From a virus, in the IMG/VR virus record IMGVR_UViG_3300028883_001006, positions 1 through 43,832 of that record: a DNA stretch of 43,832 nucleotides; one strand, given 5' to 3'. Each line of letters begins with the position of its first letter. Positions within the stretch are counted from its first letter, which is position 1. Positions 1 to 43,832 of this stretch are shown here, one piece after another. The notes under the pieces are model-generated. The model ran no database searches, was not told the origin of the DNA, and worked only from the letters and a program-made list of their open reading frames with translations. A program made the translations under genes and the position numbers.

Positions 1-57
1 CGATATTGTCCGCCCCCACTCCTGCACCTTTCCCCCACCAAACAGATGTCCACGCAT
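1..57 (-). CDS. Possible start of a gene running off the left edge
   Basis: An open frame of 19 codons begins with ATG at 57 and continues past the window edge (MRGHLFGGGKVQEWGRTIS). It follows the five-gene small-protein operon in the same direction, which is the only contextual support. The ribosome-binding sequence (CAGGA) sits almost against the ATG, closer than in the neighbouring genes, so the start is doubtful. No family is recognisable from this length. Bases 58-84 between this frame and the stop of the next gene hold nothing else that I can see. Confidence 0.22.
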   Translation of the reverse strand, partial: MRGHLFGGGKVQEWGRTIS

Positions 58-84
58 TCCTGCGCGGACTCTGGGCGGCCGTTG

Positions 85-336
85 TTATCTCAGAGCCGAG
101 CGGCCGAAGATGACTATCGCCGTGTCCTCGCTGTTCTCGTCCAGCTTATCCTGGCGATGGTATTCGCTGTAGCTTGTGCCGTGCTCATCGATCTCCACGA
201 CGCACTCAACAACCTTGGTGTCCCAATGGTCTCCGTAGTTATACGCGAACACGACCGGGGTTTCCTCGTCAAACTCTTCGAGAATCGCGATCATCTGACC
301 AACGGTCATTTCCTCGGTGAATCTTGGTTTAGGCAT
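85..336 (-). CDS. Small acidic phage protein, last complete gene of the left-end operon
   Basis: The product is 83 aa. The N-terminal half has the pattern MTVGQMIAILEEFDEETPVV, followed by tyrosine-rich residues and a late SEYHRQDKL stretch. This resembles a group of small phage or prophage proteins of unknown role that begin with a 'T-V-x-x-L-I-x-x-L' helix and a beta segment. It overlaps the upstream gene by 8 nt and has an AAAGGA ribosome site. Like its neighbours it is acidic. It is probably translated from the promoter at 1412-1384. Its function is unknown; small acidic proteins in such accessory operons are sometimes host-takeover or anti-defence factors, but nothing here proves that. 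Confidence 0.72.
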   Translation of the reverse strand: MPKPRFTEEMTVGQMIAILEEFDEETPVVFAYNYGDHWDTKVVECVVEIDEHGTSYSEYHRQDKLDENSEDTAIVIFGRSALR

Positions 337-577
337 CGTTTGCCGTCCTTTCTTCTTCTTCGATTTTTATTTGCTCTTCACATTCCTCGATCAGTTTGGG
401 AATACTCCCGTCATAGGGATTACCTTCGCCGAGGAGCTGGCTAAACCCATATTCGCCATAGGCATTGTAATGGCGTTCCATTTTGGTAAACCGAAGAGCA
501 TCGCCTACTAACTGGCGCGCTTCCTCGATAAGCTCCATCGCTTCTTCCATTTGATTGATTCGTTCCTGGTTGGTCAT
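329..577 (-). CDS. Small helical protein of unknown function
   Basis: The product is 82 aa and strongly helical: an N-terminal amphipathic helix rich in Glu and Met (MTNQERINQMEEAMELIEEA), a central tyrosine-rich section (HYNAYGEYGF), and a Glu-rich C-terminal helix. There is no transmembrane segment or zinc motif. ATG 577 is preceded by AGGAGG at good spacing, and the end overlaps the next gene by 8 nt, so translation of the two is probably coupled. I recognise no family. Confidence 0.72.
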   Translation of the reverse strand: MTNQERINQMEEAMELIEEARQLVGDALRFTKMERHYNAYGEYGFSQLLGEGNPYDGSIPKLIEECEEQIKIEEEERTANDA

Positions 578-586
578 TTCATCCTC

Positions 587-796
587 CTATGTGGTTATGA
601 TTTCAATTAGCTTTTCGATGACCGGGTCGTTCTCCCGATCGATAATCCGTTCGACTTCGAGAAGCGTCGAATACTTTCTGACGACCTGATGGCGTCTTTC
701 TTTTCCGACGATTGCTGGGTCGGCGCGGTCTACCAAATCCTCGGCAACCGCTACCCTTGCTTTGATCGATGCTTTCAGTTCTTCTGGTGTCATCAT
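587..796 (-). CDS. Small helical protein of unknown function
   Basis: The product is 69 aa, begins with MMTPEELKASIKARVAVAED and is predicted to be almost wholly helical, with heptad-like spacing of Leu, Val and Ile that suggests a coiled coil or helical bundle. TAAGGAGAAAGCC precedes the ATG, a clear ribosome site. It lies 10 nt ahead of the next gene of the operon. No known domain is visible. It belongs to the short-protein operon that starts from the promoter at 1412-1384. Confidence 0.7.
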   Translation of the reverse strand: MMTPEELKASIKARVAVAEDLVDRADPAIVGKERRHQVVRKYSTLLEVERIIDRENDPVIEKLIEIITT

Positions 797-806
797 GGCT
801 TTCTCC

Positions 807-1007
807 TTAGATTATTTCGTGAAGTTCGAGATGAAATCTCCGGTTCTGGTTGTCCTTGATTTCGATATACCCAAGGCCGCCATAACCGTCTTCCTCGTCG
901 CGTCCGACTACTCCGAATACTTCGCCGTCGGATGCCCCTTCGGAAAGGGCTTCTAAAATCTCTCCGAACAGCTCTTCTTCGTTCATCCAATCGACTCTTT
1001 GTTTCAT
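807..1007 (-). CDS. Small acidic protein of unknown function
   Basis: The product is 66 aa and very acidic in its first half (WMNEEELFGEILEALSEGA), then beta-like with glycines (GVVGRDEEDGYGGLGYIEI). GAAAGGAGAACGCGATT before ATG 1007 supports the start. An overlapping Arg-rich frame in the same place is a shadow. The charge distribution recalls DNA-mimic or protein-inhibitor phage products, but that is a guess; no family is recognised. Confidence 0.68.
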   Translation of the reverse strand: MKQRVDWMNEEELFGEILEALSEGASDGEVFGVVGRDEEDGYGGLGYIEIKDNQNRRFHLELHEII

Positions 1008-1034
1008 AATCGCGTTCTCCTTTCGACGCCCTGG

Positions 1035-1322
1035 TTATGCCCAGGGCGCGTCGTTTGTGATTTCGAAATAACTTTCATCGATCCGGCCTTCGTCGTCCCG
1101 GTTCTCGACGACTCCGAAAAAGGCCTCGTGACAGGACTTGTCCTTGAAGAAGCTGACCAGTCCGTGGAAAGGTTTCTCGTCTCCCCACAGCTCTTTGTGG
1201 TGAACGATGATAACGCTTCCCACCGGGGGTTCGAATGTTTCCTCGGTAACGCCTTTCCGGTCATCGACCACTCTTATGATCGCACCCGGTTTGACGATTC
1301 TGTAAGCTCTGTCTTTTTTCAT
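1035..1322 (-). CDS. First gene of the left-end small-protein operon; unknown function
   Basis: The product is 95 aa. The start is placed at ATG 1322 because AAAGGAGACAGAA lies just ahead of it. A longer reading from 1412 would use a TTG that falls inside the -35 box, so it is rejected. The protein looks like a small beta-barrel: KPGAIIRVVDDRKG, PPVGSVIIVHHKELWG, then FFGVVENRDDEGRIDE. This pattern resembles SH3-like small domains but no family match is claimed. The leader from the predicted transcription start at about 1377 is roughly 55 nt. Confidence 0.7.
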   Translation of the reverse strand: MKKDRAYRIVKPGAIIRVVDDRKGVTEETFEPPVGSVIIVHHKELWGDEKPFHGLVSFFKDKSCHEAFFGVVENRDDEGRIDESYFEITNDAPWA

Positions 1323-1383
1323 TTCTGTCTCCTTTATCATTGTTTCTTTATTCCTTGTGTTATCTTCTCTCTTTTCTATAATA

Positions 1384-1412
1384 AATATAATCAAAAGTAA
1401 TGTGAAAGTCAA
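1384..1412 (-). promoter_or_regulatory. Strong sigma70-type promoter for the left-end operon
   Basis: On the minus strand TTGACT (1412-1407), a 17-nt spacer and TATATT (1389-1384) sit in an AT-rich stretch, followed by a purine near 1377. It lies between the terminator of the lysis operon and the first small-protein gene, so that operon is separately transcribed. It is among the best matches to the sigma70 consensus in the window. Confidence 0.75.
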
Positions 1413-1449
1413 GAACTTTTTTCAATTATTTTCACTTTATTTCTATGTG

Positions 1450-1465
1450 CCATAAGGACTTATGG
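1450..1465. promoter_or_regulatory. Inverted repeat upstream of the left-end promoter, possible operator
   Basis: CCATAAG-GA-CTTATGG is a perfect 7-bp inverted repeat with a 2-bp centre, located about 80 bp upstream of the predicted start of the left-end operon and about 22 bp past the lysis-operon terminator. A dimeric regulator could bind here. No second copy was noticed elsewhere in the window. Confidence 0.4.
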
Positions 1466-1486
1466 ATATTTACAACACAAGGAAAA

Positions 1487-1512
1487 CGCCCCCGTTGTTC
1501 GAGGGCGTTCGC
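1487..1512 (-). terminator. Intrinsic terminator after the lysis genes
   Basis: Reading leftward, AACGCCC ... GGGCGTT forms a 7-bp GC-rich stem with an 11-nt loop, followed at once by TTTTCCTTGTGTT. It lies about 30 nt after the endolysin stop codon and marks the end of the long late transcript. Confidence 0.7.
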
Positions 1513-1542
1513 GGATTATTGGACTACTCTGTCAAGAGAAAA

Positions 1543-2040
1543 TTACCACCGCCGGAAACGTTTCCACTTGATTAGTTCCGGGTCGTAATCCACGTGGATT
1601 ATCCCGTCAACTCCATACAGGTTCGAGCCGACACCGCCCTCGGCAAATATCTCCTCGGCGATCTTGATGAAATCGAATCGCGTCAATCCGGTGAAAAGGT
1701 ATGTCTTGTGCCATCCCCACGCCGGAAGGATATCGAATCCCGTTCCGCGAAGATGCGCGCTACCCGGAGCTCCGGTTTTCGAATCCGGCATCGCTCCGCC
1801 AGCCTTCGCATTCGCCTCAGGACATCGGCACCCGCCCTTCGGTGTTATCCGCAACGGCACGTCCATATTCGCACTTCGGCATATCTCCTCGCGCATAAGT
1901 TCCAGCCGCCGCATAGCTTCCGCGCCGACATCCCCCTCATGCGTTCCAAATCCGCAACCGCAGTAGCACGAGACTTCGCCCACCGTGAAATGTTCCGATA
2001 GTTTATGATCCAACGGCAATAATTCCTTTTTCGCTTCCAT
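1543..2040 (-). CDS. Peptidase M15-type endolysin
   Basis: The product is 165 aa with no signal peptide. It is of the M15A / VanY-like peptidase type that cleaves D-Ala-linked or L-Ala-D-Glu peptide bonds of peptidoglycan. The metal-binding pattern is visible as SAHLRGTGFDI (His and Asp ligands, about residues 92-102) and IHVDYD near the end (third His ligand). An N-terminal cysteine cluster (CYCGCGFG) is typical of the wider M15A group. Ribosome site AAAGGAGTTGTT precedes ATG 2040. It is the last gene before the late terminator and follows membrane proteins, as expected of a lysis module. The lack of a signal peptide implies holin-dependent release. Confidence 0.82.
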   Translation of the reverse strand: MEAKKELLPLDHKLSEHFTVGEVSCYCGCGFGTHEGDVGAEAMRRLELMREEICRSANMDVPLRITPKGGCRCPEANAKAGGAMPDSKTGAPGSAHLRGTGFDILPAWGWHKTYLFTGLTRFDFIKIAEEIFAEGGVGSNLYGVDGIIHVDYDPELIKWKRFRRW

Positions 2041-2110
2041 AACAACTCCTTTGAAAATGTGTCAAAATAAAGAGCCCACCTTTGCCCGACGGCTCTTCGG
2101 TATCTGTTTA

Positions 2111-2581
2111 CTACGGCCAGAAAATCGACGTTGCTAAACCGATATGCCACGCCGAGGCCGACCGGAAAACTGAATCGCGGACATAACTTATCGCCGTATA
2201 TGTCCCGATCACCTCCCAGCGACCGTAAAAGGCCGAAAGCGATCCACCGGTCAACACTCCGGCGCGCTCCTGTTCAGACAGAAACGCTACGCCTGTTCGA
2301 TGCGCCGCACGAAGGCCGAAAGCCCCGACCATTCGCTTCGAGTAGGATTTCTCGGTGTAACCCGCGAGATAGAATTCCCCGCGGAGGAGGCCGATTTCCG
2401 ACCCTAGGACGCCGCCCTGTCCGCCGGAATTCGTCGAGAACAATCCCACCGCGCCCCGGAAATCTCCACGATTCGAAGCCTCCGGAGAGAACCCCGCTTC
2501 CAGAAATAGTCCCGAAGTCTGGCAGAAAGCGCAGGACGCGAAGATGACCAGAAGGATCGCTACTATAATGAATCGATGCAT
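2111..2581 (-). CDS. Secreted beta-rich protein in the lysis module
   Basis: The product is 156 aa from ATG 2581, chosen because GATAAGGAGGTTGCT lies directly ahead; an upstream extension without such a site is rejected. Residues 1-20 are a clear Sec signal peptide (MHRFIIVAILLVIFASCAFC). FASC could serve as a lipobox, making it a lipoprotein, or cleavage could be after the second Cys. The mature part is rich in Gly, Ser and aromatic residues with alternating polarity (RGAVGLFS, RGEFYLAGYTE, RWEVIGTYTAISYV) and ends SIFWP, suggesting an outer-membrane barrel or beta-sheet protein. Its place between holin-like genes and the endolysin hints at a role in outer-membrane disruption, but no spanin family is recognised. 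Confidence 0.6.
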   Translation of the reverse strand: MHRFIIVAILLVIFASCAFCQTSGLFLEAGFSPEASNRGDFRGAVGLFSTNSGGQGGVLGSEIGLLRGEFYLAGYTEKSYSKRMVGAFGLRAAHRTGVAFLSEQERAGVLTGGSLSAFYGRWEVIGTYTAISYVRDSVFRSASAWHIGLATSIFWP

Positions 2582-2591
2582 AGCAACCTCC

Positions 2592-3026
2592 TTATCGGTG
2601 TTTCTTGCCGTTCTTCTCGACTGCCACCTTAGCCGCGAAAAGCCCTTTTTCAGTATCGAGCGGATTCGGGTTTTTGAATAGTGGGAGAATGTCGAGGAAT
2701 TCCTTTTTGAGGGTCGGCCAGTCGCCAGTGCCTTCGCCGAAGTTTGCCAACGCGACAAAGAATTCGCCTATCTCGCGCGACAGCTTCCAGACGAAGGCGA
2801 GAGACACACCGAAGGCCGCCAGACCTCCGAGGATGAACCCCCATAGATTGCTCATTACCCAGTCCAGCCATCCCGGTCCCGTTGGGATTCCCGGGGGCGT
2901 TTCAGCGACCTCAGTGGCCGCCTCGATGGCCGGTTCGGCGACTTCTGCCAGAAGCACGGGTGCCAGCGTAAGCGCCAGCATCGCGATCAGCAGAATCACC
3001 ATTAACAGATTTTGCTTTTTCATCAT
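2592..3026 (-). CDS. Membrane protein with signal peptide and TM segment, holin-like candidate
   Basis: The product is 144 aa. The start MMKKQN at 3026 follows AAGGAGGTT. Residues 1-27 form a signal peptide or first membrane segment (MMKKQNLLMVILLIAMLALT), then an Ala/Glu/Pro-rich stretch, then a second membrane segment (WGFILGGLAAFGVSLAFVW), then a charged amphipathic tail. Two hydrophobic segments, small size and position next to the endolysin fit a holin or a lysis accessory protein. It lies 11 nt from both neighbours. No named holin family is claimed. Confidence 0.6.
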   Translation of the reverse strand: MMKKQNLLMVILLIAMLALTLAPVLLAEVAEPAIEAATEVAETPPGIPTGPGWLDWVMSNLWGFILGGLAAFGVSLAFVWKLSREIGEFFVALANFGEGTGDWPTLKKEFLDILPLFKNPNPLDTEKGLFAAKVAVEKNGKKHR

Positions 3027-3037
3027 AACCTCCTTGG

Positions 3038-3310
3038 TTAGGTTTTGTTTCCGTTCATTTTTTCGATTGCTCTCTCGATATTGTCGAGTTTGGTCGTAAC
3101 GGTGCCGCAGAAGTTGGCCATGGTTATCTGTGCGTCTTCCAGAGCCTTCACGCGGCGTTCGAGCTTTTTTGCGCTGTCCTCGCCGGCTTTGATGAGGCTT
3201 TCGAGAGCTTTGTCTCCCGCCTCGGATTCCCTGCGCAAATTCCCCGCGAGAAACCCGAGGATGCCCACAATGATTGGTGTAACCGCGTTGAGTATTTCTA
3301 TGTGTTCCAT
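3038..3310 (-). CDS. Single-TM coiled-coil protein, holin-like candidate
   Basis: The product is 90 aa. An N-terminal membrane segment (VTPIIVGILGFLAGN, about residues 10-24) is followed by a long charged helix with heptads (ESLIKAGEDSAKKLERRVKA) and a further helix. This architecture (N-terminal TM then cytoplasmic coiled coil) occurs in phage holins and in haemolysin XhlA-like proteins. AAAGGA lies about 13 nt before ATG 3310. The nearby endolysin gene supports a lysis role. Confidence 0.6.
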   Translation of the reverse strand: MEHIEILNAVTPIIVGILGFLAGNLRRESEAGDKALESLIKAGEDSAKKLERRVKALEDAQITMANFCGTVTTKLDNIERAIEKMNGNKT

Positions 3311-3337
3311 TTTGCCAGCGTCCTTTCTCTATGTGTA

Positions 3338-5800
3338 TTATGGAGTTACGAAGATTGAGTCGCGCACGACAACCCACGTCGAGTCGCCGACCTCGAAATA
3401 TAGCGTATCGCCGGACATCCAGAACGGCAGGAAACTATTACCAGACGGGTCTTTGACGGTGCCGTCGAGGATTATGTCGCTGGATTCTATTTGAATAGGA
3501 TTCGGCGATGTAATGTGTAATGAATCTGCGCCGTGTATTTGCCAGGCAGGAGTTCCATGGTTTGAACTAAACGACGGACAGTATATACTGTCTGCGAGGA
3601 AACGACCTTGAAGGTTTATTCCAGAAGGATCTTCTTGAAAATTCATATACAAAGAATCCGTGATTTCACCTTCAAATCCTCCTTCACGATACCAGAATAT
3701 GTTTCCCGTTTGTAGTTGGGCGGTTTTTATCACTTCAGCGCTAATTAGGCTGTCAATATAAGTCAATATGTCAAAGTGTAGTGAAACCCCCGCTGTATCG
3801 ATTCCGATGAAAACAGAATCATTCGAGGCATAAAGATTGGCGCGTTCCAACCCCGATTCATTTAACAAAGAAAGAGAATTACCCTTGGTAATCTTCAAAT
3901 CCTGACTTTGTATCGTCGGCATATTGATAATCAGAGGGTCGCCGTCGCCGTCCTTATCGCTTATGACAACCGAGTCGTTGTAGGTGCTTATCTCGAATGT
4001 ATCTACCGAATCCGATGACATAAGCCGGAACGCGCCCCAACTAAACTCAAGACCCATTCCCCAAAACATTGTATCGGGATCACACACAGAGTAGCAGATA
4101 ACCGTATCCTCATAAAGTTGCAATCCTTCATAGCCAGCAATCGGAGGGCTATATCCCTGCGGATATTTAATACAGAATGTATCCGCGCAGTCGTAACATT
4201 CCGGCAAGGTTATGCTGTCCCGCTTTGTGTAGCAGGAGGAAACAGTGTCCGGCATGATCAGCGAAAATAACACCTGACCGCCGATATACGGAGATTGGCA
4301 CGAATACAACCCCACTCCAATTTTATGGTTAACCGAATAATCGAATGCCTCCGGCGGTGTTATCCGATACGCGAATGCACCCGCGCCAAGACGCTCCCCA
4401 GTCGTCGCCAGAACGTCAAGGTCGTAATCCTCGCGGTCAAGAAACATCCACGGCATGAAGTCGTCGGAAAACGTTATCACCATCCAGTCTGGCTGTGCCT
4501 CGTTCAGCGCGGCTATTTCTCCCTCGGAATACCAGTCGTTGAAGTTTATTGTCCGGTAAAACCCCATTGCAACAGCGGACTCATAAAAAGCCACCGAAGG
4601 AACTCCGCCCGGACGTTCGTTGTTCCAGTCCGTCGCGCAGTCGGTGTAATCGCTTGGTTTCCTCGTCCACAGTCCGTTTGGCCGACCGACCGAAGTGTCT
4701 CCGCAGGCGAAAAAGACCTGCCTTGCGGCGACATATTCCCCGTCCCAAAGTAAGGTGTCCTCTCGAAGCCAATGATTGTCCAGAAAGCCGAGAAGTGAAT
4801 CCGCATAGCCGCCGTGATTAACCATCTTAACATTCGCCGCCAATCTTGGCCCCGCAAGGGTAAAAGTTGACCGGCTCTGCATGTAGCCCGCGTCGATAAC
4901 GTTGAGGGCGTTGCACCGAACGCGATGATCTCTGTCGTTATTCCAGACGACGCTCCAAGTCGAATCAATCGCGAGAAAGGCGTCTAATGTATCCGGTATT
5001 CCATATGCGGTTGTATCGCAGTCGCAGTCGCGCACCCAGATACCGCCGGAACTCCCGGTCGAACCTTCCGCGTGTTCGTGTAGCCAAACGGTGTCGGTCG
5101 GTCCGTAAGTAATTCCCGTAACGCTGTCAACGACATATACGCCAGTGTTGTAGTTGTTATAGACATCGCCATAGTTGATGTAGATGTTCGTGTCGCAGTC
5201 GTAACAGTAGGTTATCTCGTAGTTGTAAACATCGCCCGCGTTCTGGACAACGCCGCAGGTGTCTCCATCGTGTATTAGTATTTGTCGCCATATGTCGTAG
5301 ATGATTTCGTCGCCGTCTTCGGTAACCTGAAACCAAGTAACGGTCATAATCGAGTCGCACCATGGACACCATGTTGACTCGCTCGAATCTGCCGCCCACG
5401 ATGTCGGCACGCTGTCGCAAACGTATTCCTTGTCGGCGTAGAACCACATGCCGTTGCTACCCATTACCCAGAGGGTATCCACCGAGGAAATGACAAGCGT
5501 ATCGTAAACAAGTAATGTGTCGAAGACTTTAATTACCAGCGTATCGGACGCCACAAACACTGTGCAGGGGTATGTCGTATCCGGCCACGGCCAAGGAATA
5601 GGCAGGCTGTCGAGGGAGTCGATTACAACTACATAGAATGGAACGACAAGGCTCTCCGTGCAACATGAATCCACGTTCAAATAATACCCGTTCGCGCATA
5701 CATCGTCGAAGATTCCCTTCTTCTCGCGCCCGTTCGCGCAGGTCTGACCGATTGCGGCCACTGTTGCCAATAAGATCAATAGGATTATAGCCTTTTTCAT
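3338..5800 (-). CDS. Very large secreted fibre-like or adhesin-like protein
   Basis: The product is 820 aa. Residues 1-18 are a Sec signal peptide (MKKAIILLILLATVAAIG). A Cys-rich region follows (VCANGYY, DSCC, CPWCDS, CYDCDT, CDCDT), then long stretches rich in Asp, Ser, Thr, Tyr and Trp. The final third has a pattern typical of phage tail-fibre ends: repeated short beta segments such as FEISTYNDSVVISDKDGDGD, ITSPNPIQIESSDIILDGTV and a C-terminal FEVGDSTWVVV. AAGGTGAAATT precedes the ATG. It sits between the tail genes and the lysis genes, where receptor-binding fibres are normally encoded, yet the signal peptide is unusual for a virion protein. It could be a tail fibre with an export signal, or a surface protein made during infection or lysogeny. 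Confidence 0.7.
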   Translation of the reverse strand: MKKAIILLILLATVAAIGQTCANGREKKGIFDDVCANGYYLNVDSCCTESLVVPFYVVVIDSLDSLPIPWPWPDTTYPCTVFVASDTLVIKVFDTLLVYDTLVISSVDTLWVMGSNGMWFYADKEYVCDSVPTSWAADSSESTWCPWCDSIMTVTWFQVTEDGDEIIYDIWRQILIHDGDTCGVVQNAGDVYNYEITYCYDCDTNIYINYGDVYNNYNTGVYVVDSVTGITYGPTDTVWLHEHAEGSTGSSGGIWVRDCDCDTTAYGIPDTLDAFLAIDSTWSVVWNNDRDHRVRCNALNVIDAGYMQSRSTFTLAGPRLAANVKMVNHGGYADSLLGFLDNHWLREDTLLWDGEYVAARQVFFACGDTSVGRPNGLWTRKPSDYTDCATDWNNERPGGVPSVAFYESAVAMGFYRTINFNDWYSEGEIAALNEAQPDWMVITFSDDFMPWMFLDREDYDLDVLATTGERLGAGAFAYRITPPEAFDYSVNHKIGVGLYSCQSPYIGGQVLFSLIMPDTVSSCYTKRDSITLPECYDCADTFCIKYPQGYSPPIAGYEGLQLYEDTVICYSVCDPDTMFWGMGLEFSWGAFRLMSSDSVDTFEISTYNDSVVISDKDGDGDPLIINMPTIQSQDLKITKGNSLSLLNESGLERANLYASNDSVFIGIDTAGVSLHFDILTYIDSLISAEVIKTAQLQTGNIFWYREGGFEGEITDSLYMNFQEDPSGINLQGRFLADSIYCPSFSSNHGTPAWQIHGADSLHITSPNPIQIESSDIILDGTVKDPSGNSFLPFWMSGDTLYFEVGDSTWVVVRDSIFVTP

Positions 5801-5809
5801 AATTTCACC

Positions 5810-7081
5810 TTATCCTGTGTATAGTGTCCGACGAAGCCAGATATGGACATCGCCCATGTTTTTCGCGTCGAGGGTATAGATTTGCAGTTCCGCGCCGGAC
5901 AGAACCTCCAGAAGGAAAGCCTGCGCCGCCGTTGCTATCCGCCCTGTTGCCGAGTTTATAGTAAAGGTCTTCGTCGCGCCGGTAACCGAATTGCGAAGGA
6001 TTAGCTCCACGTCGTCGTCCGGAAGAACTTCCGCCTGAAAGCCTATCTCGGTGTATTGGTAACTGTTCGTCCCCGCAGGTATAACAAAGCTGTTTCTCGT
6101 CGGCGGTGTCGCGTCCGCGCTCGGGAATTGGTTAGGCTCTCGAACCGCAAGGAAATATTCCGACCGTCCGCCGGAAGCCCCCGTGCCGTCGCACCGGAAA
6201 GCCATACCAGAGAAGGCTGCCCTGAACTCCTGCGAATACTCCGGTATTTCCACTTCGATACTCTGAACCGCCGACCATACCCAGTCCTCGTCGGCACGCC
6301 CCCGCGCCGCAATCGCATAATACAGAATCAAATCCGTGTCCGGAGACGAAGACAAATCGACCCGCCTCGTGAAATAGGGGATTAGTTCGTCGGCGGCCAG
6401 CGTCCGCTTCTGGTGGCGCATGTCATCTATAAGCGCCGCGCTCTCGCTTCGATGCTTCCACAGCCATTTCACGGCGTATTGTATATCGTTCACGTCCTGC
6501 GCGTCCCAACCGATCACCACGCCAAGGCTGTCGAGGAAATCGTCTATCCCCGCCGGTGCGGTTGCTTCCCCTTCCTCGAGGTCTCTCAATCGTTCCGCCA
6601 GTTGGTCGAGAGCACCTTCTGTCTCCGTTGGGTTCGGTTCGTCCCAATCGGCCGCCGTCGTGGGCGTATATGGTATATCGTCCGCGTCCCAGTCTTCGAT
6701 GTCGGTTACTCGATCGGCCAACTCGTCGAGAGCGTCCCCTGGGTCTTCCGGTGCCGTGTCCCAATCGGCCGCCGTTGTCGGAGTATAAACCAGTTCGTCG
6801 TGGCATTCGTGCTTGTCCGTCGTTCCCTCGGCATGGGTTTTCGCGTCCGCCGTCCCGTGCCAGACGTCTTCCAGCGCAAGCGTCCACGCTCCGCCTTCTT
6901 CCTCCTGGTATTCGACGTTGTAAGTTCCCCATTCCAGATCAGCCGACCAGCGTCCGTCGTCGCCCTCCGTCAAATATGTATATGCAAGGCTCTCGGTGTC
7001 CTGAACGCGCACCGAGAATAGATCCATCGGCAACGATGTTGCCGGAATCAAAAAGGTTCTCTGAAATATCGCTGTCGCCAT
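5810..7081 (-). CDS. Tail tip / fibre protein with internal repeat
   Basis: The product is 423 aa. Residues about 97-180 hold two copies of a repeat built of YTPTTAADWD followed by a leucine heptad helix (ALDELADRVTDIE and ALDQLAERLRDLE), a trimeric coiled-coil pattern common in phage fibres. The C-terminal 180 residues look like a beta-rich receptor or decoration domain. Its start overlaps the previous stop (TAATG), so translation is coupled to the tail cluster. It is probably part of the fibre or tip; the exact position in the virion cannot be told. Confidence 0.6.
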   Translation of the reverse strand: MATAIFQRTFLIPATSLPMDLFSVRVQDTESLAYTYLTEGDDGRWSADLEWGTYNVEYQEEEGGAWTLALEDVWHGTADAKTHAEGTTDKHECHDELVYTPTTAADWDTAPEDPGDALDELADRVTDIEDWDADDIPYTPTTAADWDEPNPTETEGALDQLAERLRDLEEGEATAPAGIDDFLDSLGVVIGWDAQDVNDIQYAVKWLWKHRSESAALIDDMRHQKRTLAADELIPYFTRRVDLSSSPDTDLILYYAIAARGRADEDWVWSAVQSIEVEIPEYSQEFRAAFSGMAFRCDGTGASGGRSEYFLAVREPNQFPSADATPPTRNSFVIPAGTNSYQYTEIGFQAEVLPDDDVELILRNSVTGATKTFTINSATGRIATAAQAFLLEVLSGAELQIYTLDAKNMGDVHIWLRRTLYTG

Positions 7082-7644
7082 TATACAACACCTCCCGTCT
7101 CGAACACCGGCGCGATTCCAGCGGGGCCGAGACTGCTTATTGATTTCTTATAGATGACCATCTTAACGTCCTCGAAATAGCCGATATACTTGTTCAGCAG
7201 GTTCCTCGTCTGGTAACTGTCCTCGATCACCACGTCGCGAAGGGGCGGGAAATACTTCTTGTATTCGTTCTGAGCAAGGACATCCCATATCGATGGCGTT
7301 CCGCTCCCCACAATCGGCTGTATGTCGATGGTTTTGAACTGCCCAACATTGGATAAGTTCCGGCTGTCTTTATTATCAGAAGCGGCCAGCAGAGCGCGCA
7401 CTTTCTCCAATTCCTCGCCCTTTATGGCTTTCCAATTGAGTTCGTAGAAATAACGCCTGCCGAATGTCCGCTGTTGCATATCGAAATTCACGTCGGAATA
7501 ATCGCCTTCCTCGCGTCTCATCTGCAAAGGCATCTCGAGGTTAACCGAGGTCAAATCGATTACCGTGTCCGAAAGATGATCCGTAACGACGGCGCCGCCG
7601 CTTTCGTAGTTTATCCACTGATGTATCTTAATGCGCACGAACAT
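7081..7644 (-). CDS. Tail protein of unknown position
   Basis: The product is 187 aa with a beta-rich N-terminus (MFVRIKIHQWINYESGG), a section INLEMP-like (VNLEMPLQMRREEGD) and a C-terminal helix pair ending in VFETGGVV. I recognise no family. It lies between the large tail-tip protein and the coiled-coil fibre protein, overlaps the latter by one base, and starts one base after the former ends, so a role in the distal tail is inferred from context only. Confidence 0.55.
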   Translation of the reverse strand: MFVRIKIHQWINYESGGAVVTDHLSDTVIDLTSVNLEMPLQMRREEGDYSDVNFDMQQRTFGRRYFYELNWKAIKGEELEKVRALLAASDNKDSRNLSNVGQFKTIDIQPIVGSGTPSIWDVLAQNEYKKYFPPLRDVVIEDSYQTRNLLNKYIGYFEDVKMVIYKKSISSLGPAGIAPVFETGGVV

Positions 7645-7645
7645 A

Positions 7646-9718
7646 TTAGCTCTCCGCGATGTGAACGGTTTCGAGGTTGACTGTCTCCGTGGCGATATCG
7701 TATTCCGATCGCGTAACTATCAGAGTCGCCGCCTCGCCGTCGATAGTCTCATTCAGCTTGTCGCCGGCAACGGGATAATTCTCGTCCGTGGAGTGGAGTT
7801 TGATAGGTATTTTCACCCGGGCGCGAATGTTCTTCAGGTAAACGTTGCGATACCATTCGCGGATTCTTTCGCGTTTGCGGTCGGAGATTTCGATTCTGGA
7901 AAGTTCCGGCAGGTCGCCGTCGGTCTCGATAACGTCCTCGATGGTGATGTTCTCTTTATTGCGGTCGGGAATTGTCCACTCGGTCTCGCCGTAGTCGCGC
8001 CGGACGAAATAGAGATTATTGTCGTAATCGACGCGGATATCGCAGTTCGCACCCGCCGCGCAGTCGATCAGTAGCTCGATCATCGAACCGGCGTATTTGT
8101 CGAGACAAACTCCGGAGAGCCACATCTTGGCCTTGTGATACCATGTGTAGCGATAGGGCATATAGGCTTCGGGGATTTGGCGATATACTTCACCGGTTAT
8201 GTGGCCGTTCAGATCGTAAGTCTTTCCGATTGTGTTCACAGGCGTTGGCTTCTTCCCGTAATAGCAATCCCACGGGAATCCCACCCTTGCCCAGTAATTA
8301 GCGCCGACAGACTCTACTTCGTAATCGCCGTAATAATCCGAGCGATGATGAACATCTCCCGCCGAATCCACGGTTATTGCCCAAATACGATTGGTAGCTC
8401 TCCCGTCTTTGATGTCTTCGGCATCTCCGGTTATGCCAGACATAACTACTCCGCCCGATGTGCCGCCATAGCCGGTAAGAGAATTCGGGGAAGAACGAAG
8501 GATGTTATCTCCGGTAAACTGTCGGTAATCCCCATTGCGCCCGGGCCAACTCCGAACCCATGGACTACTGCCTGCATTTACAGAATCGTTGGTTTTAATG
8601 AAAGCCCTGCCGTCATGTATTCGGCAGAAATCCTCTCCCGAATCAGAGAGCTTCCAATCAATATTGAAGTCCGTAAAAGGATCATCCGGACGCCAGTTGT
8701 TGCCAGAGGTTACGTTTATACGCCATATGGTAATGTCCACAAAGACGTATTTTCGTGTCCAAACCCATAGATGAGGCTTCTCGTCCTCGTAGTTTTGAAG
8801 GCAGAAGCGAACATTCTGAATGTAGCTAACAGGAATTCCATCATTGACTCCAAGGTCTTTCACAAAGCTGGAAGGGAAATCCAGTGTAGTTACTTCTACT
8901 TCTTCACCCCCGCTAATCTCAAAGACCTTTAGTTTAGTTTCTGGCGAATAATACCATTGTGCAGGCTTCCACCCACCAGCAGCGTTTGGTAATATCTTGA
9001 ACGTCGGGTTCCTGTCCGGCCGTATCCCGTAGGCTTTGCATTTCGTATGGATCACATCCAGATAGTTCCCGACCCGCTCCTCATCTACCGACCAGTTGTC
9101 CGAGGGGAGATATGTCAGACTCTGCGCGCCGTCGAAAGATTCTGAACTGAATATGGGGCGTCTCGCCTGAATGTGTTCGATAAGCTCGTCGAGTGTCCAG
9201 GCACCGTCCGGAAGAAGGTCATAGTCCATATGATCTTCGAGGTTCAACCCGCGCTGGTTCTCGAAAGTCTCGTCGAGGAATTTGATTAGATGCTCGACCT
9301 TTACCGAGAATTTCCGGTTCTTTATGTCCCTGTTCCGGCCTTCCCATCGAAAGAAACCGCGCCACTTTTTGCGGCCGTTGCGCTCGATAGTTACGACGTA
9401 AATCTGGTCAAAAGTCCTCACCTGCCACTCGGAAAGATCGTAAAAGGTCGGTCGTGTAATGAAATCGGATATCGAACCGTCCATGTCGGATAGTTCGAGA
9501 TTAATCGAAGGGATCGCAAAATCGAAAAGGCCGTAACGAGTTTCCGTAACCGGTTTCAAAGCCTCTTTATTCACAACAAAACGGGTAATATCGTAAGGAA
9601 CCGCCGGATGTGGCGAATGGTAAAGCATCTGGCCGATATTCACAACGCCCGGGACGGAGACGTTGCGCGCACCGTTCCACCTCTGCAGGTATATCTTTAT
9701 GTTGCGGAATCCGCTCAT
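7646..9718 (-). CDS. Large distal-tail / tail-hub protein
   Basis: The product is 690 aa, starting with a basic beta-rich segment (FRNIKIYLQRWNGARNV) and containing WRGFFRWEGRNRDIKNRKFS and HLIKFLDETFENQRG, reminiscent of hub or Dit/Tal-type proteins in which N-terminal tail-tube-like domains are followed by long variable beta domains. Its position immediately after the tape measure is where the distal tail and tail-associated proteins normally lie. The ATGA overlap with the tape measure stop supports the start. No peptidase motif is obvious. The assignment is by position and general character. Confidence 0.6.
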   Translation of the reverse strand: MSGFRNIKIYLQRWNGARNVSVPGVVNIGQMLYHSPHPAVPYDITRFVVNKEALKPVTETRYGLFDFAIPSINLELSDMDGSISDFITRPTFYDLSEWQVRTFDQIYVVTIERNGRKKWRGFFRWEGRNRDIKNRKFSVKVEHLIKFLDETFENQRGLNLEDHMDYDLLPDGAWTLDELIEHIQARRPIFSSESFDGAQSLTYLPSDNWSVDEERVGNYLDVIHTKCKAYGIRPDRNPTFKILPNAAGGWKPAQWYYSPETKLKVFEISGGEEVEVTTLDFPSSFVKDLGVNDGIPVSYIQNVRFCLQNYEDEKPHLWVWTRKYVFVDITIWRINVTSGNNWRPDDPFTDFNIDWKLSDSGEDFCRIHDGRAFIKTNDSVNAGSSPWVRSWPGRNGDYRQFTGDNILRSSPNSLTGYGGTSGGVVMSGITGDAEDIKDGRATNRIWAITVDSAGDVHHRSDYYGDYEVESVGANYWARVGFPWDCYYGKKPTPVNTIGKTYDLNGHITGEVYRQIPEAYMPYRYTWYHKAKMWLSGVCLDKYAGSMIELLIDCAAGANCDIRVDYDNNLYFVRRDYGETEWTIPDRNKENITIEDVIETDGDLPELSRIEISDRKRERIREWYRNVYLKNIRARVKIPIKLHSTDENYPVAGDKLNETIDGEAATLIVTRSEYDIATETVNLETVHIAES

Positions 9719-12390
9719 TTCCGGCGACTCCCGTCATATTCGGCCTGCGCAAAAGCGATCTGACGTCCGTCGAGAGTAACCGGCACCTGAATGACTATCG
9801 GTCCGCCTGCGCCTGCGACGCTCAGTCCGGCAAGTCCCTCGCGAACCGCGCCGGTGATCATCGGCAACAGCTCGTGAAGAGGCGAAACCACCTCTGGGCT
9901 CCGCGGGTTGTCGCCGACCATTGCGAGGATTTCCTTCTTAACAATACCGCCACTGGCCAGAGACGTTATGCCGGATTCCGCCGCGGAGAGCATCGTGTTC
10001 AGAAGCGCAAGCTGGGGGAGTTGCGCAAGGGCTTTCGGCAGGGAAAGACCGCCCGACGCTATCGCCTCGGCAAGAGCGGAAACCTGCGCAAGAATAAGCT
10101 TCTGCCGAATAGCCTTCACCATCCATAGCAGAGAGTTTTTTAGAAGCTCGCGCATCCCCTCTTGTCCGCCAGCAAGGCTACTGCCTATCATATTGGAAAG
10201 CTCAAGATAGTTATCTGCCTGGGCTTCAAAATCAGTAGCCAGATTCTGATTGGCTTCGGAAAGTTTGGCGTTACGCTGTTCGGTCAAAGCCAATAGCTCG
10301 TCCGAAATGCGTTGGTAAATGTCGGAATATTTCTGCCCCTGCTCTTCGAGGATTTGAAGTTCGTTTTCGAGGATGGATTGGTATTCTTCGAGGCCTATCT
10401 CCCCGTATTTTAATCTCCGGCGATCGAACTCGAGTTTGTCCTGAAACGCTTTTTCTCTGTCCGAAGCGATTTTCTCTTCGATTTCCTTCGTATCATTGGC
10501 ATACTCAGCATGGAGAATAACATCTTCGGGGAAAATCGTCTTGAGCTCTTCGATGAATCCTTTCCGGTGTTCGAGATACTCCTGGTCGCTGATAAGCCCA
10601 ACCTCGTGGAGTTTGCCCATATGTTCGTCGAAATCTAATCGCTTGTGCGGATGTAGTTTTTGATTAAGATCCTTAATATCTTTGTTTAATGCCTGGACCT
10701 TATCCTCGAAAGATTCTAGAGCACTAATATCCGTAGCTTCATAAGTTTCTCCATATCCCTGTAATTCTTGCATCAACTTTTCGCGTTCTGCAACAATTCC
10801 TTCCAGGTCGCGTGTTCTGTCCTGAGCTTCTTCGACAGCACCCTTCTCGACATTCTGAACTTGTTCGTAATACGCTAGAATAGAGTCGATGTTTTGACCT
10901 TTGAGGATTTGATCATATTCCGAGGCTTCGAGGAATCCAGCTTCAACTAATTTCTTTAGTTCTTTTTTTGTGAATTTCTGAACATCACCATAGGCTTCTA
11001 TCTCGTCCTTTGCATCACGTATCAAAATAGCGGTTCGCTGAGACTTAAAATGACGGCTTGAGTCCTCTAAATCTTTCTTTATCTCTTCCTGTATTTTTCG
11101 ATATTCTCGATACGCTTCGTTCAGTTTAATCAGTTTGTTCATCGTGAAAGCAATGGCGACGGCTAAGCCAGCCTGCAAAGCCACACCTGCCGCCTGAGAA
11201 GAACCAGCAAATTGGGCTGTCTTTGCCCGTGCATTTTGCATCCCCCTGGTAAATCCCGTAGCATTCTTCGCGCTCATCTTTAGCGCATCGCTCTGCAACA
11301 TCAATTTCAGGCGGGATGTCTCTACACTGTCCGAAAAGCGAGTCCACACCTTTGCGCCACCGCTATAAAGGTCGAGAACCTTAGGAAGAACCTTCGAATG
11401 CAATAGCAAAGCTCCGCCGAGTCCGGATGTTCCTGCGGCAAGTTTAGTTAGTAAAGGTAAAACGGGAGAGAGTAATTCAATAGCCGATAATCCCAACTCA
11501 ATAAATCTGCCACCGATTTTAATAAGATCGCCAAGAGCTTTTCCGAGCTTTTCAGCTGTTTTTGTCGCGGACTCACTCCCAACATAATCGATCAACTTCT
11601 CTATTTGCTCTTTGGCCGCGTCGAGGACACCCGCTTCGCCTACCTTTGCCCACAAACTCCACCAGAGACCGCCGAGAGTTGATACCAATCCCTGCCAAGT
11701 CGTGGACATGCGTTCCATCGCGCCGTCGTATTTCGAGTTCCAAATCCCCTGAATAGTCGAAGCAATCATCTCCGAACTGTTCTTATCGGCCTCGGCGACC
11801 ATGTCCTTGCCGTTCTTAGAGTATCGGAAACGAACTTTATCGCCCTCTACAGAGGCTTTGATTCCAAACTCCTTGAGCCGCTCGAATTCTCCTTGGCGCG
11901 CATCTGCAATAGCCTCTACGGCCTGCATTATATCTTTCCCCATGCCTGCCGCAGTGTCGCCTATGGTTTTCAGCGAATCCTTCGCATTAATACCGTAAGC
12001 TTCAAGCTTCACATAAGATTGGATTACCTGATCGGTTAGATATGGCGTCCGGTTGGCAAAGTCCGTCGCCCATTTAAGCCCCTCTTCCGCGACTTCCTGA
12101 TTCCCCTCATACAGAGTAAGCAGGACGGAACGATATTTCTCTAAATCTCCACCTGCTGAAAGAGCCTTCTTCGCCGAAAGAAGTAGTCCAGCGCCTAAAG
12201 CCGCAGACGCCCCACCGACAGCGATAGCGGAATCTCCGAGAATGTCCATTCGCTGTTTAAGGCGATCGACGTTATTAGGGACACCGCGCATCCGTTTCTC
12301 AAACTTGTCGAGACCTTTCTCGGCACTCGCAAGCCCGCGAACGAATCCGCTACTGTCCATAAATAACTTGGCTGTTAATGCACCAAACAT
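9715..12390 (-). CDS. Tail tape measure protein
   Basis: The product is 891 aa. It starts FGALTAKLFMDSSGF and GLDKFEKRMRG, the usual start of tape measures. Residues about 60-330 show the phage tail tape measure core (GLKWATDFANRTPY, AAGMGKDIMQAVEAIADARQ). Ala/Gly-rich hydrophobic segments near 320-420 and again near 780-830 may cross the host membrane at DNA entry, and long charged coiled coils lie between. The C-terminal IVKKEILAMVGDNPRSPEVV is the common end motif. The ATG is 2 nt after the stop of the G-T frame. At about 1.5 angstrom per residue it implies a tail of roughly 130 nm; that is a rule of thumb, not a measurement. Confidence 0.93.
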   Translation of the reverse strand: MFGALTAKLFMDSSGFVRGLASAEKGLDKFEKRMRGVPNNVDRLKQRMDILGDSAIAVGGASAALGAGLLLSAKKALSAGGDLEKYRSVLLTLYEGNQEVAEEGLKWATDFANRTPYLTDQVIQSYVKLEAYGINAKDSLKTIGDTAAGMGKDIMQAVEAIADARQGEFERLKEFGIKASVEGDKVRFRYSKNGKDMVAEADKNSSEMIASTIQGIWNSKYDGAMERMSTTWQGLVSTLGGLWWSLWAKVGEAGVLDAAKEQIEKLIDYVGSESATKTAEKLGKALGDLIKIGGRFIELGLSAIELLSPVLPLLTKLAAGTSGLGGALLLHSKVLPKVLDLYSGGAKVWTRFSDSVETSRLKLMLQSDALKMSAKNATGFTRGMQNARAKTAQFAGSSQAAGVALQAGLAVAIAFTMNKLIKLNEAYREYRKIQEEIKKDLEDSSRHFKSQRTAILIRDAKDEIEAYGDVQKFTKKELKKLVEAGFLEASEYDQILKGQNIDSILAYYEQVQNVEKGAVEEAQDRTRDLEGIVAEREKLMQELQGYGETYEATDISALESFEDKVQALNKDIKDLNQKLHPHKRLDFDEHMGKLHEVGLISDQEYLEHRKGFIEELKTIFPEDVILHAEYANDTKEIEEKIASDREKAFQDKLEFDRRRLKYGEIGLEEYQSILENELQILEEQGQKYSDIYQRISDELLALTEQRNAKLSEANQNLATDFEAQADNYLELSNMIGSSLAGGQEGMRELLKNSLLWMVKAIRQKLILAQVSALAEAIASGGLSLPKALAQLPQLALLNTMLSAAESGITSLASGGIVKKEILAMVGDNPRSPEVVSPLHELLPMITGAVREGLAGLSVAGAGGPIVIQVPVTLDGRQIAFAQAEYDGSRRK

Positions 12391-12392
12391 GA

Positions 12393-13147
12393 TTAGACTT
12401 CGCTCTTAGATTCCTTTGCTTCTTTCATTAAGCGTTTGTTTTCCTCTTCCATTAGTTCCCACGGTGCGCGGCTCTTCATTACTCCGGGCGTTGATACGCC
12501 ACCCTTCTTCTCTGTTTTCCGAGATATGCCTCTCAGATACGCCAGCGCTTCTGTTAGACGGATCCTCTTCAACGTTTCGAATTGGTTCCAATCGACTCGT
12601 TCCGTGGTAGCTACTTCAGTGAACCCAACGTGGTATTCGACTATTTTCGCGAGCGCGAACCGGAGTCCATACCGAACTTCTGACGCGCTGTTGGAGTCGG
12701 CTTCTTCTTCGGTTCCGGACTCTCCTGATTTACCTTGGCTTCCAGCATCGAGGATATCGCCGAAATCCCGAACCAGTTGTCCATGAAAACGAAAAAATCG
12801 TCCATCACCTCTTCCAGGGCTTTTCTTTCGGATGCCCTAAGCTTGCCCAGAAACGTTTCTATCTCTCTGGCCTGCGCCACAGAGAACTCTTTCCCTTCTG
12901 GCAGAAGCAGTAAAGACAATACTTTCCGTAGTTTTCCGCCCTTGAGAACATTGCGAGTTGTATTCATGAAATCGAACATAGACAACTCGTCGTCGGATTT
13001 GGGTTTCGGAAGCGCGTCGAATATCTCGTTCAGAGGCTCTACAAGGAGCTCCTCCTGTTCGAGGGTGATGTCGGGGTCGAAGACGAATCTTCGACCCCCG
13101 ACTTCCACTATCCGCGTTTCCAGTTTCTTCGTGTTTGTGTTTTCCAT
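12393..13147 (-). CDS. Tail assembly chaperone G-T fusion made by -1 frameshift
   Basis: Reading the G frame from ATG 13147 through Phe119 and then shifting -1 at T_TTT_TTC (12797-12791) opens 132 more codons without a stop, ending at TAA 12395-12393, for a 251-aa fusion. The T part is convincingly protein-like: RFHGQLVRDFGDILDAGSQG, then an acidic linker, then YGLRFALAKIVEYHVGF, WNQFETLKRIRL, and a charged helical end. The frame has no plausible ATG start of its own near its beginning, as expected for a T domain. In lambda and most long-tailed phages the G and GT proteins hold the tape measure during tail assembly; the location directly before the tape measure is standard. Confidence 0.85.
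12641..13147 (-). CDS. Tail assembly chaperone G
   Basis: The product is 168 aa from MENTNTKK at 13147 (a second upstream ATG at 13159 is possible; the 13147 start is preceded by GGAGGAACCA). It is a helical protein with a beta start (VEVGGRRFVFDPDITLEQ), matching the general character of gpG-type chaperones. The zero-frame tail after Phe119 (to SGSRSRK) is the unshifted version. It lies between the tail tube gene and the tape measure, the standard location. Confidence 0.8.
   Translation of the reverse strand: MENTNTKKLETRIVEVGGRRFVFDPDITLEQEELLVEPLNEIFDALPKPKSDDELSMFDFMNTTRNVLKGGKLRKVLSLLLLPEGKEFSVAQAREIETFLGKLRASERKALEEVMDDFFVFMDNWFGISAISSMLEAKVNQESPEPKKKPTPTARQKFGMDSGSRSRK
12791..12797 (-). 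promoter_or_regulatory. Programmed -1 frameshift site T_TTT_TTC
   Basis: The heptamer TTTTTTC is in the correct phase (codon 117 ends with the first T, then TTT, TTC), a canonical X_XXY_YYZ slippery sequence. It is followed by GTTTTCATGG and a GC-richer stretch. The -1 frame remains open for the whole distance to just before the tape measure. Another run, A_AAA_TAG at the zero-frame stop, is a weaker alternative. Confidence 0.8.
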
Positions 13148-13170
13148 TGGTTCCTCCATTATGGTTACGA

Positions 13171-13971
13171 TTAGGCCGGAGCGTCAGCTCTCTCGTAGAA
13201 GATGTGAACGAGTCCACCTTTGCCCTCACGAGAGCGCATGGTGTAGCGCACCTTCGTGTTCGAGGGAGTGGTGAACGTGTATGCCCCTGCGGTCAGCTCG
13301 TGAAGCTGTTTGCTTGGATATACGTGGATCTTGCCCGTCATCTTAACGATGTCGTTCTTTACAAACGTGATCTCGTTATTTGGATCCACCTGGCAACGCG
13401 GCGCGTAATACCAGTCGTAAAGAGTATTTCCGGCCAAAGCCGCACGGTTCTGCTGTATCCGAAGCCCCCACGAGAAATAAGGGAGTGTCGTAATACCGCC
13501 GACCAGAAGCTGGTCGATCGAAACAACGTCCCCTGCCACCCACGGACCTGCGGCAACGTTTGCTACATCCGAAGGAAGCTGTCCCAGTAAGAGAGCCAGT
13601 CTGGTCAGAGACAGCTCTTTCAAAGTCGCTTCGATTATTGCTTTTTCACCGACGATCATCGTTTCGATGGGCGAAATTTCCTGAGAAATCTCATTCTCAT
13701 ACATAGTGCGCTCAACCGCGAGTTTCGTCCCGGCCACGTCAGTGCCGCCGAAGGTGTCCATGTCTGGCAGATCGCCGGACGCAAGGTTGGTGAATAAGTC
13801 GTGAATAGTGTCGGCTATTGCGACCTCGGGTGTGCCGGCATCCGACGCGTGCATCAAAATCTCTCCGTCTTCGTGGAAATGGAGAGCGCCTGCCTCGCGT
13901 GTCCCGTGCATGCCGAAAATCGAATAACCGTCACCAATTTTCATCTTTTGGAGATCGTATCCTACGGTCAT
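13171..13971 (-). CDS. Major tail tube protein
   Basis: The product is 266 aa, beta-rich, in the position of the tail tube gene between the tail terminator group and the chaperones. Features include MKIGDGYSIFGMHGTREAGA at the start, a central helix with LKELSLTRLALLLGQLPSD, and a C-terminal beta section (KMTGKIHVYPSKQLHELTAG) like the tube-domain end where host or neighbour contacts form. No sheath gene is adjacent, which supports a non-contractile tail. Identification is by synteny plus fold character rather than a diagnostic motif. Confidence 0.75.
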   Translation of the reverse strand: MTVGYDLQKMKIGDGYSIFGMHGTREAGALHFHEDGEILMHASDAGTPEVAIADTIHDLFTNLASGDLPDMDTFGGTDVAGTKLAVERTMYENEISQEISPIETMIVGEKAIIEATLKELSLTRLALLLGQLPSDVANVAAGPWVAGDVVSIDQLLVGGITTLPYFSWGLRIQQNRAALAGNTLYDWYYAPRCQVDPNNEITFVKNDIVKMTGKIHVYPSKQLHELTAGAYTFTTPSNTKVRYTMRSREGKGGLVHIFYERADAPA

Positions 13972-13979
13972 TATGCCTC

Positions 13980-14240
13980 CTAATTATCTTCGGGGGCAGG
14001 CTCAAAAGCCGGTTCCCCCTTGGGTTTATCTTTCTTGGTTGGTTCGAGTTTCGGCTTTGCAGGCGGTTCCTTCTCGACGGGGTTAACCTCCTCGATAATC
14101 TTCCACCCCTTTGCCTTGGCCGTCTTTTCCGGCACGATACCACGACCATTGACGAACTTAACTCCGCCGACCGTAGCCGTAACAGCTGCGCCCAATTGCA
14201 CACGAACCATTTTCTTTGGTTTTATTTTGGATTTTGCCAT
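13980..14240 (-). CDS. Small basic Pro/Lys-rich protein, head-tail region
   Basis: The product is 86 aa. The first 50 residues are compact (VRVQLGAAVTATVGGVKFVN, then GRGIVPEKTAKAKGWKII); the rest is a Lys/Pro/Glu-rich flexible tail. AGGAGGCCTAT precedes the ATG. It resembles short tail-region proteins in which a small beta domain carries a charged tail. Its role is unknown; it is placed between the tail terminator and the tube genes. Confidence 0.6.
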   Translation of the reverse strand: MAKSKIKPKKMVRVQLGAAVTATVGGVKFVNGRGIVPEKTAKAKGWKIIEEVNPVEKEPPAKPKLEPTKKDKPKGEPAFEPAPEDN

Positions 14241-14249
14241 ATAGGCCTC

Positions 14250-14687
14250 CTATCCGACTATCGCGCGATAGCGCATAATCCTGAAATATTCGTTAGATTG
14301 CTGATCGAATCCCTCCGGCGAAGGCATTGGAATACCATCGCGAGTTATCGTCCATGTTCCGACTGCCTCTCCGGCGTCGTCCACACCTATCGACTGGTTG
14401 TTCAGTGCTATATCTACCGCTTCCGCAATCTCCACAGCGTCCTCGCTTAGTCCGCTGTCGTCCTCGTTCGCCTCCCACAGAACAACCTGCAGATACAGCT
14501 CGTCGAGGGCGTAATGCGAATCCGGCCTCGCCTCCGATAACCAGAACACAGTCAAGCAAGGCGACCCCGCACCTTCCGGACGACGACTTCCACGGATAAC
14601 CGCGACATCTTCGAAGCCAGCCAGTGCAACCGCCGCGTCGATAACCACCCAGATACCGCCCAGGACTATGTCCGACTTGCGGCTCAT
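14250..14687 (-). CDS. Tail terminator-like protein
   Basis: The product is 145 aa from MSRKSDIVLGG at 14687, overlapping the previous stop as TAATG; an upstream start at 14753 lies inside the previous gene and is rejected. The alternating pattern with SHYALDELYLQVVLWEAN resembles tail completion/terminator proteins (gpU or DUF3168-like), which form the ring ending the tail tube. Its place after the gp10-like gene fits. Confidence 0.6.
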   Translation of the reverse strand: MSRKSDIVLGGIWVVIDAAVALAGFEDVAVIRGSRRPEGAGSPCLTVFWLSEARPDSHYALDELYLQVVLWEANEDDSGLSEDAVEIAEAVDIALNNQSIGVDDAGEAVGTWTITRDGIPMPSPEGFDQQSNEYFRIMRYRAIVG

Positions 14688-15058
14688 TAGCGGTTCTCCT
14701 CCGCGATGAATTCGGCCAGCTTGTCGTTCAGCGTCTTCATAATCCAATCCCAACGCTCGACAACGATGTGCGAAACGACTTTCCGTCCCCGGGCTTCGAC
14801 CGAGGCCGCATATTGCATCGGCGCTCGGACTTCGCCGAGGATGAAATCATTCGTCACACTAACAACAGCACCGTATATCGAACCTCGAAGATTGCCGGTA
14901 ACATCCCTATAGGTGCCGGTGTCCTTCGCGTAGTTCGCAAGCTCGCGGACGATGTAGTCGACAACGTCTTCCATCTTTCGCATATGGCGTTCTGGAAGCT
15001 GTTCCAGCTTGCCTCTAAGGTCTTCGAGACCTTCTATGCTGAATCCGGATTTTGACAT
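14687..15058 (-). CDS. HK97 gp10-like neck / tail completion protein
   Basis: The product is 123 aa from MSKSGFSIEGLEDLRGKLEQ at 15058. The opening 'GLEDLRGKLEQLP' followed by a helix and RGSIYG and VEARGRKVVS is the usual look of HK97 gp10 family neck proteins, which complete the head-tail joint. Starts and stops in this group are coupled by TAATG overlaps. Confidence 0.72.
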   Translation of the reverse strand: MSKSGFSIEGLEDLRGKLEQLPERHMRKMEDVVDYIVRELANYAKDTGTYRDVTGNLRGSIYGAVVSVTNDFILGEVRAPMQYAASVEARGRKVVSHIVVERWDWIMKTLNDKLAEFIAEENR

Positions 15059-15366
15059 TATGCCACCTTCCGCACGAACCACTGATACGAAGACGCAATC
15101 TGACGGTTCTCGATCACTCGATACCGGTCGCCGCCGCTCGTTACGACAATGTCGTCGATTACTATGTCCAGAGGTTTCCCGCAGAACATAATCGACTTCG
15201 CCTCAACTCTTATCCCGTCCCGCTCGAAAGCCGAACGATAGGGCTGAAGCTCTACCGAGACATTCTCATATACGAGGGTTTCGCCGCTCGATAAACGACC
15301 CGACGAAGAGTCCTGTCGATCGGAAATTGATCCCTTGCGATATATGTCCACAACGTAGTTAAACAT
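15058..15366 (-). CDS. Head closure / head-tail adaptor protein
   Basis: The product is 102 aa, beta-rich, with MFNYVVDIYRKGSISDRQDS, YENVSVELQPYRSAFERDG and a closing YRVIENRQIASSYQWFVRKV. Size, order and beta content match head closure proteins (SPP1 gp16 / phage head-tail joining family). It lies between the connector and the gp10-like gene. Confidence 0.62.
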   Translation of the reverse strand: MFNYVVDIYRKGSISDRQDSSSGRLSSGETLVYENVSVELQPYRSAFERDGIRVEAKSIMFCGKPLDIVIDDIVVTSGGDRYRVIENRQIASSYQWFVRKVA

Positions 15367-15764
15367 TACCGCCGGCTCCTTCCCGTCCGGTAGAACCGCC
15401 CCGCGGAGAATCCGTCACTGTTAGCGGAGTAGGAACGTATTATTTCTTTGACATCGTCCGGAAGACCGTCTTTCAGCGAATAGGAATAACTTCCCATATT
15501 CTCAGAATCGAAAGCCCCGCCACGTTCAGATTTGAACGCCACGTTATCAAAGAGTAAATAGAAAGCCGACTTGTAAGCCGTTACGGCTCCTGTGGCTGTC
15601 CAGTTCCACCCCTCGGCATAACTCCGGAGAATTCCCGCTACAGCGTCGCGGAGAACCTCTACGATATCATCTGACCAATTGCCAACATCATCGCCGGAAC
15701 CCGCAACCCTCGGATGCTTGCTTCGAGCTCGAATATCATCTATGTCGATAGTCGGGGCGCGCAT
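15366..15764 (-). CDS. Head-tail connector (gp6-like) protein
   Basis: The product is 132 aa: an acidic N-terminal helix with IDIDDIRARSKHPRV, a helical bundle around WSDDIVEVLRDAVAGILRSY, then a basic end (GRFYRTGRSRR). All-helical composition and position match the HK97 gp6 / SPP1 gp15 connector group, the ring attached under the portal. It is coupled to both neighbours by single-base or zero-base spacing. Confidence 0.6.
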   Translation of the reverse strand: MRAPTIDIDDIRARSKHPRVAGSGDDVGNWSDDIVEVLRDAVAGILRSYAEGWNWTATGAVTAYKSAFYLLFDNVAFKSERGGAFDSENMGSYSYSLKDGLPDDVKEIIRSYSANSDGFSAGRFYRTGRSRR

Positions 15765-16159
15765 TAGTCGTTGGTTTCCGGGTCGCTGTCGCCACCTTCG
15801 TCGGGATCGTCGGGATCACCTTCGTCGCCTACCAGAAAAGCTCCGATAGCCTCGCGAAGGTTCTCCTCGCTCTGGCTTGCCGGTTTCGGGAATCCTTCTT
15901 CGTCCTTGTGGGCGAAGTAGAAGCTCCGAAGATCTCCGTATTCAGCCTCTTCGAGGTTATCCAGAGTGATTTCAACCGACGCCTTCGGCTTTTCCGGAGC
16001 TTTCGGTTTCGTCTCCACAACTTCCCAGTGAAAACGCTTCACGTCCCTCGGACTTACGTCTTCCGCGACGCCGTTGACGAACTCGTAACCGCAAAGAATG
16101 CCCGTGTAGGGATTCCGCCTCGGAAGCCTCGCAGTCACTTTGTTTTTATCGATTGCCAT
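15764..16159 (-). CDS. Small head-associated protein with acidic tail
   Basis: The product is 131 aa from MAIDKNKVTARL at 16159, chosen for AAAGGAAAACT just upstream; the longer reading from 16213 starts inside the capsid-gene hairpin and is rejected. It has a beta N-terminus (GILCGYEFVNGVAEDVSPRD), a Pro/Lys linker, a helical section (SEENLREAIGAFLVG) that recalls HeH/LEM-type helices, and a very acidic tail. It may be the head-tail or DNA-contact protein often placed after the capsid gene; no family is claimed. Confidence 0.55.
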   Translation of the reverse strand: MAIDKNKVTARLPRRNPYTGILCGYEFVNGVAEDVSPRDVKRFHWEVVETKPKAPEKPKASVEITLDNLEEAEYGDLRSFYFAHKDEEGFPKPASQSEENLREAIGAFLVGDEGDPDDPDEGGDSDPETND

Positions 16160-16180
16160 AGTTTTCCTTTCTTTGAGGTT

Positions 16181-16204
16181 CGGGGGAGACCGGAATCTCC
16201 CCCG
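16181..16204. terminator. Strong hairpin after the major capsid gene
   Basis: CGGGGGAGA and TCTCCCCCG form a perfect 9-bp stem with a 6-nt loop, 17 nt beyond the capsid stop. No T run follows on the minus strand, so it is more likely a partial terminator or an mRNA 3'-end stabiliser that lets capsid message exceed that of downstream genes. Confidence 0.5.
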
Positions 16205-16220
16205 ATAGCTCAATTATCGG

Positions 16221-17342
16221 TTAGCTCGTCACCTTCGCCGAGAATGTGTTGTGAATACCAGGTATCGACGGGAGAACCAGTCCGGCGGACTTCGTAACGA
16301 GCGTCTTCACGTCGCCGTCACCCACCTTCTTGACGGTTACCCAGAGACCCGGGGCATCTTCGACCTTCTCGATACTCGGATCCGACAGGGCTTCCAGAGC
16401 CGTTCCGTGCTCGGTGGTTCCGATAGGAACTCCGGCGTCCGGCAGAAGAACCACGTAGTCTTCGGGGAAGAACCTCGTGGACGTCTTCGTGCCGTCGGTG
16501 ATGGACTCTGCATAAGCCCTCTTGTCGTAACTCGCGAACACCGGCAAGCCGCGAGAGGCGAGTTGCTGATTTAGCGCACCGAGGGTAATCGGGCGCGTAA
16601 ATTCATCCCAACTCAACCCCAGCACGAGCTGACGCGAATGCTTGTTGTTGAGAAGGTCGCGGATTCTCGCCTTGCTCGTGAGTGCTCTCACCAGTTCGAC
16701 TCCGTCGCTTTCGCCGGAATCCTCGAAAGCCCTCATCCATGTCTCGAGCTGAGACAAGTAGTTGACGTCGTAGATTCCGTCGCCGTCCGTATCGACGTTC
16801 CAGCGGTTATCCCCAGCCAGAGTCGCCTTGTGCGCCGTGGGGCGTCCGTAGTCGAAACTCAGCTTAATGGGATTGTCCGAATCGCTGAAGGTCAGCGTTC
16901 CCAGTGCGAGAGCCTGCATACGCATCCACTCCACGCGCGACCAGTAGCCGCGAACCACGAAGTCGATATCGTTGTAGATCTCGCGGACGAGTTCCAGTGT
17001 GTTGACGTCGGTCGGGTTCCGCTCGTTCATGAGGTAGCGTGCCTGCGTCTGCGCGTCCAGCATCCTCATGATCTTGATAGGCGGAAGATCCACCTCCGAC
17101 TTGGTCAGCGACTCGCGCTGGCTTGGGGGCGGCTCGCCCTCGTAAGAGGTAGCGTAGGACATAACCGTCTGGTTATGAGCCCCCTTGACCATGTTGATGG
17201 TCATCGAAAAAACCGGAGGACTGTCCGGAAGTATCTGGTTGCCCAGAAGTTCTCCCTGGCCTATCGCCTCGTCGGGCGGTATCTGCCTGGCATAAGTCCT
17301 AACAACGTCTTTCTGGAGTTCTGGCAAATTGAGTAGTTCCAT
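16221..17342 (-). CDS. Major capsid protein, gpE family
   Basis: The product is 373 aa with the lambda gpE-type layout (HK97 fold): a short start helix, PPVFSMTINMVKGAHNQTVM near residue 42, an RxE-rich central section (MRMLDAQTQARYLMNERNPT), a capsid E-loop region, then the P-domain helix (WSRVEWMRMQALALG) and a beta-rich end with FASYDKRAYAE and FFPEDYVVLLPDAG, which is highly characteristic of this family. No protease gene or cleaved prohead segment is visible. Its place between decoration protein and connector genes agrees. Confidence 0.9.
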   Translation of the reverse strand: MELLNLPELQKDVVRTYARQIPPDEAIGQGELLGNQILPDSPPVFSMTINMVKGAHNQTVMSYATSYEGEPPPSQRESLTKSEVDLPPIKIMRMLDAQTQARYLMNERNPTDVNTLELVREIYNDIDFVVRGYWSRVEWMRMQALALGTLTFSDSDNPIKLSFDYGRPTAHKATLAGDNRWNVDTDGDGIYDVNYLSQLETWMRAFEDSGESDGVELVRALTSKARIRDLLNNKHSRQLVLGLSWDEFTRPITLGALNQQLASRGLPVFASYDKRAYAESITDGTKTSTRFFPEDYVVLLPDAGVPIGTTEHGTALEALSDPSIEKVEDAPGLWVTVKKVGDGDVKTLVTKSAGLVLPSIPGIHNTFSAKVTS

Positions 17343-17357
17343 GATTATCTCCTTTCC

Positions 17358-17978
17358 TTATGCCATGAAGGTTATACCGGTGTTGGCCACCAGTAGTGTC
17401 TTCTCCGCCGTGGTCAGTTCATACGGAAGGAGATCCTCGCGGATGTGCGCCTTGCGGAACCCACCTGCGATGTAGTCGTCTTCCGTAACGTCGGCTTCCT
17501 CGTCGAGGATAGTCACGGCGTCTTCCGAACCGTCCGAACACTTAACGATATCGTCCTCGCTGTGATCGTTGGACAGCGGAGCTGTCAGCGTGACGATACG
17601 CGTTTCGTAATCGATGGAGTCGATTGTCTTGGTTTCTACGTCAGCGGTGCCGAAACCGATAACTATTGAATCTCCGGCGACGAAGGGAATCGGCTGAATC
17701 TCGTCGCTGAAGTTCCTGCGGTCTGCGATCTCGATAGTCGTATCGGTCGCCGTGGCGTCCGCGCCCAATGCACCTACAGTGCAGAGCCGGAACTTGCCCG
17801 AAGCGGTAATCTTACCGAGAACCGCGCCGTAAGGAACTCTGCATTCCTTATGGCTGTCCTCGTAACCGAACTTGGAATAATCCAAGGTCAGACCGAGAAC
17901 CAGTTTCTCGACGCCCAACGGCGACGCAAGGAACTCCCTGCGCTGGCCAATGGACTTGTTTCGAAAATCGTTTCTCAT
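17358..17978 (-). CDS. Head decoration / capsid stabilising protein
   Basis: The product is 206 aa, beta-rich, with GAVLGKITASGKFRLCTVGA and a double-beta stretch with IPFVAGDSIVIGFGTAD, typical of lambda gpD-like / DUF2190-like head decoration proteins that begin with a variable arm and end in a compact beta-tulip. It immediately precedes the capsid gene in transcription order (scaffold, decoration, capsid), the usual arrangement. Confidence 0.75.
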   Translation of the reverse strand: MRNDFRNKSIGQRREFLASPLGVEKLVLGLTLDYSKFGYEDSHKECRVPYGAVLGKITASGKFRLCTVGALGADATATDTTIEIADRRNFSDEIQPIPFVAGDSIVIGFGTADVETKTIDSIDYETRIVTLTAPLSNDHSEDDIVKCSDGSEDAVTILDEEADVTEDDYIAGGFRKAHIREDLLPYELTTAEKTLLVANTGITFMA

Positions 17979-18002
17979 ATCTCAAGCCTCCTGTTGCTTG
18001 TT

Positions 18003-18719
18003 TTAGATTTTTCCCCAAGGCCCCGGTTTGTCAGGGTCTGGCTTGGGAGTGTTCTTTGCCCGTTTCTCGCGAATCTCCTTCGCGAGTTCAGCGGAAGTCT
18101 TCATCCCGCTTTTCCCTTTCGGGGAACCTGAGGGACCGGGCTGACCGCCGCCGGATTCCGAGAACATCGCCGGAATCGCCTTCTTGAGTGCTTCGATTGC
18201 CTTGTCGGCACCGGTAACATCGCCTTCGTCGCCGACTTCGATAGCTTCCCGCTCGACCGCTTTCAGCACATACGGCAGTTGATCTTTAGATGCCCCTGCC
18301 TCGAGGGCGGCCATGCGGAGTGCGCTTTCAATCAGGGTAGATTTCAGCCTGCTTTCGGCGTCCGCTTTAGCCTTCGCGGCCTCCTCGGCTTCCTTTATCT
18401 TCGCCTCGGCGAGTTCTTTGAACTTCTTCTCCTCGGCGAGTTTGTCCTGTTCTGCTTTGGCCTGGGCGGCTTTTAACTCGGCGAGTTCCTTCTCGGCTTT
18501 CTTCCGGTCTTCGTTGACCTTCTTAAAACGGTCGTAAGGAATAGCCTTGTCTTCCGGCGGGTCGGGCTCGGCGCCGTCGCCGTCCTTCGGGGGATCGGGT
18601 TCGTTGCCGCCGCCGCCTTCGCCGTCGTTTCCTTCGGCGAAACAGGGAAAAGGCGACAAGAACCGGTAAAACGGGTTCCTCTCGATGTCGCCGAAGATGT
18701 TCGATGTTCTCAGTTTCAT
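18003..18719 (-). CDS. Scaffolding protein
   Basis: The product is 238 aa. Most of it is a long coiled coil with extreme Ala/Lys/Glu content (residues about 65-130), preceded by a Pro/Asp/Gly-rich acidic linker and followed by a basic C-terminus (GKSGMKTSAELAKEIREKRA). This is the classic scaffold pattern. AGGAGGAAATT precedes the ATG. Two genes upstream of the capsid is the standard place. The N-terminal Arg/Pro/Phe segment (IERNPFYRFLSPFP) may be a separate peptide contact. Confidence 0.82.
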   Translation of the reverse strand: MKLRTSNIFGDIERNPFYRFLSPFPCFAEGNDGEGGGGNEPDPPKDGDGAEPDPPEDKAIPYDRFKKVNEDRKKAEKELAELKAAQAKAEQDKLAEEKKFKELAEAKIKEAEEAAKAKADAESRLKSTLIESALRMAALEAGASKDQLPYVLKAVEREAIEVGDEGDVTGADKAIEALKKAIPAMFSESGGGQPGPSGSPKGKSGMKTSAELAKEIREKRAKNTPKPDPDKPGPWGKI

Positions 18720-18728
18720 AATTTCCTC

Positions 18729-18754
18729 CTACGTTTTTAACGAGTTCGACTCGA
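18729..18754. repeat. Downstream copy of an imperfect 26-bp direct repeat flanking the fibre gene
   Basis: On the minus strand this 26-bp stretch (a CGAGT-CGA-ACTCG hairpin then GTTAAAAACGTAG) matches 20 of 26 bases of the segment at 20984-21009 in the same orientation. It lies just before the scaffold ribosome site. Confidence 0.45.
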
Positions 18755-18777
18755 ATGATTTGATATTGTTACTCCAA

Positions 18778-20952
18778 TTACCGAACGTCGGTTATCGTGT
18801 CCGATTTACCGACCGTCCATCCGACAACGACAGAACCCGCCGCCGCGACCGTAAACGAATCATAGGCCGCCGCGAGTTGAGTCAATACGTCCGATTTCGG
18901 TTGATAGTTATCGCCGAGATATGCCGACAAGGCGGCCATCGCGGTTGTGTCCATGTCGAGGGCGTGGAGACAGCTATCGACATAGCTATTGACAATGTTA
19001 TCTACCCATATCGCCGAGTCTATTGGAGCGCCGTAGAATTTTAGGCCTCCGATAATGACAAGGGAATCGGTTACCACCATGCCGCTCAAATTAGTTGTGT
19101 CCATATAGGCCGCAAGACTATCTATAGCAACCCGTGCGGAATCACCTGCCCAATCCTGAGCTTCGGCATCCGAAGGTGGCGCATAATCAATCCAAGAGCC
19201 ACCTATATATATCTTGTCGAATACTGCTCCGACAGACTGTATAAGGCCAGCACCGCCACTTTCAGAAATAACCAGAGCACTATCTCCAATTACTATCGGA
19301 TTGCTGGAATCGAACTTTATGGTATCGCCCTTGTCGTAAATTTTCAAATCACCGGCGATGAAAGTGTCTGCACTGAGACTATCCCAGACGGTAGCATAAA
19401 CCAGCGCGGTTACCGAATCATCGTTATAGTAATTAAGAGCGTTTGTTACCGACGTGTCTGGATAGGCCGCAAGTGTGTCCTGGACGGTTGTCCAGAGTCC
19501 CGCCGTCGAACCGGAAGTGTCGGCATAGGCCGCAACCGCCGCGCCTCGGCAACTATCAGCATAAACCGCCTTGTCTGCCGAGTCCGCGAATGTAGCAGTT
19601 CCAACGAACGAATCGGCATAAACAACCGATGCGCGGAGACTGTCCCAGACAGAATAATTTCCATAAGCCCGTGTGAATAGGGCGTCGCCGATAACTGTCA
19701 AGGCCGTATCTACAAGAGCAGTGGTATCATATACCAGGACAAAGTTTGGAGCAACAGATATTACAAAGCTATCCTGCACTGAACCTTTATCTGTGCTATA
19801 ATAATACAGCCATATTTTGTCCTCTGGCGAAAAGCTACCAGAAGAAACTACGCCTTCACCAGTTTCTCCGCCAGTGGTATAGGTATCAGCTCCTCCCGTA
19901 AAATACGCATAAGATTCTTTAGTCGTATCAACGGCGGCAATTGTTAATCCAGATGAATCCCGACATATCGCCGTTTCAAACGTATCTGTTTCAATAAACG
20001 CCCCTTTTGCGTATAGACCTGCCGAATCTTCGGCAGTGGAAACGAAATATCCACCATACGTCGAACCGCTTGTTCCGTATACACCAATAGCACCACTCGC
20101 AGTTCCATATAAAGCGGTATTCGTCATAGATTGAGCACTCACACCAATTCCATTACTTCTATTTTCTACGGATAAAGCAGAATTGGCAGTGGTGGCTATA
20201 ATTTCCAGGCGTTCTCTCAAGGCAATTTGTTCTGGCGTTATTAGTTGAGTCGAACCTTCTGAGCTTAACCATAAACCGGTTGTCATCGTGTCAAGGGTCG
20301 TGTCCAGCGCAGTTATTGCATCAACGATATTGACCGCGCTCTCGCCATCTCCGACCGTCAATTCTCCGGTTATACTGACATCTCCACCAGAGCTTATAAT
20401 CAGCGAAGCGTCGCCTATTTTGATTGGATTATCAGACTCGAAACGGGTTGTATCGCCGTCATCGTAGATGAAGAATGTATCTGCCGCTGTAGCATCATAC
20501 CCGTATAACCGGCTTCCTGCCGCCAGATAGACATCCTGGCTTGCGACAATCCGGTCGTAATACCACGACCATGCGACATAATTCGTTCCGCTGTGCCGAA
20601 CGCCAAGATCACCTCGACTTCCGCCGTTGTAGATGAACACTGAATCCGTCCCGCCATCTAAATACCACGTTCGGGACGAACCCAGCATTTGCAGGTCTCC
20701 GGTCATCGTATCTCCTACAACGTTGACCATTGTCTCGTTGCACCAGCTCTCTAACGCCGCCATTGCACCTGCGCTGTCGGCATAGGCAGCAGTATCGGCA
20801 TAATGCGCGCTGTCGGTGTATAGCATCCCCGACTTGCTGAGCGAATCCAACACGTGGATCGTCATCAGGTCCAACGGGGTTTGACCGCGAGCAACGCCCA
20901 CAGTCAGCATCATCGTGATCAATGCGATGATTAGAATGTTCCCTTTCTTCAT
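18778..20952 (-). CDS. Secreted tail-fibre-like protein inserted in the head-gene cluster
   Basis: The product is 724 aa. It begins with a Sec signal peptide (MKKGNILIIALITMMLTVG, cleavage near ARG-Q). It contains a tail-fibre pattern, VVGDTMTGDLQMLGSSRTW, and long beta-solenoid-like sequence with many YADS/YADT units, DSLAAYMDT, and paired segments such as IKIGDASLIISSGGDVSITG. The signal peptide, composition and style match the 820-aa protein at 3338-5800, so the two are probably related in origin or role. AGGTAAC precedes the ATG. It is isolated from the upstream gene by an intrinsic terminator, so it is likely a moron or has its own expression. Confidence 0.7.
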   Translation of the reverse strand: MKKGNILIIALITMMLTVGVARGQTPLDLMTIHVLDSLSKSGMLYTDSAHYADTAAYADSAGAMAALESWCNETMVNVVGDTMTGDLQMLGSSRTWYLDGGTDSVFIYNGGSRGDLGVRHSGTNYVAWSWYYDRIVASQDVYLAAGSRLYGYDATAADTFFIYDDGDTTRFESDNPIKIGDASLIISSGGDVSITGELTVGDGESAVNIVDAITALDTTLDTMTTGLWLSSEGSTQLITPEQIALRERLEIIATTANSALSVENRSNGIGVSAQSMTNTALYGTASGAIGVYGTSGSTYGGYFVSTAEDSAGLYAKGAFIETDTFETAICRDSSGLTIAAVDTTKESYAYFTGGADTYTTGGETGEGVVSSGSFSPEDKIWLYYYSTDKGSVQDSFVISVAPNFVLVYDTTALVDTALTVIGDALFTRAYGNYSVWDSLRASVVYADSFVGTATFADSADKAVYADSCRGAAVAAYADTSGSTAGLWTTVQDTLAAYPDTSVTNALNYYNDDSVTALVYATVWDSLSADTFIAGDLKIYDKGDTIKFDSSNPIVIGDSALVISESGGAGLIQSVGAVFDKIYIGGSWIDYAPPSDAEAQDWAGDSARVAIDSLAAYMDTTNLSGMVVTDSLVIIGGLKFYGAPIDSAIWVDNIVNSYVDSCLHALDMDTTAMAALSAYLGDNYQPKSDVLTQLAAAYDSFTVAAAGSVVVGWTVGKSDTITDVR

Positions 20953-20983
20953 GTTACCTCCATTTAGGTTAAGTTTTTGCTTT

Positions 20984-21009
20984 CTACGCGTTTAACGGGT
21001 GCGACCCGT
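20984..21009. repeat. Upstream copy of the 26-bp direct repeat flanking the fibre gene
   Basis: Matches 20 of 26 bases of 18729-18754 on the same strand; contains the perfect hairpin ACGGGT-CGC-ACCCGT followed by TAAACG. The pair brackets the secreted fibre gene. Confidence 0.45.
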
Positions 21010-21013
21010 CGCA

Positions 21014-21061
21014 AATAAAAAAGGCTCACCGGCCAGAGATTTCTCCCTGTCCAATGAGCCT
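21014..21061 (-). terminator. Intrinsic terminator between the MuF-like gene and the fibre gene
   Basis: Leftward, AGGCTCA (21061-21055) pairs with TGAGCCT (21028-21022), with further pairing inside the stem, and is followed by TTTTTTATTT. This is the clearest intrinsic terminator in the structural cluster and would interrupt the late transcript unless antitermination acts. Confidence 0.72.
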
Positions 21062-21095
21062 GTTCCTCAGTCTCAGTTAAATTATGTCAAAACAC

Positions 21096-22250
21096 CTATA
21101 CCAGTGCCGAAGCACGAACCTGCGACATTCGCTCGCCAGCGTTTACCAAATGCGCCGCCCTCTCGCGATACCTCGATTTCTGATTTACCGTCAATCGCGA
21201 ATCAAAACGTATACGCGTCCTCATAGGATCGCTCCGAAGCCCCGGTGAAGGTTTGGGTTCTTCCCATTCCTCGATCGGCCTCAGAACGTCGGTCAGATAA
21301 CAAAGGCAATTTGTATGCGCCCTGTGCGGAGTCTTGTCTATCGGATACACCCCCGCGCCGAGGCCGTAAAGGTCGCTCGACGCAAGAATGTCGCATTCGT
21401 CGAATCGCGGATGACTGCCGGACAGGTTCCAAGCCTGACCTTTCACCACAGCCGATTTCATCGCGCTTGCAATGTGCGCCTCGTGATAGGACGTGTTCAC
21501 CTCGCTTCTCGCGAGAGAGAACGACCTATACGCTATATTCCTGCCGAGGTCCCGCATCTGGTCAACTTCCGCCTGCGCAATCCGGAAAGCCCTATCCCGC
21601 GAAAGCCCCTGCGCCTCCATTAGCTCTTTGATACGCTTCTCGGTAATCGACCGCGTCCGACGCATATCGACAAGAAATTCCCTCGGAACAGCTTCCGCGC
21701 CTCGAACATAAAATCGAAGTTTCATAGCTATCGACTTAGCCGGTTCTCTCTGAATAATGCCCTTTGCCACGATTTGGTCTATTGCCCGCCGAGCGTCGTT
21801 TGCGATGTTCCAGATTCGATCCGATAATATCAAACCATCCGGATACATTCGCGCTATCGTCGCCTCGACGACTTCCCGCGAAACACCGCCGACTACCCCT
21901 TCTAACGGAAGCTTCGTCCCTTCCGCAATCCCGTAAGATTCCAGCAGAGCTTTCGTCGCCGCAAGTCTCGCGTCGAGAGTTCGGTCAATAACAACCGATG
22001 TCCCCGCGCCGATCTGCTTTTCCAGAACACTGCCAAAGGACTCCAACAACTCCTGCAGAGCTTTCTGCGTTCCCGCCGCCTGCCAACTGGTATAAGATGT
22101 CAATGAACCACTATTCAAAAGGCCTTGTATTTCCGTATCTATCTCCGTAAGGAGCTTTCGTATCTGTGCGGCCTGTTTCTCAATTACCTGATCCCGAACA
22201 ACTCGGGATTGTAGCAAAAGCCTCGTATATTCAGCCTGTGGATTCGCCAT
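21096..22250 (-). CDS. MuF / SPP1 gp7-like minor head protein
   Basis: The product is 384 aa, largely helical, with the domain end typical of phage Mu F / SPP1 gp7 minor head proteins: LARSEVNTSYHEAHIAS (about residue 250), then WNLSGSHPRFDECDILAS and PHRAHTNCLCYLTDVLRP (Cys, His rich). These proteins bind the portal or DNA in the head. The start overlaps the previous frame by 20 nt. Position after the portal agrees. Confidence 0.85.
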   Translation of the reverse strand: MANPQAEYTRLLLQSRVVRDQVIEKQAAQIRKLLTEIDTEIQGLLNSGSLTSYTSWQAAGTQKALQELLESFGSVLEKQIGAGTSVVIDRTLDARLAATKALLESYGIAEGTKLPLEGVVGGVSREVVEATIARMYPDGLILSDRIWNIANDARRAIDQIVAKGIIQREPAKSIAMKLRFYVRGAEAVPREFLVDMRRTRSITEKRIKELMEAQGLSRDRAFRIAQAEVDQMRDLGRNIAYRSFSLARSEVNTSYHEAHIASAMKSAVVKGQAWNLSGSHPRFDECDILASSDLYGLGAGVYPIDKTPHRAHTNCLCYLTDVLRPIEEWEEPKPSPGLRSDPMRTRIRFDSRLTVNQKSRYRERAAHLVNAGERMSQVRASALV

Positions 22251-22449
22251 TGCCGAACCCCAGGTCTTTCTTGGTCAAAATCCGTTCTCTGCGCGACGTC
22301 TCCCGACGATCCATCCCGAAATAACCTCCCGCGCGAAACCGCAGAGTGATATCGCCGAAGAAATCCTCGGTAACAATACCCTCGCTTATTAACAAAGCGG
22401 TTATCTTGCGCTCGACAGTCTCGAGCTTTTTAGCATCGACGCCTATCAT
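22231..22449 (-). CDS. Small protein between portal and MuF-like gene
   Basis: The product is 72 aa: an N-terminal helix (KKLETVERKITALLISEG) then IVTEDFFGDITLRFRAGG, then a basic end. The ATGA overlap with the portal stop and the overlap with the next gene show operon coupling. It may be a head accessory or scaffold-related helper. No family is recognised. Confidence 0.6.
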   Translation of the reverse strand: MIGVDAKKLETVERKITALLISEGIVTEDFFGDITLRFRAGGYFGMDRRETSRRERILTKKDLGFGNGESTG

Positions 22450-23903
22450 AATCCAAACAACCCTTTCGTCGCCGTCGCCTTTTCCAGCCTGTCCGCTTCA
22501 TCGTCCGGTATCTCCCAGCCGGTCATCGTCCGAAGCAATTCCACCGCTGTTTCCGGCGTCAAAATACCCGAATTCACCGCAAGCGTAATCTCCTCGATCA
22601 ACTCGCGACGGTCTATCGGCAGAACATTGCCGAATTTCACGGTAAATTCCTCGTTGTCAAATCGCTGTTCTCTCTCTCCAAAAGCACGATAGAACCTTGT
22701 AACGAACTTCAAAAGCCGCTCGTATTTATCCGCACGGATAAGCCGCTTACGGTAAATGTTCCTCAAAAAACGATGCTGAAGTATCTGAAGCGCAACTCCC
22801 GAAGGTATCTCGTTACCGCTGACCTTGCCTATAGCTACTTCCGTAACTCCGGCATTGCGCACGATCTTCGTTTCCAAATAATCCAACCATTTCAAAATGC
22901 CGTCATTCAGCGAAGACGTGTCCAGAAGATCCATTCTTCCGCCGTCAGTTCCGGAGAAAAGTATTCCGCCGGCATGGGGAAGTTGCGGAGGTTCGGTAGG
23001 TTTCTTGCCCTCGACCAATAGCGTGGCATCTCCGAGATATTCCGCATTCGAAGCCCCCGAACTCTGAGCATTGATATGTTCATCGAGAAGCTGAACAATA
23101 GGTTTCAGGTCTGAAACACCAAAGGTCTCCCCGCCGATAATAACGTTCGGAATATGAATTACCGGAAGGAAATCAATTCCGAGACTAAGGAAATTAACCT
23201 CTTCTCCTAACTCGTTTTTGACGTAACTTTCCAACTCGAGATCGTCCAATCCGGCTTTCTTGCTCTTCTTGTAATATCCCGCCGTGCACCGGACTTTGCC
23301 CTCGTCGTCGAATTCGTAATATTCCTTGTAAACCCGTTCGTCCTTCTCGTTGATCCTTTCCTGCCACGCGAAAGCAAATGCCACCAACTCGTCGTCCTCG
23401 TCGAACTCCGGAAAGTAAGAATCCGGAGGCAATGGTTGTATCTTCACCCGCTTCTTGCGTTCAGACCATCTAAGCTTAAATACACCGTCGCCCATCATCG
23501 ACGCGTTAACCTCGGCCGAGAGGATCTTAAGGTCGAGCATCTCCTTAGTCCGGAAACTGTTAATCAAATCTAACTGCCTGCGTAACTCCGTATTCTCTTT
23601 ACCCTGCTCGTCTATCATGTCGGCCGGTTCAAGTATCAATTGGTCGCCAATAACCGAATCGGCAAAGGTATCGACTATTAATTGCGCGTCCCCGCCTTCG
23701 ATAAAAAGACAATCCGGATCCGTCCCCGACTGCCTTAATATCTGACTGTAATTGTGGTAATATGCCCAGTAGAGACGATAAGCCAGAAGCCGCCGCCTGT
23801 CCTCCGGAGGAACCCACGGAAGGATTAACCGTTCCAGCTTGCCGTCCGATTTCGGGCCAAGAATCGCCGAGTAGATGTCTATGTCGTATTTCTCATTATC
23901 CAT
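22446..23903 (-). CDS. Portal protein
   Basis: The product is 485 aa, directly downstream of the large terminase. It has the portal character: a wing region with VDTFADSVIGDQLILEPADM, a DSYFPEFDEDDELVAFAFAW section, and a C-terminal stem/crown helix pair with VALQILQHRFLRNIYRKRLI and the ITLAVNSGILTPETAVELLR motif typical of portal ends. It would form the dodecameric ring at the head vertex. Confidence 0.85.
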   Translation of the reverse strand: MDNEKYDIDIYSAILGPKSDGKLERLILPWVPPEDRRRLLAYRLYWAYYHNYSQILRQSGTDPDCLFIEGGDAQLIVDTFADSVIGDQLILEPADMIDEQGKENTELRRQLDLINSFRTKEMLDLKILSAEVNASMMGDGVFKLRWSERKKRVKIQPLPPDSYFPEFDEDDELVAFAFAWQERINEKDERVYKEYYEFDDEGKVRCTAGYYKKSKKAGLDDLELESYVKNELGEEVNFLSLGIDFLPVIHIPNVIIGGETFGVSDLKPIVQLLDEHINAQSSGASNAEYLGDATLLVEGKKPTEPPQLPHAGGILFSGTDGGRMDLLDTSSLNDGILKWLDYLETKIVRNAGVTEVAIGKVSGNEIPSGVALQILQHRFLRNIYRKRLIRADKYERLLKFVTRFYRAFGEREQRFDNEEFTVKFGNVLPIDRRELIEEITLAVNSGILTPETAVELLRTMTGWEIPDDEADRLEKATATKGLFGL

Positions 23904-23905
23904 AC

Positions 23906-25381
23906 TTAGCGCCTCGACCTTCTTTTCGCTGGTTCATAGACAGCCGGTTTCGCCGGTCCCTCTCCGTCGTCGCCGATAACCATTCGCACCGAGCTTTCCA
24001 GAGCGTCCACTGCGTCAACATACTTCGCAACCGGCCAATTCTCCAGCTCGCGGATTAGTTCCTCGTCTCCCGAACCCATGTTGCGGGGGAATAGAATAGT
24101 CCCGTCATTTATAAGGTGCGCCATCGACTCTATCCGGTCTTCCTTTTTCGTTGTGTTCGGCTTGCCTTCGATAGGCGTATAATTGCGGTTCTTGCGGAAA
24201 TGGTTCCGGAAATTAGTTACAAAAAGGGTCATTGCGCCGTTATCCTCGACTCTCATAATTTCATGAGGGTAAGGTTTCGCATGTCTTTGCAGCGCTATTT
24301 CCGGCAGTTCCTCGTGGTGAATAATCTCCGCCGTAGTCTTCAAAACGTATATCTTGCCCGTCTCTTTATGATGCCCGATTGTAACCACTGCGCTAAGGTC
24401 GCTTTCCCGAGACTTCCCGATAGCCGCATCACACCACGCGCTTATCTCAAGCTGATTATACGGCGGATGCTGTTCATAATAATGGATGTTCCGGAATACC
24501 TGTGTCTCCGCGGCAACGGGCTGTAGTAAATATTGCGCGGAGAAAAAAGCAGGCGCCATACTTCCGCGAAGCATGGAAAGGTGATCCTCTGAAAGGACTT
24601 CCGGTATCCACGGCAACCCCCGATCGTTTATCGCAGGCTGAACCATTAAGTTCTCGCCCTCAACATACTTCGGAGTTCCATCAGGATTCTTTTTCGAAAG
24701 CTCATAGACATGATAATCGTCATGATGCCAGAACGTCCCCAGACCTGCCCGGGCGCCGTCCGGATTCAGAATGGGAATATACTCATCCATGCGCTCTTTC
24801 TTCTTCTCGCGCTCGGCGGGGCTTTCTTTGTCCGGACGTCCGACAACGTCGTCATCGATTATATAATCATAATGCGATCCGGTCAGATTCGACCCAACGC
24901 CCCGGGCTTCCAAACTCGGATCGGAACTTCCAACGGTCCTTTGAGGAAGAACAAACTCATTCTCATTCCAAACCGGTGCGCCTGTTCGCCAGTCTCCATA
25001 CAATGCCTCAAACAGCGGATTGTGTTCGACGTGCCAACGGATTTCGCGGGCAAGTTTGGTCGCAACATTATCAGTAAGCGAAATAAGGAGGATCTTCGCA
25101 TTGGGTTCGTTCAACAGTATCCAGAGGGGGAGAGCTTTCGAGGCAAGAGTCGATTTGAAAGTGCCGCGAGGAATGTATAACCGAACATTGTCCTGCGTCC
25201 GGCGTTCCTTGAGTATCGACTGAAGCATATCGCAGACTGGCCGATGAATACGAGGGACAAGCTTATCATAGCCGAGAACGAACCGCGCAAAATAAAATAG
25301 GTTCCGCTTCCCAGCGGAACGGATTAATGCAAGCTGGTGCTTGTCGTCGAGGTGCGATATGTCGATGTCGATATTAGGCAT
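23906..25381 (-). CDS. Terminase large subunit
   Basis: The product is 491 aa, the packaging motor ATPase/nuclease. The N-terminal ATPase part has the variant Walker A YIPRGTFKSTLAS (near residue 69) and Walker B DYIIDDDVVGR, with an adenine-side motif NLFYFARFVLGYDK. The C-terminal RNase-H-like nuclease has WCDAAIGKSRESDLSAVV and a closing DAVDALESSVRM, which carry catalytic acidic residues. It overlaps the end of the small subunit by 8 nt. Packaging mode (cos or pac) cannot be told from this window. Confidence 0.9.
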   Translation of the reverse strand: MPNIDIDISHLDDKHQLALIRSAGKRNLFYFARFVLGYDKLVPRIHRPVCDMLQSILKERRTQDNVRLYIPRGTFKSTLASKALPLWILLNEPNAKILLISLTDNVATKLAREIRWHVEHNPLFEALYGDWRTGAPVWNENEFVLPQRTVGSSDPSLEARGVGSNLTGSHYDYIIDDDVVGRPDKESPAEREKKKERMDEYIPILNPDGARAGLGTFWHHDDYHVYELSKKNPDGTPKYVEGENLMVQPAINDRGLPWIPEVLSEDHLSMLRGSMAPAFFSAQYLLQPVAAETQVFRNIHYYEQHPPYNQLEISAWCDAAIGKSRESDLSAVVTIGHHKETGKIYVLKTTAEIIHHEELPEIALQRHAKPYPHEIMRVEDNGAMTLFVTNFRNHFRKNRNYTPIEGKPNTTKKEDRIESMAHLINDGTILFPRNMGSGDEELIRELENWPVAKYVDAVDALESSVRMVIGDDGEGPAKPAVYEPAKRRSRR

Positions 25382-25859
25382 TAGTTTCCGCCTTGGCTTC
25401 TGCTTTAGCCAAATCCATCTTAATGGTTTTTAGAGCTTCCCTGACCAATGTCTCCGCTTCATCGTCCGTCAAATCGCTAACCGAGATATTCACCGAACCT
25501 ACAGCGCCAGAATGCTGAACCTTCGCCTCAATAGCCCGTTTAGCGTATTTCTCAGGATATAGTTTTTCCAGAAGCCACGCCGCCGCGCGCCACTCGTCGT
25601 TGGAAGCTTTGTCGATACGTTCAATGTAGGTTATTTCGCGGGCAAGTTTCGCCTTCTCGATGGTCTCGTAGAACCTGCGAAATATCGCGTCCTTCTTCGG
25701 ATAATTGTTCTCCGCCGCCTCTTTCCCCCGCTTAAGCCAGCTAAACCAAGAACCCTTCGACACACTGAGAACCGTATAGGTATCCTCAGCAGTCATACCG
25801 AAAGCGATGTAGTTCTTCGCTTTCTCAATTAGTTCGTCTGTTAGCTTTAGCTTGGCCAT
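25374..25859 (-). CDS. Terminase small subunit-like protein
   Basis: The product is 161 aa from MAKLKLTDELIEKAKNYI at 25859 (GAGAAGAAGGCTA ahead); a longer frame begins inside ibrB and is rejected. The N-terminus is an HTH-like region (AFGMTAEDTYTVLSVSKGSW), then a helix pair and a C-terminal acidic tail. Such proteins recognise the packaging site. It lies directly upstream of the large subunit. Confidence 0.8.
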   Translation of the reverse strand: MAKLKLTDELIEKAKNYIAFGMTAEDTYTVLSVSKGSWFSWLKRGKEAAENNYPKKDAIFRRFYETIEKAKLAREITYIERIDKASNDEWRAAAWLLEKLYPEKYAKRAIEAKVQHSGAVGSVNISVSDLTDDEAETLVREALKTIKMDLAKAEAKAETNA

Positions 25860-26502
25860 TAGCCTTCTTCTCAAGCAATATTTGTTTGCGGGTTTTCCAT
25901 GCCCGCCGATAATCGTGATCTTCAAAAAGTTTCGAAAACCCCGTAATATGCTTTAGGCGAAGAAGCTCTTCCGGCTCCATGTATAACTCGTTGCAGATGT
26001 CCTCGTCCGACCAGCCGTTGTCCAGCATAGAGAAAACAAGATGTGACATACCACCGACAGAGTGTTTCCCGCGAGCCCTGTTATGACGAACCGTCGAAGC
26101 CATTCGGTCATTGATGTCTTTGTCGATAACCACAACCGGAAGATATCCGTTGCAACTGTCGCGAATGTCCGGATTAGATTTCATGACATGGGATCGGTGA
26201 AACCCGTCAACGATGATGTATTTGTCCTGGTCAGCATCGTAGATAGTAACTACCGGCTGGGTGTAGCCGTCGTGTTTGATCGAGGTGTAAAGCAGTCCCA
26301 TCTCCGTCGAAGCAACGCTGTTCGGGTTGTAATCGTTCGCCTGCACCTGATCCACCGGTATCCAGCGAACCCTGTCCACAGGTTGCGTCCCCTGCGGAGA
26401 AAGCTCGTGCAGAAGCGATTTAATCTTCTCAATCGTCCGAACCTTGTCTTCCGCCGCCGAGACGGCCTCTCGAATCTTTTGGAATATATCTTTCGTATCC
26501 AT
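25825..26502 (-). CDS. ibrB: IbrB-like ParB-domain protein
   Basis: The product is 225 aa. The ParB/sulfiredoxin-like domain contains KYIIVDGFHRSHVMK (residues about 94-108) and continues with RARGKHSVGGMSHLVFSMLD and a C-terminal LRLKHITGFSKLFEDHDYRR, a pattern I recognise from IbrB proteins. IbrB is found beside IbrA in prophages and regulates host genes in E. coli; its molecular activity is not established. AAGGAACA precedes ATG 26502, and the gene overlaps ibrA by 74 nt, so the pair is a unit. It directly precedes the terminase genes. Confidence 0.82.
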   Translation of the reverse strand: MDTKDIFQKIREAVSAAEDKVRTIEKIKSLLHELSPQGTQPVDRVRWIPVDQVQANDYNPNSVASTEMGLLYTSIKHDGYTQPVVTIYDADQDKYIIVDGFHRSHVMKSNPDIRDSCNGYLPVVVIDKDINDRMASTVRHNRARGKHSVGGMSHLVFSMLDNGWSDEDICNELYMEPEELLRLKHITGFSKLFEDHDYRRAWKTRKQILLEKKANGQAKANRRTN

Positions 26503-27628
26503 TGTTCCTTAACTCCACTTTGTCGCCTCGCGCCCATTTCCGGAAGAAATGAGCCTCTGGCGAGCGTTCCCAGTTTGATAGTTTCGTGAATTCAAAGTCG
26601 TTTGCCAGAATCGAGTTCACTTGCGTCTTGTAAAGCTGGTCCGGCTCGTTCATTAATCGATACCGTTTGTCCAGCCTCGCGAACTCCTTGCGGAAAGACG
26701 CCCTTAGCTTCGGGTCCAGGATCAGATTTTCGAGAAGATGATCGCGGTATTCCTTCCAGTCTTTGAACATCGGAGGAAGCTCGTAAACGTAATAGTTCTC
26801 CTTGTTCATCTGATTCGCCGTGTTTAAACCGGCAAGCCTCGTCGATATCCGGTTCCATGTCTTCGGCTCGATCTCCTGAAGGAAAAAGAGCGTGTTAATC
26901 GCTGTTTCGTGGTGAACGTTCGATACTCGCATATTATTGGTCGGTATCCCATGCTGATACATGTAGTCATACAGTTTGCAATACGGCCAGCCGTGTTCGT
27001 GAATCGCTTTCCAAACGTCCTTGAAGCTCCAATCGTATATCGGATAGAAGGAATAATGTTCGCGGTTCTTCGCAAACTTCTTGCCCCAGGTGATGTGCTT
27101 ATATGTCGCGCTCGCCGTCAGAGCCAGAAACCGTGTCGGAGACTCTTCCGTTCGAACTCCGGCCAGATAGCATACTTTTTGACCCTGGAACTCGACCTTC
27201 AGAAAATTGCCGAACATCTCCTTGAATCGTTCCGTGCCGTAGCGATTAACCTTGATGCTGTTTGGTTCCTTTGGGCGTATCCAATGTTCCTTTTTCGACT
27301 CGTCCCAGCAATGGAGCCAGGGTTCGATAGGAGAGGTCGCATTGAATAGGCGAAAAGGCATCTGAAGCCACAAAGGTTCAACGTCCGGGTGGGTCATAAT
27401 CTCGCGAATGGTCGTGATAACCGAATCCCACTCCGCTTCCTGATCCAGAAACAGAACCTTCAGAGGTAAACGGTTCTTCTCGCGGGCGACCTTCAGAGCA
27501 AGGTTGAAAATAACCGTGCTGTCCTTGCCACCCGATACACTCGCAATTACCACGGGGAATTCGTCGAAGATATATCGAATCCGATCCAGAGCCGCCTCGA
27601 GAACATTCTGTTTAAGGAATATTCTCAT
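26429..27628 (-). CDS. ibrA: IbrA-like PAPS-reductase family protein
   Basis: The product is 399 aa. The N-terminal PP-loop ATPase domain of the PAPS reductase superfamily shows VIASVSGGKDSTVIF (PP-loop SGGKDS, residues 32-37). The DUF3440-type continuation includes YLAGVRTEESPTRF, YPIYDWSFKDVWKAI and YKTQVNSILANDFEF. IbrA-type proteins occur with IbrB and resemble, at the N-terminus, DndC of DNA phosphorothioation. No classical ECGLH reductase cysteine signature is seen, so an adenylation or thiolation role rather than sulfate reduction is inferred. It overlaps the upstream glycosyltransferase by ATGA. Confidence 0.85.
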   Translation of the reverse strand: MRIFLKQNVLEAALDRIRYIFDEFPVVIASVSGGKDSTVIFNLALKVAREKNRLPLKVLFLDQEAEWDSVITTIREIMTHPDVEPLWLQMPFRLFNATSPIEPWLHCWDESKKEHWIRPKEPNSIKVNRYGTERFKEMFGNFLKVEFQGQKVCYLAGVRTEESPTRFLALTASATYKHITWGKKFAKNREHYSFYPIYDWSFKDVWKAIHEHGWPYCKLYDYMYQHGIPTNNMRVSNVHHETAINTLFFLQEIEPKTWNRISTRLAGLNTANQMNKENYYVYELPPMFKDWKEYRDHLLENLILDPKLRASFRKEFARLDKRYRLMNEPDQLYKTQVNSILANDFEFTKLSNWERSPEAHFFRKWARGDKVELRNNGYERYIPKDSRGRLGGGRQGSDD

Positions 27629-28155
27629 GGCATGAAAGTAGGTGAACTGCGGTCTTTCGCTCGAGGACCAAGTAATGAAGGTCCAACAACATGCTGGACC
27701 AACGAAGGAACATGAATAAAGTAGCCCAGCTTCTTTGAAATCAGATAATCTCTTATCACAAGATCAAATCCGGTTGGGTGCTCTTTTAACCTGTGCCAGT
27801 TGGCCGCATATGTCGAAATCCTTTTACCGTGTCCGGAGGGAAGCCAGAATCCAACGTTGTAGATCCACGACGAGGGAGGCATTGAGTATATGCCGGGCGG
27901 CATCTTCTTCCGAGAGAAAAACTGAACAAACCACTCTGAACGTAGTTTCTCCGTTTTCTCAAGAAAGCCGTTTGTCAACCTGGCATCATCTTCGAAAAAG
28001 AAGCCTCCACAATCAATCGCCTCAAGTGCCCTTCGGAATGTCGTCATAGGGTAACCCTGACATTCAACTACAACCGCATTAGGGAAAACAGACAGAAGGG
28101 CATTTAGCGTTCCTTCTCTTTTCCCTGGAACATGTTGGATTACTGCTTCAGGCAT
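27625..28155 (-). CDS. Glycosyltransferase-like protein
   Basis: The product is 176 aa. A DxD-like acidic motif FFFEDDARLTNGF near residue 52, KPPGIY-like substrate loop (KMPPGIYSMPPSSWI) and the C-terminal HVPSLVQHVVGPSLLGPRAK match small family-25-like GT-A-fold glycosyltransferases found in phages. The sugar and acceptor are unknown; candidates are phage DNA or a virion or host surface molecule. It overlaps the ParB-like gene by 8 nt and ibrA by 4 nt, a tight cassette. Confidence 0.65.
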   Translation of the reverse strand: MPEAVIQHVPGKREGTLNALLSVFPNAVVVECQGYPMTTFRRALEAIDCGGFFFEDDARLTNGFLEKTEKLRSEWFVQFFSRKKMPPGIYSMPPSSWIYNVGFWLPSGHGKRISTYAANWHRLKEHPTGFDLVIRDYLISKKLGYFIHVPSLVQHVVGPSLLGPRAKDRSSPTFMP

Positions 28156-28840
28156 CGATGTCTCTTTTCTGAAGATAAAAGGACTCGCCGCAGGAAGGAC
28201 AAGTTACTTCAACAAGACCCGATTCATCGTCGGAAAATTGTCCCATTAACTTTTCATTGGCTTTAGCCATATCCTCCGCAGAGAAGTCAACATTGGCCTG
28301 TGTAGGGTCAAGGTTCGGGGAAAAGTCGATATCCATGTTCGGTATCTCCCAATCCTCGAAACCTGGAATTCTTAGTTCGCCGTCGAACTTGAATTCCCCC
28401 AATATCTTGTTCAGAGCAAACTCGTCCCACGAGGCAAGCTCGCCGGCACGGTTATCGACTATCGCCCGGCGCAAAGCCTTCGTGTCGTCGTCGTTTACCC
28501 AGTGAACAAGCGCCTTCTCCCAGCCCAACTGCTTCATAGCCTCAAATCGGCCGTTGCCGATTATGATACGACCAGTCGAGCGCTGGACTACAAGCGGAGA
28601 ATGCTGTTCGAATTCCTCGAGGGAGGCCTTGATCGTGTCGATGTTATGTTCGTCGTGAAGGCGAAGATTCGCGGGGTCGGGGATCAAACGGTCAAGTTCA
28701 ACCATCTCGATGTCCCAAATCTCCTCCACGCCGGTTCCAGAATTCTGTTCGGTAGGATTCGCAGATTTCTTATTACGGGGTTTAGTTATCAATGAGCCGT
28801 TTCCGGACTTGTCCGGAGAGGTTTTCTTCCGAGGAGCCAT
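28148..28840 (-). CDS. ParB-like nuclease-domain protein with C-terminal Cys motif
   Basis: The product is 230 aa. A basic N-terminal tail precedes the ParB/Srx-like core (ELDRLIPDPANLRLHDEHNI, then STGRIIIGNGRFEAMKQLGW). After the core it has a HxxW-containing helical section and ends with a zinc-ribbon-like VTCPSCGESFYLQKR. The family binds or cuts DNA or uses NTPs. It opens the cassette with the glycosyltransferase-like gene, ibrA and ibrB. AAGGGAAATATGTA precedes the ATG. Confidence 0.82.
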   Translation of the reverse strand: MAPRKKTSPDKSGNGSLITKPRNKKSANPTEQNSGTGVEEIWDIEMVELDRLIPDPANLRLHDEHNIDTIKASLEEFEQHSPLVVQRSTGRIIIGNGRFEAMKQLGWEKALVHWVNDDDTKALRRAIVDNRAGELASWDEFALNKILGEFKFDGELRIPGFEDWEIPNMDIDFSPNLDPTQANVDFSAEDMAKANEKLMGQFSDDESGLVEVTCPSCGESFYLQKRDIDA

Positions 28841-29070
28841 TACATATTTCCCTTCTCGAAAAACCCACCCTTGACAAGCCGGACTTCCGGCTATATTTTA
28901 ACTCCGTTGTCGAGACGGGGGCGAGCAGGTTTTCCTGTCTGTCGATGGTCGCACATCGAGAGTTTCGGGGAGGTATCAGCTCCCTGGAATCGTCCCTGTT
29001 AGCTACTTAAATCTAATAAAGAGCGTCAAAATCTATCCCTGGTGGATATACATAATCACAGCGGTTCTCG
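28841..29070. other. Gene-free stretch with a hairpin and a rightward promoter-like sequence
   Basis: No convincing gene on the minus strand is seen between the ParB-like gene and the small protein at 29071. Bases 28877-28892 form AGCCGG-ACTT-CCGGCT. On the plus strand TTGACA (28871-28876), a 17-bp spacer and TATTTT (28894-28899) resemble a promoter pointing right, toward an uninterrupted plus-strand frame with a membrane segment ending at 29225 (see findings). Confidence 0.4.
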
Positions 29071-29274
29071 TTATCGGAAGCTACGCCGCTTTCGTAGTCC
29101 TTGCCGGTGATCTCTGGCGTCCTCGCTTCCCACGCACACAATCTCGCCCCGAGGCGAAATCCCAACACGATCCGAAAAAGCCAAAGCCCAACGACGGGAA
29201 AACTCGTCGTCGGGAACCAAAATAGGCCGCGGTCTGTCGCCTTTGCCTGTGCTATGTCCGTCGTGAAATACCAT
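29071..29274 (-). CDS. Small conserved-type phage protein
   Basis: The product is 67 aa from ATG 29274 (a TTG at 29280 is possible). The stretch GHSTGKGDRPRPILVPDDEF followed by SRRWALAFSD is reminiscent of very short phage proteins with a GKGD-x-RP-x-P motif and a terminal W/F helix; they are common in tailed phages and have no known function. The region after it is basic and less typical. There is no strong ribosome site. It lies between the tRNA and the ParB-like gene. Confidence 0.55.
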   Translation of the reverse strand: MVFHDGHSTGKGDRPRPILVPDDEFSRRWALAFSDRVGISPRGEIVCVGSEDARDHRQGLRKRRSFR

Positions 29275-29332
29275 AATCAAAATGGTGGGGGCTCCGGTGG
29301 TCGGGCTCAGGGTGCACCTTCACCCCCATGTT

Positions 29333-29408
29333 TGGTGGCAGGGGCCGGACTCGAACCGGCGACCTCGAGGTTATGAGTCTCGCGAGCTACCAACTGCTCC
29401 ACCCTGCT
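29333..29408 (-). tRNA. tRNA-Met (CAT), initiator-like, phage-encoded
   Basis: A 76-nt cloverleaf with encoded CCA. The acceptor is 5'-AGCAGGG / CCCTGCC-3', with position 1 an A opposite C72 (unpaired end). D arm GAGC/GCTC carries the A11:U24 pair typical of initiators. The anticodon loop CTCATAA reads CAT. T arm GCCGG-TTCGAGT-CCGGC. The anticodon stem is CGAGA/CCTCG, with an A31-C39 mismatch instead of the GGG:CCC of normal initiators. It is closest in layout to bacterial initiator tRNA yet altered. A protein-like reading through it on the plus strand is an artefact. Confidence 0.88.
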
Positions 29409-29529
29409 ACAATTATCAAAAAGAACCTCAAAATCGGGGCGCCTCGTTAGCCCTTCCCAGTCTATTCGAAGCACCCCAGTCAACCACCAACCTTAAGGAG
29501 CAATGTGAAGACTTTCGCCTTCAGTGTAA

Positions 29530-29557
29530 AAAATACCCTGTTTTAAGGCGATGTCAA
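29530..29557 (-). promoter_or_regulatory. Promoter ahead of the tRNA and late genes
   Basis: TTGACA (29557-29552), 16-nt spacer, TATTTT (29535-29530) on the minus strand, predicted start near 29523, with no gene until the tRNA at 29408. It probably starts the transcript for the tRNA, the ParB/IbrA/IbrB cassette and the packaging and structural genes. Confidence 0.65.
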
Positions 29558-29565
29558 GAGAACCA

Positions 29566-29581
29566 CCCCAGCCGGCTGGGG
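29566..29581. promoter_or_regulatory. Perfect 16-bp palindrome just upstream of the late promoter
   Basis: CCCCAGCCGGCTGGGG reads the same on both strands. Its centre is about 50 bp upstream of the predicted start point, a position used by activators and some repressors, and it directly follows the stop codon of the zinc-ribbon gene. As a hairpin it could also end the early transcript, although no T run follows on the minus strand. Confidence 0.55.
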
Positions 29582-29755
29582 TCATCGAAGTGTTGACCAC
29601 GATATATTGTGGGCTGTGGATATTTCAGAGGTTTGCACAAGATACCCACAATCGCTACACTTGTAAATACGTAAAGCTTCAAAGGAATCCGCATTATCGC
29701 TATGGACATCCTTATCGTTCAGCTTCATCTTGCCGCCGCACTTTGGACACTTCAT
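29582..29755 (-). CDS. 57-residue zinc-ribbon protein
   Basis: The product is 57 aa, starting MKCPKCGGKMKLND and ending STAHNISWSTLR. Two CxxC knuckles (residues 3-6 CPKC, 33-36 CSDC) about 27 residues apart make a zinc ribbon. ATG 29755 overlaps the RusA stop as ATGA and has GGAGGAAGA ahead, so translation is coupled. Such small zinc ribbons in phages bind nucleic acid or an enzyme partner; a role with RusA or in transcription is only inferred. It is shorter than usual ORF-calling cut-offs. Confidence 0.75.
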   Translation of the reverse strand: MKCPKCGGKMKLNDKDVHSDNADSFEALRIYKCSDCGYLVQTSEISTAHNISWSTLR

Positions 29756-30201
29756 TCTTCCTCCATTTCCTCGATCTCTATCTCGATCCTCGGCGTATCG
29801 CCGAAAACCTTCCGCGTGTTGTCCACCGCTACGACCTGCTTGTCGTCCAGGAACACCACGCCGTTCATAGCGTCGAAAAGCCCTTTCATCAGATTGTCCG
29901 TCAGATCCGGCTTCTTCGTTACGAACGTCGGCGCGCTGTCTTTCAGCAACCCCGAATATTTCCCCGTCCGGAAATGATGTTGCGGACGCGGGAAAACAAA
30001 GAGCACCCGCCGAACCGCCACCGGTCCATCGATAGGCTTATGTCCCGCCGGCAACTGCTGAACGATCTGCGCTCGAAGATTCGCTTGCCCTTTGCGAACC
30101 TTCGCCGAAGTGTATGTATGCCCCTGCCGCGTTACCCGCATCGACTGCTTGGCGAAAGGAACCCCCAAAATGGTGAATGATAGTTGCGTCGAATTAGGCA
30201 T
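29752..30201 (-). CDS. RusA-type Holliday junction resolvase
   Basis: The product is 149 aa. The diagnostic region KKPDLTDNLMKGLFDAMNGV (about residues 96-115), with its acidic residues that hold the metal ion, followed by FLDDKQVV, is the RusA signature. RusA dimers resolve Holliday junctions and branched replication DNA before packaging. It overlaps its upstream neighbour by 8 nt, in the recombination part of the early operon. Confidence 0.9.
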   Translation of the reverse strand: MPNSTQLSFTILGVPFAKQSMRVTRQGHTYTSAKVRKGQANLRAQIVQQLPAGHKPIDGPVAVRRVLFVFPRPQHHFRTGKYSGLLKDSAPTFVTKKPDLTDNLMKGLFDAMNGVVFLDDKQVVAVDNTRKVFGDTPRIEIEIEEMEEE

Positions 30202-30718
30202 CGTCGGCCTCCTTTACAAATTTGCTCATTATTGCGTCCGAATACTCAATGGCCTGGCTAAGCTCCTCGCTCTGATAAGACTCATCATATCCATCTTCAC
30301 ACCAATATTGGATATCGTTAACATCGCGGACTATTTCAGTAATGTTTTTTAAGGCTAAAAGTGCTTCCAGAAATAGCCTTTTCTTGCTCTTCTTGACCTC
30401 AGTGCCCGGGGCTATTGCTTCGGCATCCTCCTCGCCCGTGGGGGCGGTTGTCGGATTAAAAAGCACGTAGCAATCGCTTCTACTGTCCCGTCCGCACTCT
30501 GCACTTTCGCAATGTTGACACTCTTGCGAGTCAGGGTCGTATTTGTGGAGTTTCGCCGGATAGGTTTCGTCGAGGTGGTATAGCTCGTCGCAGGTGGGAA
30601 ACTCGTCTAAACTACATCCGCACGGGTCGTCGAGGTCGTATAGGCAACAGACGCCGTCAGCGCCAATCTCGCGACAGTGCGCTTTGATAATTTCGATTGC
30701 GTTCATTTTTTTACTCAT
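30194..30718 (-). CDS. Cys-rich protein of unknown function
   Basis: The product is 174 aa. The first half carries many Cys and His (CCLYDLDDPCGC, CDELYHLDE, CQHCESAECGRDSRSDC), in spacings that could bind two zinc ions or an iron-sulfur cluster. The second half is helical and acidic (KKRLFLEALLALKNITEIVR). The TAPTGEE segment is shared with the upstream gene. The start could also be the Met at residue 5. No family is recognised. Confidence 0.62.
   Translation of the reverse strand: MSKKMNAIEIIKAHCREIGADGVCCLYDLDDPCGCSLDEFPTCDELYHLDETYPAKLHKYDPDSQECQHCESAECGRDSRSDCYVLFNPTTAPTGEEDAEAIAPGTEVKKSKKRLFLEALLALKNITEIVRDVNDIQYWCEDGYDESYQSEELSQAIEYSDAIMSKFVKEADDA
30426..30449. repeat. 24-bp direct repeat, copy 1
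   Basis: Identical over 24 bp to 30724-30747. Contains CGCCCGTGGGGGCG, which can fold into a short hairpin, and encodes the TAPTGEE segment in both genes. Confidence 0.7.
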
Positions 30719-30719
30719 C

Positions 30720-30971
30720 TCATTCCTCCTCGCCCGTGGGGGCGGTTAGTTGTTCTTCTTCAATTTCCTTAGGATGTTTGCACGTTACGAATTGACGCCC
30801 AAAGTTGCAGTAAACTTGATACGGACACCCACAACAGAGCACCGATCCCACGTTGGCAGGTCCCCCGTCCGAACCAACAGCGCCGAAAGGACAGGGCGTC
30901 TTCGACCGGGTCCGCGTCTCATCTACCTCGAATGAGATGCTCTGACAGTTATCGTTATTCTTTCTGGCCAT
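30720..30971 (-). CDS. Small Cys-rich protein of unknown function
   Basis: The product is 83 aa from MARKNNDNCQSISFEV at 30971 (CAGGAGGTAGGACT ahead; a longer frame is rejected). It has Cys at PCPFGAVG, LCCGCPYQVYC and TCKHP, enough ligands for one metal site. It ends LTAPTGEEE, which is repeated inside the next gene. This suggests that the two genes share an origin for that segment. Function unknown. Confidence 0.65.
   Translation of the reverse strand: MARKNNDNCQSISFEVDETRTRSKTPCPFGAVGSDGGPANVGSVLCCGCPYQVYCNFGRQFVTCKHPKEIEEEQLTAPTGEEE
30724..30747. repeat. 24-bp direct repeat, copy 2
   Basis: Second exact copy of 30426-30449, at the 3' end of the small Cys-rich gene, 298 bp away. Confidence 0.7.
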
Positions 30972-30975
30972 AGTC

Positions 30976-31530
30976 CTACCTCCTGTCCTTCGGTTCGATC
31001 CACTCCATACCAATTGCCGCGAAATAATCCGTCTCCTCCGGCGTCGGTATCAATACCAAATCCTCCTGATCACCGAAAAGCCCGGGGCTCTTCTCCACGC
31101 GAAACAACTGACCATCCGCACATCGCAACCCCTTCTTCGGCAGTCGATTCATTATCCGTTGGTTAAATTCCGAACTTCCCGTCCGTATCGCGAGGATCAC
31201 TCCCCACTGCGCCGGCGGAAGAACTACGAACACATCGAACTTGATCCATTGCCCTTCGGCTTCCGCGAACTTCTCGCGTTGGAAGAAACGCGGCCCGTTG
31301 CAACAGTCCTGAGTCAGCCTCCAGAAACCGTCTCTATCCATAGCATCTCGCATTGAATAGAACTTGACCTCGTTCTCCGGCGACGGCTGGCATACCAACT
31401 CGATATCCTTAACCTCGTCCTTCTCCCGCCGAATCGATCCGGCAATGACACATTTCCCAGGTTCACAAAACGGGGCGAATTTCGCCTTCGCTTCTTCGGC
31501 CCAGTTTCGGCCCACTTCCAGCCCAATCAT
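30976..31530 (-). CDS. Family-X (Pol beta-like) nucleotidyltransferase
   Basis: The product is 184 aa. The nucleotidyltransferase palm pattern is visible: VIAGSIRREKDEVKDIELVC (Gly-Ser at the start, catalytic acids D and E in KDIEL) and a third acid in IKFDVFVVL. The thumb-like GVILAIRTGSSEFNQRIMNR matches the Pol X pattern that reads the template strand. It has no N-terminal 8-kDa lyase domain, like viral minimal Pol X. It may be a repair, gap-filling or template-independent polymerase. AAGGAGGATAT precedes ATG 31530. Confidence 0.8.
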   Translation of the reverse strand: MIGLEVGRNWAEEAKAKFAPFCEPGKCVIAGSIRREKDEVKDIELVCQPSPENEVKFYSMRDAMDRDGFWRLTQDCCNGPRFFQREKFAEAEGQWIKFDVFVVLPPAQWGVILAIRTGSSEFNQRIMNRLPKKGLRCADGQLFRVEKSPGLFGDQEDLVLIPTPEETDYFAAIGMEWIEPKDRR

Positions 31531-32062
31531 ATATCCTCCTTAGATGTTGTATTTATAGGGTTTTACGGCGAATAGGAATTTTCGCTGGGCCGAAGCAAAA
31601 AACGCGGCCCAAAAACGGCCCAGCCGTAATAGTCCACCAGATAAGCAGTTACGTATCAATTGGGCCAAAGTTCGGCGATTTCCGTAGGGGAGAGCTATAA
31701 AGAACCTTTTAATTTGGCCACTTGAAAATTCCAATATGACCCCCGTAAGATTCGAGCTCTTCGGCCCAACTGGGGAAAATCCCCCAGTTTTATCGCGCGT
31801 AGGTCTGTTCAAAAAGTCAAGAAAATCTTGACAAAAGGAAGGTCGATCACTGGCGAAAAATAAAAAGTTCTCTACCTCCCTTGAGATTTTGGAAAACTTT
31901 GGCCCAGTAAGCGCATAAACTGTTATTTTGTGGGCAGTTACAGCTGGGCCGAACTGAAAAACCATGTTTGGCCCACTTTTTGACTTTGGCCCACCCTTCC
32001 GCAGACCATTTATTATAGGGGCTTTGCGAAAAGGCTTCCTGGGCCGTTTTTGGGCCAAACTT
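31496..32062. repeat. Cluster of TTYGGCCCA repeats in both orientations
   Basis: About 13 copies of TTYGGCCCA-like sequences or the complement TGGGCCRAA lie in this 570-bp stretch: two in tandem from about 31498 and others near 31584, 31606, 31615, 31660, 31761, 31899, 31944, 31967, 31984, 32039 and 32051. The rest of the stretch is AT-rich. They fall partly in the frame of the small ORF and at the start of the nucleotidyltransferase gene. Confidence 0.65.
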
Positions 32063-32085
32063 TCTTTCATTCTTCCGTCAATCAT
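31540..32085 (-). CDS. Doubtful ORF through the TTYGGCCCA repeat region
   Basis: An open frame of about 181 codons starts at ATG 32085 (8-nt overlap with the primase stop). It ends with a stop that overlaps the ribosome site of the next gene, which is the operon pattern for real genes. The product is basic and of odd composition (MIDGRMKESLAQKRPRKPF, then recurring GPK units such as VGPKSSNL and TGPKFSK that come directly from the GGGCC repeats). It could be a genuine low-complexity DNA-binding protein, or the frame may be open by chance across a repeat-rich regulatory segment. Confidence 0.35.
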   Translation of the reverse strand: MIDGRMKESLAQKRPRKPFRKAPIINGLRKGGPKSKSGPNMVFQFGPAVTAHKITVYALTGPKFSKISREVENFLFFASDRPSFCQDFLDFLNRPTRDKTGGFSPVGPKSSNLTGVILEFSSGQIKRFFIALPYGNRRTLAQLIRNCLSGGLLRLGRFWAAFFASAQRKFLFAVKPYKYNI

Positions 32086-34951
32086 TTTTCTTACCCTTTT
32101 TCGCCTCTTCGAATGCCTCGAGATTAACACGGGTTTCGAGGAAGTCTTTGAGGGCTTCGTTATTGATCTTTAACATTCTTTCTTTTGGTCCTGCCATATG
32201 CCGTGCCCGCTTCTCATCTTCGATAGCATCTACGCTTTTGAGGGCGACTGTAACGGCGTTCATTTTGACGTCGCGTTCCCAATCGAAAGAGTCTGTAACG
32301 ATTTCGTTTACGGCAGACACCAGCTCTTTTTTCAGGAGATATTCGTCGAGGGTTTTTGAGACGCTGTCGCTTTTTATCGCGCTCCACACCGCCCATATAA
32401 TCTTTTCCTGATTTGTTAGGTCTTCGATACCTCTCGAGTCGTTTCTGCGCTTCCATGCGGCGTGGAGAGACGACTGGGCGTCGAGGTCGAGGTCGTTATC
32501 TGCGAGGATGCCGATAGAGAACAAGGGAGCCCATAATTCGAGCTCTCGCCCGTCCATCTGTTCGATTTTCGCCATAGATTCGAGGGTATTGTCGAAGATG
32601 TCTTTGAGCTCGTCGAAATGCTGGAACTTCCAGCAGTGGAGTCGATTACGCAGGTCCAGGAACGAGTTTCGGAATGCACGGGAGAACTCGAGTTTGCGGG
32701 ATTTGATTTCGTATAGCTTCTTTCGCCCGGGGGAGACCATATCGAGGCGAATAGTCCGAGATGCGAGGACAGTTCCTATGTGTTTTACGGAAGCGATCAC
32801 CTTTGGACCGAAAGCCTCGAAGGATTCGGTTTTCATCGATTCGCGGTCTCCGCCGACGCGCAGGACTTTCCCGCCCTTTTTGTATCCGTCGTTCAGAAGA
32901 CATCCGAGCTCGATCATAGCGGGATTTGAAGAGTTCCCGAGCTGTTCGGCCTCGTCGATAAGGAGAGTTGGTCGCAGAGCGTCCACCAGGCGGAAGAGGG
33001 CGGCAGGGGAGATATTCGAGGCGCGTTGTCCCTGCCACGATATTGCCTGCAGTATTTCGAGTATGGTCGATTTACCGGAGGCCTTGTTTCCGTGAAGCCA
33101 TATATAGGGGAAATACATCCAGATTCTATGCACGTATGACCCCATAACGAAGGCTGTCAGGATATGATAGTCTTCGGGATGTTTGAGCCATACGAACTTC
33201 TTCCATGTGTCGAGAATCCGCGCATACATTTCACCGGTTGCGACGTCCGGCGTATCACCTTTTAGGAAAGTCGTTGCCGAGTATGTTTCTACTGGGTCGG
33301 TGTTCCATGGAAGGTCTTCTTCGGGGTTCAGAGGCGCGGGCATTCTTTTTGCGAGGGCTCCGTCGGGCTCTGGGACAATCCTTTCGACCTTCATCTCGCC
33401 GTCGTCTTTTGAAACGCGCATAATCGACCAGGACCCGCCGAGTTCGTCGCGTTCGGCTACGAGGCACTGGGCGACAGCGGGAGAATTGACCTGAAAATCA
33501 AGGGCGGGGTGAAGCGGCCTTTCTTCGGTATATGCGAATCCCTCTTCATAAGAATGGGTTTTCTCGGTTTTGCATTTCGCGATTGCGCTGTTGAGAGTGG
33601 CTTTTGTAGCAACCCCCTTGAACGCTTTTTTGACCTCTTCGGAATATAGGCTTTCGAGGAAAGGGTCCCGCAGATCTGCGATTATCTCGACGATTTCGCG
33701 CATTGCTTCGATCCTGTCCCGCGGGTCTTTGATGTCTTTGCTTTTCGCGGTCAGCAGGTTTATGAGTGTGGGCGCGTTGCTGAGCATCTCCGCGGCCTTG
33801 TCTGCGGTTCCGTCCTTCTGCATCCATTCGTTGGGGTCTTTGATACCGTTAGGTAGGGCTGGGAGATACACTTCGCCGTGGCGAAGCTCTTTCTGTATTG
33901 CTTTTGCTGTTTGGATCAGCTTGTTCTGTCCGGCTTGGTCGTTATCGAGCAGAAGATATACACGTTTTTGGTTAATGAATTTCGGTGCGAACTTTGCGGC
34001 GGAAGATAATCCGAGGACTCCGACAGCGGGTATTCCCCACTGTTCGAGGGTTATAGCGTCCATTGCGCCTTCGCAGAAAGCGATTTCGCGTTTGGCGTTG
34101 TGTAGAGAGTGTTCGTTGTATAGCCAATCGACACCATGCCCATATACGGCAAACGGGAACACCCACCGCTTCTCTGACCTTTGGTTAGTGTTTCGGAAAA
34201 CCATCGATACGGGTTTCCCTCGCGAAAACACAGGGAACATGATCGAAGCCTGCGCGGGAATATTCTTGACATTGTTATCATCACTATACCGCAATATTCC
34301 TGCAAAACGTAGGTCTTCTATCGAAATTAACTCCAAAAGGGAGGTTGTGTAATTTTCGTCTGTTTTAGGGGGGAGGTTGGAGTCCCAACCTGGGGAGGTT
34401 GGTATACCAACCTGGGTAGGTTGGTCGTCCGACCTGGGGAGGTTGGGGGATTTTTTCACGATGAATGGGACAAGTTTTTCGATATTCAGGTATCCGAGGC
34501 GGAACTTTTTGATTATTTCGTCGTCGAGTCCGCGGTCTCTTAAATATCGGAGAGCAACCCCGCCCTGAGAACTCCACAGCGCGGCTTCGGCGAGCCGGAC
34601 GAGTTTTTCGATAGCGAGGATCCTTCGTTCTTCGAGGTCGAGGGCTTCGCGCTGTTCGTCGTTCATGGACAGGCGAACACCTGTTATCCCTGCGGCTTTT
34701 TTGAGGGCGGTCGCGAAATCGGTTCCGTCCATCTGTGCGATGAAATGGATTCCGTTCCCGCCGGCACCGCACACGAAACAGTTATATAGGGTTGTATCGC
34801 GGTTCATTGATATTGACGGGTTTTTATCGTCGTGGAAGGGGCACCGGAAGGAGAGTTCCGTTCCGCCTTTCGCTGGTTTCCACTGAATCCCGTATGAGTT
34901 CAGGATTGCTTCCGCGTCGAGCCGTTCGAGTATGAGGTCAATAGTGTTCAT
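32078..34951 (-). CDS. Primase-helicase (CHC2-TOPRIM-ATPase fusion)
   Basis: The product is 957 aa. N-terminal CHC2 zinc finger: C37, H40 (CPFHDDKNPS), C58, C61 (CFVCGAGGNG). TOPRIM catalytic core: IAFCEGAMDAITLEQWG and YLLLDNDQAGQ. The C-terminal ATPase/helicase-like half has Walker A LHGNKASGKST and Walker B PTLLIDEAEQL. It is the central replication enzyme of the phage: it makes primers and probably unwinds DNA. The linker between the primase zinc finger and TOPRIM carries an unusual proline-rich segment (QPTQVGIPTSPGW) encoded by the 22-bp iteron array. No separate replicative helicase is seen, so this protein plus RecD2 is the visible replication set. Confidence 0.88.
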   Translation of the reverse strand: MNTIDLILERLDAEAILNSYGIQWKPAKGGTELSFRCPFHDDKNPSISMNRDTTLYNCFVCGAGGNGIHFIAQMDGTDFATALKKAAGITGVRLSMNDEQREALDLEERRILAIEKLVRLAEAALWSSQGGVALRYLRDRGLDDEIIKKFRLGYLNIEKLVPFIVKKSPNLPRSDDQPTQVGIPTSPGWDSNLPPKTDENYTTSLLELISIEDLRFAGILRYSDDNNVKNIPAQASIMFPVFSRGKPVSMVFRNTNQRSEKRWVFPFAVYGHGVDWLYNEHSLHNAKREIAFCEGAMDAITLEQWGIPAVGVLGLSSAAKFAPKFINQKRVYLLLDNDQAGQNKLIQTAKAIQKELRHGEVYLPALPNGIKDPNEWMQKDGTADKAAEMLSNAPTLINLLTAKSKDIKDPRDRIEAMREIVEIIADLRDPFLESLYSEEVKKAFKGVATKATLNSAIAKCKTEKTHSYEEGFAYTEERPLHPALDFQVNSPAVAQCLVAERDELGGSWSIMRVSKDDGEMKVERIVPEPDGALAKRMPAPLNPEEDLPWNTDPVETYSATTFLKGDTPDVATGEMYARILDTWKKFVWLKHPEDYHILTAFVMGSYVHRIWMYFPYIWLHGNKASGKSTILEILQAISWQGQRASNISPAALFRLVDALRPTLLIDEAEQLGNSSNPAMIELGCLLNDGYKKGGKVLRVGGDRESMKTESFEAFGPKVIASVKHIGTVLASRTIRLDMVSPGRKKLYEIKSRKLEFSRAFRNSFLDLRNRLHCWKFQHFDELKDIFDNTLESMAKIEQMDGRELELWAPLFSIGILADNDLDLDAQSSLHAAWKRRNDSRGIEDLTNQEKIIWAVWSAIKSDSVSKTLDEYLLKKELVSAVNEIVTDSFDWERDVKMNAVTVALKSVDAIEDEKRARHMAGPKERMLKINNEALKDFLETRVNLEAFEEAKKGKKND
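34375..34446. repeat. 22-bp iteron array inside the primase gene
   Basis: GGTTGG recurs exactly every 22 bp at 34375, 34397, 34419 and 34441. Each of the three full units is itself near-palindromic: GGTTGGAGTCCCAACC, the perfect palindrome GGTTGGTATACCAACC, and GGTTGGTCGTCCGACC, separated by TGGGGA or TGGGTA. Because 22 is not a multiple of 3, the encoded residues are not a protein repeat; the repeat is a DNA-level signal. Confidence 0.8.
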
Positions 34952-34976
34952 GTCTTACGACTTTCTGGTTCAGGTG

Positions 34977-35177
34977 CTATTTGCTTTCTTTCGATTCGTG
35001 GTCTCGGTTAATTAGCGGCGTCCATCGTTCTTCGTCGATTCTATCGTTCAGCTTATCGAGTGCGGTTCCGACTTGTTCGAAGGTTTTGCCCATTTCGGAT
35101 AATTCTTCGAGTGCGGTTGCGACGCGCTCGAAAGCCTCGGCGATACGTATTTTTAGTTGTTCTTCGCGATGATCCAT
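34977..35177 (-). CDS. Small coiled-coil protein
   Basis: The product is 66 aa, MDHREEQLKIRIAEAFERVA onward, with heptads over almost its whole length (LEELSEMGKTFEQVGTALDKL). AAAGGAGACATAAA precedes the ATG. It lies between the 25-residue membrane peptide and the primase. It may be a helper or dimerising partner; no family is recognised. Confidence 0.65.
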   Translation of the reverse strand: MDHREEQLKIRIAEAFERVATALEELSEMGKTFEQVGTALDKLNDRIDEERWTPLINRDHESKESK

Positions 35178-35178
35178 T

Positions 35179-35256
35179 TTATGTCTCCTTTGCTATTCCG
35201 ATTGTCAGATACATTCCGGCGACGATGCCGAGTAGAAACGCGACGATGACGCTCAT
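35179..35256 (-). CDS. 25-residue single-membrane-span peptide
   Basis: MSVIVAFLLGIVAGMYLTIG followed by IAKET is a short peptide almost entirely made of one transmembrane segment. Its ATG (35256) overlaps the RecD2 stop as ATGA and AAGGAG lies 8 nt upstream, so it is probably translated by coupling. An 85-residue extension in the same frame lies inside the RecD2 gene and is rejected. Small membrane peptides in phage early operons may block superinfection or affect the host membrane; here the role is unknown. Confidence 0.65.
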   Translation of the reverse strand: MSVIVAFLLGIVAGMYLTIGIAKET

Positions 35257-37328
35257 TTCAAAAACTCCTTCATCCACGTGTTGCGGTTGTTCTGCTTGTT
35301 CGTTCGCACGGCGGTGTTGATTGCCTTCTCCGTCCCGACGATCCCGACCACTTCCTTCGCGCGCGTAATCGCAGTGTAAAGAAGGTTGCGCTGTAGCATG
35401 ATGTAATGGGTCGTATGCATCGGCATGATTACGCACTTGAACTCGCTTCCCTGGGATTTATGGACCGTGATCGCATAACTCAGGACAAGCTCCCCGAGGT
35501 ATTTCGCGGGATAGAAGAACCCGACGTTATCACTCCATCGAATCCAGAGCCCCGGGTCTTCGCCCTTCTGAACATCTTCGACTACGCCCCAGTCGCCATT
35601 GAACACGCCGAGTTTATAGTTATTCCTTATCTGCATTACTTTGTCGCCTACGTCGAACCTTCCCTGCGCACGGGGATTCAGCACTTTGCGCAGAATATCG
35701 TTCAGTGCCTTCGTGCCGATCGGGCCGCGTTTCATTGGGGAGATCACCTGAATGTCGTATATCGGATCGTATCCCCGAGCCTTCGCGGCGGCGAGAACGG
35801 ATTTCACGACCTTGTCGGCAATAGCTTCCGGATCTTCCTCTTCCCAGAAAACGAAATCGCTTCCCGGTGCGCCGAATGTCGGCGGAGTTCCTTTTATTAT
35901 CGCGTGGGCGTTGGTTACGATGAGCGAATCCAGCTTCTGCCGGACAATTTCGTCGAGGCGAACGACCGGAAGTTTGCGGGAATGGATCACATCTCGAAGG
36001 GGGTTGCCCGGTCCAACCGGTGGAAGCTGGTCGATGTCTCCGACCATGATAAGCCTGCCGCCCTCGGGAATAGCCTGCACAAGGCTGTCGAAAAGCTCGA
36101 TATCGACCATGCTCATCTCGTCGGCGATAATGTATTTCGCCGTCAGCGGGTTCTCCTCGCAGAAGAAGAACTTGCCCAACTGATCCGACCCTAACAGCCG
36201 GTGAATAGTCGTGGCCTCGCGCATGGTCATTTCCTCCATACGTTTCGCGGCCTTGCCTGTCGGCGCGCAAAGGGCGGTGTCTTCTTCGGGGAATATCTGC
36301 AGTAGTCGCTGGATTGTATATGTTTTACCCGTGCCCGGGTTTCCGGTGATCACCAGGACGGAGTTTTCGAGGGCGGCCTTTACTGCGAGTTTCTGTTTGT
36401 CGTTCAAGTCGTCCATCTCCGGCATACAACTCATCTGGAAATGACTGTTGGATATTTCAGTCAATTTCCCTGCGGCGTTCTCGGACTTCTTGCGGTATAT
36501 CTCGAGTCCCGCCCTTTCGCCGTCAAAATAGATGTTCGTGTATCCAGTCAGTAGAGATTTCACTTCGAGTTCTTCGAGGCATATATCCAGTTTCCGGAGT
36601 TCGGTGTCGATCTGTTTCACCGTTAGCCAGACATGGCCTGCGCCCTTCGCGGCGGAGTCCAATATCCAGTATATCGCGGCGGAACGGCGTCTGTAGTCGT
36701 TGGTTTCTATCCCCATCCGCTTCGCGATAGAGTCCGCGGTCCGAAAAGCTATTCCGGAGACCTCGACGAGACAATAGGGGTTAGATTCGATTCGTTCCCG
36801 AGCGTTCTTTTTGAAAGCCTGCCAGATGAGGCCGATTTGATAATCCGAAACTCCGAAGGAGGTCAGATATTTGACCAGCTCCCGCTCTTCTTCCTTACTG
36901 AATACTTCTTCGGCCTGTTCGGCGATTGATTCGGCCAGCTTGTGGGAGATCACCTCGGACATCGCGGCGACGTCCTGAAGTATCCCCGGTTCGAATATCC
37001 GATCTCCAAAAGCCTCTGCGAGTCGAAGCCCGTGGGCTTGTCCGACGCCCTCAAAATGGGTTGCGAGCCATTTCGCTATCCCGCCGATGTCGTTGGGAAT
37101 CGCTACATTGAATGATTTGAACTTGAATTGCTTGCCGAAAGTCTCGTGCCACTCCCATTCGCCCTCGAACTCTACTACTTCCCCTTCTTTGATACCTGGG
37201 AAATTGCCTTTGCAGGGGATATATTCCTGTTTAACTCGCAGTTCGAATATCGCGAAAGGTCCATTCTGATATTTAATCCGGTGAACGGTGCCCTTGATTT
37301 TGTCTTCGGTTGCTGTTGCGGTGCTCAT
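35253..37328 (-). CDS. RecD2-type DNA helicase
   Basis: The product is 691 aa. The N-terminal OB-like and helix-hairpin part is followed by SF1B helicase motifs in order: Walker A VITGNPGTGKTYTIQ, Walker B YIIADEMSMVD, motif III LIMVGDIDQLPPVGPG, then VHKSQGSEFKCVIMP and RNLLYTAITRAKEVV. This is the RecD2 family, 5'-3' helicases of replication and recombination-dependent repair. It starts 4 nt after the methylase-like gene and would be the phage's helicase beside the primase. Confidence 0.92.
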   Translation of the reverse strand: MSTATATEDKIKGTVHRIKYQNGPFAIFELRVKQEYIPCKGNFPGIKEGEVVEFEGEWEWHETFGKQFKFKSFNVAIPNDIGGIAKWLATHFEGVGQAHGLRLAEAFGDRIFEPGILQDVAAMSEVISHKLAESIAEQAEEVFSKEEERELVKYLTSFGVSDYQIGLIWQAFKKNARERIESNPYCLVEVSGIAFRTADSIAKRMGIETNDYRRRSAAIYWILDSAAKGAGHVWLTVKQIDTELRKLDICLEELEVKSLLTGYTNIYFDGERAGLEIYRKKSENAAGKLTEISNSHFQMSCMPEMDDLNDKQKLAVKAALENSVLVITGNPGTGKTYTIQRLLQIFPEEDTALCAPTGKAAKRMEEMTMREATTIHRLLGSDQLGKFFFCEENPLTAKYIIADEMSMVDIELFDSLVQAIPEGGRLIMVGDIDQLPPVGPGNPLRDVIHSRKLPVVRLDEIVRQKLDSLIVTNAHAIIKGTPPTFGAPGSDFVFWEEEDPEAIADKVVKSVLAAAKARGYDPIYDIQVISPMKRGPIGTKALNDILRKVLNPRAQGRFDVGDKVMQIRNNYKLGVFNGDWGVVEDVQKGEDPGLWIRWSDNVGFFYPAKYLGELVLSYAITVHKSQGSEFKCVIMPMHTTHYIMLQRNLLYTAITRAKEVVGIVGTEKAINTAVRTNKQNNRNTWMKEFLK

Positions 37329-37331
37329 TAT

Positions 37332-38111
37332 TTATCCCATCTCGAACAGTGTTAGCTGTTCGGTTTCTATAATTCGCGGGACACCGGTTTCTGGCGTCTC
37401 CGTGGGTTGGTTGGCATTGTTCTTTCGTGCTTCCCAGCTATCGACAATATTCCGCTGAGCCTGCGCGCATTGTTCGGGCGTCATTTCGCGCATCATTCCG
37501 CCGAGGAAAGTTCGACGGGTCTCGAACCCCCATTCGACAGTGCATTTGAGGGAGTCGCCGTTCAGGGCATACCCATTGACATTGAAGAAAAGCAGATTGA
37601 GCGCGGTCATCTTCGTGCAGATAGGGTCGAGATCAATTCCTGTGTAGTGGTTGTTCGGGCGTTCGATGATCATAGACACCATAAGCCTTCCGCTTCCGCA
37701 TGCCGGATCCAGAACAGCCCCCTCTTCTTGAGGGTCATAGGGCTGGTCGCCGAGATTGAGCTGTGTCATTAGGTCGCAAATGTGTTGTGGCGTGAAAAAC
37801 TGTCCGAGGGCTTGCTGGCGGGACTTGCTGTGCATAGCAAACTCCTCGTAAACCTTGCCGATTGCATCGTGTTGGATTTCCTGAGTTGCGGCCATGAGCA
37901 GATGAAAAGCTTCTGCGAAATAATCGGCTTCTCTATTTCCGATCGGGGAGTTGTTCCGGTATCGTCCGATCGTGCGTATATAATTCTCTTCCTGCTGAGT
38001 CAACGCATAGATCATAAGGTCAACCCAGTCTCCGAAGACGTTGCTGTATCCTCGTTCCTCGATCATCTCGAGGTTTCTAATAATTTGATTTATGTGTTCT
38101 GACGTTTTCAT
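37332..38111 (-). CDS. N6-adenine methylase-like protein lacking the catalytic NPPY motif
   Basis: The product is 259 aa of the HsdM / N6-methylase type. Seen: ALGQFFTPQHICDLM (about 101-115) and SAM-binding motif I VLDPACGSGRLM (133-144), then YTGIDLDPICTKM and NGDSLKCTVEWGFE. In active N6-methylases the last region would be followed by (N/D)PP(Y/F); here no such motif follows. Many short prophage versions share this, so the protein may bind DNA or SAM without methylating, or use another motif. No clear ribosome site was seen before ATG 38111. Confidence 0.75.
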   Translation of the reverse strand: MKTSEHINQIIRNLEMIEERGYSNVFGDWVDLMIYALTQQEENYIRTIGRYRNNSPIGNREADYFAEAFHLLMAATQEIQHDAIGKVYEEFAMHSKSRQQALGQFFTPQHICDLMTQLNLGDQPYDPQEEGAVLDPACGSGRLMVSMIIERPNNHYTGIDLDPICTKMTALNLLFFNVNGYALNGDSLKCTVEWGFETRRTFLGGMMREMTPEQCAQAQRNIVDSWEARKNNANQPTETPETGVPRIIETEQLTLFEMG

Positions 38112-38125
38112 AATTCATTCAAAAA

Positions 38126-38177
38126 CGGGCGGGTGATTGGCCGAGGAGAGGATGAAATGGCCATCCGGCCCCGCCCG
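38126..38177 (-). terminator. Intrinsic terminator-like hairpin before the methylase gene
   Basis: CGGGCGGG (38177-38170 read leftward) pairs with CCCGCCCG (38133-38126), with inner TGGCC/GGCCA pairing, followed by TTTTTGAATG. It would reduce transcription of the genes downstream of the recombination genes unless antitermination acts. Confidence 0.55.
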
Positions 38178-38182
38178 GGCTT

Positions 38183-38584
38183 TTACGCTGTTGCCGTTTC
38201 GAGTTCGTCGGCTTCTTCCGGCTCTTCCTCGGGAACCTCTTCCCAGTCGGCATCCTGAGCTTCACCGTTTCCCTCGTCCTCCTCACCGCCGCCGAGAGCC
38301 TTTACTTCGATTTCCTCTGGTTCTTCCCGCGCCGGTTCGCCGGCTTTGAAATCGATTTCGGTTTGCCTCATGTCCCCTTCGACCTCGTCGCTCGCCGACT
38401 TCATGGCGATCTTCGCTCTTGTCTCGGCATATACCACCATGTCCGACCGGAGCTCTTTCCAGAGGCAAAGCTTGGTGGCATCTCCGTGGAAAGCGTTGGG
38501 GGCGAGAACGGTTAAGGTGTCGATAGCCTCGAACTGTTTTGCGGTGTCCTTGAGGGTCTTCGCGGCATCTAATACTTCACTCAT
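38183..38584 (-). CDS. Acidic early protein of unknown function
   Basis: The product is 133 aa: a helical N-terminal domain (TLKDTAKQFEAIDTLTVLAP) followed by a long Glu-rich tail (EEEPEEADELETATA). AAGGAGAAATC precedes the ATG. The very acidic tail resembles the C-terminal tails of SSB-type proteins or DNA mimics. It lies one intergenic structured block downstream of the probable ssDNA-binding protein. Confidence 0.6.
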   Translation of the reverse strand: MSEVLDAAKTLKDTAKQFEAIDTLTVLAPNAFHGDATKLCLWKELRSDMVVYAETRAKIAMKSASDEVEGDMRQTEIDFKAGEPAREEPEEIEVKALGGGEEDEGNGEAQDADWEEVPEEEPEEADELETATA

Positions 38585-38593
38585 GATTTCTCC

Positions 38594-38682
38594 TTATGTG
38601 ATGGTTATGTGATTCTATGGTCTTTTTTTTCTCGCAAAAGCTTATTTGATGGTGCTTTGCTTATGTGACGGTTATTTGATTG
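38594..38682. repeat. Five 11-bp iterons TTATKTGAYKG
   Basis: TTATGTGATGG (38594), TTATGTGATTC (38605), TTATTTGATGG (38642), TTATGTGACGG (38661) and TTATTTGATTG (38672). Two of them form tandem pairs exactly 11 bp apart, one helical turn, so bound proteins would sit on one face of the helix. They lie between the structured element and the start of the acidic protein gene. Confidence 0.7.
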
Positions 38683-38687
38683 TTTGT

Positions 38688-38765
38688 CCGGCGCGGTGCC
38701 GAAATTTCATCGGCTCCCTTCGGAGAATACGGGGTTGCAAATCCCGTTTTATTCCACCGCACCGG
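38688..38765. other. Branched fold in an intergenic region, unknown RNA or DNA element
   Basis: An 11-bp stem (CCGGTGCGGTG with CACCGCGCCGG, one G-T pair) encloses three arms: GAATA...CGGG/CCCG...TATTC, CTCC-GAAG-GGAG, and CCGA...TCGG. The layout is like a tRNA-sized cloverleaf. Read on the plus strand one loop is TTGCAAA in a CGGGG/TCCCG stem, like a Cys anticodon arm, but there is no T arm, so it is not called a tRNA. It lies right after the stop of the probable ssDNA-binding protein gene. Confidence 0.5.
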
Positions 38766-38776
38766 GATATTATTGC

Positions 38777-39601
38777 CTAAAACGGCGCTTCCTCGTCGGC
38801 GCCTTCGTATGCTTCCGGATCGACATCCTGTCCTGCCATGCCTTCCGCATCCTTCGAGTATTCCTCCTCGACGATTTCCTCGTTCCGGCGTTCGTGGACG
38901 ATCTCCTTGAACTTCCGCAGTGCGAGATACTCCTGGGGAGTAAGAACCCTCTCCGCAGAGAAGATCGCGATAGAGACCTTGTATCCCTCGGGAGTGGTCT
39001 TCTTCTCCAGAGAAATCTTTGTCACGACCGCATTGGGCGGCAGGTTCTTCGTGCGAAGCCGAGAGGCGTATTCGTCGTAAGAGACGAGGCTTGTCGGCGG
39101 CAGGGTCAGCCTCGACGGGAAACTCTCGCCTTCGACGATTAACGCCATCCGGCGCATGTTCTTGCAGGCCTTTCCTTTCCCCTTGCCTTCCTCTGCCGAT
39201 CCCCATTGGTTCATCGGGCACGAAATACACTTCGAGTGTATCGGCTTCTGAACCGATTCGTCGGGTTCTTTGCCGTCGTAGCTGTAGCATACCGGCATGT
39301 TGTTGTCTTTGTCGTCCCAATAGGCGAACGATAGGTGGCTGTCGATGATCACACCGACCAGCTCCTTCACCATTTCCCCTTCGGGGTCTTCGAATTGCGC
39401 CGACTCGCGCATGATCTTGAACTGGGGAAGCCGTGGAACGACATCCTCCATTCCGTCGCGCAGATCCTCGGTGTAAAGTTTCTGCAGTTCGGGGTCTTCG
39501 GCCAATGCCTTCTGCAGGTCGTTGGCTTCGGTGTTAGCCAGAGCGAAGGTTCCGCTCTGCTTCTCGTCTTTCTTTTCTTTGGTCTTTGTTTCGGTGCTCA
39601 T
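38777..39601 (-). CDS. Probable phage ssDNA-binding protein with zinc-like motif
   Basis: The product is 274 aa. There is a beta-rich N-terminal half (PRLPQFKIM, then VVIDS-like VGVIIDSHLSFAYWDDKD), a Cys cluster (CISCPMNQWG ... ACKNMRRMALI), and a very acidic end (EAYEGADEEAPF) as in SSB-type proteins that bind partners with a charged tail. The pattern of Cys-x2-Cys-P-x-N-x-W-G and the partner coiled-coil gene upstream are typical of phage recombination/replication modules. The family is not named with certainty. Confidence 0.55.
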   Translation of the reverse strand: MSTETKTKEKKDEKQSGTFALANTEANDLQKALAEDPELQKLYTEDLRDGMEDVVPRLPQFKIMRESAQFEDPEGEMVKELVGVIIDSHLSFAYWDDKDNNMPVCYSYDGKEPDESVQKPIHSKCISCPMNQWGSAEEGKGKGKACKNMRRMALIVEGESFPSRLTLPPTSLVSYDEYASRLRTKNLPPNAVVTKISLEKKTTPEGYKVSIAIFSAERVLTPQEYLALRKFKEIVHERRNEEIVEEEYSKDAEGMAGQDVDPEAYEGADEEAPF

Positions 39602-39613
39602 TGCACTTCCTCC

Positions 39614-40078
39614 TTAGTTGACGTTTGCAATTGCGACCAAAAGGTCTTTTTCGTTCATCAAGCCCTGATACTGATCAAGGGCTATTCGGAGATCGAACTC
39701 CACCTCGACCCTCTGGTCGCGGTATTCTTTGATCTCCATTGCGAGGGTTTGATACTCCTCGTGTTTGTCGAGACGGGATGCGAGTTCCGCCTTGCGTTCC
39801 GTATCGTTCGAGAACATCTTCTTCTCCTTTCCGGTGTTCTCGTCGATATAGGTTGCACCGGCGATATCGCCAGTCAGCTCCATCTCGATCGCCTTCATGC
39901 GGTTCTGCCGCATTTCGGAATCGAACTTGTCGATCTCGTGAAGGGCTTTCCTGGCTTCGATGACCCTCATGCCTGCTTCCCGCACCGCATTAAGCGCCTC
40001 GGAACATTCGACAATGAGCTGTCCGCGGAAGTTCAGAACTCCCTTCTGTGGGTCCAGTCCTACACTGGTTCCTGACAT
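39614..40078 (-). CDS. Coiled-coil early protein, probable partner of the ssDNA-binding protein
   Basis: The product is 154 aa from MSGTSVGLDPQKG at 40078, chosen for AAAGGAGGAATT directly ahead; the 209-aa reading begins inside the previous gene. Two long helices with heptads (VRVIEARKAL-like VREAGMRVIEARKALHEIDK, then EYQTLAMEIKEYRDQRVEVE) suggest a coiled coil. Its place before the ssDNA-binding-like gene recalls phage recombination helper proteins. Function not established. Confidence 0.6.
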   Translation of the reverse strand: MSGTSVGLDPQKGVLNFRGQLIVECSEALNAVREAGMRVIEARKALHEIDKFDSEMRQNRMKAIEMELTGDIAGATYIDENTGKEKKMFSNDTERKAELASRLDKHEEYQTLAMEIKEYRDQRVEVEFDLRIALDQYQGLMNEKDLLVAIANVN

Positions 40079-40695
40079 AATTCCTCCTTTATGGGGGGTT
40101 GATAATACTTTGCTTGCTTTTTGATTGTCCGGTGGGTTGCCGCTATCTCGCAACGGCGAAGCTGTAAGGCATATGCTTCCACGTGGGGCGGCATATCGAG
40201 TAGTCCCGCGTCGATCGCCCCGTATTTTCTCTTGCACTTCCACACTGCGGAACGCATCTCCGAGAAAAACGGCCAGAACGAGGCGCCGAGAACCGATAGA
40301 AATAGCTTCTCCTTTAATATGTATGCGCCCGGGGGCATGTGGTCGAAAACATATCGCACATGCCAGAAATAAGCCTCGGCGTTCTGGTCGGCGCTCAAAA
40401 GGTTGGTTACCGGAATGCCCTTGCTCTGCAGATACAAGCGGATCTCGCGGAAGGTCGCGACGTGAATTCGGAATAGACCGAAATGCCCACTGCTCGTGCG
40501 CTGGGTGGGATTCAATCCCGAAAGTTCCTTTGCGATCTCGACAAAGAACTCGACCAGATAATCGAAGTCCCCGCTCGGCCAGTCCGGAAAGTGGCGCCGT
40601 GCCTTGTGGTAGATTATCTTTCTGGCTTCGCCCTCGGATATCGGTTCCGTGTTGGCTCTGGCCTGTTCCATGCCTTTGAGCATTTTTAAGTTCAT
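40060..40695 (-). CDS. Early protein with a lysozyme-fold-like (SLT-type) pattern
   Basis: The product is 211 aa. Residues about 55-110 read FVEIAKELSGLNPTQRTSSG, then HFGLFRIHVATFREI, then LLSADQNAEAYFWHVRYVF. This matches the layout of soluble lytic transglycosylases: ES-GxNP, GLMQI, then NI-xxG-YL. The catalytic Glu is displaced: here E is followed by LSG instead of SG. There is no signal peptide, and the gene lies in the early region, so peptidoglycan cutting is unlikely. It may be a repurposed fold. Confidence 0.5.
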   Translation of the reverse strand: MNLKMLKGMEQARANTEPISEGEARKIIYHKARRHFPDWPSGDFDYLVEFFVEIAKELSGLNPTQRTSSGHFGLFRIHVATFREIRLYLQSKGIPVTNLLSADQNAEAYFWHVRYVFDHMPPGAYILKEKLFLSVLGASFWPFFSEMRSAVWKCKRKYGAIDAGLLDMPPHVEAYALQLRRCEIAATHRTIKKQAKYYQPPIKEELCQEPV

Positions 40696-41192
40696 TTCTC
40701 CTCCATTCTCATTTCAAGAGACTCTCTCAGACCGTTCAGGCTTTCCAGAGCCTCGGTTATTTCCGCTTTAGCTCTCTCGTATTCGCGTTTGGTAATAACA
40801 CCGTCTCTCAGCATCTCCGCCGTTACCACCGCGACATCCGCGCACTCTTTGACCGTTTCGATAAGCGACGTCGCCGGCGTTTGATCCAGTTGACCGCGGA
40901 CGAGCAACCGGTTCTGATGCGCCATCCACCGCGCGAACCAATCGACTCCGGTGAATTTGTGGATCAGAAGGGCATGCTCATATGTCCACGCGTTGCCGTC
41001 CGGACGGGTAAACGAGTAGATATGATTTGGTTTCGAGTATCCCCATATCGTCTGCAGATACTGATAGGCATTGATGTTGGTTACTTCCTGAAATTCTCGA
41101 CAGAAGGTCAAAAGCAGTTCCCAGCCTTCCATGGCGTCATATTTTGGCAGATATGGGAGCTTTTCGAGTTGGTCGGTTGACAGTTTCATCAT
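40692..41192 (-). CDS. Possible CII-like regulatory protein
   Basis: The product is 166 aa, helical: KLSTDQLEKLPYLPKYDAME, a central WTYEHALLIHKFTGVDWFAR and a C-terminal helix pair (VITKREYERAKAEITEALES). Length, early position and helical layout resemble phage CII-type regulatory proteins (CP76 family), but no single motif proves it. AAAGGAGAAACAAGATT precedes the ATGATG. Confidence 0.45.
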   Translation of the reverse strand: MMKLSTDQLEKLPYLPKYDAMEGWELLLTFCREFQEVTNINAYQYLQTIWGYSKPNHIYSFTRPDGNAWTYEHALLIHKFTGVDWFARWMAHQNRLLVRGQLDQTPATSLIETVKECADVAVVTAEMLRDGVITKREYERAKAEITEALESLNGLRESLEMRMEEK

Positions 41193-41207
41193 AATCTTGT
41201 TTCTCCT

Positions 41208-41534
41208 TTACGTTGACGCGCGTAATAATTTTTCGTATCTTTTCTTCTGAGACGGACCGGCCACGAGGTTGTGTCGAATGAAATGATCTTTGACAATTTC
41301 AGGGACAAACCGGATAGACCGCCCGATCATCTGATATGGGACGTTCCATTCCTTATCGTATTTTCTGCGGACTGTGTTTGGGTTCAGTTGGAGATACTTC
41401 GCGAGGTCTTCGAATGTCCATAGGGTATCGACCGGGCTAACAGACCGTCGAAGCTCGTGGATTTCCTGCCGAAGGTCATCGACCGTCCGAGCGAGGGTTT
41501 CGATCTCGGTTGTTGGGTAAGCGAGCGGGGACAT
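41208..41534 (-). CDS. Helix-turn-helix (HTH_17 / excisionase-like) protein
   Basis: The product is 108 aa from MSPLAYPTTE at 41534, overlapping the previous stop (TGATG) and with GAGGTGG ahead. It has an N-terminal coiled-coil helix (VDDLRQEIHELRRSV) and a winged-helix DNA-binding domain of the MerR/excisionase type: LWTFEDLAKYLQLNPNTVRR then YQMIGRSIRFVPEIV. It may be an excisionase, directing excision of the prophage, or a transcription regulator. Confidence 0.68.
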   Translation of the reverse strand: MSPLAYPTTEIETLARTVDDLRQEIHELRRSVSPVDTLWTFEDLAKYLQLNPNTVRRKYDKEWNVPYQMIGRSIRFVPEIVKDHFIRHNLVAGPSQKKRYEKLLRAST

Positions 41535-41827
41535 CACGCCACCTCGCAAGTTTCGGAAATTTCGGGGAGATAGTCTTCGAGAAGTTCAAGGAGTGCCTTC
41601 TGGATATCCTCTGGGAACTTGCCAGTTACCCAGTAGTTGTAGAGGGTTGTTCTGGCAACCCTATATCCTACCATAGAGGATACTACTTTAGCGAGGTTCT
41701 CGAATGTGCGGAAAGATTCCAGACCGGTTTGGGCATAAGCTTCTTCGACTGCGAACTTCCAATGACGGAGTTCGTAACGGCTTATATCGGTCTTGACATT
41801 TGTCGTGGATTGAATATCTTTAGACAT
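41534..41827 (-). CDS. Small HTH regulator, first early gene (Cro-like role)
   Basis: The product is 97 aa. A helix-turn-helix-like segment appears at FENLAKVVSSMVGYRVARTT followed by LYNYWVTGKFPEDIQKALLE. As the first gene of the leftward early operon, opposite the repressor, it occupies the Cro position. AAAGGCATTCCT precedes the ATG. Confidence 0.6.
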   Translation of the reverse strand: MSKDIQSTTNVKTDISRYELRHWKFAVEEAYAQTGLESFRTFENLAKVVSSMVGYRVARTTLYNYWVTGKFPEDIQKALLELLEDYLPEISETCEVA

Positions 41828-41863
41828 AGGAATGCCTTTCGTGATAGTTGGGCTATTCTAACT

Positions 41864-41893
41864 GCGGGGGTGGAGTTGCAGCTCCGCTCCCGC
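41864..41893 (+). other. 12-bp hairpin in the control region
   Basis: On the plus strand GCGGGGGTGGAG pairs with CTCCGCTCCCGC (12 bp with two G-T pairs, 6-nt loop) and is followed by GCTATTTTGATTT, terminator-like for rightward transcripts. In leftward RNA two pairs become mismatches, so the plus-strand form is favoured. It lies in the early leader between the promoter and the first early gene. Confidence 0.5.
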
Positions 41894-41906
41894 GCTATTT
41901 TGATTT

Positions 41907-41918
41907 GACCAATTGGTC
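41907..41918. promoter_or_regulatory. 12-bp palindrome, possible operator
   Basis: GACCAATTGGTC is a perfect palindrome about 40-50 bp downstream of the predicted start of the early promoter and upstream of the repressor gene, a plausible operator for Cro or the repressor. Confidence 0.45.
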
Positions 41919-41962
41919 GTTTACTTGTCTTATGTTGCCTCTGTTTTTTCATCCTCATAAGC

Positions 41963-41991
41963 AATATAAGAAGCTGGACGACAAATGTCAA
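41963..41991 (-). promoter_or_regulatory. Early leftward promoter
   Basis: TTGACA (41991-41986), 17-nt spacer, TATATT (41968-41963), predicted start near 41957, about 130 nt before the first early gene. It is close to full consensus and has the PR position, divergent from the repressor gene. Confidence 0.78.
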
Positions 41992-42000
41992 GAAGTTTTT

Positions 42001-42032
42001 TCGTATTTTATGAAAAAGTTCGTAAAATACGA
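42001..42032. promoter_or_regulatory. 10-bp inverted repeat between early promoter and repressor gene
   Basis: TCGTATTTTA (42001-42010) and TAAAATACGA (42023-42032), 12 bp apart, are exact complements. They lie just upstream of the early -35 box and over the likely promoter of the repressor gene, so they are a natural binding site for the XRE repressor controlling both directions. Confidence 0.65.
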
Positions 42033-42064
42033 TATTTGTAGCGTTTGCGTTCCAGGGGATACTT

Positions 42065-42481
42065 ATGAATTCACTTTGGGCGAAAAATATTTATTTTCTC
42101 CGCATGGCAACTGGGTGGTTGGATAGCAATGCTTCCTATTCACAAAAAGAGTTTGCGGATCTTCTGGGCATTTCAAATCGCACAGTCATTAACTGGGAAA
42201 GTGGTCACCTACCCACCGCCCCAAAGTTGGACTGGCTCTCTACTTTCTTCTCGAATAAGTTTGGGGTCGAGATAACTGCAGATGATCTCATCCATTTCGA
42301 CCTCCGCGACCGAATTCAAATACGTCCTGTGCCCAAAGAATTTGCGGATATGCCGCCAGAGAAACGGGCAAAACTCTCAAAGCTCGAAGGCCTTTTCTTC
42401 CGAGACGGCCGACGTCTTACTGAGGCTCAGATAGACCTTATTTTGAGTATGTTAGATGAATTTTTAGAAAAGGAGAAATAG
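42065..42481 (+). CDS. XRE-family phage repressor (CI-like)
   Basis: The product is 138 aa. HTH_XRE region at residues about 26-55: SYSQKEFADLLGISNRTVIN then WESGHLPTAPKLDWLSTFF. The C-terminal half is helical (MPPEKRAKLSKLEG, LTEAQIDLILSMLDEFLEKE) and probably mediates dimerisation; there is no S24 peptidase domain, so induction by RecA cleavage is not expected. AGGGGATACTT precedes the ATG. It is the only rightward regulator and sits opposite the early promoter. Confidence 0.82.
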   Translation: MNSLWAKNIYFLRMATGWLDSNASYSQKEFADLLGISNRTVINWESGHLPTAPKLDWLSTFFSNKFGVEITADDLIHFDLRDRIQIRPVPKEFADMPPEKRAKLSKLEGLFFRDGRRLTEAQIDLILSMLDEFLEKEK

Positions 42482-43074
42482 TGGGGCGGGTTTGTTTTGG
42501 AGTTGCTGTAATCTTCCTTTTACCATCTCTAATGTTTGCCAACTTCTTCTTAGCTCTCGAAGCGAGTTTAAACAACTCAAATGCTTTGATGTCTCATTAT
42601 CCTATGGAGGATAAATCAGCCAACACAGTAAGTTACTCTGGTGGAGTTCAGATTGGCATTACTGAAGTTGCTTTTCCTAACTTGAGCTGTTCAACAGGAT
42701 TTAAACTGCTCTCTAAAGGTTGGCATTGGGAGGAACCAGGGGGTGTTGATATCGAGTTAAAATATTTTGAAATTCCTTTAAGAGCTAAATACTCCTACCA
42801 TATTGGAACTGACCTTTTTGGTTCTGTGTCATTTGGTCCATATTACGCCCGATTACTTAGCGAAGGATTCTTTGCTGATAATTATCGGAAGGATGATTTT
42901 GGTGTTCATGCAGAAATAGGCCTGGATTTTGCGTTTCCATCTCATCGTTATGGTTTAGGTATTGAGGGTGGCTACTCTTTGGGTTTGATGTCTCTGATTC
43001 CCGAAGACGATGCTGACATTTACAACAGAAATCTCTTTGCCAGCCTATTAATCTATTTCCATAATTCAGATTGA
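42481..43074 (+). CDS. PorT-like outer-membrane beta-barrel, lysogenic conversion candidate
   Basis: The product is 197 aa with a GTG start preceded by AAGGAGAAATA and overlapping the repressor stop by one base. A signal peptide (VAVIFLLPSLMFANF) is followed by alternating beta strands with aromatic ends: VSYSGGVQIGITEVAF, KYFEIPLRAKYSYHIGTDLF, YGLGIEGGYSLGLMSLIPED and LFASLLIYFHNSD, the PorT/OmpW-like small-barrel pattern. Co-transcribed with the repressor, it would be made in the lysogen and could alter receptor or surface properties, for example superinfection exclusion. The sequence looks more AT-rich than the surrounding phage genes. Confidence 0.7.
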   Translation: MGRVCFGVAVIFLLPSLMFANFFLALEASLNNSNALMSHYPMEDKSANTVSYSGGVQIGITEVAFPNLSCSTGFKLLSKGWHWEEPGGVDIELKYFEIPLRAKYSYHIGTDLFGSVSFGPYYARLLSEGFFADNYRKDDFGVHAEIGLDFAFPSHRYGLGIEGGYSLGLMSLIPEDDADIYNRNLFASLLIYFHNSD

Positions 43075-43085
43075 AGGAGTCCCTA

Positions 43086-43379
43086 ATGCACAGCAAACTT
43101 GCAAAGATTGAGTCCGAGTTGGCACCCATGGAGCTTATCTCCACCGGCACCGACGGTATCTATCTCATTCCAATACCAGACGGGCTTCTTCGATATCTTT
43201 TCGGTAGCGCTATCGACAAGATGACTGCAGATCCGCGAGACGACGACGCGATAGGCACTTTCACTTTGACCGGCGGGTTAACTCTACCTGGCCATGCCCA
43301 GCTTGCTTTCACTTGGAAATACATCGCCAGAAAGAACGGCCATCTCTACTGGGTCATTCAGGACGAGGAAGCAAAGTGA
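43086..43379 (+). CDS. Small protein of unknown function after the barrel gene
   Basis: The product is 97 aa from ATG 43086 with AAGGAGTCCCTA ahead. It is mixed alpha/beta: KLAKIESELAPMELISTGTD, PIPDGLLRYLFGSAIDKMTA, then LTGGLTLPGHAQLAFTWKYI and HLYWVIQDEEAK. No signal peptide or membrane segment. It may be part of the lysogeny operon; I recognise no family. Confidence 0.6.
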   Translation: MHSKLAKIESELAPMELISTGTDGIYLIPIPDGLLRYLFGSAIDKMTADPRDDDAIGTFTLTGGLTLPGHAQLAFTWKYIARKNGHLYWVIQDEEAK

Positions 43380-43425
43380 GAAAGACCGACTGAGAAGAAA
43401 ATGATGGGAGGGCAATTTTATCCTT

Positions 43426-43454
43426 GACTTCCCTTATGTCTTCCCATATTCTAT
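43426..43454 (+). promoter_or_regulatory. Rightward promoter before the tRNA remnant and tadA
   Basis: TTGACT (43426-43431), 17-bp spacer and TATTCT (43449-43454) make a sigma70-type promoter pointing toward the tRNA-Arg remnant and tadA. It may have been the promoter of the tRNA gene or may now drive tadA. Confidence 0.55.
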
Positions 43455-43564
43455 GCACTTGAATCACGCCGAAACGCAAATGAGCACGGCGGAACATTTT
43501 TGAAGACAACAACTTAAAGAGAAACCTGTTATTTTACAACGGATTAGAAGGATACAGCTTGCAG

Positions 43565-43698
43565 AACTACGAATCCGTAGGCCGCAGGTTCGAATCCTGC
43601 CGGGCGCGCATTTTTGAAAAGACTGCGAATCCATAGGCCGTCCGTAGGACCGGGCGCGCATTTTTGAAAAGACTACGAATCCGTAGGCCGCGCGCATT
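43565..43698. repeat. Tandem degenerate copies of a tRNA-Arg 3' segment
   Basis: Three consecutive units begin with ACTRCGAATCC-R-TAGGCCG and the first two end in CGGGCGCGCATTTTTGAAAA: unit A 43565-43620 (with T arm), unit B 43621-43670 (T arm replaced), unit C 43671-43698 (shortened, ending CGCGCATT). A weaker relic (ACATTTTTGAAGAC) is near 43494. They look like repeated recombination scars at one attachment site. Confidence 0.7.
43567..43610 (+). other. tRNA-Arg(ACG) 3' fragment, putative attachment site core
   Basis: The sequence has anticodon-loop CTACGAA (anticodon ACG), the 3' anticodon stem TCCGT, T arm GCAGG-TTCGAAT-CCTGC (43584-43600), acceptor strand CGGGCGC (43601-43607), discriminator G and CA. 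The matching 5' half is missing: the bases before (about 43538-43566) lack an acceptor 5' strand and do not pair with TCCGT. Such a 3' half is what remains at one junction after phage integration into a tRNA gene. Confidence 0.7.
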
Positions 43699-43724
43699 AT
43701 CTTATTATTTTGAAAGCTCTTTGA

Positions 43725-43832
43725 ATGGATATCGAAAGGGACATACGATTTATGGAGGAGGCTTTATCTGAGGCCCAATCCGCCCTCGGCAGGGGGGAAA
43801 TTCCGGTTGGATGTGTGGCTGTTATCGACGGC
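43725..43832 (+). CDS. tadA: tRNA adenosine(34) deaminase, 5' part (host gene, runs off the edge)
   Basis: The first 36 codons read MDIERDIRFMEEALSEAQSA, then RGEIPVGCVAVIDG, the N-terminal end of TadA: a helix with Met/Glu/Ala pattern followed by the (G)E(I/V)PVG strand before the active-site HAE, which lies beyond the window. TadA converts A34 to inosine in tRNA-Arg(ACG). Gene and the fragment of its own substrate tRNA lie about 115 bp apart. Confidence 0.85.
   Translation, partial: MDIERDIRFMEEALSEAQSALGRGEIPVGCVAVIDG

Follow-up and report, generated by a model that had tools for sequence, protein, structure and literature searches.

The window analysed here, i.e. the whole stretch of 43,832 nt at positions 1 to 43,832 of the IMG/VR virus record IMGVR_UViG_3300028883_001006, carries on its minus strand a cassette of four overlapping genes (28840 down to 25825), which runs through further overlaps into the genes of the two terminase subunits:

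28148 to 28840, minus strand: ParB1, 230 aa, gene 1 of the cassette, with a ParB-like N-terminal domain and a C-terminal CPSC half zinc-ribbon motif
27625 to 28155, minus strand: GT, 176 aa, a small glycosyltransferase of predicted GT-A fold with an E-D-D motif of metal-binding type (residues 55-57)
26429 to 27628, minus strand: IbrA, 399 aa, a PP-loop ATPase of the PAPS-reductase superfamily with DUF3440
25825 to 26502, minus strand: IbrB, 225 aa, with a ParB/Srx-type nucleotide-binding domain (residues ~44-145) and a KorB-like HTH (residues ~133-190)
25374 to 25859, minus strand: TerS, terminase small subunit (phrog_4102, 7e-23), starting with the ATG at 25859, within the 3' end of ibrB
23906 to 25381, minus strand: TerL, terminase large subunit (phrog_38, 4e-72), directly downstream of the cassette

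The overlaps measure 8 nt (ParB1/GT), 4 nt (GT/IbrA) and 74 nt (IbrA/IbrB) within the cassette, followed by 35 nt (IbrB/TerS) and 8 nt (TerS/TerL). The overlapping four-gene cassette that the original prediction had placed ahead of the terminase genes is thus confirmed. A promoter scan gave matches that were no commoner than chance.

IbrA matched Pfam PAPS_reduct (3.9e-17) and DUF3440 (2e-8), both over the cut-off, as well as phrog_2302 (7e-87), and IbrB matched phrog_2159 (8e-74); together with the long overlap of the two genes, this bears out the identification of an IbrA/IbrB pair. The PP-loop of IbrA (SGGKDS, residues 32-37) is invariant among 42 sequences, SGGxDS being a motif common to the whole PP-loop superfamily. 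When the IbrA profile was compared with the PDB, the adenylyltransferases CysD and FAD synthase ranked first as the nearest solved relatives. No conserved cysteine was found in the 42 IbrA sequences, the best column reaching 64%. The ECG[IL]H (ECGxH) motif of PAPS reductase (CysH) is absent from the window IbrA and from all the non-redundant IbrA proteins (0/37), and a CxxC motif occurs in one of these 37. A pattern-based search of genome contigs, sensitive to close relatives only, returned a single Bacteroidota MAG contig for IbrA and no relative of GT, so that the host range is not informed by it.

These features bear on the thio modification that had been proposed earlier, considered here as a DndC-like phosphorothioation or a thiolated base, with IbrA as the sulphur carrier. 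The PP-loop domain of IbrA does match DndC models (PADLOC, 4e-11; NCBIfam TIGR03183, 1.4e-8, which is under its curated cut-off), and the Dnd/Ssp phosphorothioation systems (DndC, DndB) likewise comprise a PP-loop protein of the PAPS-reductase superfamily and a protein of the ParB superfamily. However, DndC contains a cysteine-bound 4Fe-4S centre and a cysteine dyad (PMC10853773), whereas IbrA has no conserved cysteines and IbrB is a KorB/ParB-like protein with an HTH; the ranking of adenylyltransferases among the solved relatives also speaks against a sulphur carrier. No DndB, DndD, DndE or Ssp partner was detected, by PADLOC among the four cassette proteins or by Pfam among the other window proteins scanned. 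Because IbrA lacks conserved cysteines, thio modification was rejected as the leading mechanism, and we regard it as very improbable.

The predicted model of IbrB (pLDDT 85) was similar to KorB (8qa9; Z 13.8, rmsd 10.2), to ParB (7o0n; Z 12.2, rmsd 2.0, 92 aligned) and, in its HTH, to the KorB DNA-binding domain (1r71; Z 9.3, rmsd 1.1, 57 aligned). The motifs DGFHR and RHNRARG are invariant. Both elements of a ParB CTPase clamp, the nucleotide-binding fold and the HTH, are present in the model, which suggests an architecture of the DNA-binding type; CTP binding, CTP hydrolysis and sliding on DNA are putative. ParB1 corresponds to phrog_620 in PHROGs (2.3e-34), and its match to Pfam ParB_N (4e-4) is under the cut-off. 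The CPSC motif noticed at its C-terminus is real: in 45 sequences, C214 and C217 are both 98% conserved, and G95, R98 and N130 are conserved in at least 96%.

The window GT gave no match in Pfam, PHROGs, NCBIfam or PADLOC, and no curated glycosyltransferase family model (GT25 / GT13) was matched in the first three of these; one relative of GT matched phrog_854 'glucosyltransferase' (3e-10). Since the comparison of the GT sequence profile with solved structures also found nothing, a comparison of folds was needed. The AlphaFold (AF2) model (pLDDT 90.6) has a GT-A fold, with Z 13.8 to POMGNT1 (5ggi), 13.5 to GnT-I (1foa) and 12.2 to 9evj, and it aligned with many GT-A enzymes at Z 13.8 to ~10 across 140-169 residues. 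The structure prediction that had been suggested as a check therefore upholds the glycosyltransferase-like call, with the difference that the 'DxD' is actually E55-D56-D57. In 19 sequences E55 and D57 are invariant; D131, H155 and R169 are invariant as well. An apparent 'Rosetta-stone' fusion of GT and IbrA in locus L125 was discounted as evidence, because the 98%-identical locus L188 has AAAA in place of the AAA of L125 and keeps two overlapping genes.

IMG/VR contains at least 597 IbrB loci. Of 64 non-redundant viral loci seeded with IbrA or IbrB, 61 carried ParB1, 34 encoded a glycosyltransferase and 49 had TerL; the separation of the genes in relatives, which the original prediction had named as the outcome that would speak against it, did not occur. 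All of the 35 IbrB-seeded loci with full flanks contained IbrA, and 33 contained ParB1, 30 an F3 domain, 29 a glycosyltransferase or a tailoring enzyme and 26 TerL. When GT alone was used as the seed, IbrA and/or IbrB were found in 18 of 20 non-redundant loci, a linkage far above chance. All cassette-gene matches (303/303, in 70 loci) are co-stranded within their loci. The TerL of the window fits the TerLb profile (2e-67) but gives no match to TerLa, the type that most relatives have; judging from these profiles, one cassette adjoins unrelated terminase families. IbrA and IbrB also occur without terminase or GT, and away from the terminase they can have different partners, for instance an SNF2 helicase; this corrects the original prediction in one point. 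In a second point, the four genes are kept together elsewhere, but the full locus has more than four parts, and the window holds a reduced set, which in this exact form occurs in no other locus (n=64).

The position of the cassette could mean that ParB1 and IbrB attach to the packaging site or label it, with the enzymes acting there only, and so aid the choice of DNA by TerS/TerL. In fact, in each of the 46 non-redundant IbrB-seeded loci that have a TerL and over 2.5 kb of sequence available downstream, TerL lies 327-3570 nt after IbrB, and in the window ibrB and terS overlap. However, the pair that accompanies the SNF2 helicase lies away from the terminase, a single cassette appears to serve unrelated TerS/TerL families, and adjacency is equally well explained by late-gene co-expression. 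A packaging accessory is thus, in our opinion, quite unlikely.

The relatives carry additional enzymes, i.e. a DNA-amino-methyltransferase-like protein (MT5), a GNAT protein and an HxD…H dioxygenase-like protein, in addition to the F3 domain, which is unnamed and about 95 aa long. Neither the F3 domain nor any recognised tailoring enzyme adjoins the window cassette. The nearest matches of MT5 are DNA amino-methyltransferases (5hfj, 1.6e-9; CcrM, 2.6e-7; MboIIA, 5.8e-6). In the dioxygenase-like protein the HxD...H triad is invariant, and profile searches for its fold gave nothing significant, so that this assignment is limited to the triad. This protein is accompanied by a glycosyltransferase in 10 of 11 loci, as compared to 24 of the 53 other loci (p=0.007), a pairing that may resemble, by analogy, a hydroxylate-then-glycosylate base modification. 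Fusions of the F3 domain with class-I methyltransferases occur, and in one case with GNAT. It has no Pfam match, and its similarity to PU.1-type ETS domains was sub-threshold only, so the domain was left unnamed. Microbacterium phage Hendrix, which has the fullest set, shows the order GT, glucosyltransferase, F3-methyltransferase, GNAT, IbrA, then IbrB, two ParB1 genes and TerL; Arthrobacter phage Laroye has ParB, IbrA, IbrB, methyltransferase, TerS and TerL. A conserved set of genes of the base-modifying type in one operon, as in hypermodification clusters, is found across the family, and the window retains of it GT as the sole variable enzyme. The classes to which these swappable enzymes are assigned have known base-modifying activity on DNA and fit base modification.

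A different role for GT would be the decoration of capsid or tail proteins, its adjacency to IbrA/IbrB and to morphogenesis genes being incidental. The GT-A fold agrees with it, and the Foldseek viral matches of GT include gp87 of Mycobacterium phage Ardmore (E 1.1e-8), which we take to be a cluster F phage. Glycosylation of virion proteins has been described in cluster-F phages and, among mycobacteriophages, in Che8, Corndog and Myrna (PMC11256854, PMC12363180). Their phage-encoded glycosyltransferases appear in these descriptions with no linkage to IbrAB or terminase, whereas the GT of the window type is tied to IbrA and/or IbrB, as seen in the GT-seeded loci. Moreover, three distinct GT profiles fill the same slot of the set across loci, next to partners that resemble DNA methylases, and GT lies ahead of TerS/TerL irrespective of the terminase family. 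For these reasons glycosylation of virion proteins seems to us rather unlikely.

The same pair of adjacent PAPS_reduct+DUF3440 and ParB proteins is known from E. coli, as IbrA/IbrB of prophages and as the chromosomal YbdN/YbdM. According to Sandt and colleagues, E. coli IbrAB reportedly acts as a co-activator of prophage genes. It may be, then, that the phage pair serves gene regulation, IbrB being a KorB-like regulator of late phage genes or of host genes, and GT and the other enzymes being passengers. The structurally nearest protein to IbrB is indeed KorB, a transcriptional repressor, and the HTH fits well; in Streptococcus phage CHPC1062 the pair lies near cro-like genes and is annotated as a prophage gene expression co-activator. 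The chromosomal ybdNM homologues are subject to regulation and have no known function (PMC9068703). Nevertheless, what is described for the E. coli pairs is co-activation or an unknown role, with no glycosyltransferases or tailoring enzymes in those descriptions, unlike the window pair, which is joined to ParB1, GT and the terminase operon. Regulation also leaves unexplained both the invariant PP-loop enzyme and its repeated co-inheritance, in one operon, with GT, DNA-methyltransferase-like, GNAT and HxD...H proteins; we consider it unlikely.

With moderate confidence, we favour instead a modification of phage DNA, presumably of its bases, built on an IbrA/IbrB/ParB1 core, and we regard it as slightly more probable than otherwise that the four genes of the window are a reduced version of such a modular cassette. 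The original idea of a chemical change made to phage DNA ahead of its packaging thus receives strong support from the context, its thio branch being disfavoured. What the analysis establishes is which genes are present, how the set is conserved and placed, and which folds are predicted for its proteins; DNA as the substrate, the order of steps, an adenylation chemistry and a masking purpose are inferred. IbrB, as a ParB/KorB-like nucleotide-dependent DNA-binding protein, would recruit the machinery to DNA, with ParB1 as a second DNA-targeting protein or an adaptor. IbrA would be a PP-loop enzyme that activates the substrate with ATP (adenylation), and neither a PAPS reductase nor a sulphur carrier. 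GT would then attach a sugar to the position that has been activated or hydroxylated; among relatives, the amino-methyltransferase-like, GNAT, HxD...H dioxygenase-like and other GT proteins would interchange and give a different final group. The product may mask late-made phage DNA shortly before its packaging by TerS/TerL.

The known hypermodification clusters (T4 hmC glucosylation, Mom, thymidine hypermodification and CmoX carboxymethylcytosine) likewise combine glycosyltransferases, methyltransferases, GNAT-type enzymes or dioxygenases. In contrast to them, the core of the cassette consists of a PP-loop protein and ParB/KorB-like proteins, and no dedicated nucleotide-pool enzyme was found among the window proteins scanned. 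ParBc proteins have been observed to recur alongside phage DNA-hypermodification enzymes (2025 paper, PMC12783734). Serratia phage eta has a ParB homologue and was reported to have hypermodified DNA, yet its DNA was unmodified by HPLC (PMC3918226). In the literature we found no modified nucleoside reported for any phage carrying the cassette, and no paper that joins PAPS reductase, ParB, glycosyltransferase and base or DNA modification, Iyer et al. 2013 being outside the scope of this search.

Genes of the IbrA type are labelled 'phosphoadenosine phosphosulfate reductase' by PHROGs and in the records of phage isolates. A phage gene named PAPS reductase, possibly other than the IbrA type, has been read as an auxiliary gene of sulphur metabolism (PMC10434257). 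Since IbrA-type proteins have no reductase motif and are encoded in an enzyme cassette at the terminase, such a metabolic reading is doubtful for them. The four genes are part of a common repertoire of mix-and-match enzymes, the most likely use of which is to decorate the DNA of the virus itself, as opposed to the sulphur metabolism after which one of them is usually named. Versions of the cassette are carried by cultivated phages (Mycobacterium Phlyer, Arthrobacter Laroye, Microbacterium Hendrix and Bacillus 022DV001), and therefore the question of DNA modification is directly testable. If the cassette modifies DNA, a common, modular and possibly counter-defence system would join the known list. 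More tentatively, the IbrA/IbrB/ParB1 core might represent an undescribed system, with DNA activated by ATP via a PP-loop enzyme that lacks conserved cysteines, loading by a ParB-type clamp, interchangeable finishing enzymes and F3 as an adaptor. Were this so, a family of new DNA bases would be present in hundreds of uncultured phages and in several laboratory isolates.

The four overlapping genes of the original prediction, a cassette placed before the terminase genes, were borne out by coordinates, overlaps and family searches:

28840-28148, minus strand: ParB1, a ParB-like protein with a C-terminal CPSC (phrog_620)
28155-27625, minus strand: glycosyltransferase-like protein (GT), 176 aa, without any match in family searches
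27628-26429, minus strand: IbrA (PAPS_reduct + DUF3440, phrog_2302)
26502-25825, minus strand: IbrB (phrog_2159)

Successive genes overlap by 8, 4 and 74 nt, ibrB and terS by 35 nt, and the cassette lies directly upstream of TerS and TerL (both assigned by family searches), portal and MuF-type genes. Upstream of it, a tRNA-Met gene (CAT; 29333-29408, minus) separates ParB1 from the RusA/primase region. The product of 30976-31530 (minus), 184 aa long, contains a DNA polymerase beta thumb domain (7e-10) and has no PHROG match. An N6_Mtase-type DNA methylase (38111-37332, minus; Pfam 5.6e-14) is found about 9 kb from the cassette, adjoining a RecD2-like helicase. Near the end of this IMG/VR virus record, on the opposite strand, an outer-membrane beta-barrel protein (42481-43074, plus; Pfam 4.6e-7) suggests a Gram-negative host.

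Related loci were sought with GT, IbrA and IbrB, and their genes were assigned by purpose-built profiles. They were made non-redundant by comparing the 4-residue words that their IbrB sequences share, so the remaining loci are distinct, not phylogenetically independent. All counts that include IbrB-seeded loci refer to the best 80 of at least 597. IbrA and/or IbrB was present in 18/20 non-redundant GT-seeded loci. In the IbrB-seeded loci with full flanks, we found IbrA in 35/35, ParB1 in 33/35, the ~95-aa domain F3 in 30/35, TerL in 26/35, any GT in 19/35, and GT or a tailoring enzyme in 29/35. When IbrA- or IbrB-seeded loci were taken together, ParB1 occurred in 61/64, F3 in 52/64, TerL in 49/64 and GT in 34/64, and 32/64 carried a counterpart of each of the four window genes when a hit to any one of three GT profiles was accepted. 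Across 70 loci, 303 cassette hits fell on one strand and 0 on the other, with ParB1 before IbrA-IbrB in 48 loci and after it in 17. The cassette is common to phages whose TerL families fail to match each other's profiles.

The GT alignment (19 sequences) spans the full protein length, with E55, D57, D131, H155, R169 and S171 invariant. The AlphaFold2 model (pLDDT 90.6) firmly indicates a GT-A fold, as structure comparison matched it to POMGNT1 (Z 13.8, rmsd 2.8, 169 aligned), GnT-I (Z 13.5) and COLGALT1 (Z 12.2). The predicted DxD glycosyltransferase thus stood as to fold; the motif letters are EDD (residues 55-57). In GnT-I, too, this function is served by an EDD motif. Among viral proteins, the top structural match was A0A2U8UUF1 of Microbacterium phage Hendrix (E 4.9e-14); the sequence match in Hendrix is gp154, and IbrA is encoded four genes downstream of gp154. 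Of two further GT-like profiles from relatives, GTb is related to GT (97% probability in profile comparison); GTc, with a DDD motif, is not (4%). An apparent GT-IbrA fusion (L125:2845-4785) was rejected: a single A in a homopolymer distinguishes it from the near-identical contig L188 (2204-2992), and the fusion probably reflects an indel error or a change of very recent date.

In 42 non-redundant IbrA sequences, the PP-loop SGGKDS, D62, Q63, E64 and E66 were invariant and no cysteine was conserved (best column at most 64%); the ECGxH motif of PAPS reductases was found in 0/37. The closest solved relatives by profile, CysD and FAD synthase, are both adenylyltransferases. For these reasons, we infer from sequence that IbrA would activate its substrate with ATP, neither reducing PAPS nor carrying sulphur. 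DndC models did match its PP-loop domain (4e-11 to 1e-8), as expected within one superfamily. The thio modification proposed through DndC is disfavoured by the missing conserved cysteines and the missing ECGxH motif.

Conservation of IbrB is unusually high: its alignment columns average 55% identity, and DGFHR and RHNRARG are invariant. Its model (pLDDT 85) matched the ParB nucleotide-binding domain 7o0n with Z 12.2 (rmsd 2.0 over 92 aligned residues) and the DNA-binding domain of KorB, 1r71, with Z 9.3 (rmsd 1.1 over 57). Whole KorB gave Z 13.8 but an rmsd of 10.2, as would fit domains shifted relative to each other. ParB1 (45 sequences) keeps the ParB motifs, and its C-terminal CxxC, usually CPxC, is 98% conserved. 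Given these matches and motifs, both proteins could plausibly serve to target DNA.

The other members vary. F3, for which no Pfam model matches, lies beside IbrA at L054:3390-4208 and about 50 other loci (e.g. L031:6587-6880), and has the consensus W.FAKTMP..PHEYT.R ... YWTMG ... INRA. In more than 10 loci it forms a fusion with a class-I MTase, and once with GNAT. The MT5 family (~200 aa, DPPW and DPCCGxG) is closest to DNA amino-methyltransferases and short, without obvious room for a target-recognition domain. GNAT proteins of relatives match curated acetyltransferase families. A dioxygenase-like family (170 aa, HxD...H triad invariant) had no significant match in profile searches; it occurs with GT in 10/11 loci (p=0.007) and with GNAT in 0/11 (p=0.05), loci being taken as independent and the six tests uncorrected. 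GT also adjoins a dioxygenase-like gene on contigs without IbrA/IbrB, at L009:7884-8975 (flanks 8 kb upstream, 1.9 kb downstream) and L013:502-1598 (only ~0.5 kb upstream). No F3, MT5, GNAT or dioxygenase-like gene was detected by profile search beside the window cassette.

Among isolates, Phlyer carries ParB, gp2, gp3, IbrA, IbrB and TerL; Laroye ParB, IbrA, IbrB, MTase, TerS and TerL; and Bacillus 022DV001 ParB, IbrA, MTase and IbrB. Hendrix has GT, a glucosyltransferase, an F3-MTase, GNAT and IbrA at its right end, and IbrB, two ParB1, an HTH protein and TerL at its left. A partner set different from the terminase cassette, IbrA/IbrB with an SNF2-type helicase (~400 aa), occurs in Streptococcus phage CHPC1062 (L184:2089-5078) and Flavobacterium phage FCL-2 (L186:4145-7009), the two helicases being homologous (31% identity).

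Base-modifying enzyme classes and DNA-binding-type ParB proteins, on one strand beside unrelated terminases, make a candidate phage DNA-modification cassette the best explanation of the set, one we favour by a little; to this extent the original idea holds. In versions with the dioxygenase-like gene, its coupling to GT fits hydroxylation followed by glycosylation; the window version has no dioxygenase. Caution is due, since IbrAB is named a co-activator of prophage genes and IbrB resembles KorB, and also because some phages glycosylate virion proteins, as described in PMC11256854 and PMC12363180. Our literature search, which did not cover Iyer et al. 2013, found no paper describing this gene neighbourhood. 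Phage DNA-modification clusters are already known; an IbrA/IbrB/ParB1 core with swappable slots would be new.
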